From NCBI GenBank assembly GCA_030527715.1, contig JAUNAF010000017.1, positions 1-35,506 of the forward strand: 35,506 nucleotides of DNA. Direction: 5' to 3'. This document shows positions 1 through 35,506 of the stretch, piece after piece. The notes under the pieces were generated by a model. The model did no database searches and was not told the DNA's origin. It saw only the letters and a program-made list of their open reading frames with translations. Positions within the stretch are counted from its first letter, which is position 1. Each line of letters begins with the position of its first letter. The position numbers and the translations under genes are program-made. The DNA comes from Eubacteriales bacterium (GTDB lineage: Bacteria > Bacillota > Clostridia > Lachnospirales > Lachnospiraceae).

Positions 1-83
1 CCGTAGATTACAGCGGGATTTGCATTTTTCACTGTTTCCGGTGCTTTTTGAAAAACTCCGGACAAAAACACAATGAATGGAGA

Positions 84-1040
84 TCAATACACTCTGTTTT
101 TGGTATCTCCATCGGTAAATCTTTGAATGTTCTTCACTACCTCATCCACTACCCGAAATCTGGTTTCCTTCGCAGCCCAGGCAATATGAGGAGTGATGAT
201 CAGTTTGCCGCTGTCCTGAATCTTAAGCAGCGGATTTGCGCTGTCCATCGGTTCCTTGCACAGCACATCCAGACCGGCACCGGCAATGTCGTTTTCCTCC
301 AAAGCCTGATACAATCCCTCTTCGTCTACGATCGCACCCCTTGCCAGGTTCAGGAAAATCGCCGAGGACTTCATCTTGCGGAAAGCCTCTCTGTTCATCA
401 ATCCTTCCGTATACTCATTCAGAGGTGCATGAACCGAAAGAATATCTGCTCTCTCCAGCAATTCGTCAAACCCGACCTGCTCGTATGCGCTGTCATATTT
501 TTTCCCGGACGCGGAATAACAGATCACATGGCAGCCGAATACAGCTGCAATCTCTGCAACCCTTCGTCCGATCGCTCCCATTCCGATAATACCCCAGGTT
601 TTTCCCGCCAGCTCGAAGAAGCTTTTCGAAAAATGGGAAAAGCAGCTTCCGCGTGCATATTCTCCTGATTTTACATACTGATCATAATAGTTCAGTTTTT
701 CCAATACATAGAACAGGAGAGCAAAGGTATGCTGTGCCACCCCATCGGTAGAGTAGCCGGCCACATTGTAGGCGGCGATCCCTCTTTTTTTCAGATATTC
801 TCCATCCAGGTTATTGATTCCGGTGGCTGTCACACAGACAAGCTTCAAGTTCTCCGCCTGTCCGATCGTTTCCTCATTGATCGGAACCTTGTTCGCGATC
901 AAAACATCTGCATCCTTCACTCTCTGCGGCATCTGCTCTGCTGTAGTGGCCGGATAGATCACTACCTCTCCAAACCGCTCAAACGGCGTAAATATCATAT
1001 CCTCTCCGAGACTGTCTGCCTCCAAAATAACCAGCTTCAT
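84..1040 (-). CDS. D-isomer-specific 2-hydroxyacid dehydrogenase (glycerate dehydrogenase/hydroxypyruvate reductase-like)
   Basis: A 318-residue NAD(P)H-dependent enzyme that interconverts a 2-keto acid and a D-2-hydroxyacid in the cytoplasm. Seen: a Rossmann loop GIIGMGAIGRR at residues 150-160 and the family catalytic triad, R234 in NLARG, E263 in DVLCKEP and H285 in TPHIAW. The TATGINNLD segment near residue 71 resembles glycerate dehydrogenase/hydroxypyruvate reductase more than lactate or phosphoglycerate dehydrogenase, and the length fits; there is no ACT domain as in SerA. I chose the ATG at 1040 because GGAAAGGA precedes it at good spacing; a start 19 codons upstream would lack a site and add non-homologous residues. 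It is the last of three minus-strand genes and is separated by 78 bases from the gene before it. The exact substrate cannot be told from sequence. Confidence 0.88.
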   Translation of the reverse strand: MKLVILEADSLGEDMIFTPFERFGEVVIYPATTAEQMPQRVKDADVLIANKVPINEETIGQAENLKLVCVTATGINNLDGEYLKKRGIAAYNVAGYSTDGVAQHTFALLFYVLEKLNYYDQYVKSGEYARGSCFSHFSKSFFELAGKTWGIIGMGAIGRRVAEIAAVFGCHVICYSASGKKYDSAYEQVGFDELLERADILSVHAPLNEYTEGLMNREAFRKMKSSAIFLNLARGAIVDEEGLYQALEENDIAGAGLDVLCKEPMDSANPLLKIQDSGKLIITPHIAWAAKETRFRVVDEVVKNIQRFTDGDTKNRVY

Positions 1041-1074
1041 ATGAATTCCTTTCCATTGACCTGATCCAATGCTC

Positions 1075-1104
1075 CATAGATGTAATATGAAAAACACATC
1101 TATG
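1075..1104. repeat. 9-bp inverted repeat upstream of the hydroxyacid dehydrogenase
   Basis: CATAGATGT (1075-1083) is matched by ACATCTATG (1096-1104), with a 12-base AT-rich spacer. It lies between the secreted-protein gene and the dehydrogenase start. There is no clear T-run after it on the minus strand, so it could be a weak terminator, an operator or an mRNA hairpin. Confidence 0.4.
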
Positions 1105-1118
1105 TTCTTTATGGACTT

Positions 1119-1724
1119 TTATTTCAACATCACATTTCTGTTTTCTTCTGTATTCTGATAAAATTTCATTTCTCTAGACTGGATCAGCTTTGCATTTCCC
1201 GTCGCCCGCTTCAGCAGCTTTCTGAATTTTGCAGCAGAGATGCCGCTTCTCTTCGTTCCGGCTGCATTCGCCTTCATATAGCCGTCCGGAACCCCCGTCG
1301 CAGAGCCGGAGGATACATGGATCAGCCGGTAATTCACCTTGCCGTTTTTGAGGATATGGTACTCTTCTCCTCCCCACCGCGGTACGATCGAATCCACAGT
1401 AAACAGCACGCCTTTCTTCTTATAGTATCCGAAGCTGTAGCCCATATTGGCGACCAGTACGACCCTGCCTTTTCTGTAAGTATATACACAGTAATTTCCC
1501 GAAGTACTGCTGTAGCCCTGATGGCGGTATGCCACCAGCTCCGGGATCTTATCCTTGTCCAGACTGATCAGTGAGAATGCACTCCATCCTCCCGATGCCA
1601 GCATCTCGCGATACGCCTTCACTGCTTTGGAGCGCTTCGATGCTGCCTGAACATTCAGCGGTGTAAAGGTCATGATCAGTACTGCAGCTATGATCAACAG
1701 TTGTCTCCATCTTCTTCCCGTCAT
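1119..1724 (-). CDS. Secreted protein of unknown function with an N-terminal signal peptide
   Basis: A 201-residue protein beginning MTGRRWRQLL, with a basic start, a hydrophobic stretch and a likely signal peptidase site near VQAA-SKR (about residue 27). No lipobox Cys is seen, so it is probably released or wall-associated. The mature part is Lys/Arg- and Tyr-rich. The segment SLISLDKDKIPELVAYR resembles the 'D-D-x-PEL' motif of many clostridial secreted proteins of unknown role (from memory). I placed the start at the ATG at 1724 because GTGGAGGAG lies just before it; an in-frame GTG at 1739 would put that ribosome site inside the gene. It follows the lyxose isomerase gene by 30 bases, so the two are probably co-transcribed. 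I do not recognise a function. Confidence 0.75.
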   Translation of the reverse strand: MTGRRWRQLLIIAAVLIMTFTPLNVQAASKRSKAVKAYREMLASGGWSAFSLISLDKDKIPELVAYRHQGYSSTSGNYCVYTYRKGRVVLVANMGYSFGYYKKKGVLFTVDSIVPRWGGEEYHILKNGKVNYRLIHVSSGSATGVPDGYMKANAAGTKRSGISAAKFRKLLKRATGNAKLIQSREMKFYQNTEENRNVMLK

Positions 1725-1754
1725 TCTCTTCTCCTCCACTTTCTTTTGAACAGA

Positions 1755-2447
1755 TCAGTTTTCCTTTGCTGCCGGATACTCATTGCAGAGCAGACGGTAC
1801 GGCTCCTCGTCCTCAATGATCGCCGGATAACGGCCCGCCGGCTCCTCAAAACGGTTGTCGGTGTTGTCATCGTTGCACATGGAGACCTCTCCGATCAGCG
1901 CATAGCCGGTGCCCTTCTGAATGGAAAACTCATGGTAGCAGTACGGATACAGTGTCAGTGACTCGCCCGGACGGATGATCACTTCCTCTCCCGGCTTTAC
2001 CGTATAACTGCATCCGTCGCGGAAGATCTTCACCTCACTGGTCTGATCTGCCTTTTCCTCACTGTCCGCATTCCAGAAACGGAAAACCACATTTCCGCCT
2101 CCGCGGTTGATGATATCCTCCATCTTGTTCCAGTGGAAATGACTCGGAGTGTACTGTCCCTCCTTCATCATCATGATCTTCTCCGCATAAGTCTTCGTAT
2201 ACTTTGCATTCTTTGTATTGCCGTTGCGCAGTGTGATCAGATAAAGTCCTTTTCCCTCATAAAAATGTCCCTCACCGAAATCCGAGATATCCCAGCCAAG
2301 TGCATTGTCACGGATCTCATCGTACTCATGTCCCTTTTCTTCCCACTCCTGCGGAGTAAAGGAAAGGAACGGCGGCAGCATAAACTGATGTCTGCTCAGT
2401 GTCTCCTCAAATTCTTTGATCGCCTTGTTGATTTCAGAACGTTTCAT
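1755..2447 (-). CDS. D-lyxose ketol-isomerase (COG3822-type cupin)
   Basis: A 230-residue cytoplasmic cupin resembling D-lyxose isomerase, which interconverts D-lyxose and D-xylulose (and often D-mannose and D-fructose) with a bound divalent metal. Seen: the cupin metal ligands H103 and H105 in SHFHW, E110 in KMED, and H172 in PYCYHEF. The GEGHFYEGKGLYLITLRNG region and full length also match the family as I know it. The start at 2447 has a GGAG site nine bases upstream and a good promoter at 2482-2510. It is the first gene of a probable three-gene unit with a secreted protein and a 2-hydroxyacid dehydrogenase. No sugar kinase or transporter is adjacent; the sugar operon with an FGGY kinase is 23 kb away. 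In vivo substrate preference is not determinable here. Confidence 0.82.
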   Translation of the reverse strand: MKRSEINKAIKEFEETLSRHQFMLPPFLSFTPQEWEEKGHEYDEIRDNALGWDISDFGEGHFYEGKGLYLITLRNGNTKNAKYTKTYAEKIMMMKEGQYTPSHFHWNKMEDIINRGGGNVVFRFWNADSEEKADQTSEVKIFRDGCSYTVKPGEEVIIRPGESLTLYPYCYHEFSIQKGTGYALIGEVSMCNDDNTDNRFEEPAGRYPAIIEDEEPYRLLCNEYPAAKEN

Positions 2448-2481
2448 CCCCCATATCTCCTTCTGTCTTCATTTTGCTTCT

Positions 2482-2510
2482 ATTTTACCCCATACCTTCC
2501 CGCACTGCAA
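2482..2510 (-). promoter_or_regulatory. Sigma-A-type promoter of the lyxose isomerase gene
   Basis: On the minus strand TTGCAG (2505-2510) and TAAAAT (2482-2487) are separated by exactly 17 bases. It lies 35 bases before the ATG at 2447. Read by eye; no transcript data. Confidence 0.6.
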
Positions 2511-2625
2511 GCTGTCCCTGAAACAGTTTCTGGAATTTAGAATTGATTTTTTTCGAAAAATCTGTTTTACTGAATACGACTCAATTTACACAGAGAGATT
2601 CATTTCATAAATAAGGAGAATTATC
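2511..2625. other. Upstream region of purC, with no confident promoter
   Basis: The divergent gap between the lyxose isomerase gene and purC. A TTGATT at 2543-2548 could be a -35 box for purC, but I see no convincing -10 at 16-18 bases. TTTTTCGAAAAA at 2548-2559 is a perfect short palindrome. A good ribosome site (AAGGAG) lies just before 2626. I see no riboswitch or small gene. Confidence 0.35.
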
Positions 2626-3489
2626 ATGAAGCCAATCAAAGAGGGTAAGGTACGAGAGATTTACGATAACGGCGACAGCCTGATCATGGTTGCTACCGAT
2701 CGTATCAGCTGCTTCGATGTGATCTTAAACAATGAGGTGACCAAGAAAGGTACTGTTCTGACACAGATGTCCAAGTTCTGGTTCGATTTCACCAAGGACA
2801 TCCTTCCGAACCACATGATTTCCGCAGATGTCAAGGATATGCCGGAGTTTTTCCAGCAGCCGAAGTATGACGGAAAGAGCATGATGTGCAAGAAGCTGAA
2901 CATGCTTCCGATCGAGTGCATCGTCCGCGGCTACATCACCGGCAGCGGCTGGGCAAGCTACCAGAAGGACGGTACTGTCTGCGGCATCACACTTCCGGAA
3001 GGCCTGAAGGAATCCGACAAGCTGCCTGAGCCGATCTACACTCCGTCCACAAAGGCTGAGATCGGTGATCATGATGAAAATATTTCCTATGAGCAGAGCA
3101 TCGCTCATCTGGAGAAATACTTCCCGGGCAAGGGTGAGGAGTACGCTGCAAAGCTGCGTGACTGCACCATCGCTCTCTACAAAAAGTGTGCTGACTATGC
3201 ACTCAGCCGCGGCATCATCATCGCAGATACCAAGTTCGAGTTCGGTCTGGACGAGAACGGCAATGTAGTCATCGGTGATGAGATGCTCACACCGGACAGC
3301 TCCCGTTTCTGGCCGGCAGACGGCTATGAGCCGGGACACGGACAGCCTTCCTTCGACAAGCAGTTTGCCCGCGACTGGCTCAAGGCAAATCCGGACAACA
3401 ACTGGACACTTCCGGAGGAGATCGTTGAGAAGACCATCGCAAAATATCTGCAGGCTTATGAGCTGCTGACCGGCTCACCGCTGGCATAA
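2626..3489 (+). CDS. purC: Phosphoribosylaminoimidazole-succinocarboxamide synthase (SAICAR synthetase)
   Basis: A 287-residue enzyme of de novo purine synthesis: it joins CAIR and aspartate using ATP to make SAICAR. Seen: the N-terminal KEGKVREIYD and ATDRISCFDVIL motifs, the CIVRGYITGSGWASY stretch near residue 97, the IYTPSTKAEIGDHDENIS loop, and DTKFEFG and DEMLTPDSSRFW near the C-terminus, all typical of PurC. Length is at the long end of the normal range and matches clostridial forms. The ATG follows AATAAGGAG at ideal spacing. It stands alone on the plus strand, away from other pur genes, and ends in a strong hairpin terminator. Codon use is strongly biased, as expected for a well-expressed housekeeping gene. 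Confidence 0.97.
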   Translation: MKPIKEGKVREIYDNGDSLIMVATDRISCFDVILNNEVTKKGTVLTQMSKFWFDFTKDILPNHMISADVKDMPEFFQQPKYDGKSMMCKKLNMLPIECIVRGYITGSGWASYQKDGTVCGITLPEGLKESDKLPEPIYTPSTKAEIGDHDENISYEQSIAHLEKYFPGKGEEYAAKLRDCTIALYKKCADYALSRGIIIADTKFEFGLDENGNVVIGDEMLTPDSSRFWPADGYEPGHGQPSFDKQFARDWLKANPDNNWTLPEEIVEKTIAKYLQAYELLTGSPLA

Positions 3490-3503
3490 CATAATACGTA
3501 TGC

Positions 3504-3540
3504 AAAAAAGGACCGAAGCTTCTGCTTCGGCCCTTTTCTT
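3504..3540. terminator. Bidirectional intrinsic terminator between purC and the secreted-protein gene
   Basis: A GC-rich hairpin, GGACCGAAGC / GCTTCGGCCC with a TTCT loop, has A-rich sequence on its left and T-rich sequence on its right. It therefore ends in a T-run on both strands and can serve the converging genes purC (plus) and the gene at 3562-4065 (minus). Confidence 0.85.
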
Positions 3541-3561
3541 ATGTTCTTCTTTTTCTGTTGA

Positions 3562-4065
3562 TCAGCTGATCTTCAGATTGTATCTTACCGGTGATCCGGA
3601 TGCTGCCGCATATAATCTCATAACTACGGTCTGACCCTTGGCAAGTCTGAAGGAAGCAGTTCTCTTCGGAAGACTGGTAATGTTTGTAGTTCCGGTTTTT
3701 CTACTGCTGTTATAGTTGCGTGTAGTGGTCAGAAACAGTGTGGTCGTTGTATTTCCATTCTGTTTGAAGGTAACATAGTTGTACTCTCCGCCGGTTGCAA
3801 AATGTGCATTTGCGTAAACATTCTGGAAGCTTCCGCCGCAGCGCAGGCTGCTGATCGTAAACTTATACTTCTTGGTCTTCGGTGCCTTGAACTTTACATA
3901 GCTTGCAGTACCTGCCTTCTGCGTTACCACAGTGGTACCTCTGCCGACTTTCTTTGCCTTGTTATAGCTCTTTCCACCATTTACAGAAGCTGCAGATACC
4001 GGTATGCTTAACAGCATTACCATTGCAAGAAGTAATACAAGAACTTTTTTTACCTTATTGTTCAT
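3562..4065 (-). CDS. Small secreted basic protein of unknown function
   Basis: A 167-residue protein with a classical signal peptide (MNNKVKKVLV followed by a Leu/Met-rich core, cleavage probably after PVSA-A near residue 26). The mature part is Lys-, Thr- and Gly-rich and predicted to be mostly beta strand. The segment SYVKFKAPKTKKYKFTI resembles secreted beta-sandwich domains of the pre-peptidase C-terminal type, but the match is loose. GGGAGG precedes the ATG at eight-base spacing. It has its own promoter (4114-4142) with three direct repeats against the -35 box, and converges on purC with a shared terminator, so it appears to be a single-gene unit. No function assigned. Confidence 0.75.
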   Translation of the reverse strand: MNNKVKKVLVLLLAMVMLLSIPVSAASVNGGKSYNKAKKVGRGTTVVTQKAGTASYVKFKAPKTKKYKFTISSLRCGGSFQNVYANAHFATGGEYNYVTFKQNGNTTTTLFLTTTRNYNSSRKTGTTNITSLPKRTASFRLAKGQTVVMRLYAAASGSPVRYNLKIS

Positions 4066-4113
4066 TTTTCATTCCTCCCTCTCTGAACAGTTTTTATATA
4101 TTACTCATAAAAA

Positions 4114-4142
4114 ATAGTATCATATTTCAGAGTGTCATGCAA
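4114..4142 (-). promoter_or_regulatory. Promoter of the small secreted-protein gene
   Basis: On the minus strand TTGCAT (4137-4142) and TACTAT (4114-4119) are separated by 17 bases. It lies about 50 bases before the ATG at 4065. The tandem 9-bp repeats at 4143-4169 begin at the next base upstream of the -35 box. Confidence 0.6.
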
Positions 4143-4169
4143 GTTATTTTGGTTATTTTGGTTATTTTC
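4143..4169. repeat. 9-bp tandem direct repeat, nearly three copies
   Basis: The plus strand reads GTTATTTTG at 4143-4151, again at 4152-4160, and GTTATTTTC at 4161-4169. It sits between the DUF1622 stop codon and the promoter of the next minus-strand gene. It could be activator binding sites or replication slippage. Confidence 0.85.
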
Positions 4170-4170
4170 A

Positions 4171-4554
4171 CTATGCTTCAGCCTCCGCAGCCGCACGCTC
4201 CAGCCTTCTGCGCTCCTCTTCCTCCTGCTCCTTGACCTCCTGACGGATCTCCCAGTGGATCAGGAAGGTCAATGCCGCTCTCAGGCAGATGATGCCGGCT
4301 ACAATAGCGATCTCCGACCATTCACGCACGGTCACAGTTCTCAGGATCTCACTTCCCAGCTTGAATTCCAGTCCCATCGCCAGACCCTTTGCCAGATAGA
4401 TCCTGGTGTCCTCATTTCTGTGAAGAAATTTCCAGAAGCTGATCAGACAGGTGAATATGATGATACCGACACCGATATATTCAAAAATCAGGATGCCGCA
4501 CTGTACGATATATTTTTCCAGTATTTCTTCAATTACATGTAAAAACGCTTCCAT
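4171..4554 (-). CDS. DUF1622 family inner-membrane protein
   Basis: A 127-residue integral membrane protein with two clear hydrophobic helices, roughly residues 20-43 and 80-100. The segment FKLGSEILRTVTVREWSEI followed by IICLRAALTFLIHWE is what I recall as the DUF1622 signature, a short family of unknown function common in bacteria. The C-terminal tail (residues 104-127) is highly charged, Glu/Arg-rich and likely a short helix, ending in Ala/Glu repeats. GGGAGAG lies before the ATG. It starts 15 bases after proA ends, so it is probably co-transcribed with proA; a functional link to proline synthesis is not implied by the family. Confidence 0.75.
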   Translation of the reverse strand: MEAFLHVIEEILEKYIVQCGILIFEYIGVGIIIFTCLISFWKFLHRNEDTRIYLAKGLAMGLEFKLGSEILRTVTVREWSEIAIVAGIICLRAALTFLIHWEIRQEVKEQEEEERRRLERAAAEAEA

Positions 4555-4569
4555 AGCTCTCTCCCTTTC

Positions 4570-5850
4570 TTACTGAATATCTTTGAAATGAAACTCCCTC
4601 TTATGCGATGCATAATCTCCGACAATGTTTCCGCTGCCGAACAGACGGTACTTGTAGGTACACAGTCCTTCCAGCCCCACCGGTCCTCGGGCATGCAGCT
4701 TGCCGGTGCTGATGCCGACCTCTGCTCCGAAGCCGTAGCGGAAACCGTCTGCAAATCTGGTCGAACAGTTCTGATAGACCCCTGCGGAATCCACATAGCT
4801 CATAAACTGCTCAGCCGCCTCGGCATTCTCCGTCAGAATGGCATCTGTGTGATGAGAACCGTAGCGATTGATATGCTCGATCGCCTCCTCAATGCTGTCC
4901 ACGATCTTGATGGAAAGGATCAGATCCAGATATTCTGTCGCAAAATCTGCCTCCTCTGCAGGCACACAGTCTACGATCCTGCGTACATCTTCGGTTCCCC
5001 GCACCTCAACCTCTGCCTTTTTCAGGGCATCGTTCAAAGCAGGCAGAAGTTTTTCTGCGATCTCCCTGTGTACCAGCAGTGTCTCCGTCGCATTGCAGGC
5101 GGCTGTATACTGTGTCTTTGCATCCACGATCACCGGGATGGACTTTGCAATATCCGCATCCTTATCCACATAGATATGACAGATACCGTCAGAATGTCCC
5201 ATCACCGGGATCCTGCTGTGCTCCATGATATAGCGCACAAAGGCATTGGATCCTCTCGGGATCAGAAGATCCACCGATTCATCGCAGGCAAGCAGCTCAT
5301 TGATCTCACTGCGTGCCTCTGCCTGGAACAGACAGTCCTCGGGAAGTCCTCCCTCTGTGGCTGCCTCATGGATCAGGCGGAACAGACAGCGGTTGGTATG
5401 CATCGTCTCACTGCCGCCCTTTAAGATCGCACAGTTTCCGCTCTTGATACAGAGAGACGCGATCTGTACCAGTGCATCCGGACGTGCCTCAAAGATCACG
5501 CCGATCACACCGATCGGACAGCTGATGCGCTCCAGCAGCAGATCTGTATCCAGCTCACGCTTCATGAGCACTTTTCCCAGCGGATCCGGCAGTGAGACCA
5601 GACTTCTGATTCCCTCCACCACGTCCTGCAGCTTGGCTTCGCCAAATTTCAGCCGTTTCAGTACCTGAGGCGGAATCTCGTTTTCCACTGCTGCTCTGAT
5701 ATCCTCTTCATTTGCAGCAAAAATCTCCTCCTTATGCGAGAGCAGTGTCTCAGCGATCAGCTCCAGTGCATGATCGCGCACCCTGGCTGTCGATGCTGCC
5801 ATCTTTGTGCTCTCCAGCTTCATCAATGCTGCCTTTTCCCGAATCGTCAT
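4570..5850 (-). CDS. proA: Glutamate-5-semialdehyde dehydrogenase (gamma-glutamyl phosphate reductase)
   Basis: A 426-residue cytoplasmic enzyme of proline synthesis: NADPH-dependent reduction of L-glutamyl-5-phosphate to glutamate-5-semialdehyde. Seen: ISCPIGVIGVIFEARPDALVQ near residue 108, the GGSE loop near 145, the active-site Cys in TAACNATETLL, and the C-terminal FGAEVGISTGKLHARGPVGL motif. Length is standard. The usual partner proB (glutamate 5-kinase) is not next to it or anywhere in the window, so the operon is split compared with many Bacillota. It follows the TPR-like gene by 64 bases and precedes the DUF1622 gene by 15, in the same orientation. A G-rich site (AAAGGGGG) lies about ten bases before the ATG. 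Confidence 0.96.
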   Translation of the reverse strand: MTIREKAALMKLESTKMAASTARVRDHALELIAETLLSHKEEIFAANEEDIRAAVENEIPPQVLKRLKFGEAKLQDVVEGIRSLVSLPDPLGKVLMKRELDTDLLLERISCPIGVIGVIFEARPDALVQIASLCIKSGNCAILKGGSETMHTNRCLFRLIHEAATEGGLPEDCLFQAEARSEINELLACDESVDLLIPRGSNAFVRYIMEHSRIPVMGHSDGICHIYVDKDADIAKSIPVIVDAKTQYTAACNATETLLVHREIAEKLLPALNDALKKAEVEVRGTEDVRRIVDCVPAEEADFATEYLDLILSIKIVDSIEEAIEHINRYGSHHTDAILTENAEAAEQFMSYVDSAGVYQNCSTRFADGFRYGFGAEVGISTGKLHARGPVGLEGLCTYKYRLFGSGNIVGDYASHKREFHFKDIQ

Positions 5851-5914
5851 GAATCATTTCCCCCTTTCATTGCCTGTTGCCTTATCCCGTCTGTCGGTGG
5901 TTATTTTTGTTCAC

Positions 5915-6697
5915 TCACACGATCTCTTCGCGAAGCATCTCGATCTGTTCCTCTCTGCTCTTTCCTTCAAACCGCCAGCCGGTCTCACTCTGCAGAGCCT
6001 CCGCAAAAATGGCTTCATTGTCCTTTCGCAGCCGCTCGGCTTCCTGCCGGTCTGCACGGATCCGCTCAAGCTCCTCCTGATATTCACTCTCATTCAGAAA
6101 GAGCGGCAGCAGACGCAGATACTTCTCATAAACTTTTTTGGAACGCAGGGTCTCATAGGATTCCCACAGGCAGTCCGCCGCTTCCGGAAAACGGAACATC
6201 TTCGCATAGACAGCTGCCATATTCTCCAGAACGATCGCATAGAAGCGAACGCCCAGCCCTGCAATATTTCTGTTTGCAAGGAGCCCCTCGTACTGTGCCA
6301 GTGCCTGACGGTATTTTCCGTAGTGTACCAGGTAGTCTCCCTTCATTTTCTGACGCACCTGCGGATCCTCCTTCTGGATCGTCAGCAGCTGCTGTCTCAG
6401 ATATTCCCGTTCCTTCGGCGGCAGATAGCCGGTCTCCTCAAAAATGGCATTCACCATCACCGCCGGATCGACTTCCTGATCTGCCGCATGGCGCAGACTG
6501 CTGCTGAGCCGTTTCAGGCCAAGCTCCTCTGAAAGCCAGGAAAACAGCGTCTCATTCAGAATCGTCTCATCGATCAGATAGACATTTTCCTTCAGATAGT
6601 AGCAAAGTTCCTCGATCGATTCTATGGAGATCCCGATATGTTCAATATAATAGGGATGCACGGCACGAGGTGTCGTACAAAGATAATATCCGCTCAT
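5915..6697 (-). CDS. TPR-like helical protein of unknown function
   Basis: A 260-residue soluble protein predicted to be almost wholly alpha-helical, with no signal peptide or membrane segment. Residues about 115-185 (HYGKYRQALAQYEGLL; VLENMAAVYAKMFRFPEAA) have the spacing and small/aromatic pattern of TPR helices. The C-terminal 60 residues are Glu/Arg-rich and probably coiled coil. A GGAGGTG ribosome site spans the end of the Hsp70-like gene, whose stop is three bases before this ATG, so translation is probably coupled. Together with the next two genes upstream it forms a trio whose role is unknown. I do not recognise a named family. Confidence 0.7.
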   Translation of the reverse strand: MSGYYLCTTPRAVHPYYIEHIGISIESIEELCYYLKENVYLIDETILNETLFSWLSEELGLKRLSSSLRHAADQEVDPAVMVNAIFEETGYLPPKEREYLRQQLLTIQKEDPQVRQKMKGDYLVHYGKYRQALAQYEGLLANRNIAGLGVRFYAIVLENMAAVYAKMFRFPEAADCLWESYETLRSKKVYEKYLRLLPLFLNESEYQEELERIRADRQEAERLRKDNEAIFAEALQSETGWRFEGKSREEQIEMLREEIV

Positions 6698-6700
6698 GCT

Positions 6701-7846
6701 CTACACCTCCAGCTCACTTTCCCAGCGCAGTCCCGAGGACGGAAAAAAGACTCCGAATCCCAGGTCGCGTATCGTCACCCTGCAGCGGTTTGCAGCTGTA
6801 TAACAGAATTTCAGCTCCAGCCTAGTGGTGCGGGGCGGACGTTTCGGCAGGTCCGGCAGTGCGATACTGTAGCTCGACACGGTGCCGTCCATCATGGATT
6901 TGCTGTAGATGACCAGCTCCTCCTCGTCATCCAGAAGGAGTTCACAGCTTCCCTCCGTCTCATACCAGTTTCTTCCCGCACTTACCAGCAGCTGATTTTT
7001 CTGTCTTCCCTTCACGCTCATCTGCATGCTCAGATTGGTTTCCACCAGATCCTCGCTCCTGTAAAGGAAGGCATTCAGCGCAGAACTGATCCCTGCGCGG
7101 GCCATCGCTGTATAGCAGGCTCCCTTTGTGTAAAGGTTGCTTCCCTGAAATACATGTCGCTTGCGGCAGAGAAAATTCAGGCTCTCATTCATCCAGCCGC
7201 CTTCAAATCCCTCACCGATCAGGTAGACACAGGAAACACTGTCCTTCTGAAACACTCTCTGGATCAGTTCAAAGAACAGCTGATCCTTTCTGCCCTCCTC
7301 ACCTCTGTGATTCTTGCCGTTTTTATGGGACATTCTCGTTTTATCTGCTTCTGTCACAGTTACCAGTGCCGGTCTGGTCTGATAATCCGCCGAAAATACA
7401 TAGGCTCTGATCTCCTGCTCCTCGTATTCGAACAGCACCACCTTATGCTGCCAGAGCACCTTTTTCTGATTCACCATATAGGCAAAAAAGCTCTCACGGT
7501 GTGTCTGCAGAGACAGCCTTCCTATTCCAAGCCGTCCGGCAGCCTCCTGAATCGTCCGGATCCAGGCCGGCTTCATCTCGCGCATCGTGACGCATAAGGT
7601 GATCCCTGCCGGATCTGTCTCTGACTTCAGAAGTCCGAAACATCTCCGAAGATAGTTCACCAGATGCCCCGTAGCCTCCTTACTCTCTCTGCGCACCAGA
7701 GCAAACAGTTCCTTCGGTGTCGGGATCAGGAACTCCTGTCCCTCCCCGGTGGTACTCACGGTCTCCGGCTCCCTGCTCGCCTCGCTGTAAACAGTCAGCT
7801 GCGAAAACGGCTGGTCCAGATCTAAACCGATGATCCTAGTTTTCAT
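6701..7846 (-). CDS. Divergent Hsp70/actin-fold (ASKHA) protein, DUF5716-like
   Basis: A 381-residue protein of unknown function (I associate it with DUF5716, from memory). The layout reads like a degenerate Hsp70: RIIGLDLDQPFSQLTVY (residues 4-20) matches a phosphate-1 hairpin; ITLCVTMREMKPAWIRTIQ then AAGRLGIGRLSL (82-113) matches the 'VPA-F-R-A-AGL' stretch; SCVYLIGEGFEGGWM (205-219) followed by KGACYTAMARAG (241-252) matches the adenosine motif and GAA helix; and residues 300-381 could be a beta substrate-binding domain. The second phosphate loop (normally D-x-G-G-G-T) reads LFEYEEQEIRAYV (138-150) and has lost its glycines, so ATP hydrolysis is doubtful. It starts 16 bases after the solenoid gene and is followed three bases later by the TPR-like gene. 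The fold call is inference by eye. Confidence 0.65.
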   Translation of the reverse strand: MKTRIIGLDLDQPFSQLTVYSEASREPETVSTTGEGQEFLIPTPKELFALVRRESKEATGHLVNYLRRCFGLLKSETDPAGITLCVTMREMKPAWIRTIQEAAGRLGIGRLSLQTHRESFFAYMVNQKKVLWQHKVVLFEYEEQEIRAYVFSADYQTRPALVTVTEADKTRMSHKNGKNHRGEEGRKDQLFFELIQRVFQKDSVSCVYLIGEGFEGGWMNESLNFLCRKRHVFQGSNLYTKGACYTAMARAGISSALNAFLYRSEDLVETNLSMQMSVKGRQKNQLLVSAGRNWYETEGSCELLLDDEEELVIYSKSMMDGTVSSYSIALPDLPKRPPRTTRLELKFCYTAANRCRVTIRDLGFGVFFPSSGLRWESELEV

Positions 7847-7862
7847 GTATTGTCACCCTTTC

Positions 7863-10800
7863 TCAGACGATGTCAAACAGTGTATCCACCAGGTATTCCT
7901 GTCCGATATACTGCTCCTTTGCTTCCTTCCACTCGCTCTCATCTCCGTTGATCTGTGCCTCGATCATGCGATTGATCAGATCATAGCGTCCGGAGGCTCC
8001 GCGTGCGGATCGTCTGGTACAGGTTTCTGTGCGCAGACTTGTCTTTTCTGTTTCTCCGTTGATCTCTATTTCTGTGTACCAGGTAAGCCGATCCTGATAG
8101 TACAGCGTCATCTCCGCCGTAAAAATACCCGAGAGACTGTCGTGCATCGGCTGTGATCTCCAGGCACCTTCCCCGATACGGTAATACAGTGTCACAGACG
8201 CATCCGGATCCGTTCTCTCCTCCAGAATCAGTCGATTCTGCAGATCTGCCAGGGACAAAAGTCTCTTCGGCAGCTTCTGATAGAACGCAAATCTGCGTCC
8301 CTCACGCACCGCTTCACGGAACAGATGCTTTCTCCAATGGATCTCACCGGGTGTCAGCTCCTGCTTTTCTGCGAGCCAGCGCAGGACTGCCATACGGCAG
8401 ATCTTCGGTGCACCTGTGCCTGCAGTTACATAGGCAGTCAGAGAAGCCGCAGCAGATGCCTGTATCGGCCGTTCTCTCACAAAATATTCATATGCCAGCA
8501 GGATCAGATATCCGCGGCAGAGTTTTGCTCTTCCCTGATGTCTCTCGTAGGAGAGGAAGATCTCCTCTGTGTCCTCCATTCCGCTCTGTCTGATCTCTCC
8601 CTGCTTCACTTCCACATGTCCGAGTCCGCCGAGATAAACCAGAAGCGTCAGTATCCTCTCTTCCAGTGCATAGGCATCCGTCTCAAATCCGGCCGCAGCC
8701 TTCCAGACCCGCTTCATATCCTCCAGCGATCCTTCAAAAAATCGGACCAGATACTGCAGAACGATCTCATTGTATGCATTGACTTTCACACAGTGGGCGG
8801 CCAGTGCCAGCAGTTTCTCTTCGTTCTCATTTGCTCTCTGTGAAATTTCCAGAGATGCGATCTGCAGAAGCACCGCAGGTGCGATCCCTTCATAGCCGTA
8901 GCGGTAGATCAGCGTGCTCGCCTTCTGACTCATACTTTCCTGTGCGTAGAGTTCGATCAGCAGACGGTGATGTTCTGTGATCAGCTCCTCATCCGACAGT
9001 CTGAACAGGAAATCCTCCAGCCCCTCTGCCAGACGGTGCTTATCATAAAATGTCAGCAGATAGTTTTCTATGCTTCTGCGATAACTCCTTCTCAGCTGCG
9101 GCAGTGCCAGCAGCTCTGTCAGCAGTGCGGACTCCGACTGCCGGATCTCTCCCTGCTCCAGCATGTTTTCACAGCGGTGAAGCAGTCTTCCCGGTGTTCC
9201 GGTCGTTCCCTGCTCTGCAAGTTTCCTGAAGATCCCACTTTGCAGCAGCGGTCGTATTTCATAAAGTGCAGGATCTGCATACCGCTCCTTCACTGCAGTC
9301 TCCAGAAGAACTGCACAGTTTTCCGTATAACAGTATACCAGCGCGCGGCCATGATGCAGTTTTACTCTCTGCTCTCCCGCAAATGGCGCATGCACCACGA
9401 TGACCTCCTGGATATTATCTGCCGTACAGCGTACCTCACAGGCAAAGAGCAGATCTCCGATCGCCTTTTCCATATCCTCCGTCAGCATGGACTCTGTAAA
9501 AAGTGCATCGCAGAGATCTGAGATGTCACCGTTCATCATTCCGGTGCGCAGCATTTCCTGCACAAACCGCTCCATCTCCGGACGGTAAGCATCACAGGTC
9601 TGCGGATTCTTCTCTTTATTTCGAAGTACATTTGCATAGAGTGCCGCACGATGCTCATGATCCATCGTATTCTGATACCGGAAATACAGCCGTACTGCCT
9701 CAGGCAGCACCTTATCAGGGCAGTCTCTGAGCGTCTCAAGGTAGTACTCATACAGTCCGTTGATACGCACATCTCCCTCGATCGCCAGCTCATACCATTT
9801 TTCATAGGCTGCTTCCCTGCAGTGTCCCTGCACCATCAGCGTAGCCAGTGCGGTCAGCAGATTTTTCGAAGAATACGTTTCCTGGCATCGGCAGAGGATC
9901 CAGAACAGAAGTCCTGAAAAGTTCTGCTCGTGTCCTGCGATCTGTGCTGTCTGTCCGCAGATCTCTCTTGTGAGCAGATCCCTGCGGCAGAAATAGGCCA
10001 GCAGACCGCGCTCAAATGCCTCTGATCTTCTCAGCAGCAGCGGCTCATTTCTGACCAGCAGCGCCGCCTCCAGATACATCAGTTCACTTCTGCAGCCGGC
10101 AGTATACCAGTTTCTGAGCTCTTCCATTCGCTGGCTGTCGTTCGCATGGTTCTGCGGACACAGCCGGAACAGCATCCATCTCAGGAAATGCTCCTCCTGA
10201 TTGCGCAGCTGCAGCTCCTGGATCTCCTTCCAGACCTGCTCATCGTAGGAAGGCTCTTTCCTGCATCTCGCCGTCAGGTACAGATACACCGCTTTCTGAC
10301 GCGGCAGCACCAGCTCCTCTTTCCGCTCCTCGATCTCACCAAGCAGCGCAAGTGCCTCCTTTTCCCGCCCCTGTTCACAGAACAGGGCTGCTTTCAGGAG
10401 CACTGCCTCCGTCTCCGGTCTTTCCTCCTCCTGAAACAGTGCCAGCAGTCTCTGACTGTTCAGGATCCAGTCTCTCTTCGTGCTCTCACCGAGACGGTAT
10501 TCTCTGTAGAGCTTCATCAGCTGCAGCACTGCCTGCTGCTTCTTTTTCCGCTCCGATGCGGCCACAGCCCTCTCCAGCGGATGCTCTGCGGCAGTCTCCA
10601 CCTGCACCGTATATTCCAGCCTGCTGCCTCCTCCGGTGATCGTCACTCTGGCGAAATTACGTCCCGCATGCAGTTTTTCCGGATGGATATAATAACTCAT
10701 ATGGCAGCTGCTGCCTACAAATTCCTCTGTTGTGATCTCCGGACGCTCTATCTCCACAAACTCTGCATCACTTTCCAGATGCAGCAGCGCAAATCCCCAG

Positions 10801-11459
10801 TTTTCCCTGGCTACGACCAGCTCCTCACGGACGGTCTTCTTCTCCGCACGCAGCCTTGCCTCCGCCGTCTGCAGAGACAGCTTCACCTGCGGCTTCAGTC
10901 CTGCGCCGGTCAGAAACTGCTCCAGACTCAGATACGTCAGCTGTGCCTCACAGATCCCCTCGTAGAGCGCGGCATATCCTGTTCCCCAGGCTGAGACGAT
11001 CGCAGGAAATTCTTTCGATACAAACAGCACATAGGCTTTTCCGAAATCCGTCCTTGCCAACTCGGCGAATTCCCCTGCTGACAGCTTCTGTACCTTCTCC
11101 TGCGCAGCGATACCTTCCTCATCCTGCCGCACCAGAAAATGATACGGGATCTGATATTCTCCCTGTGTAGTCACCAGCACAAATGCACCGTCCACAGCCT
11201 CTCCCTGCAGAAGTCCGTGGCTGCTGATACTGCAGCGGATCTCTGTGGAGCTGCCCTCGATCATGACCGGTCGGGCACTCACCCTGGGATTGGTGGAGTA
11301 TAAAAAACCTGAGAGCCTTCCTCCTCCGGATGCCTGTATTGTAAATCTGGTTTTGTACTTTTCATCTGCCGCGATGTCTTCCCGCAGCTCTGTGACAGAA
11401 AACACCGGGATCTTCGGCGCATATGCTATTTTTCCATTCCAAAAATCATTCATCCCCAT
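7863..11459 (-). CDS. Very large solenoid protein with flanking beta domains, DUF5717-like
   Basis: A 1198-residue protein of unknown function (I associate it with DUF5717, from memory). No signal peptide or membrane helices are visible. Three regions are apparent: two beta-sandwich-like parts at about 15-115 (GAFVLVTTQGEYQIPYHFLV) and 215-290; a long alpha-helical repeat solenoid at about 300-1040, rich in Leu/Ala/Glu helices with TPR-like spacing (EKEALALLGEIEERKEELVL); and a C-terminal beta domain at about 1050-1150 (SVTLYYRIGEGAWRSQPM, LSGIFTAEMTLYYQDRLTW). The size and architecture suggest a scaffold. The start is uncertain between ATG 11459 and ATG 11453, since no ideal ribosome site is present. 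It lies 39 bases after nrdR and 16 bases before the Hsp70-like gene. Confidence 0.75.
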   Translation of the reverse strand: MGMNDFWNGKIAYAPKIPVFSVTELREDIAADEKYKTRFTIQASGGGRLSGFLYSTNPRVSARPVMIEGSSTEIRCSISSHGLLQGEAVDGAFVLVTTQGEYQIPYHFLVRQDEEGIAAQEKVQKLSAGEFAELARTDFGKAYVLFVSKEFPAIVSAWGTGYAALYEGICEAQLTYLSLEQFLTGAGLKPQVKLSLQTAEARLRAEKKTVREELVVARENWGFALLHLESDAEFVEIERPEITTEEFVGSSCHMSYYIHPEKLHAGRNFARVTITGGGSRLEYTVQVETAAEHPLERAVAASERKKKQQAVLQLMKLYREYRLGESTKRDWILNSQRLLALFQEEERPETEAVLLKAALFCEQGREKEALALLGEIEERKEELVLPRQKAVYLYLTARCRKEPSYDEQVWKEIQELQLRNQEEHFLRWMLFRLCPQNHANDSQRMEELRNWYTAGCRSELMYLEAALLVRNEPLLLRRSEAFERGLLAYFCRRDLLTREICGQTAQIAGHEQNFSGLLFWILCRCQETYSSKNLLTALATLMVQGHCREAAYEKWYELAIEGDVRINGLYEYYLETLRDCPDKVLPEAVRLYFRYQNTMDHEHRAALYANVLRNKEKNPQTCDAYRPEMERFVQEMLRTGMMNGDISDLCDALFTESMLTEDMEKAIGDLLFACEVRCTADNIQEVIVVHAPFAGEQRVKLHHGRALVYCYTENCAVLLETAVKERYADPALYEIRPLLQSGIFRKLAEQGTTGTPGRLLHRCENMLEQGEIRQSESALLTELLALPQLRRSYRRSIENYLLTFYDKHRLAEGLEDFLFRLSDEELITEHHRLLIELYAQESMSQKASTLIYRYGYEGIAPAVLLQIASLEISQRANENEEKLLALAAHCVKVNAYNEIVLQYLVRFFEGSLEDMKRVWKAAAGFETDAYALEERILTLLVYLGGLGHVEVKQGEIRQSGMEDTEEIFLSYERHQGRAKLCRGYLILLAYEYFVRERPIQASAAASLTAYVTAGTGAPKICRMAVLRWLAEKQELTPGEIHWRKHLFREAVREGRRFAFYQKLPKRLLSLADLQNRLILEERTDPDASVTLYYRIGEGAWRSQPMHDSLSGIFTAEMTLYYQDRLTWYTEIEINGETEKTSLRTETCTRRSARGASGRYDLINRMIEAQINGDESEWKEAKEQYIGQEYLVDTLFDIV

Positions 11460-11498
11460 ATTGTCTTCAGCCTTCTTTCTCTGTTTCCGGTTTCATTT

Positions 11499-11948
11499 CT
11501 AATTCAGGAATTTTTTCAATTCCTCCATAAATGTGTTGACGTCCTTGAATTCGCGATATACCGAGGCAAAGCGGACATAGGCTACCGGATCCAGATCCTT
11601 CATATATTCCATGACGATCTCACCGATAATACTGCTCTCGATCTCGTGCTCCTCACGTGCAAAGATCTTCACCTCGATCTCATTGACAGCATCATTGATC
11701 TGCTGCGCCGAGATCGGGCGCTTGTAGCAAGCTCTGAGAATGCCCTTCTCCAGCTTTTGCCTGTCATACTCCTCGCGGTTGCGATCCTTCTTGATTACGA
11801 TGAGCGGAATCGTCTCCACCTTCTCAAACGTCGTGAATCGCATACCACAGCTGTCACAGAGACGCCGTCTGCGAATGGCTTCATTCTCTTCGATTGGTCT
11901 GGAATCCACCACACGTGTGTTATCCTGACCGCAAAACGGACACTTCAT
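11499..11948 (-). CDS. nrdR: Transcriptional repressor NrdR
   Basis: A 149-residue zinc-ribbon plus ATP-cone protein that represses ribonucleotide reductase genes according to ATP/dATP level. Seen: the zinc-ribbon cysteine pairs CPFC at the N-terminus and CDSC near residue 31, the invariant VVDSRP and RRRLCDSCGMRFTTFE segments, then an ATP-cone from about residue 48 (VIKKDRNREEYDRQKL). Length is standard. It heads the run of the three uncharacterised genes and proA. I did not find a clear NrdR box in the window, and no nrd genes are present, so its targets lie elsewhere. Confidence 0.97.
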   Translation of the reverse strand: MKCPFCGQDNTRVVDSRPIEENEAIRRRRLCDSCGMRFTTFEKVETIPLIVIKKDRNREEYDRQKLEKGILRACYKRPISAQQINDAVNEIEVKIFAREEHEIESSIIGEIVMEYMKDLDPVAYVRFASVYREFKDVNTFMEELKKFLN

Positions 11949-11971
11949 CGTTTTTCTCCTTTATTCTATAA

Positions 11972-12006
11972 ATGCCATTGCAAGAAGAGCTTTCTCACAA
12001 TGGCAT
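11972..12006 (-). terminator. Probable terminator-like hairpin between chrA and nrdR
   Basis: ATGCCATTG (11972-11980) pairs perfectly with CAATGGCAT (11998-12006), with a 17-base loop. It is placed just after the chrA stop codon. The T-run that follows on the minus strand is short (TTTATAG), so termination may be partial. Confidence 0.5.
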
Positions 12007-12019
12007 ATTTACACATCCA

Positions 12020-13222
12020 TCATACTGTAATATTTACTGAGATCAGTGTGACTGCCACATTCAGCAGCAGTCCTGAGATGATCGGGCGGATCAACCGCTT
12101 CATAATACGAAAGATGCTGATATTTTCATAACGTTCGTAGATTGCGTGAACCAGCCTGAAGATCATGCCTGAGGCTGTTACACTGACTGCAAAACCGCAG
12201 ACAGCCACTGCGATTCCCTCCAGTGCGGACGCATGCAGCCGATAGCCTGCCATATATCCGATTCCGGTGAGGGTCTTGCAGAGGATGGAACCCGGCAGGA
12301 CATTCGCCACCGCTACAATGCTTCCGTAAAAATCCGTACTGCTCACGATCCCCGTGTCAACAAAGATGCCCTGTGCGACACTCAGATAGGCATCTCCGCC
12401 TCCAAAGGACATCACAGAGGACAGAAGCCCTCTCCAGATCAGTTCAAAAGACTTTCCGGTAACCAGCAGTGCCGGAAGCGAGAAGACTGCTGCAAACAGG
12501 ATCCATGCGACCGTAGAATGCAGCAGATGCTTCAGTGTCTGAGCGGTTCGCTTTGCAGAGTCGCTGTTCGCTCTGCGCGCTGAAGCCTGCTCTCTCCACT
12601 TTCGGAAACCTTCCTGACGGATCTGCTTCAGAAAACGGGCGATCCTGCCCTTTCTCGCAGACTGGATCACTGCTGTCAGAACGATTCCTGCGAATGCGAG
12701 CAGAAGGATCTCCATCGTAGAGATCTTCCAGAAACGTGCTGAGAGAAACACGACTGCCATCAGTGTGATAAAAAAGATCTGTTCTTTCCATCCGGAAGCC
12801 TGCTGTATCGTATCATAGGCGTACTTCAGCAGTGTCCAGACAATGTACAGACTGACGATCGCTGCCAGATACAGAAACGGCTTTCTGACTGTCTCTGTCA
12901 TCCCGGCAAGCAGCACCAGCAGAACTACCATGGCAAGACAGCCGGGCAGTGCCATGCCGGTCGCGGCTGCGATCATGCCTGCATTTCCCGACGCGCTGTA
13001 TCCGAGACCGGTCGCCACCTCCACAGGAAGTGCTCCCGGCGTGATGCAGGCAATCGTCACATCATTGTTGAACTCCCGCTCGGATACCATATGATTCTTT
13101 TCCACAACTTCCCTTTCGATGACCGGGATCAGTGCCGTACCGCCTCCAAAGCCGATACAGCCGATCCGAAACATCGTCGTGAACGTACGTATGATATTTT
13201 CCTTGAATCCCCGTCTGGACAT
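12020..13222 (-). CDS. ChrA-family (CHR) anion transporter, two-domain form; candidate sulfate transporter
   Basis: A 400-residue polytopic membrane protein with two CHR repeats. Repeat 1 carries GCIGFGGGTALIP (21-33) and TPGALPVEVATGLGY (61-75); repeat 2 carries VMSFGGGDAYL (270-280) and NVLPGSILCKTLTGIGY. These glycine-rich motifs are the family hallmark. The two halves are joined by a long basic cytoplasmic linker (about 186-230). Known members export chromate, a structural analogue of sulfate. Here the gene starts only eight bases after the sulfotransferase gene and belongs to a sulfate-activation operon, so I infer that it moves sulfate, perhaps inward. That is inference; chromate resistance remains possible. 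It ends in a hairpin before nrdR. Confidence 0.85.
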   Translation of the reverse strand: MSRRGFKENIIRTFTTMFRIGCIGFGGGTALIPVIEREVVEKNHMVSEREFNNDVTIACITPGALPVEVATGLGYSASGNAGMIAAATGMALPGCLAMVVLLVLLAGMTETVRKPFLYLAAIVSLYIVWTLLKYAYDTIQQASGWKEQIFFITLMAVVFLSARFWKISTMEILLLAFAGIVLTAVIQSARKGRIARFLKQIRQEGFRKWREQASARRANSDSAKRTAQTLKHLLHSTVAWILFAAVFSLPALLVTGKSFELIWRGLLSSVMSFGGGDAYLSVAQGIFVDTGIVSSTDFYGSIVAVANVLPGSILCKTLTGIGYMAGYRLHASALEGIAVAVCGFAVSVTASGMIFRLVHAIYERYENISIFRIMKRLIRPIISGLLLNVAVTLISVNITV

Positions 13223-13230
13223 AGTCCTGT

Positions 13231-14418
13231 CTATTTATCCTTTCCCATAAGGTGACGCGCCTTTCTCTTGGCACGGAACCATAAGAGATCCTGCTGTATC
13301 TCCTTCTTTGTATCTCTCAGTTCTTTTTTCAGTGCCTTCAGCTCTGCACGCTGCTTTGCGCACTCATCCTTGAGAGCCTTCTCTGTCTTCTCACGCTCAA
13401 TAATATTGTAGGCCAGAAGCACGGACAGCTCTTCCACCAGCAGTTTTTCATTGTACACATGCGGAGTCAGCGCATGGCTCTCCTTCTGAAATAACTTTCC
13501 GTCTTCTCTGCCAAGATACTTTCTTGCAACTGCTGCATTGCCTTCAGCATATCTCGCTTTGAACGCCTCAAATGCATCCTCGGATGCAAAGTACATCTCC
13601 TGACCGCGTTTCCAGGCATAATCTTCTATCTCCTGCACACGCTTCAGATCCAGCGTCAGTCTGTGGGACACTCCGCGCATCTCCGGCACTCTGTTCAGCG
13701 CACGGCGAAGCTCCAGTGCATCTCCCTCCAGGCTGACATTGCGCACGGTATTTTCCAGTTCAAATCCATCTGCCATCTTCAGTCCGAAGATCTCCAGAAA
13801 ATCTGAGAAGATCGTATGCTCCTCTCCCTGGAACTGGCCCTTCTCGTAGACTCTGACAATGATATTCTCACTGCCTACGGATTCTGCGATCTTTGCAAGG
13901 GTTGCCTCGTAATCGAACGGATACTCTGCCCTGTCTTTCCACACCAGATATTCTTCAAAGGAATGGGTAAATCCTTCTTTGACTCTCTGCTCATAGTGTG
14001 ACTGTGCAAAATCCTCCTGGCGGCGAAGGTAAACGATGACCTTCAGCTCCAGTCCGGCTGCATCCATATCCTGCTTCAGCATCGGCCAGAATTTCTTTCT
14101 GCGCACACCGCCCCACCAGTTTCCTTCGTCAGAGATCACGATGGTCTCAAACTTTCTGCCAAGCTCGGAAAGCTGCTTCATGCCTTCCGGATACTCCGGC
14201 TTCTCTCTCCAGTCACAGCGCTCTGCACCTTCTGCATTATAGCCTTCTCCATGCAGGAAAAATGCGTTTCGATTGTATCCGCGTCCCGGATAGTGGAATC
14301 CCATATCCGGGTAGGACACGCCCTTTTCCGCAAGCAGATCGCGGTTCAGAGCCATAAAGTTCTGAATAGCGGTGGTGCCGGTCTTCGGCATGCCGATATG
14401 CAAATATACTGTTGCCAT
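13231..14418 (-). CDS. PAPS-dependent sulfotransferase with a C-terminal coiled coil
   Basis: A 395-residue enzyme expected to transfer the sulfuryl group of PAPS to a hydroxyl or amine. Seen: the 5'-phosphosulfate loop LHIGMPKTGTTAIQNFM at residues 6-22, and a 3'-phosphate-binding strand-helix VIVYLRRQEDFAQSHYEQR near 127-145. No signal peptide or membrane helix is present, so it acts in the cytoplasm. Residues about 340-380 are a strong Lys/Glu heptad coiled coil, and the tail FRAKRKARHLMGKDK is very basic, which might bind membrane or a polyanion. It starts 11 bases after the cysN/cysC stop, so it is made together with the PAPS-generating enzymes. The acceptor is unknown; glycan, lipid or small molecule are all open. 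Confidence 0.88.
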   Translation of the reverse strand: MATVYLHIGMPKTGTTAIQNFMALNRDLLAEKGVSYPDMGFHYPGRGYNRNAFFLHGEGYNAEGAERCDWREKPEYPEGMKQLSELGRKFETIVISDEGNWWGGVRRKKFWPMLKQDMDAAGLELKVIVYLRRQEDFAQSHYEQRVKEGFTHSFEEYLVWKDRAEYPFDYEATLAKIAESVGSENIIVRVYEKGQFQGEEHTIFSDFLEIFGLKMADGFELENTVRNVSLEGDALELRRALNRVPEMRGVSHRLTLDLKRVQEIEDYAWKRGQEMYFASEDAFEAFKARYAEGNAAVARKYLGREDGKLFQKESHALTPHVYNEKLLVEELSVLLAYNIIEREKTEKALKDECAKQRAELKALKKELRDTKKEIQQDLLWFRAKRKARHLMGKDK

Positions 14419-14429
14419 GTATTACTCCT

Positions 14430-16253
14430 TTATCGTTTTTCGATCAGATCAAGGATCTCCTGAACACATTCCTCCACTGTACGATTCTCTGTGTTGATCG
14501 TCAGCTGCGGCTGTTCCGGAGCCTCATAATCACTGCTGATACCGGTAAAGTTCGGGATCTCGCCTCTGCGTGCCTTCTTGTAAAGTCCCTTGACGTCACG
14601 GCGCTCACACTCCTCCAGAGGGGTGCTGACATAGATCTCGATAAAATTCTCATCTCCGATGATATTTCTCGCGTTGCGTCGATCCTGACGGAACGGGGAA
14701 ATGAAGGAAGTCAGAACGATCAGTCCCGCATCATTCATCAGCTTTGCCACCTCGGCAATGCGTCGAATATTCTCGATACGGTCTTTCTCTGTAAATCCGA
14801 GATTTTTATTTAAGCCCATGCGGACATTGTCGCCGTCGAGCAGCATCGTATGCTTGCCCAGAGCCACCAGTCTCTTCTCAAGCTGGTTTGCGATCGTGGA
14901 CTTTCCGGATCCGGACAGACCGGTCAGCCAGATCGTCATCGGCTTCTGTCCCTTCTGCTGGGAACGGATCTCTCTTGTAATATCCAGCTCCTGCCATTCC
15001 ACGTTCTCAGAACGGCGCAGCGCGTGTATAACGACACCGCAGGCAGAAGTCATGTTGGTCACGCGGTCGATCAGGATCAGAGAGCCGAGCGCCTGATTCT
15101 TGCGAAACTCTTCGTATACGATCTTGTCGGAGACTGCGATATCACAGTCGGCGATCTCATTTTTATAGATCACATCTGCGCGGACTTCCTGTCCGGTGTT
15201 GACATCGATCTTGCTCTTGATCTTCATCACTACTGCCGGAACCATTGCGGTACCAAGCTTCAGGAAGTAGTTCTTACCCTCTACCAGATGCGTGTCATCC
15301 ATCCAGAGAATGCGGGCAGTAAACATGTTGCCCTGTACCGGGTGAGAACCCTTTACCAGCACGCAGCCGCGGGAGATATCCATCTCACGGTCGATCGAGA
15401 TCGTCACTGCATGTCCGCTCTCACTCTCAGTCACCTCTTTGCCGGCATCGATGATGCGCTCGACCACTGCAGTCTCACGGGACGGCAGTGACATGATCTC
15501 ATCGCCGACAGCCACACGTCCGGTCTCGATCTGTCCCTGGAAACCGCGGAAAGTGCGGTCCGGACGGCAGACTCTCTGCACCGGCATAGTGAAGTCTTCA
15601 TTCTCATGATCGTTATGTACCTCTACATTCTCAAGGTAGGTCAGCAGAGACTCTCCGTGATACCATGCCATCTTCTCGGATTTGACAGTGACATTGTCAC
15701 CCTCAGTCGCGGAGACCGGCATGATCTTCAGAGTCTCGTAATCGTACTCTGCTGCAAGGATACGGATCTCTTTCTCAATTTTATGGAAACGGTTTTCATC
15801 AAAATGGATCAGATCCATCTTGTTGACTGCAAATACAAAATGTCGGATACCCATCAGTGCACAGATACGCGCATGACGTCTGGTCTGCACCAGCACTCCC
15901 TGTGTGGCATCTACCAGAATGACTGCAAGGTCCGCAAAGGATGCACCTACTGCCATGTTTCTCGTATACTCCTCATGTCCCGGAGTATCTGCCACGATGA
16001 AGGAACGGTTCTCTGTTGTAAAGTAGCGATAAGCTACATCGATCGTGATGCCCTGCTCACGCTCTGCCATCAGTCCGTCGAGCAGCAGGGAATAATCGAT
16101 CTTTCCGCCGCGGCTGCCGACTTTACTGTCCAGCTCCAGCGCTCTCTCCTGGTCTGCAAAAAGCAGCTTTGCATCATAAAGCATATGTCCGATCAGTGTG
16201 GACTTTCCGTCGTCAACACTGCCGCAGGTAATAAATTTAAGAAGACTATTCAT
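14430..16253 (-). CDS. cysNC: Bifunctional sulfate adenylyltransferase large subunit/adenylylsulfate kinase (CysN-CysC fusion)
   Basis: A 607-residue fusion that makes PAPS. The N-terminal CysN part (1-about 425) is an EF-Tu-like GTPase that drives APS formation with CysD: P-loop GSVDDGKST at 11-19, switch motif ADTPGHEEYTRNMA, and NKMD. The C-terminal CysC part (about 430-607) phosphorylates APS: P-loop GLSGSGKST, LDGDNVR, and the SFISPFRQDRR segment with the conserved Ser. The longest open frame begins 18 codons earlier and would overlap cysD; I chose the ATG at 16253, one base after the cysD stop, because GGGAGGG lies upstream and MNSLLKFITCGSVDDGKST is the normal CysN start. The gene is directly followed by a sulfotransferase, not by cysH. 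Confidence 0.95.
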   Translation of the reverse strand: MNSLLKFITCGSVDDGKSTLIGHMLYDAKLLFADQERALELDSKVGSRGGKIDYSLLLDGLMAEREQGITIDVAYRYFTTENRSFIVADTPGHEEYTRNMAVGASFADLAVILVDATQGVLVQTRRHARICALMGIRHFVFAVNKMDLIHFDENRFHKIEKEIRILAAEYDYETLKIMPVSATEGDNVTVKSEKMAWYHGESLLTYLENVEVHNDHENEDFTMPVQRVCRPDRTFRGFQGQIETGRVAVGDEIMSLPSRETAVVERIIDAGKEVTESESGHAVTISIDREMDISRGCVLVKGSHPVQGNMFTARILWMDDTHLVEGKNYFLKLGTAMVPAVVMKIKSKIDVNTGQEVRADVIYKNEIADCDIAVSDKIVYEEFRKNQALGSLILIDRVTNMTSACGVVIHALRRSENVEWQELDITREIRSQQKGQKPMTIWLTGLSGSGKSTIANQLEKRLVALGKHTMLLDGDNVRMGLNKNLGFTEKDRIENIRRIAEVAKLMNDAGLIVLTSFISPFRQDRRNARNIIGDENFIEIYVSTPLEECERRDVKGLYKKARRGEIPNFTGISSDYEAPEQPQLTINTENRTVEECVQEILDLIEKR

Positions 16254-16254
16254 C

Positions 16255-17157
16255 CTAGAAATAACCCTCCCTTTTTCTCTTCTCCATACTTGCCGCACCG
16301 CCGTCACTGTCGATCACACGGCTGGTTCGCTCAGAGGATACTGCACTTAAGGTTTCTTCAATGATCGCATCGAGTGTATCTGCCTCACTCTCCACACCGC
16401 CGGTCAGCGGATAGCAGCCCAGGGTACGGAAGCGGATCTTGCCATGCTCGACGACCTCACCCTCACGCAGCTTCATACGGTCATCATCCACCATGATGAT
16501 ATTGCCGTCTCTGCGCACAAACGGGCGCTCTGCTGCGAAATACAGCGGAACGATCTCGATATTTTCTCTCTGAATATACTGCCAGATGTCCTTCTCGGTC
16601 CAGTTGGAGATCGGGAATACACGGATCTCCTCACCCTGACGGATCCTGGTATTGTACAGCTTCCACATCTCCGGACGCTGATTCTTCGGATCCCAGGCAT
16701 GGCTGGAATTACGGAAAGAGAAGATACGCTCCTTTGCACGGGACTTCTCCTCATCTCTTCGTCCGCCGCCGAAAGCTGCGGTAAAGCCATATTTATCCAG
16801 TGCCTGCTTCAGAGCCTGCGTCTTCATGATATCTGTGTAAGCAGAGCCATGGTCAAACGGATTGATTCCCTGATCCACGCCGTCCTGATTGACATACTCC
16901 AGCATTTCGATGCCGTTCTCTCTTGCTACACGATCACGGAATTCGATCATCTCTCTGAATTTCCAGGTGGTATTTACATGCAGAAACGGGAAAGGCGGCT
17001 TCTCCGGATAAAATGCCTTCTTTGCCAGATGCAGCATTACGGATGAGTCTTTTCCTATAGAATATAACATTACCGGACGCTCACACTCTGCGGCAACCTC
17101 TCGCATGATATAGATCGCCTCTGCCTCCAGTTCGTCTAAATGTGTCATATTGCTCAT
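16255..17157 (-). CDS. cysD: Sulfate adenylyltransferase small subunit
   Basis: A 300-residue ATP pyrophosphatase-type subunit that, with CysN, converts sulfate and ATP to APS. Seen: the PP-loop [15 protein letters not shown] near residue 32, the [16 protein letters not shown] stretch near 130-147, [10 protein letters not shown], and [13 protein letters not shown] near the C-terminus, all family-typical. The start was set at ATG 17157 because AAGGAG lies seven bases before it; a GTG two codons earlier is too close to that site. It opens the operon cysD-cysNC-sulfotransferase-chrA. No cysH, sulfite reductase or serine/cysteine synthesis gene accompanies it. Confidence 0.96.
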
Positions 17158-17192
17158 ATACACACTCCTTAATCTTACATTTTTTCAACACA

Positions 17193-17221
17193 AAACGGTG
17201 CAGGCAATACCTACACCGTTT
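17193..17221 (-). terminator. Hairpin terminator after the YfhO-like gene (may also lie at the 5' end of the cysD transcript)
   Basis: AAACGGTGCAGG (17193-17204) and CCTACACCGTTT (17210-17221) form a 12-bp stem with one wobble pair and a 5-base loop. On the minus strand it is followed by TGTGTT. It is 24 bases after the YfhO-like stop codon and upstream of cysD. Confidence 0.65.
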
Positions 17222-17250
17222 ACTATATCGTATTTACAGCAATCTTACAA
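17222..17250 (-). promoter_or_regulatory. Candidate promoter of the cysD operon
   Basis: On the minus strand TTGTAA (17245-17250) and TATAGT (17222-17227) are spaced 17 bases. The -35 box overlaps the end of the YfhO-like gene. Initiation would fall inside the hairpin at 17193-17221, so the hairpin and the promoter may not both work as proposed. Confidence 0.4.
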
Positions 17251-19983
17251 TTTCTTTTTTTGAAAAAGCCCTCTGTTTTTCCGTTTTAAGCCCAGAATCA
17301 CAGCAAAAATCACAATACCCGCAAGGCTGATCAGATCGCCCGCTGTCTGTCCCGGAGTGCGGTATCTGAGCTCGATCGTGTGCTCTCCGGCACTCAGCGG
17401 CAGTGCTGTATACATCAGATTTGCCGTGAGAAGCTCTGTCTTTTCTCCGTCCACATACGCAGTCCATCCATCTGAATACAGCATACTCAGACAGAGGATC
17501 TTCGCCTGCTTCAGGCTGATCGTTCCCCTGATCCTGTCTGCCGTAAACTCTGTATGCTCAAGCACTTCTGCCTTTCGTGCACGGATATTTTCCTTGTAAG
17601 AATCCATCGGCTGAGCGATCACCTGCAGCCCTTCCATCCGGTACTTTCCTGCAGACGGGAAGATCAGTTCTATTCGATCGGCCTCTTCACCTATGTATCC
17701 CAGATTTACCACGTAGTCCTGCAGTCCGCCGAAACGGACATGTGAGCTCACCAGAAAGCGCAGTGTTTTGGCTGTGATACTGCCGTCCTTTCCATAGATC
17801 TGCAGCTTTACAGATTCATTTTCCTCACCGGACTTCGACAGGTATTCGATCTTACGGACGGTCACACTGACTTCACAGTCCTTCACCTTTTCCTTCAGAT
17901 CCAGAGAGATACATCCGCCCTCCTCTGCATCAAAGGTCCATTCCTCCCGCTCGACCTCATCGGCACTGCCCCACTCCCAGTCGATCTCACGATCTGTTTT
18001 TTCCGGGATCACGGTCGGATATCCTTCCGGAATTTCTTCCAGATAAACTCCCTCCAGCATGGCTGCCTCTTTTTCCTGCGCATTCATGCCCTCCCAGGCT
18101 TCTTTGGAAAGGCAGCTGTCGTAGGTATATCCAAACGGCAGTGCATTCTGATTTTCGAAGATAACATACTTCTGATTTCCCTGGGTATATTCACCGACTT
18201 TTTCATAGCCGTAAGGCGGGACCTGCTTTGTTCCGTCTTCTGTCACAAAGTATCGCACAGAGGCGAGCGTCGTCAGCCCGGTCCTGCCGTCCAGTGTCCG
18301 GAACTTGTATGCCATCATCTCATTGACTTCTGTCTCATCAAAGTACTCCTTGAGGACCCTGTCTCCCATACTCCAGTAGTAATGCAGGGAGGACAGCCCT
18401 GTCTTCAAGGTGGAATTTCTCTGGATCAGCCCGTATGGCGCGCTGTATCTGAAAAATTCGTCCGGTGTTTCTTCCAGACTCAGAACAGCCTTCTCCACCG
18501 CCGGTATAAAATTCTTCCGCACACTTGAGATAGTCTTATAGTTGCCCTTGTCGATTCTGTGCTGAAGATAATCGCTTCCGTTTCCTGCCACAGACCAGAA
18601 AGTCAGCGCCAGCATCACCAGGGAAGCCGCTGTCTTCAGCTTCGGTTTTTCCAGACATGAGACCACAGCCAGCAGGACTGCCGCGATCAGCAGATACATG
18701 CCGACCACATTCCAACGGTCTGCTTTCTTCATCAGCAGGAAATACAGTCCTATTACCGTAAGCACGGCAAAAACGATCCACCGGATGCTCTTTTTCATGC
18801 GAAACATTGCTTCCCACTTCCAGGTAACGATGCAGGCGATCAGCAGCGAGAATCCGAACAGCCATCGATTGGATGCGTAGGCAAAGCCATTGAAGATCCT
18901 GCCTGCGATCGGACTGCAGGCTGCGGCAAGCATCACAAGAAACAGTGCCTTCATCTCTGTCAGCTTCTTTCGCTCGAGAAACAGCAGAAGCAGGCAGATC
19001 ACCGCCACAAACGCATAGCCTCCCACGGTGTGATGTCCCGCATTTGCCGACGGCATAAAGAATGTCAGCGGAAGTTTCTGATAAAACTCTGCAGAATACA
19101 GATATCTGATTCCCTCCACGACACTGTTTCTTGCTCCGTTTTTCAGACGCAGCAGCACCGGAAGAAATACGATACAGCCCATGCCCATGCCGACAGCCGT
19201 ATATCCGGCAAACTTCCAGATCCAGCAGAAGATCTGCTTTCTCTCACGAATACCGTACTTTTTCACCACGCGCACAAAGACATACATCACAATGTTGATG
19301 CCCTGCATATAAAACATATAGAAATTTGTCATCAGACTGATGCAGACCACCAGCATAAACATCGCCGGTGATTCTCCCTGAAGGATCTTCTCCGCACCAA
19401 CCACCATCAGCGGAAGACCGATCAGTGCATTCAGGAAAAACGGATGTCTCACGCCCATCACTAACGTGAACGCACAGAAGCTGTAGATAAAGGCTCCTGC
19501 CAGGATCGCACAGATTCGTTTTGTCCTCTCCTCTCCGGAAGTTTCCTCCCAGAAAATACCAAGTCGGCGGTTTTCAAAATATCTTACCAGGCAGATATAG
19601 GACAGACCTGCCAGATAAATTCTGAGAATGATCATCAGGCTGTAAAAATGCACCATCTGATGATCCGGCACAAACACTGCGAGCAGTGTCAGCGGATCTC
19701 CGATCGCATAATAGTTCAGCGTCGTCAGAATATCACTTCCGTAGCCGATACTCAGATCCCAGTGCGGAACGATGAGCTGATGGTTCTGAATCAGATTCTT
19801 CGCAATCTTCTGCAGCCAGTCTGAATAATACTGCAGTGCGCGGATATGCTGATTCCAGGAATCGTTGTTCTCGATCATCGAAAGTCCGTTTCTGCGAAAG
19901 CTTCCGAAGATCAGTGTGCTGATCACGACAAACAGCAGCGTATACAGCAGGACCAGTCCCAGATCTCTTTTCCTCTTTTTCAT
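17245..19983 (-). CDS. YfhO-family multi-pass membrane protein (GT-C-like)
   Basis: A 912-residue membrane protein with about a dozen hydrophobic helices in residues 10-470, then a large extracytoplasmic beta-rich region (about 480-870) and a last helix near the C-terminus (SLAGIVIFAVILGL). Early features NNDSWNQHIRALQYYSDWL and the late SDGWTAYVDGEKTELL ... PLSAGEHTIELRYRTPG are what I know from YfhO proteins. In Bacillus and Listeria, YfhO acts with a CsbB-type glycosyltransferase to add sugars to lipoteichoic acid (established for those proteins; inferred here). GGGAGG lies before the ATG, 22 bases after the MdoB-like gene, so the two form an operon. No CsbB homologue is present in the window. 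Confidence 0.82.
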   Translation of the reverse strand: MKKRKRDLGLVLLYTLLFVVISTLIFGSFRRNGLSMIENNDSWNQHIRALQYYSDWLQKIAKNLIQNHQLIVPHWDLSIGYGSDILTTLNYYAIGDPLTLLAVFVPDHQMVHFYSLMIILRIYLAGLSYICLVRYFENRRLGIFWEETSGEERTKRICAILAGAFIYSFCAFTLVMGVRHPFFLNALIGLPLMVVGAEKILQGESPAMFMLVVCISLMTNFYMFYMQGINIVMYVFVRVVKKYGIRERKQIFCWIWKFAGYTAVGMGMGCIVFLPVLLRLKNGARNSVVEGIRYLYSAEFYQKLPLTFFMPSANAGHHTVGGYAFVAVICLLLLFLERKKLTEMKALFLVMLAAACSPIAGRIFNGFAYASNRWLFGFSLLIACIVTWKWEAMFRMKKSIRWIVFAVLTVIGLYFLLMKKADRWNVVGMYLLIAAVLLAVVSCLEKPKLKTAASLVMLALTFWSVAGNGSDYLQHRIDKGNYKTISSVRKNFIPAVEKAVLSLEETPDEFFRYSAPYGLIQRNSTLKTGLSSLHYYWSMGDRVLKEYFDETEVNEMMAYKFRTLDGRTGLTTLASVRYFVTEDGTKQVPPYGYEKVGEYTQGNQKYVIFENQNALPFGYTYDSCLSKEAWEGMNAQEKEAAMLEGVYLEEIPEGYPTVIPEKTDREIDWEWGSADEVEREEWTFDAEEGGCISLDLKEKVKDCEVSVTVRKIEYLSKSGEENESVKLQIYGKDGSITAKTLRFLVSSHVRFGGLQDYVVNLGYIGEEADRIELIFPSAGKYRMEGLQVIAQPMDSYKENIRARKAEVLEHTEFTADRIRGTISLKQAKILCLSMLYSDGWTAYVDGEKTELLTANLMYTALPLSAGEHTIELRYRTPGQTAGDLISLAGIVIFAVILGLKRKNRGLFQKKKL

Positions 19984-20005
19984 TTACTGCTTCCTCCCTC
20001 GCGCA

Positions 20006-21847
20006 TCAGTCTGGCTGCTGCACACCGCCGGTCCTGCATTCGGAGAATCCCGCTCCCCAGACATAGGCACAGCCGGTAATATTCTCGGTGTCCACATCTT
20101 CATACGGAATATCCGTCGTGCAGGTCACAAGGAATTTATTTGTGCCCGCCTCCTTTACTTCCATGTCGAACGTATATTTTTTACTCTTTTTGGACCCCTT
20201 CATCGGTATTTCCACCTTCAGCTGCACCTTATCCACCGCATCCACGGTCAGCACTTTGTGCAGCTTCTTTACTTCAAAGCACAGCATGCCATCCTTATTT
20301 TCGGAGAATGTCACATACGTCTTCTTCTCGATCTTATCCAGAATCTCCTTTGTGATCACGACCTTTGACAGTTTCCTCATCAGAGCAGAGTTCTTTTCCA
20401 GCCCGGCAGTCACTGCCTCAACTCCCTCCTGCTCCAGCAGTGTCTGCACGGACGCATCGTAAAGGTTTGTTCCCATGCCGAGACGTCCTCCCGGAACAGT
20501 CACACCCAGTGCAGCCAGTGTCGTCGGATAGATATCCATCGTGGAGAAGGTACGTGCTGTCTTTGAGGTATCCTCTGCTGCACTGTTCAGGATCGCAAGG
20601 TACGGTTTTCTCACATAGGAGCTGTCCACATCATCGCAGAAATCCTTATCCATCGTCGTGTGGTCACCGCTGAGCACTACGGTCGTATTCTCATAAAAAT
20701 CCTGTTCCTTCAGCCAGTTCAGAAACTCTGCCACCTGTCTGCTTGAGCAGGCAAATACATTCGCATACTGATTATCTCCAAAGCTGCTGTCGCAGAGCTC
20801 GCAGACATAGCCATCCTCAAAATGAGTGTCCACCGTCAGCATCGTCAGATTGAACGGCTGGTCCTGTGCAGCCAGTCTGGTCAGCTCTTCCTTCGCATAC
20901 TCAAAAAGCTTCTCATCCTCGTAACCCCAGAATTCATAGTAATCCTCCGGGATCTTTCCTTCCTCCACTGCCCAGTGATAGTCCTTGATGGAAAAGTCTC
21001 CGTGCTGTTCATAGTACAGGTTGCGGCCGCCGAACTCTTTTTTGGAGCCCAGCAGGAAGGTCTGCTGATAGCCCTGCTCCTCAAGCACATCTCCGAGTGT
21101 CTTCAGCTCCGGGAAGAACTCATCCATATAATTCATGCGGTTTCCGTTCAGCGGAATCTTCAGCGGCATGCCCGAAGACTGTGCAAAGAGTGCGCCCATG
21201 GTCCAGTTTGCTCCCGGCAGCACATAGCCTCCGTTCAGCTGGCCGCTCTCTCCGTTAAAGCAGTCGCCCGCCAGTGCGATTTCCGTCAGTTCCGGGATCA
21301 CATTCTTCTCAAATGCACCACCGCTCTGCTCGTCAGCAAAGGTGACCTCCATGGATTCCAGGAAAATGTAGATCAGATTTCTCTTTTTTTCCGGGAATTT
21401 GAGATCCACCGTCTCAGTGGCTGTAAAACGGTCAGCAATATAATCCTCGCCGCTTTCCGTCAGATTTTCTCTGAGGTATCTGACCACGCCGAGTTTTTTA
21501 TTGCCGTACCAGGCGGTCACGCCGAGCAGAACCACCGATACCAGCAGCATCAGCAAGAATGCTTTTTTCAGCTGCCCCCTCTTTTTCTTTGCAACGTATC
21601 TCAGTCCCGCAAAGCCAAGCACGATCACCAGCAGTTCCGGCAGACCGTAGCGGATCAAATACTGCCGGATCATATCCGGATTGGTTCCCTCGATCGTGGT
21701 GGATAAATGATAGATGATCTCGTCCAGCGTCAGGGATCCCCAGGTCCGAAACAGCCAGACTTCAGAAATCGCCAGCACACACGCCAGCGCAAACAGCAGA
21801 CAGATCAGTACAGCTGCTGTTTTTTTCAGAATTCTATTTAATCGCAT
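20006..21847 (-). CDS. MdoB/LTA-synthase-like phosphoglycerol transferase
   Basis: A 613-residue membrane-anchored enzyme of the sulfatase/alkaline-phosphatase fold. Three N-terminal membrane helices (about 9-33, 66-86, 95-114) precede an extracellular catalytic domain. Seen: the metal ligand E164 in IFLESMEV, the nucleophile candidate T216 in GANWTMGALFAQSSGMPL, and the SGDHTTMDKD metal site. The early TWGSLTLDEIIYHL resembles E. coli MdoB/OpgB more than LtaS. Such enzymes move phosphoglycerol or related groups onto surface glycans or teichoic acids; the substrate here is unknown. A beta-rich C-terminal extension (about 490-613) is unusual. AAGGAG precedes the ATG. It leads the two-gene unit with the YfhO-like gene. 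Confidence 0.82.
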   Translation of the reverse strand: MRLNRILKKTAAVLICLLFALACVLAISEVWLFRTWGSLTLDEIIYHLSTTIEGTNPDMIRQYLIRYGLPELLVIVLGFAGLRYVAKKKRGQLKKAFLLMLLVSVVLLGVTAWYGNKKLGVVRYLRENLTESGEDYIADRFTATETVDLKFPEKKRNLIYIFLESMEVTFADEQSGGAFEKNVIPELTEIALAGDCFNGESGQLNGGYVLPGANWTMGALFAQSSGMPLKIPLNGNRMNYMDEFFPELKTLGDVLEEQGYQQTFLLGSKKEFGGRNLYYEQHGDFSIKDYHWAVEEGKIPEDYYEFWGYEDEKLFEYAKEELTRLAAQDQPFNLTMLTVDTHFEDGYVCELCDSSFGDNQYANVFACSSRQVAEFLNWLKEQDFYENTTVVLSGDHTTMDKDFCDDVDSSYVRKPYLAILNSAAEDTSKTARTFSTMDIYPTTLAALGVTVPGGRLGMGTNLYDASVQTLLEQEGVEAVTAGLEKNSALMRKLSKVVITKEILDKIEKKTYVTFSENKDGMLCFEVKKLHKVLTVDAVDKVQLKVEIPMKGSKKSKKYTFDMEVKEAGTNKFLVTCTTDIPYEDVDTENITGCAYVWGAGFSECRTGGVQQPD

Positions 21848-21897
21848 CGTAATTCTCCTTTTATCAGTATCTCTGCATCCAGAAATCTACAACGCAT

Positions 21898-21926
21898 AGC
21901 ATAATATATTTACTGAGATCTTACAA
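21898..21926 (-). promoter_or_regulatory. Candidate promoter of the MdoB-like/YfhO-like operon
   Basis: On the minus strand TTGTAA (21921-21926) and TATGCT (21898-21903) are separated by 17 bases. It shares the TTGTAAGAT start with the candidate cysD promoter. It lies about 50 bases before the ATG. Confidence 0.4.
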
Positions 21927-21980
21927 CTATAGAATGCATACTCCGTGAACATTCTATTGTCATGAAGTATTTTCTGATTG

Positions 21981-22032
21981 AAAAGGAGCTGCTGCTCCAC
22001 AGATGATCTCTCATCTGCTTCGCAACAGCTCC
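21981..22032 (-). terminator. Intrinsic terminator of pckA
   Basis: A long hairpin, GGAGCTGTTGC paired with GCAGCAGCTCC and a further CAGATGA/TCATCTG pairing inside, is followed by TTTTC on the minus strand. It begins 28 bases after the pckA stop. Confidence 0.8.
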
Positions 22033-22060
22033 CTCTTGTTTACTCTCTCGAGTTATGATC

Positions 22061-23665
22061 TTATAACTGCGGGCCAGCTGCAACCAGTGCCTTACCAGCC
22101 TCGTTACCCTCATACTTAGCGAAGTTCTTGATGAAACGCTCAGCGAGGTCTTTTGCCTTAACTTCCCACTCAGAAGCGGAAGCGTAGGTGTCACGCGGAT
22201 CAAGGATTCCGGTGTCAACACCCTCGAGCTCTGTCGGAACCTCGAAGTTGAAGAACGGGATCTGCTTGGTCGGTGCGTTCAGGATAGCGCCGCCCAGGAT
22301 GCCGTCGATGATACCACGGGTATCCTTGATGGAGATTCTCTTGCCGGTGCCGTTCCATCCGGTATTTACCAGATAAGCCTTAGCTCCGCTCTGCTCCATC
22401 TTCTTAACGAGCTCCTCAGCATACTTGGTCGGATGCAGCTCAAGGAAAGCCTGGCCGAAGCAAGCAGAGAAGGTCGGGGTCGGCTCGGTGATACCACGCT
22501 CGGTACCAGCAAGCTTAGCTGTGAAACCGGACAGGAAGTAGTACTTTGTCTGCTCCGGAGTCAGGATAGATACCGGCGGAAGTACGCCGAATGCATCTGC
22601 AGACAGGAAGATCACGTTCTTAGCTGCCGGTGCAGAAGAAATCGGGCGAACGATGTTCTGAATGTGCTGGATCGGGTAAGATACACGGGTGTTCTCGGTT
22701 ACGCTCTTATCAGCGAAGTCGATCTTTCCGTTCTCATCCAGAGTAACGTTCTCAAGCAGAGCGTTACGCTTGATTGCATTGTAGATATCCGGCTCAGAAT
22801 CCTTGTCCAAGTTGATAACCTTTGCATAGCATCCACCCTCGAAGTTGAATACGCCGTTGTCATCCCAGCCGTGCTCGTCATCACCGATCAGGAGACGCTT
22901 CGGGTCTGTAGACAGAGTGGTCTTACCTGTTCCGGACAGACCAAAGAAGATAGCGGTGTTCTCACCGTTCATATCTGTGTTTGCAGAGCAGTGCATGGAA
23001 GCGATGCCCTTCAGCGGCAGATAGTAGTTCATCATGGAGAACATACCCTTCTTCATCTCTCCGCCGTACCAGGTGTTGATGATAACCTGCTCACGGCTGG
23101 TGATGTTGAATGCTACAGCAGTCTCAGAATTCAGACCAAGCTCTGCGAAGTTCTCAACTTTAGCCTTGGATGCATTGTAAACAATGAAGTCCGGCTCAAA
23201 GTTCTCAAGCTCTTCCTCGGTCGGAACGATGAACATGTTCTTTACGAAGTGTGCCTGCCAAGCTACTTCCATTACGAAACGGATAGCCATACGAGTGTCT
23301 TTGTTTGCGCCGCAGAATGCATCTACAACATAAAGCTTCTTGTCAGACAGCTCTTTCTTTGCGATGTCCTTCAGTACGCTCCAAACTTCCTCAGTCATCG
23401 GATGGTTATCATTCTTATACTCATCAGAGGTCCACCATACAGTGTCTTTAGAGTTCTCGTCCATAACGATATATTTGTCTTTCGGGGAACGTCCTGTATA
23501 GATACCAGTCATAACGTTTACTGCGCCAAGCTCACTGACTTTACCAACCTCGAATCCCTCAAGACCAGCCTTGGTCTCCTCTTCGAAAAGAGTCTCATAG
23601 GACGGATTGTGTACAATCTCAGTAGTTCCGGTGATACCATACTTTGTCAAATCGATGTTTGCCAT
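22061..23665 (-). CDS. pckA: Phosphoenolpyruvate carboxykinase (ATP)
   Basis: A 534-residue cytoplasmic enzyme interconverting oxaloacetate + ATP and PEP + CO2 + ADP. In anaerobes it often runs toward oxaloacetate for succinate formation. Seen: [16 protein letters not shown] near residue 52, WWTSDEY, the kinase-1a P-loop [13 protein letters not shown] near residue 245, the kinase-2 [22 protein letters not shown], and [12 protein letters not shown]. These are the ATP-type signatures. Length is standard. It is a single-gene unit with a near-consensus promoter and a strong terminator. Codon use is more biased than its neighbours, as expected for a highly expressed central enzyme. Confidence 0.98.
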
Positions 23666-23720
23666 GTCTCACTCTACCTCTTTCTTTCATATTGCTTTTT
23701 CAATTTTCAAATCAGATGCC

Positions 23721-23749
23721 ATTATACAAGATAGTGAAATAAAAATCAA
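23721..23749 (-). promoter_or_regulatory. Near-consensus sigma-A promoter of pckA
   Basis: On the minus strand TTGATT (23744-23749) and a perfect TATAAT (23721-23726) are separated by 17 bases, with AT-rich flanks. The expected 5' leader is about 50 bases. Confidence 0.8.
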
Positions 23750-23758
23750 TATCCTTTC

Positions 23759-25126
23759 TTATTTTTCCAGTATCTTGCGGGCCACATAAACGCCGCTTGC
23801 GGACGCATGGGAAAGGGAGTGTGTCACGCCGCTTCCGTCTCCGATCACGAACAGATTTTTGTACTTTGTCTCGAGAGATCCATCCAGCGCAACTTCCATA
23901 TTGTAGAACTTTACTTCCACTCCGTAAAGCAGGGTATCGTCGTTTGCGGTACCCGGTGCGATCTTGTCCAGCGCATAGACCATCTCGATGATGCCGTCCA
24001 GGATTCTCTTCGGCAGTACCAGGCTTAAATCACCCGGAGTAGCCTTCAGGGTCGGACGCACCACGCTCTCCTCGATTCGCTTTTCCGTACTTCTGCGGCC
24101 GCGGACGAGGTCTCCGAATCTCTGGATGATCACGCCTCCGCCGAGCATGTTGGAAAGACGCGCGATACTCTCACCGTAACCGTTGGAATCGCGGAACGGC
24201 TCTGAGAAATGCTTTGCCACCAGCAGTGCAAAGTTCGTGTTTTCCGTGTGCTTCTCCTCTGACTCATAGCTGTGTCCGTTTACGGTAATGATGCCGTTCG
24301 TATTCTCATTTACCACGATTCCCTTCGGGTTCATGCAGAAGGTACGCACACGGTCCTCAAATTTCTCGGTGCGGTAAACGATCTTGCTCTCATAGAGCTC
24401 ATCGGTCAGATGATCGAAAATAACAGACGGCAGCTCTACACGCACACCGATATCCACGCGGTTGGATCTGGTCGGGATATCCAGCTCGGTACAGACTTTC
24501 TCCATCCACTTGCTTCCGCTTCGTCCCACGGAGACGATACATTTTTCACACTCACAGGTAGCCTTGCCTGCATTCAGACGGTAGCCGCCCTCGATGATCT
24601 CCACATTTTCCACCGGAGTATCAAAGAAAAAGGTCACCCTTTCCTTCAGATACTCGTAGAGCTTTTCCAGAACCTGATAATTCACATCGGTTCCCAGATG
24701 TCTCACGGAAGCGTTCAGCAGCTGCAGACCGTTCTGCATGCAGATCTTCTTGAACTTTGTGCCGGCGGTGGAATACATCTTTGTTCCCTCGCCGCCGTTC
24801 TCCATGTTGATCTGATCCACATAGTTCATCAGCTCCAGCGCCTTCTCCTTGCCGATATACTCGTGCAGTGTTCCGCCGAAGTCGTTTGTCACATTGTATT
24901 TTCCGTCAGAGAATGCACCTGCGCCTCCGAAACCGCTCATGATCGAGCAGGTCTTGCACTTGATACAGCTCTTTACCTTGTCTCCGTCGATCGGACATTT
25001 GCGCTTTCCAAGCTCATGTCCCGCCTCGAACACTGCGATCTTCAGATCTCTGCCGGATTTAGCCAGCTCATAGGCAGCAAAGATACCGCCCGGACCAGCA
25101 CCGATAATACCTACATCATATTTCAT
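23759..25126 (-). CDS. COG2509-like FAD-dependent dehydrogenase
   Basis: A 455-residue flavoprotein of uncertain substrate. Seen: the FAD Rossmann motif DVGIIGAGPGGIFAAYELA at residues 4-22, a four-cysteine patch (C44, then C54-x2-C57-x2-C60), the SGFGGAGAFSDGKYN motif after it, and a C-terminal FAD contact FVIGDGSGVTHSLSHA. This layout is what I recall for COG2509, a group of uncharacterised NAD(FAD)-utilising dehydrogenases; the cysteines could hold a metal or Fe-S cluster or be redox active. There is no signal peptide. It stands alone between pckA and the sugar operon. A weak AAAGG ribosome site precedes the ATG. Confidence 0.85.
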   Translation of the reverse strand: MKYDVGIIGAGPGGIFAAYELAKSGRDLKIAVFEAGHELGKRKCPIDGDKVKSCIKCKTCSIMSGFGGAGAFSDGKYNVTNDFGGTLHEYIGKEKALELMNYVDQINMENGGEGTKMYSTAGTKFKKICMQNGLQLLNASVRHLGTDVNYQVLEKLYEYLKERVTFFFDTPVENVEIIEGGYRLNAGKATCECEKCIVSVGRSGSKWMEKVCTELDIPTRSNRVDIGVRVELPSVIFDHLTDELYESKIVYRTEKFEDRVRTFCMNPKGIVVNENTNGIITVNGHSYESEEKHTENTNFALLVAKHFSEPFRDSNGYGESIARLSNMLGGGVIIQRFGDLVRGRRSTEKRIEESVVRPTLKATPGDLSLVLPKRILDGIIEMVYALDKIAPGTANDDTLLYGVEVKFYNMEVALDGSLETKYKNLFVIGDGSGVTHSLSHASASGVYVARKILEK

Positions 25127-25281
25127 TTCTCACTGTTACCTTTCTTCTATATTTGTAATGATCTCATTTGTGATGATATCATTGAGCAATTCTGTCAACC
25201 CCCGATGATGCCTTATCTATCTTACTAGAATTTGACGAAATTTGCCATAGAAATCGGGTAAATATTATACTTTTTTGTAAA
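25127..25281 (-). promoter_or_regulatory. Upstream region of the FAD dehydrogenase gene
   Basis: A perfect -35 hexamer TTGACA is present on the minus strand (25193-25198). I see no good -10 at 16-18 bases; TATCAT is at 14. A perfect 10-bp palindrome ATGATATCAT (25173-25182) lies where the -10 should be and could be an operator. No gene is seen. Confidence 0.35.
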
Positions 25282-25326
25282 TATTCAGCGGAAAAGCAGC
25301 GCATTTTCGAGATGGGCTCTGAATAG
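25282..25326. repeat. Partial copy of the CTATTCAG repeat (right end)
   Basis: TATTCAG (25282-25288) and CTGAATA (25319-25325) form inverted ends. Bases 25301-25331 match 31446-31476 at 29 of 31 positions. It lies 16 bases downstream of the TrpA-kinase stop codon and may also act as a weak transcript end. Confidence 0.7.
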
Positions 25327-25341
25327 TTGCATTCCAAAGGA

Positions 25342-27582
25342 TCATATCTGTTTCACAGCAGGATATACTCTCTGAAATCTCTGATACTGCGCTTCCATCA
25401 CCTTCACTGCCTCCGGATCCGGCAGAAAGCGCTCACATTCTCCGGACTGATCCAGCTCTGTCAGGAAGTTTCCGTACACCTCCCCGGCATTTTTTTCTGC
25501 CTGCGCTGTCACTGCAACGGCGATCGTTGGCATATAATCCGGATTGCGAAAGACCTTCACTTCATGATCCATGGTATCTGCAAAGATCTGACACCACGCC
25601 GGCACTCTGGCTCCTCCGCCGATCAGCGAGAGACTCTCGATCTCTGACACAAAGCCGCCTTTCAGCGAGAAGGCTACGCCCTCCAGACTGGCTCTTGCCA
25701 TGTCCTGTTTCGTGGTCTCTGCCGTGATTCCGATATACGCTCCCCGCGTCTCAGAATCCGACACCGGATAGCGTTCTCCGTTCAGATAAGGCAGAAAGAG
25801 GGTTCCGTGACTTCCCGGAGTGCTGCCCTCCAGCACCTGATTCAGATAGCTGTATTTGTTCTCCTGCTCCTCATCCTTCGTCAGCATTCTGCTGACCCAC
25901 TTATGCACATTTCCCGCATTATAAAACGGTGTCACATTGATATAGGTGTCCGGCGTCACATAGGCGAGATGAAATACGCCGTCCTCCTTCGAGATCTCAT
26001 TGGAGACCTGTGCCACCCAGCCTGAGGTTCCGAGATTGATATTGTATTCTCCGTCCCTGACCAGACCACTCGCGAGCGTTGTCGCGCCGGCATCACCGAT
26101 ACCTGCATACACACGGATCCCGGCCGGCAGACCGCACTCCTTCGCCGCTGTTTCTGTCAGTTCTCCTGCGGTCTCTGACGGATAGCAGAGCCTCGGAAGC
26201 AGGGAGACATCCAATCCCTCCGCTGCCATCCAGGAAGCCGCCCACTCTTTCTTATGAATATCCATCAGACCGCTCGTCGATGCTGTGGTCACATCGGTCA
26301 CAAAGGCTCCGGTCAGGCGGTAGATCACATAATCCTTGGAGCTGAACACTATTTTTTCTGCTGTCTCCAGTTCCTCTTTTCTGTGCTCTCTGACCCAGGC
26401 GAGCTTTGCAAACGGCATGGAACCGTCAAAGTGATTGCCTGTGACACGGCTGATCTCCTCTTCTCCGATCTCTGCAAGGATCCTCTCTGCCTGAACGGAT
26501 GCCCTCGCATCTGAATAGAGGATCGCCTTCGGCTGCCTCTGTGTTTCTCCCGCCCTCGGGATCAGAATCAGATCCTGCATCTGTCCGCTGAAACTGATTC
26601 CTGCAATATCTTCCTCCACGGGATGCTCCTGCAGAAGCTCCCTCACTGACTGACAGAATTCCCGGTACCATTCCAGCGGATCCTGCTCGATTCCCTCATC
26701 CGTATACTCGGTGGTGATCTCACGGCTCTTCTCCGCAGTCACCTCATTCATCCCGTTGACCAGACTCACCTTCACCGCCGTAGTGCCAAGATCCGCTGCC
26801 AGAATATATTCCCGGCGTTTGTCACGGATCGCATTTTTCATTTCTCTGACAAAGTCCGACATGGTCTTCACGGACTGCTTCACCATCTTCACGATCGCCG
26901 TGCCGATGATGACTCCGTGAAATCCGCTGTCGATCAGCTCCTTTGCGCGCTCATTGGTACTGATGCCAAAACCTGCAAATACATAGGTATCCTCCATGGA
27001 CCGGCTGAGTCTGAGGATATCCTTATACTTGTCATTGTTTACCGGAATTCCGGTCACTCCGTCATAGAGCATCTGATAAATGATCGGAAACTCTGACAGG
27101 CAGTTGGCACTGTCGGAGAGCCTGCTGTTCGGACCGATCATTCCGACAACGTCCAGGCCGTATTCCTTCATTTCCTCCTGCAGTTCTCTGCCTGTGGTCT
27201 CCTCAATATCCGGCACAACGATGCCGTCAAAACATTTTTCGCGGGCCAGCTCCAGATATTTTCCCGTATCGAGCAGATCCGCGCGGTAGCCCATCAGCCA
27301 GATCGGAGCATCCAGCGCTTCACGGATCTGTTTCCAGTAATCCAGGCTGCAGACGATCTCTTTCTCGACCTGCGCCATCGCTTCGCGGATGACCGGTCCG
27401 TCTGCCACCGGATCAGCCGCCGGAAATCCGATCTCAAAGATATCCACGCCCGCACGCTTTGCCTCTCTGAGCACTTCAAAAAAACTTTCTTTATCCGGAT
27501 AGCCGGCCACAAAATAGCCGACGATCAGATCCTTCTTTTCACAGATGACTCTTCGATTTCTTTCTGAACAGATTTCTTTCAT
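25342..27582 (-). CDS. Fusion of a TrpA-like TIM barrel and an FGGY-family sugar kinase
   Basis: A 746-residue two-domain protein in one open frame. Residues 1-about 250 resemble tryptophan synthase alpha: E50 in DIFEIGFP and D61 in ADPVADGPV match the catalytic Glu49/Asp60 of Salmonella TrpA, and the phosphate loops GVTG (175-178), GFGIS (204-208) and GTA (227-229) are kept. Residues about 258-746 resemble xylulokinase-type kinases: LAADLGTTAVK (261-271), GQMQDL (334-339), YSDAR, KDYVIYRLTG, catalytic D497 in AGIGDAGA, NLGTSG, and LFLPYLNGERYP. No trpB is present. It ends a sugar importer operon, four bases after the permease. I infer that the kinase phosphorylates an imported sugar and the barrel cleaves or isomerises the phosphate. 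The substrate is unknown. Confidence 0.88.
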   Translation of the reverse strand: MKEICSERNRRVICEKKDLIVGYFVAGYPDKESFFEVLREAKRAGVDIFEIGFPAADPVADGPVIREAMAQVEKEIVCSLDYWKQIREALDAPIWLMGYRADLLDTGKYLELAREKCFDGIVVPDIEETTGRELQEEMKEYGLDVVGMIGPNSRLSDSANCLSEFPIIYQMLYDGVTGIPVNNDKYKDILRLSRSMEDTYVFAGFGISTNERAKELIDSGFHGVIIGTAIVKMVKQSVKTMSDFVREMKNAIRDKRREYILAADLGTTAVKVSLVNGMNEVTAEKSREITTEYTDEGIEQDPLEWYREFCQSVRELLQEHPVEEDIAGISFSGQMQDLILIPRAGETQRQPKAILYSDARASVQAERILAEIGEEEISRVTGNHFDGSMPFAKLAWVREHRKEELETAEKIVFSSKDYVIYRLTGAFVTDVTTASTSGLMDIHKKEWAASWMAAEGLDVSLLPRLCYPSETAGELTETAAKECGLPAGIRVYAGIGDAGATTLASGLVRDGEYNINLGTSGWVAQVSNEISKEDGVFHLAYVTPDTYINVTPFYNAGNVHKWVSRMLTKDEEQENKYSYLNQVLEGSTPGSHGTLFLPYLNGERYPVSDSETRGAYIGITAETTKQDMARASLEGVAFSLKGGFVSEIESLSLIGGGARVPAWCQIFADTMDHEVKVFRNPDYMPTIAVAVTAQAEKNAGEVYGNFLTELDQSGECERFLPDPEAVKVMEAQYQRFQRVYPAVKQI

Positions 27583-27585
27583 CCC

Positions 27586-28539
27586 TTACTCCTTCTTTCC
27601 GGCAGTCACTCTCTGCACGATCACGGCACCGATGATGATCACACCGGTCAGAATATCCTGCAGATAGGACGGCACCTGCATGATCGTCAGTCCGTTTGCG
27701 AGAATTCCCAGAATCGCTGCTCCCACAAAGGTTCCCCAGATATTCGGAACACCTTCTCTGGACACGGTCCTTCCCAGAAAGACTGCCGCATAGGAATTCA
27801 TAAAGTAGCCGTCTCCTCCGGTCGGATGTGCCGAACCGAGTCTGGACGCCAGCATCACGCCGGTCAGTGCAGATAAGGCTCCGCAGATCGCAAATGCCAG
27901 ATTTTTATTTACTTTGACATTGATTCCTGAGATCTCGGAGGATTTCACATTGCCTCCGATCGCATAGAGTTTTCTTCCGAATACGGTGTGTCTCATGACA
28001 AACCAGAAAATCAGGATCAGCACCAGCATGATCAGACTCAGCAGCGGGATGCCAAGGATCCTTTTGGAGCCGAGCCAGGTAAATCCGTCCGGAATATTTT
28101 CAAAAATCGTTGCGCCTCCGGACAGCCAGAAAACGACTCCGCTCAGGATCGTACTCATCGCCAGTGTTGTGATAAATGACAGCACACGGAATTTTGTGAC
28201 GATCCATCCGTTCAGAAATCCGATGCAGAAACACAGCAGGATCGGCAGGAGAAAGCAGAGTACCAGCGGTACGCCCGCGACTGCCAGTTTCGCTGCCGTC
28301 ACGCCGCCAAGGCTGGCCAGTGCTCCGACGGAAAGATCAAATTCCTCCACACTCATCACCAGTGTGGCTCCGATAGCGATCACGACCAGCAGCGAGATCT
28401 GTCTGGTTACATTGATCAGATTGGGCACCGTGAAAAAGGCAGCCGGACGCAGAATACTGAATACCAAAATGATCACCAACCCGGCCAGGATGGTTCCGTA
28501 CGCCTTCAGCGCATTTGTTACAGATTTCATAGATTTCAT
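27586..28539 (-). CDS. Ribose-type sugar ABC transporter permease
   Basis: A 317-residue membrane protein of the RbsC/XylH/AraH type with about eight to ten helices. Seen: MSVEEFDLSVGALASLGG, the family motif that follows the second or third helix; GWIVTKFRVLSFITTLAM; and HTVFGRKLYAIGGN with EISGINV, the cytoplasmic loop that contacts the ATPase. I used ATG 28539 rather than one eight codons upstream, because AGGAGG lies eight bases before it and it follows the ATPase stop by two bases. The operon has a single permease gene, so a homodimer is expected. Confidence 0.92.
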   Translation of the reverse strand: MKSMKSVTNALKAYGTILAGLVIILVFSILRPAAFFTVPNLINVTRQISLLVVIAIGATLVMSVEEFDLSVGALASLGGVTAAKLAVAGVPLVLCFLLPILLCFCIGFLNGWIVTKFRVLSFITTLAMSTILSGVVFWLSGGATIFENIPDGFTWLGSKRILGIPLLSLIMLVLILIFWFVMRHTVFGRKLYAIGGNVKSSEISGINVKVNKNLAFAICGALSALTGVMLASRLGSAHPTGGDGYFMNSYAAVFLGRTVSREGVPNIWGTFVGAAILGILANGLTIMQVPSYLQDILTGVIIIGAVIVQRVTAGKKE

Positions 28540-28541
28540 TG

Positions 28542-30029
28542 TTATGCCTCCTGATAACAGCATCGAAGCACCTGCTCAGATGTCAGATTTTTGTTTTCCA
28601 TTACAGCCCCGGATGTTCCGTGTGAGATCACCTGCACACGGTCGGATACTTCCAGGATCTCCTGCAGATCCGAGGATACATACAGCACCGTACAGCCCTC
28701 GTCCGCACGGCGGCGAAGCAGTCTGTGTATCTCCTGCCTTGTCTTTACATCCACTGCCTGTGTCGGCTCGTCACACAGAAAGATCTCCGGATCTGACTGC
28801 AGTGCCTTTGCAAATACGACTTTCTGCTGATTTCCTCCCGACAGCTCTCCCACATACTGCTCCGGGCCATTGCACTTGATACCCAGCAGTGAAATACTCT
28901 CTTTTGCCCCGTTCTTTTCCTTCCGTCCGCGAATGATTCCTTTTCCGGAATACTTTCCGAGCACGGACAGCGTGATATTTTTCCGGATATTGAACGGCAT
29001 GACCAGAGCCATCCCGCGGCGGTCCTCACAGATCATGACCATGCGATTGCGGATGGAATCTGCCGGGGAACTCTTTTCGATCACTTGCTTCCCGATTCGG
29101 ATGGTTCCTTCTTTCTTTGCGCGATATCCGTACAGTGTTTCCAGAAACTCTGTGCGGCCGCTTCCTCCCAGTCCGAAGATTCCGAGGATCTCTCCCCGGT
29201 GCGCTGTCAGACTGATATCTTTCACTCTTCCGTCCTCCGAAACCAGATGTTCCACAGAAAGCAGCACCTCTCCGGATGCGCTGCGCCCGTTCTCCTCCTG
29301 TGTACTGACCCAGTTGTCTGTCATGCGCCGGATCAGATCCTCCTTTGTGATCTCTGCAGTCGCAAAGGTACCTGAAATACTGCCGTTTTTCATGATCGTC
29401 ACGCGGTCTGTCAGCGTCATGATCTCGTCCATACGATGAGACACATAGAGGATCGACACTCCCTGTTCCTTCAGCCTGCGGATCATTCTGAACAGGATCT
29501 CCGTCTCACGGTCTGTCAGAGATGCCGTCGGCTCATCCAGGATCAGCAGCCGGCACTCTGTCATCAGTGCATGAAGGATGCAGAGCATGGTCTGCTCCGG
29601 GGGTGAAAGACGTGCCGCAGGCTGACGGAAATCCATCTCTATTCCCCATTTTTCAGCCAGTGCATCCACTCTCGCGTACATCTTTTTCCAGTCGATCTTT
29701 CCATAAGGTCTGACCTCATAGGCCTGTCCGAGATAGCAGTTCTCATATCCGGAAAAGGTCGGTACCAGCTGACGATCCTGATGAATGACATGGATCCCCA
29801 GACCCTGGCTCTGATGCGGATTTTCAATATGGATCTCCTCGCCGTTCCAGAGGATGCTGCCCGCATCCAGGGAATACACTCCGGTAAGGATCTTGATCAG
29901 TGTGGACTTTCCGGCACCGTTTTCTCCGACCAGACCGAGGATCTCTCCCTTCTCGATCTCCAGACTGACCTCTTTTAAGGCATAAACGCCGTGAAACTGT
30001 TTCTCAATATTCTTTGTACTCAGAAGCAT
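28542..30029 (-). CDS. Ribose-type sugar ABC transporter ATPase (two nucleotide-binding domains)
   Basis: A 495-residue tandem ATPase of the RbsA/MglA/XylG type. Domain 1 (1-about 235): Walker A GLVGENGAGKSTL and Walker B LLILDEPTASL; its signature reads LSPPEQ, a drift from the LSxxQ common in this family. Domain 2 (about 250-495): degenerate Walker A GLGGSGRTE, normal for RbsA-like second domains, with signature ELSGGNQQK and Walker B IFLCDEPTQAVD. GGGAG precedes the ATG. It overlaps no gene but lies downstream of a strong hairpin that separates it from the binding-protein gene, so its expression is probably lower than that of the binding protein. Confidence 0.95.
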   Translation of the reverse strand: MLLSTKNIEKQFHGVYALKEVSLEIEKGEILGLVGENGAGKSTLIKILTGVYSLDAGSILWNGEEIHIENPHQSQGLGIHVIHQDRQLVPTFSGYENCYLGQAYEVRPYGKIDWKKMYARVDALAEKWGIEMDFRQPAARLSPPEQTMLCILHALMTECRLLILDEPTASLTDRETEILFRMIRRLKEQGVSILYVSHRMDEIMTLTDRVTIMKNGSISGTFATAEITKEDLIRRMTDNWVSTQEENGRSASGEVLLSVEHLVSEDGRVKDISLTAHRGEILGIFGLGGSGRTEFLETLYGYRAKKEGTIRIGKQVIEKSSPADSIRNRMVMICEDRRGMALVMPFNIRKNITLSVLGKYSGKGIIRGRKEKNGAKESISLLGIKCNGPEQYVGELSGGNQQKVVFAKALQSDPEIFLCDEPTQAVDVKTRQEIHRLLRRRADEGCTVLYVSSDLQEILEVSDRVQVISHGTSGAVMENKNLTSEQVLRCCYQEA

Positions 30030-30086
30030 ATTTTTCTCCCAGTTTTTCTTCCAAATACAGGCTTTTGGCCTGCTGTATCGTATAAA

Positions 30087-30155
30087 GCGGACCTTCGCGA
30101 TCCGCGTTCAAGTCAAGCTCGCTTTGACGCACCGCCTGCAGAGGCGGGCGTCTTC
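30087..30155. repeat. Cluster of short GC-rich hairpins between the binding-protein and ATPase genes
   Basis: Successive small inverted repeats: GCGGA (30087) with TCCGC (to 30105); TCAAGC with GCTTTGA (about 30112-30126); CCGCCT-GCAG-AGGCGG (30132-30147); and CGTC with GACG just after. They precede the terminator at 30171-30203 on the plus-strand map and follow it in transcription. Confidence 0.55.
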
Positions 30156-30170
30156 CCGACGGAGATAAAA

Positions 30171-30203
30171 TATGGTCCGGTCTGCACCGCGCAGCCGGAC
30201 CAT
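30171..30203 (-). terminator. Strong attenuating hairpin after the sugar-binding-protein gene
   Basis: ATGGTCCGG and CCGGACCAT pair perfectly, extended by CTGC/GCAG around a 5-base loop, and are followed on the minus strand by ATTTTAT. It is 20 bases after the stop codon. This arrangement commonly sets the binding protein above the rest of the operon. Confidence 0.75.
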
Positions 30204-30222
30204 GTTTTCTTCTTCCTGTGTG

Positions 30223-31176
30223 TTATTCGGCTTTGATCAGTTCACCCGGTGCATATTTCTCTCCGGTCTCGATTTCATTTCCGGAGAGCAGGGTCACGAT
30301 ATCGCTGATAACGATATCACACATGCCGTCAAAGTTCTGGGACATCGTCGCCTTCAGATTGGAATCACTGTTGATCAGCTCCACTGCCTGGCTGTTTCCA
30401 TCCACACCGGTCACGATCACTTCATCACGTCCTGCCTCCTGCAGTGCCTGTGTAACACCGATCGCCGGCTCATCCCATGCACAGAATACTGCTGTCACGG
30501 AATCCTTCTCCGCATTTGCAAGCAGCAGACTCTCCATGATCTCTCTGGAACTCTCGATCGGTCCTGCCTCTACATTGACCTCCTGCTCGGTGATCAGTGT
30601 AATATTCGGATAATTGCCGATCAGATCATCAAAGGCCTCACTTCTCTTTACCACACCCGGATGCGGGCGGTAGGTCAGCGCGATCACGGTACCTTCCTCA
30701 TTCATCAGATCTTCAAAGAGATACTTTGCCATCGCCTCTCCCATGGCATAATTGTCAGAGGTTGCATTCACCTGCATGCCCTCGATATATCCGCTGTCCA
30801 CTCCGAATACCGGAATGTTTGCCTCAAATGCCTCGTTAAGCTGTGTCTTTACCTGATTCGGATCTGCACTGACCAGGATCATGGCATCCGCATTTGTGGT
30901 CACCACATCCTCGATTCTGCTCGCCAGCTCGCCGAAATCACTCTTTGTATCTACTACATTTACCTCGGCTCCGGCTCCTTCCAGGCCTGAAGTCAGTGTG
31001 TCTACCATCTGTTTTGTCGTCACAGAGCTCAGATACGGTGTCAGAATAGAAACCTTCTTTCCACTGATCTGTGCGTCCGCACTGTCCTCTGCGAATGCTG
31101 TCATACCCATGCCGCAGACCGCCAGGGATCCAGCCATGAAGAGTGATGTGAAACCTGCAAGTACCTTCTTATTCAT
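30223..31176 (-). CDS. Sugar-binding protein of a ribose-type ABC transporter
   Basis: A 317-residue exported protein of the Peripla_BP_4/RbsB type. Residues 1-about 29 are a signal sequence. The mature part begins a two-lobe sugar-binding fold: KVSILTPYLSS, SDFGELASRIEDVVTTNADAMILVSADPNQV, PVFGVDSGY, AVFCAWDEPAIGVTQAL and VTGVDGN are the typical strand-helix segments. The only N-terminal Cys is in LAVC, a poor lipobox, whereas TAFA-ED is a good signal peptidase I site, so it may not be a standard lipoprotein. Start chosen at ATG 31176: GGGAGG lies eight bases upstream and an upstream ATG at 31242 would bury the operator. It is the first gene of the operon. The sugar is not identifiable. Confidence 0.93.
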   Translation of the reverse strand: MNKKVLAGFTSLFMAGSLAVCGMGMTAFAEDSADAQISGKKVSILTPYLSSVTTKQMVDTLTSGLEGAGAEVNVVDTKSDFGELASRIEDVVTTNADAMILVSADPNQVKTQLNEAFEANIPVFGVDSGYIEGMQVNATSDNYAMGEAMAKYLFEDLMNEEGTVIALTYRPHPGVVKRSEAFDDLIGNYPNITLITEQEVNVEAGPIESSREIMESLLLANAEKDSVTAVFCAWDEPAIGVTQALQEAGRDEVIVTGVDGNSQAVELINSDSNLKATMSQNFDGMCDIVISDIVTLLSGNEIETGEKYAPGELIKAE

Positions 31177-31203
31177 ATGTTCATCCTCCCTGAACTTTAT
31201 TTT

Positions 31204-31225
31204 TTTAAAGCGTTGACGCTTTAAA
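31204..31225 (-). promoter_or_regulatory. Operator-like inverted repeat before the sugar operon
   Basis: Arms TTTAAAGCGT and ACGCTTTAAA, ten perfect pairs with a 2-base centre, lie 27 bases before the ATG at 31176. A possible -10 box TAAAAT (minus strand, 31232-31237) is just upstream, which puts the repeat at the transcription start, a repressor position. It only loosely resembles a CcpA cre site; the regulator is not in the window. Confidence 0.65.
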
Positions 31226-31336
31226 TTAAGCATTTTACACATAATAACCCATTTTTTTCATTTTGTATATAGTCAAATATATTTTTTCTGTTCGTTTTCT
31301 ATCATTTACAGGCCAAATATGTTACACTGTCTGTGA

Positions 31337-31471
31337 CTATTCAGAGCCATGCGATTTCCCTTCAGATTTTGTGTTTAAGCTTGCCTGTAAGCACAAAATT
31401 CAAATCGAAATCATAGGGTGAGAAGCCGCATTGAGGAAATGCAAAGCATTTTCGAGATGGGTTCTGAATAG
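31337..31471. repeat. 135-bp repeat element with terminal inverted repeats (MITE-like)
   Basis: Starts CTATTCAGAGCC and ends GGTTCTGAATAG, which are inverted copies with one mismatch. Inside, GATTTC/GAAATC and ATTTTGTG/CACAAAAT also pair, so the left part of the element can fold into a long stem. Partial copies occur at 25282-25326 (right end) and 33194-33240 (left end). No protein is encoded and no clear target duplication is seen. Confidence 0.7.
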
Positions 31472-31506
31472 CTGCACTGTTTTAATATTAAATTCAGGAG
31501 GCAACT

Positions 31507-33186
31507 ATGAAAAAACAGCGACTTACTTCCTTCTGCCTGTCAGCTGCACTGGTTCTCAGTCTTGCCGCCGGCACCTCTGCAGAAGCTGCAGAAACACCGG
31601 TCCTCTCCACAGGTATCTATGAGATCTCTTCAGCGTCCGCTCCGGACTATGTCCTGGATCTCCGCACCTGTACTGTAGACGAGACGAGAACAGACGGCAC
31701 GGAACTCCAGACTTACCAGTCTCTGGATGTCAACCAGCAGAAATTTTATGTAGATATGACTTCCAGCCGATTCTGCAGAATCGGCGCCCTCACCTCCGGC
31801 AAAGTTTTAAGCCGAACCGACACAGACAGCGAATTTTCTCTCGGTGATGTCACACTGACGGATCTCATCATTATAGAACCACCGGTCGAGGAGACAGAGA
31901 CAGAAACTGAAACCGAGACAAAGACCGAGGTTGAGACTGAATCCGAAACTGTCACTGAGTCTGAATCCGAATCTGAAACCACGGCTGTCACTGAGTCTGA
32001 ATCCGAGACTGCGGCTGTTACTGAGACTGAATCAGAATCTGAAACCGCGGTTCCTGACGAAGCATCCACTGACTCCGAGATCGCATCTGAGGCAGAGACT
32101 GCTTCTGAGACTTCTGACACCGAAGTACCTTCAGACACAGAGGACATCACAGAATCAATCGTTTCCACAGAAACAGAATTTTTCACGGAAACTGAGACTG
32201 AAGCTGTAAAAGAGATTCTGACCGATCCTTCCCAGACCTGGCTGCTTCAGCGCTGCGGCGATGGTTCTTTCTATATCAAGTCCCGCCAAGACTTCAGTTA
32301 TCTGACTCTGGATGAAAGCACTGCCTGCAATGGTGCGACTGTTTCTCTGCAGAGCTTTACCGGCAAAGAAAATCAGCGCTGGTTCTTCAATCCTTCCTGG
32401 ATCAGCTCCACCGCTTTTGCCGATACCGATCTCGTCAACCCTTATGCTCCGGGAGGTGCTTATCAGAATCTTCGTCTGATCATGTTTTTCGGCGGCACCC
32501 GTGAGGTTCTGACTGCAGATACGATCTCTGAATGGATGACAGAGAATGAAGATCACACGCTTCCGACTGTGCGTGAGGCTTTCCTGAATTATGCTGACTC
32601 ACTCGCTGAAAAGTATAATACCAAGGGTGTTCCCAGGCAGTTCACCACTTCCGGTGGAAGCACGATCACACTTTACAAAGGAGATTACGGCTGGGTACTC
32701 GACACCACTGCGACCGCTGAAGCTCTGCTGGCAGGACTTCAGAATACCGGTTCTTCCTACATTACTCCGGTCTGGTCCCAGACAGCTGGAAGCTACACCC
32801 GCGGCAATGATATCGGCCGCAGCTATGTGGAGGTCGATCTTACCAATCAGAAGGTATGGCTGTACAAAGCCGGAAAACTTCTCCTTGAGACGGAATGTGT
32901 TTCCGGAACCTACGGCACAGACCGACAGACTCCGGGTGGTGTCTACTCTCTCAAATACAAGCAGTCCCCGGCAGTCCTCACAGGTGCTGACTACTCCACA
33001 CCTGTTCAGTACTGGATGCCGTTTAACGGAGGCATCGGCCTGCATGATGCAAACTGGAGAGCCTCCTTCGGCGGAGATATCTTCCGTTCCAACGGCTCCC
33101 ACGGCTGCATCAACCTGCCGACGGAAGCTGCCGCACTGATCTATGAGACAGTTTCAAAAGGTTATCCTGTAGTATGTTATAATTAA
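31507..33186 (+). CDS. Secreted L,D-transpeptidase (YkuD) with a lectin-like N-terminal part split by an acidic repeat
   Basis: A 559-residue exported protein. Residues 1-28 are a signal peptide (cleavage about AEA-AET). Residues 35-122 and 240-300 look like pieces of a ricin-type beta-trefoil (GIYEISSAS, NQQKFYV, QTWLLQ, NQRWFF). Between them, residues about 127-235 are a Glu/Thr/Ser-rich repeat. Residues about 311-437 resemble the PG_binding_4-type domain often found before YkuD. The YkuD domain (438-559) has H513 and the catalytic S531-H532-G533-C534 in NGSHGCINLP. YkuD enzymes make 3-3 peptidoglycan cross-links or attach proteins to the wall. AGGAGG precedes the ATG. It stands alone on the plus strand and ends in a clear terminator, with copies of the 135-bp repeat on both sides. 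Confidence 0.9.
   Translation: MKKQRLTSFCLSAALVLSLAAGTSAEAAETPVLSTGIYEISSASAPDYVLDLRTCTVDETRTDGTELQTYQSLDVNQQKFYVDMTSSRFCRIGALTSGKVLSRTDTDSEFSLGDVTLTDLIIIEPPVEETETETETETKTEVETESETVTESESESETTAVTESESETAAVTETESESETAVPDEASTDSEIASEAETASETSDTEVPSDTEDITESIVSTETEFFTETETEAVKEILTDPSQTWLLQRCGDGSFYIKSRQDFSYLTLDESTACNGATVSLQSFTGKENQRWFFNPSWISSTAFADTDLVNPYAPGGAYQNLRLIMFFGGTREVLTADTISEWMTENEDHTLPTVREAFLNYADSLAEKYNTKGVPRQFTTSGGSTITLYKGDYGWVLDTTATAEALLAGLQNTGSSYITPVWSQTAGSYTRGNDIGRSYVEVDLTNQKVWLYKAGKLLLETECVSGTYGTDRQTPGGVYSLKYKQSPAVLTGADYSTPVQYWMPFNGGIGLHDANWRASFGGDIFRSNGSHGCINLPTEAAALIYETVSKGYPVVCYN
31954..32052 (+). repeat. In-frame coding tandem repeat in the transpeptidase gene
   Basis: Three units of 36, 30 and 33 bases, each starting ACTGAG, encode T-E-S-E-type blocks ending in TAV, AAV or AV. 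All lengths are multiples of three, so copy-number change would keep the frame. Confidence 0.85.
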
Positions 33187-33193
33187 ACTGTCA

Positions 33194-33240
33194 CTATTCA
33201 GAGCCATGCGATTTCAGATAGATTTTATATGTAAGTTTCC
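33194..33240. repeat. Partial copy of the 135-bp repeat (left end)
   Basis: CTATTCAGAGCC and the following ATGCGATTTC are identical to the left end of the element at 31337; the next 20 bases are similar, and then the match ends at a terminator. It begins eight bases after the transpeptidase stop. Confidence 0.65.
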
Positions 33241-33249
33241 TTAAAAAGA

Positions 33250-33284
33250 AATGCTGCATCGGAACATCCGGTGCAGCATTTTTT
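33250..33284 (+). terminator. Intrinsic terminator of the L,D-transpeptidase gene
   Basis: AATGCTGCATCGG and CCGGTGCAGCATT form a 13-bp stem with one wobble pair and an AACAT loop, followed by TTTT. Confidence 0.85.
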
Positions 33285-33308
33285 GTATGTATGTTGTATT
33301 ACTCAGAA

Positions 33309-33342
33309 TTGACCTGAAATTCAAAAATGAAAATCAGGTCAA
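33309..33342. repeat. 34-bp near-perfect inverted repeat after the phosphofructokinase gene
   Basis: TTGACCTGA and TCAGGTCAA are perfect arms; inside, TTCA-AAAA-TGAA also pairs. It starts nine bases after the stop codon of the minus-strand gene but lacks a strong T-run. Confidence 0.75.
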
Positions 33343-33351
33343 GTCACTGTA

Positions 33352-34824
33352 TCAGAATCCAAAGTCCTGATAATCTTCTCTGTCAAAACGGTGATAGGTG
33401 ATATGACCGCCTTCTTCATGCAGACAGTAGAGATAGTCATCCGGTTTTCCATCTGCGAAATACAATACCTCGTCAAATTCGCCATGGTCCATCTTTTTGC
33501 AGACTACCTGGTCTGAGTATCTGTGGAAAACAGCCTCTGCCTTTTCCAGGCTGCATCCATGTGCCGCAGTCTGTGACACCAGCTCCTTCAGAAATTCAGA
33601 TGCTTCCACATGCTCATGAACATATTTCACTCCTTCTGCAGGAACAAGTACGGAAAATCTCTCTCCTGCTGCGGAGATCTCCAGCGCACCAAGAGTTTCT
33701 TTTTCACAGCCTGCGAATGCTTCCAGTACCTTCTGCATTTCTGCTGCGGACACCTGCATCTGAAGAAGATGATTCAGGGTCGCCAGCGGGTAGAACAGAC
33801 GCAGTGCGCCGTAATCATATCCCAGCTTGATTTCAGACTCCTTCACACTGTCTACCAGATTTCTGTACAGTCTGCGCACACCTGCTTCTCTCTGCTGCAG
33901 CGGGCAGATCTTCACCTGTTTTTTCAGCTCTGTGACCAGTTCCAGTGTCGGCGGCTTGGTGCCGATCGTCATGACTGCTCCGGCAGAGGCTGCCATACAT
34001 AGACACACCGTCTCCTCGGCTGACAGCTTTTTCTCCCATGCAAGGCTGAGTGCTGCGACCATGGCATCCCCGGCACCGACCGTAGAATGTGCCTTTACCG
34101 AGAGTGCCGGGCAGCGCACCTCGTAACCATCCAGAAGGAACAGTGCACCTTCTTTTCCCATCGAAACTGCAGTATTGCGAATGCCCTTTGCACGAAGTGC
34201 TTCCACTGCTGCGCACAATTCTGCCTCAGAAGCATTCTCTGAAAGTCCTGCATACTCTTCCAGCTCTACATGGTTCGGTTTGATCATATCCGGTCCCGCT
34301 GTCAGTGCATTTCGAAACAGTTCCCCATCTGCATCCAGCAGAACCGCAGCTCCCTTTGCCTTTACTCTTCGGATGATCTGTGCATAGATATCCTTCGGCA
34401 CACCTTTGGGAATACTGCCGGATAATACAAACAGTGTTCCTTCTTCTGCGTACCCGTCGATTTTCTCCATCAGCTGTGCAAGCTGCTCTTCTGTGATCAC
34501 ACTGCCCGGCTCGTTCAGTTCCGTCACTGTACCGTCATTCTCAAAGACCTTCATATTTGTGCGGGTCTCGCCGTCGATCTCAACAAAATCATTTGCAATG
34601 CCAAGTTCTTTCAATGTATCTGTGATCACTTTGCCTGCACTTCCACCCAGAAAGCCTGTGGCAGTGGATGTACCGCCGAGCGCTGCAATGGTTTTGGAAA
34701 CATTGATTCCCTTGCCGCCGGCATCCTTCTCCACTTTTCGGATACGATTCAGACCGCCATGCACCATCTCTTCGATTTCCACAGTCTTATCGATTGCTGG
34801 ATTCATACATACCGTTACAATCAT
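33352..34824 (-). CDS. fruK: 1-phosphofructokinase (PfkB family) fused to a DUF3877-like C-terminal domain
   Basis: A 490-residue protein, about 180 longer than a normal FruK. Residues 1-305 are a PfkB sugar kinase: MIVTVCMNPAIDKTV, AGGKGINVSK (35-44), TRTNMKVFE, LSGSIPKGVP, KPNHVELEEY, and TVGAGDAMVA with catalytic D253. MNPAID and KPN-ELEE point to 1-phosphofructokinase or tagatose-6-phosphate kinase. Residues about 315-490 are a separate domain (RRLYRNLVDSVKESEIKLGY, GVKYVHEHVEASEFL, YHRFDREDYQDF at the end) that I recognise, from memory, as DUF3877. No PTS fructose gene or DeoR-type regulator is adjacent, unlike typical fru operons. GGGAG precedes the ATG. It follows the Big_2 gene by 37 bases and could be co-transcribed with it. 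Confidence 0.85.
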   Translation of the reverse strand: MIVTVCMNPAIDKTVEIEEMVHGGLNRIRKVEKDAGGKGINVSKTIAALGGTSTATGFLGGSAGKVITDTLKELGIANDFVEIDGETRTNMKVFENDGTVTELNEPGSVITEEQLAQLMEKIDGYAEEGTLFVLSGSIPKGVPKDIYAQIIRRVKAKGAAVLLDADGELFRNALTAGPDMIKPNHVELEEYAGLSENASEAELCAAVEALRAKGIRNTAVSMGKEGALFLLDGYEVRCPALSVKAHSTVGAGDAMVAALSLAWEKKLSAEETVCLCMAASAGAVMTIGTKPPTLELVTELKKQVKICPLQQREAGVRRLYRNLVDSVKESEIKLGYDYGALRLFYPLATLNHLLQMQVSAAEMQKVLEAFAGCEKETLGALEISAAGERFSVLVPAEGVKYVHEHVEASEFLKELVSQTAAHGCSLEKAEAVFHRYSDQVVCKKMDHGEFDEVLYFADGKPDDYLYCLHEEGGHITYHRFDREDYQDFGF

Positions 34825-34861
34825 CGAATTTCTCCCTTCTGCTGCCTCACTGCTGTCCTGA

Positions 34862-35506
34862 CTATTTTACCTTGACTTTAATGACCAGTTTCTTTCCGTT
34901 TGCAGATCTGACTGTGATTTTCGCACTTCCCTTTTTCAGTGCCTTCAGCTGACCCTTACCGTTCACCTTGATCACCTTCTTATTTGAGGAAGTGAATGTC
35001 AGTTTATCTGATGCTGTCAGCGGAGTTCTCGCCACCGTCAGCTGGTATCTGCTTCCCTTGCCGAGCTGAAGATTTTTACTCTCAACACTGAGCTTCTTTG
35101 TCTTTACCGGCTTTTTCTGAGTTTTTATCTTGCAGGACGCTGTCTTTCCACTGGCCAGAGTCACTGTGATAACTGCAGATCCCTTCTTCTTCGCGCGGAT
35201 CTGTCCGGTAATTTTGTTTACCTCTACCACCTTGGGTTTGTTGGAAGACCAGCTGATGATCCGGTCGCCAGCCGCATAGGAAAGTGCCTGTGTCAGCGCA
35301 TCCGATTTCTTGCCGATCTGCAGAGGCAGAGAAGAAACACTGAATCTCGCATAGGCATTGCTGATCTCTGTTGACTGCTGTCCTGCAGGATCCTTCTTTT
35401 CTGTCTCTGATGCTGTTGCCCCGGTGTCCTTTGCGCTGCTGTCATTTGTGGCAGACCCACTGTCACTCTTTGAGCTGCTTCCGTTTGTGGTCGAACCACT
35501 GTCGCC
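34862..35506 (-). CDS. C-terminal part of a secreted Big_2 (bacterial Ig-like) domain protein
   Basis: The frame is open from the window edge to the stop at 34862, so the gene begins outside the window; 214 residues are visible. The first 45 or so are a Ser/Gly/Thr/Asp-rich linker, followed by two Ig-like repeats. The first ends with the Big_2 pattern IISWSSNKPKVVEVN-ITGQIRAKKKGSAVITV, the second with LTFTSSNKKVIKVN-KGQLKALKKGSAKITV. Both repeats are Lys-rich, as in other clostridial surface proteins. No anchor motif follows the last domain, so attachment, if any, depends on the missing N-terminal part. Function is unknown; these domains usually mediate adhesion or spacing. Confidence 0.85.
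   Translation of the reverse strand, partial: GDSGSTTNGSSSKSDSGSATNDSSAKDTGATASETEKKDPAGQQSTEISNAYARFSVSSLPLQIGKKSDALTQALSYAAGDRIISWSSNKPKVVEVNKITGQIRAKKKGSAVITVTLASGKTASCKIKTQKKPVKTKKLSVESKNLQLGKGSRYQLTVARTPLTASDKLTFTSSNKKVIKVNGKGQLKALKKGSAKITVRSANGKKLVIKVKVK

Follow-up and report, generated by a model that had tools for sequence, protein, structure and literature searches.

The DNA analyzed here (the window) is a 35,506-nucleotide stretch from a genome of the Lachnospiraceae. Positions 25342 to 31176 carry an operon on the minus strand with the following features:

25342..27582, minus strand: fused TrpA-like lyase/FGGY kinase, 746 aa (Pfam and TIGR profiles; L047 fusion)
26827..27582, minus strand: TrpA-like barrel of the fusion, aa 1-252 (Pfam Trp_syntA, 133.7 bits; residue survey)
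25342..26814, minus strand: FGGY kinase part of the fusion, aa 257-746 (motif SGQMQD at aa 332; Asp497)
27586..28563, minus strand: single RbsC-type permease (BPD_transp_2)
28542..30029, minus strand: RbsA-type two-domain ATPase (ABC_tran, two stretches)
30173..30202, minus strand: hairpin between the ATPase and binding-protein genes (read by eye)
30223..31176, minus strand: RbsB-type substrate-binding protein with signal peptide (Peripla_BP_4; a longer ORF reaches 31242)
31204..31225, no strand: perfect inverted repeat with 9-bp arms, TTTAAAGCG-TCAA-CGCTTTAAA (by eye)

The binding-protein gene likely starts at the ATG at 31176, which has GGAGG ahead of it (read by eye), and the inverted repeat upstream of this gene is operator-like. 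A Peripla_BP_4 protein, a two-domain ATPase and a BPD_transp_2 permease, all recognized by Pfam, identify the importer as of the CUT2 (RbsABC) type. The first-pass annotation had described one uninterrupted frame joining a TrpA-like barrel to an FGGY kinase, directly downstream of a single-permease sugar ABC importer and with no trpB in the operon. The gene map agrees: the 746-codon frame is unbroken, the three importer genes lie upstream on the same strand, and trpB is absent from the operon. Pfam places Trp_syntA at aa 15-251, FGGY_N at 259-503 and FGGY_C at 514-680 of the frame, and an AlphaFold model of the fusion has a mean pLDDT of 88.1 and a pTM of 0.69.

The same annotation had raised the possibility that the joined frame is an assembly artefact. 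This was rejected, because Clostridium vitabionis has the same kind of fusion (locus L047), whose genome is titled an isolate and in which the same operon carries a fusion with a barrel 57% and a kinase 53% identical to the window's. A tblastn search of plasmid sequences found no place where the fusion was covered to 80%. On another contig (C29) of the genome that contains the window lies a true trpB-trpA pair, so the fusion is a second TrpA homologue of this genome; the idea that the barrel serves as the host's working TrpA was rejected for the window on the same ground.

A search for further fusions and unfused pairs, as the first-pass annotation had proposed, yielded 12 core loci. Two are fused (the window and L047), while ten, among them L050 from Sinanaerobacter, carry separate kinase and barrel genes in the same order and are spread over Bacillota, Chloroflexota and Spirochaetota. 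Because these loci were found through the barrel, its presence in them follows from the construction of the search. The same importer precedes the kinase and barrel genes, with binding proteins in the 11 other core loci 48-73% identical to the window's, and an intact SorC-type regulator is adjacent in 8 of the 12 (the sole one run against Pfam, from L048, has the sugar-binding domain). The two fusions, the ten same-order pairs and the common importer support the view that kinase and barrel belong together. Five further loci were found through kinase and binding-protein profiles, and a TrpA homologue lies beside the cassette in four of them: divergent in L096, L097 and L116, and a canonical trpA in L099. 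The fifth (L117, genome G478) is on a short contig that cuts the binding-protein gene. Kinase matches were present in 53 genomes; eight regions from five of these were examined, with the cassette in three and no TrpA homologue in five. From a second set of ten genomes, loci were opened in seven (G000, G461, G402, G528, G456, G444 and G478), leaving out G369, G454, G634 and the second match in G444. Several contigs were short and several carrier genomes are incomplete MAGs. Loci L058-L063 (23-33%) were set aside as trpA-type; one of them, L063, adjoins a glycosyltransferase gene.

By profile, the barrel is a TrpA: it scores 133.7 against a cut-off of 27 for PF00290 and passes the trpA equivalog TIGR00262 (126.3 versus 102.35). 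It is ~30% identical to TrpA, and the 12 core barrels form their own clade (100/98.6), apart from canonical TrpA. The survey of the window's barrel covered Glu50, Asp61, Tyr169, Thr177, Gly178, Phe205, Gly206, Gly227 and Thr228. The equivalent of TrpA Glu49 (window E50) is kept in 12/12 core barrels and 15/15 of a wider set, and that of Asp60 (window D61) in 11/12 and 14/15, the exception being L056, where Glu takes its place. In the window's own family, 26/26 canonical TrpA have Glu at this position. Tyr175, Phe212 and the phosphate glycines are present in all 15 barrels (G178, G206 and G227 in 12/12 core barrels), and Thr183 in 14 (Ser in L053). The positions given earlier for the Glu50/Asp61 pair and catalytic D497, and the claim that all phosphate-binding loops are kept, are correct. 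We take the barrel residues to have the roles that they have in TrpA. Positions on the indole side (Y23, M97, V122, P124, F/M148) are hydrophobic. Since no Lys or His is invariant among the 12 core barrels, they are not Schiff-base aldolases, nor is a metal aldolase site obvious. The conserved residues fit, and support, a predicted TrpA-type retro-aldol reaction on the kinase product.

Weak profile matches of the barrel to triose-phosphate isomerase and HisA-type barrels raise another option, namely that Glu50 and Asp61 are the acid and base of an epimerase or isomerase acting on a phosphorylated ketose, kinase and barrel together yielding a central-metabolic pentulose or hexulose phosphate. 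Ribulose-phosphate 3-epimerase belongs to the same phosphate-binding barrel superfamily, and an operon with two enzymes would suit such a role. We consider it quite unlikely, since it is the catalytic residues of TrpA that are conserved, the trpA equivalog is passed, and the trp linkage described below would be unaccounted for.

The barrel differs from canonical TrpA in features that we take to be the TrpB-interface motifs. The N of YxN is lost in 11/12 core barrels (kept in L056) and the P of PDxP in 11/12 (kept in L057), whereas 26/26 canonical TrpA have both; the window's barrel has neither these motifs nor a TrpB partner in its operon. Cassette barrels are also fused to or next to a kinase gene and occur in genomes without trpB1. 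The stretch taken for loop 6 is rewritten in this family, and loop 6 sets stand-alone activity in maize TrpA/BX1, according to PMC9100643. Plant BX1/IGL and C. glutamicum TrpA (PMC9100643) resemble the barrel in its predicted TrpB-independent cleavage of indole-3-glycerol phosphate; in contrast to these, the barrel is predicted to be supplied from outside via importer and kinase, not from trpC.

The kinase part has the FGGY_N and FGGY_C domains and the catalytic Asp497. It is closest to xylulokinases, with scores below the cut-offs of the xylulokinase (TIGR01312, 317.4 versus 380.25) and LsrK (115.2 versus 528) equivalogs. XylB and C. violaceum 3hz6 are likewise FGGY kinases; E. coli XylB has AGQMHG where the window kinase has SGQMQD. 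The kinase alignment held 11 rows, omitting the 114-aa L051 kinase cut at a contig end. A fold search with the fusion listed matches taken up by kinases. The neighbors listed for the binding protein were of sugar type, and it resembles ribose- and allitol-type proteins. The Lsr autoinducer-2 operon is similarly built from a SorC-type regulator, an RbsABC-type importer, an FGGY kinase and the barrel enzyme LsrF, but the window has a single permease, a TrpA-type barrel instead of LsrF and a kinase that falls short of LsrK. On a Rhizobium plasmid, a BtpA/SgcQ gene, whose product we presume to be a barrel, lies directly ahead of an FGGY kinase gene; there the enzyme family and importer type differ and the regulator is DeoR/GlpR.

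Judged by gene neighborhoods in other bacteria, the cargo may not be an ordinary sugar but a precursor of tryptophan. In L055 (Flexilinea), a T-box with a UGG specifier is followed by trpB, trpA, a 201-bp gap and the cassette. Left in the gap is a frameshifted C-terminal piece of the SorC regulator that belongs to the cassette (E 1e-13 versus that of L052), and the gap showed no terminator-like site in the forward direction. In L099, trpD-C-F-B-A is followed after 132 bp by binding-protein, ATPase, permease and kinase genes; its canonical trpA is the sole TrpA homologue in the cluster, although a TrpA-like gene is present in L097, a close relative by its binding protein (79% identical) and kinase (51%). 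Tandem duplication of trpA is unlikely to have caused the linkage, as the L055 barrel groups with that of L052, not with L055's own trpA, in a tree built without five distant rows (L058-L061 and L063), and the L099 cluster has the canonical trpA alone. Linkage to trp genes was seen in 2/17 loci, from different lineages, and not at the window. Only in L055 does a T-box precede the cassette, with trpBA in between; scans of the window and other loci, at the gathering threshold alone, gave no match ahead of the cassette.

Lack of trpC is frequent: the gene is missing from 12/15 carrier genomes. Among carriers with a true trpA, 3/6 lack trpC compared with 5/177 genomes of the family (p 0.001 by Fisher's test, falling short of that at 0.012 when the window's own genome is omitted; taxa are mixed, descent is ignored, and G444 and G478 were excluded). 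Across the family 68/250 genomes lack trpC, and tryptophan auxotrophs are common. UGG T-boxes precede trpBA, trpB or TrpB2 in six trpC-less carriers, three of which have no true trpA; three of the six score below the Rfam gathering score, and UGG-AC is missing from two T-boxes (L120 7522 and L123). No T-box was found near TrpB2 in G461 and G949, no TrpB in G788 and G945, and no trpB1 in 6/12 core carriers.

Because of the two trp-operon linkages, the Trp T-boxes and the missing trpC, we read the cargo as most likely indole-3-glycerol, the dephosphorylated form of indole-3-glycerol phosphate. Taken up by the importer, this polyhydroxylated molecule would be phosphorylated by the kinase on its terminal hydroxyl. 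On the resulting indole-3-glycerol phosphate the barrel, freed from TrpB, would use Glu50/Asp61 for a retro-aldol step that releases indole and glyceraldehyde 3-phosphate. Indole and serine would then be joined into tryptophan by trpBA, TrpB or TrpB2 encoded elsewhere in the genome. The sequences themselves show the conserved cassette, the fusion, the retained catalytic residues of TrpA, the trp linkage in two lineages and how often trpC is absent. Substrate, activity, direction and the use of indole by TrpB are what we infer, and we put the chance that the cassette serves such salvage at about even, a judgment that rests on the trp evidence. A literature search gave no support for free indole-3-glycerol as a nutrient, or for its uptake or kinase. 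Anthranilate-deoxyribulose was rejected as cargo since it would need TrpC, absent from most carriers. The first-pass annotation had proposed that a sugar is phosphorylated and then cleaved, with putative channelling between the domains. Its coupling of kinase and barrel and the retro-aldol step are supported, but "sugar cleavage" probably misnames the substrate, given the trp linkages, T-boxes and trpC pattern.

The salvage reading is weakened by the ribose/allitol-type binding protein, the xylulokinase-like kinase, the SorC-type regulators, the small number of trp-linked loci and the carriers in which TrpB or a Trp T-box was not seen. Most of these features would instead favor import of a ketose or similar compound, phosphorylated at its far end and then cleaved. 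The products, glyceraldehyde 3-phosphate plus a small carbonyl such as dihydroxyacetone, may enter glycolysis, in which case no extra enzyme is required. We regard this as somewhat unlikely: the barrel has no class I or obvious class II aldolase site, TrpA chemistry depends on an enamine-like leaving group, and L055, L099 and the trpC pattern would go unexplained, the linkages being coincidence or history. The kinase/lyase scheme might also act on another aryl- or heteroaryl-glycerol with a different leaving group, any indole activity being incidental. The core barrels share aromatics (W83, W95, Y28 and Y173, with Y28 replaced by F in L057) that are absent from 26 canonical TrpA, and the carriers without trpB1 would be accommodated. 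Trp operon linkage, the Trp T-boxes and the canonical TrpA adjoining the cassette in L099 make this very unlikely.

No pathway coupling a TrpA-type lyase to an FGGY kinase was found in the literature search, and this would hold even with a sugar as cargo. With a probability just short of even, in our estimate, the cassette represents an undescribed salvage route for bacteria unable to make indole-3-glycerol phosphate, carried out by a bifunctional enzyme in the window and C. vitabionis. If the salvage reading is true, trpA-profile-passing genes beside sugar importers may be misread, and the barrel would be a natural TrpB-independent enzyme releasing indole. The route would form a new entry point into the tryptophan pathway and would account for the retention of trpBA or TrpB2 behind Trp T-boxes in some genomes that lack trpC. 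Indole-3-glycerol would then be a newly named exchanged metabolite, traded in anaerobic communities.

Among 250 genomes of the organism's own family and eight of its genus, its own genome being in both samples, the matches listed beyond its own copy of the TrpA-FGGY fusion were of the canonical TrpA type (27–34% identity). A sample of 398 genomes from the phylum yielded a single close relative, in genome G461 (44%), and 291 genomes from the class yielded another, in G788; no relative beyond G461 itself was found in the 25 genomes searched from its order. A two-pattern scan of the species-genome collection returned 17 loci, 11 of them orthologues (L047–L057, 35–57%; L049 being the contig of G788 and L051 that of G461) and six more distant. 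The first-pass annotation had suggested a search for further fusions, or adjacent unfused pairs, beside importer genes, and both exist: Clostridium vitabionis (L047) shares the barrel-kinase fusion with the window, and the remaining ten core loci encode barrel and kinase in separate genes. All 12 core loci run from the binding-protein gene through ATPase, permease and barrel to the kinase (cut short by the contig end in L051 and L052), and carriers include Bacillota, Chloroflexota (L052, L055) and Spirochaetota (L056). These 12 were retrieved via the barrel; profile searches with the kinase and binding protein added five loci. L096 and L097 have the core order and a divergent barrel, L116 has all five genes in a different order, L099 (genome G456) has no barrel of its own and its cluster sits behind trpA, and in L117 (G478), a short contig, the binding-protein gene is cut and a barrel is missing.

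The binding proteins of the other core loci are 48–73% identical to that of the window, which makes it likely that the core cassettes share one ligand class. An intact, adjacent SorC-type regulator gene accompanies eight of the 12, and decayed pieces of one lie upstream of the binding-protein gene in L056 (600–1343). Unlike those eight, the window's operon has no SorC gene alongside; its upstream region contains the following feature.
31204–31225: perfect inverted repeat, LacI-operator-like by eye, upstream of the binding-protein gene
Elsewhere in the window (33352–34824, minus strand), Pfam finds DUF3877 joined to a PfkB-type sugar kinase within a single 490-aa frame.

In a phylogenetic tree, the 12 TrpA-like barrels split from 31 others with branch support of 100/98.6; with the three divergent barrels included, 15 separated from 28 canonical TrpA proteins (100/99.6), the three having long branches and an unsure placement. 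Glu50, Tyr169, Gly178, Phe205, Gly206 and Gly227 (fusion numbering) are invariant in all 15, while Asp61 (Glu in L056) and Thr177 (Ser in L053) are each kept in 14. In the canonical proteins compared, Glu occupies the equivalent Asp60 place (26/26). The YxN Asn and PDxP Pro, at positions we take to be TrpB contacts, are present in 26/26 canonical proteins and each gone from 11 of 12 core barrels. W83, W95 and Y173 occur in all 12, among which no invariant Lys or His was found. Also altered relative to canonical TrpA is the LYxGxTG stretch, taken for loop 6, whose role is discussed with stand-alone TrpA activity in PMC9100643. A TrpA-family gene in L063 (7815–8546, 211.9 bits) is directly followed by a glycosyltransferase gene.

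Because the kinase and TrpA-type lyase are constantly paired, together with an importer, we propose that the importer would bring a compound in, the kinase would phosphorylate it and the lyase would cleave it. A parallel pair, an FGGY kinase gene directly after a BtpA/SgcQ gene, occurs on a Rhizobium plasmid (L064, 7407–9704).

Trp genes adjoin the cassette at two of 17 loci, some of which are on short contigs; if the odds at each locus are put roughly at one in 3000, an estimate reasoned rather than computed as a test, two such adjacencies would not be expected by chance. In Flexilinea (L055), a T-box (100.5 bits; UGG in the specifier loop, placed by reading the alignment), trpB and trpA precede the cassette, and the 201-bp gap between trpA and the binding-protein gene contains a remnant but no forward terminator-like site that we could find.
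L055 5033–5233: frameshifted SorC regulator remnant (E 1e-13 against the L052 SorC)
From this remnant, we infer that the T-box-trpBA unit now occupies the former site of the cassette's regulator. In L099, trpD-C-F-B-A is followed after 132 bp by the binding protein, ATPase, permease and kinase genes; a Lysine riboswitch (6793–6979, 118.4 bits) lies about 2 kb past the cassette end, ahead of an unrelated ORF.

The window's own genome (G000) carries trp genes apart from the cassette, and trpC was not found in a genome search.
L065 9011–9338: Trp-specifier (UGG) T-box, 73.0 bits against a gathering score of 93
L065 9398–11411: isolated trpB-trpA pair behind it
UGG T-boxes also precede trpBA in G942 (78.7 bits, below the gathering score), trpB in G947 (114.7) and TrpB2 in G943 (104.0) and G950 (74.6, below the gathering score, the codon located by pattern only). 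UGG-AC was not seen in the second T-box of L120 or the T-box of L123, the surroundings of TrpB2 in G461 and G949 yielded no T-box, and none reached the gathering threshold directly before the cassette in the window and other loci scanned.

True trpA (about 290–300 bits) is present in G000, G942, G944, G946 and G948; G788, G943, G947, G949, G950 and G461 showed the TrpA-like gene alone, with no true trpA match, and G945 has a second match, at 91 bits. TrpB1 is encoded in G000, G942, G944, G946, G947 and G948, and only the TrpB2 type (NCBIfam TrpB-like, 661–686 bits; PMC1854888 is a source on TrpB2) in G943, G461, G949 and G950; neither type was found in G788 and G945. trpC is absent from 12 of the 15 carriers examined (control genomes were positive, 14/14), and from 68/250 genomes family-wide regardless. 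Counting as trpA in the family sample any match to the window's barrel with an E-value of 1e-15 or lower, both trpA and trpC occur in 172 genomes, and trpA without trpC in five, not including the own genome. Three of six carriers with true trpA lack trpC (Fisher p 0.001; 0.012 excluding the own genome), in a comparison that ignores descent, mixes taxa and counts G456 with its trpA from the L099 trp-operon region.

Several observations disfavour a role in indole salvage: the kinase and binding protein are sugar-like, the latter's nearest solved structures being ribose-binding proteins, 3l49 and 4wt7 (allitol-bound, according to PMC10318746); the regulators are of the SorC type; some carriers have no TrpB; and no paper describing free indole-3-glycerol as a nutrient came up in the literature searches. 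A ketose pathway in place of indole salvage seems rather unlikely to us. The linkages to trp genes, the T-boxes with a Trp specifier and the lack of trpC suggest that the phosphorylated compound is indole-3-glycerol phosphate, and that the cassette salvages indole for TrpB, a reading we consider about evenly poised between right and wrong.
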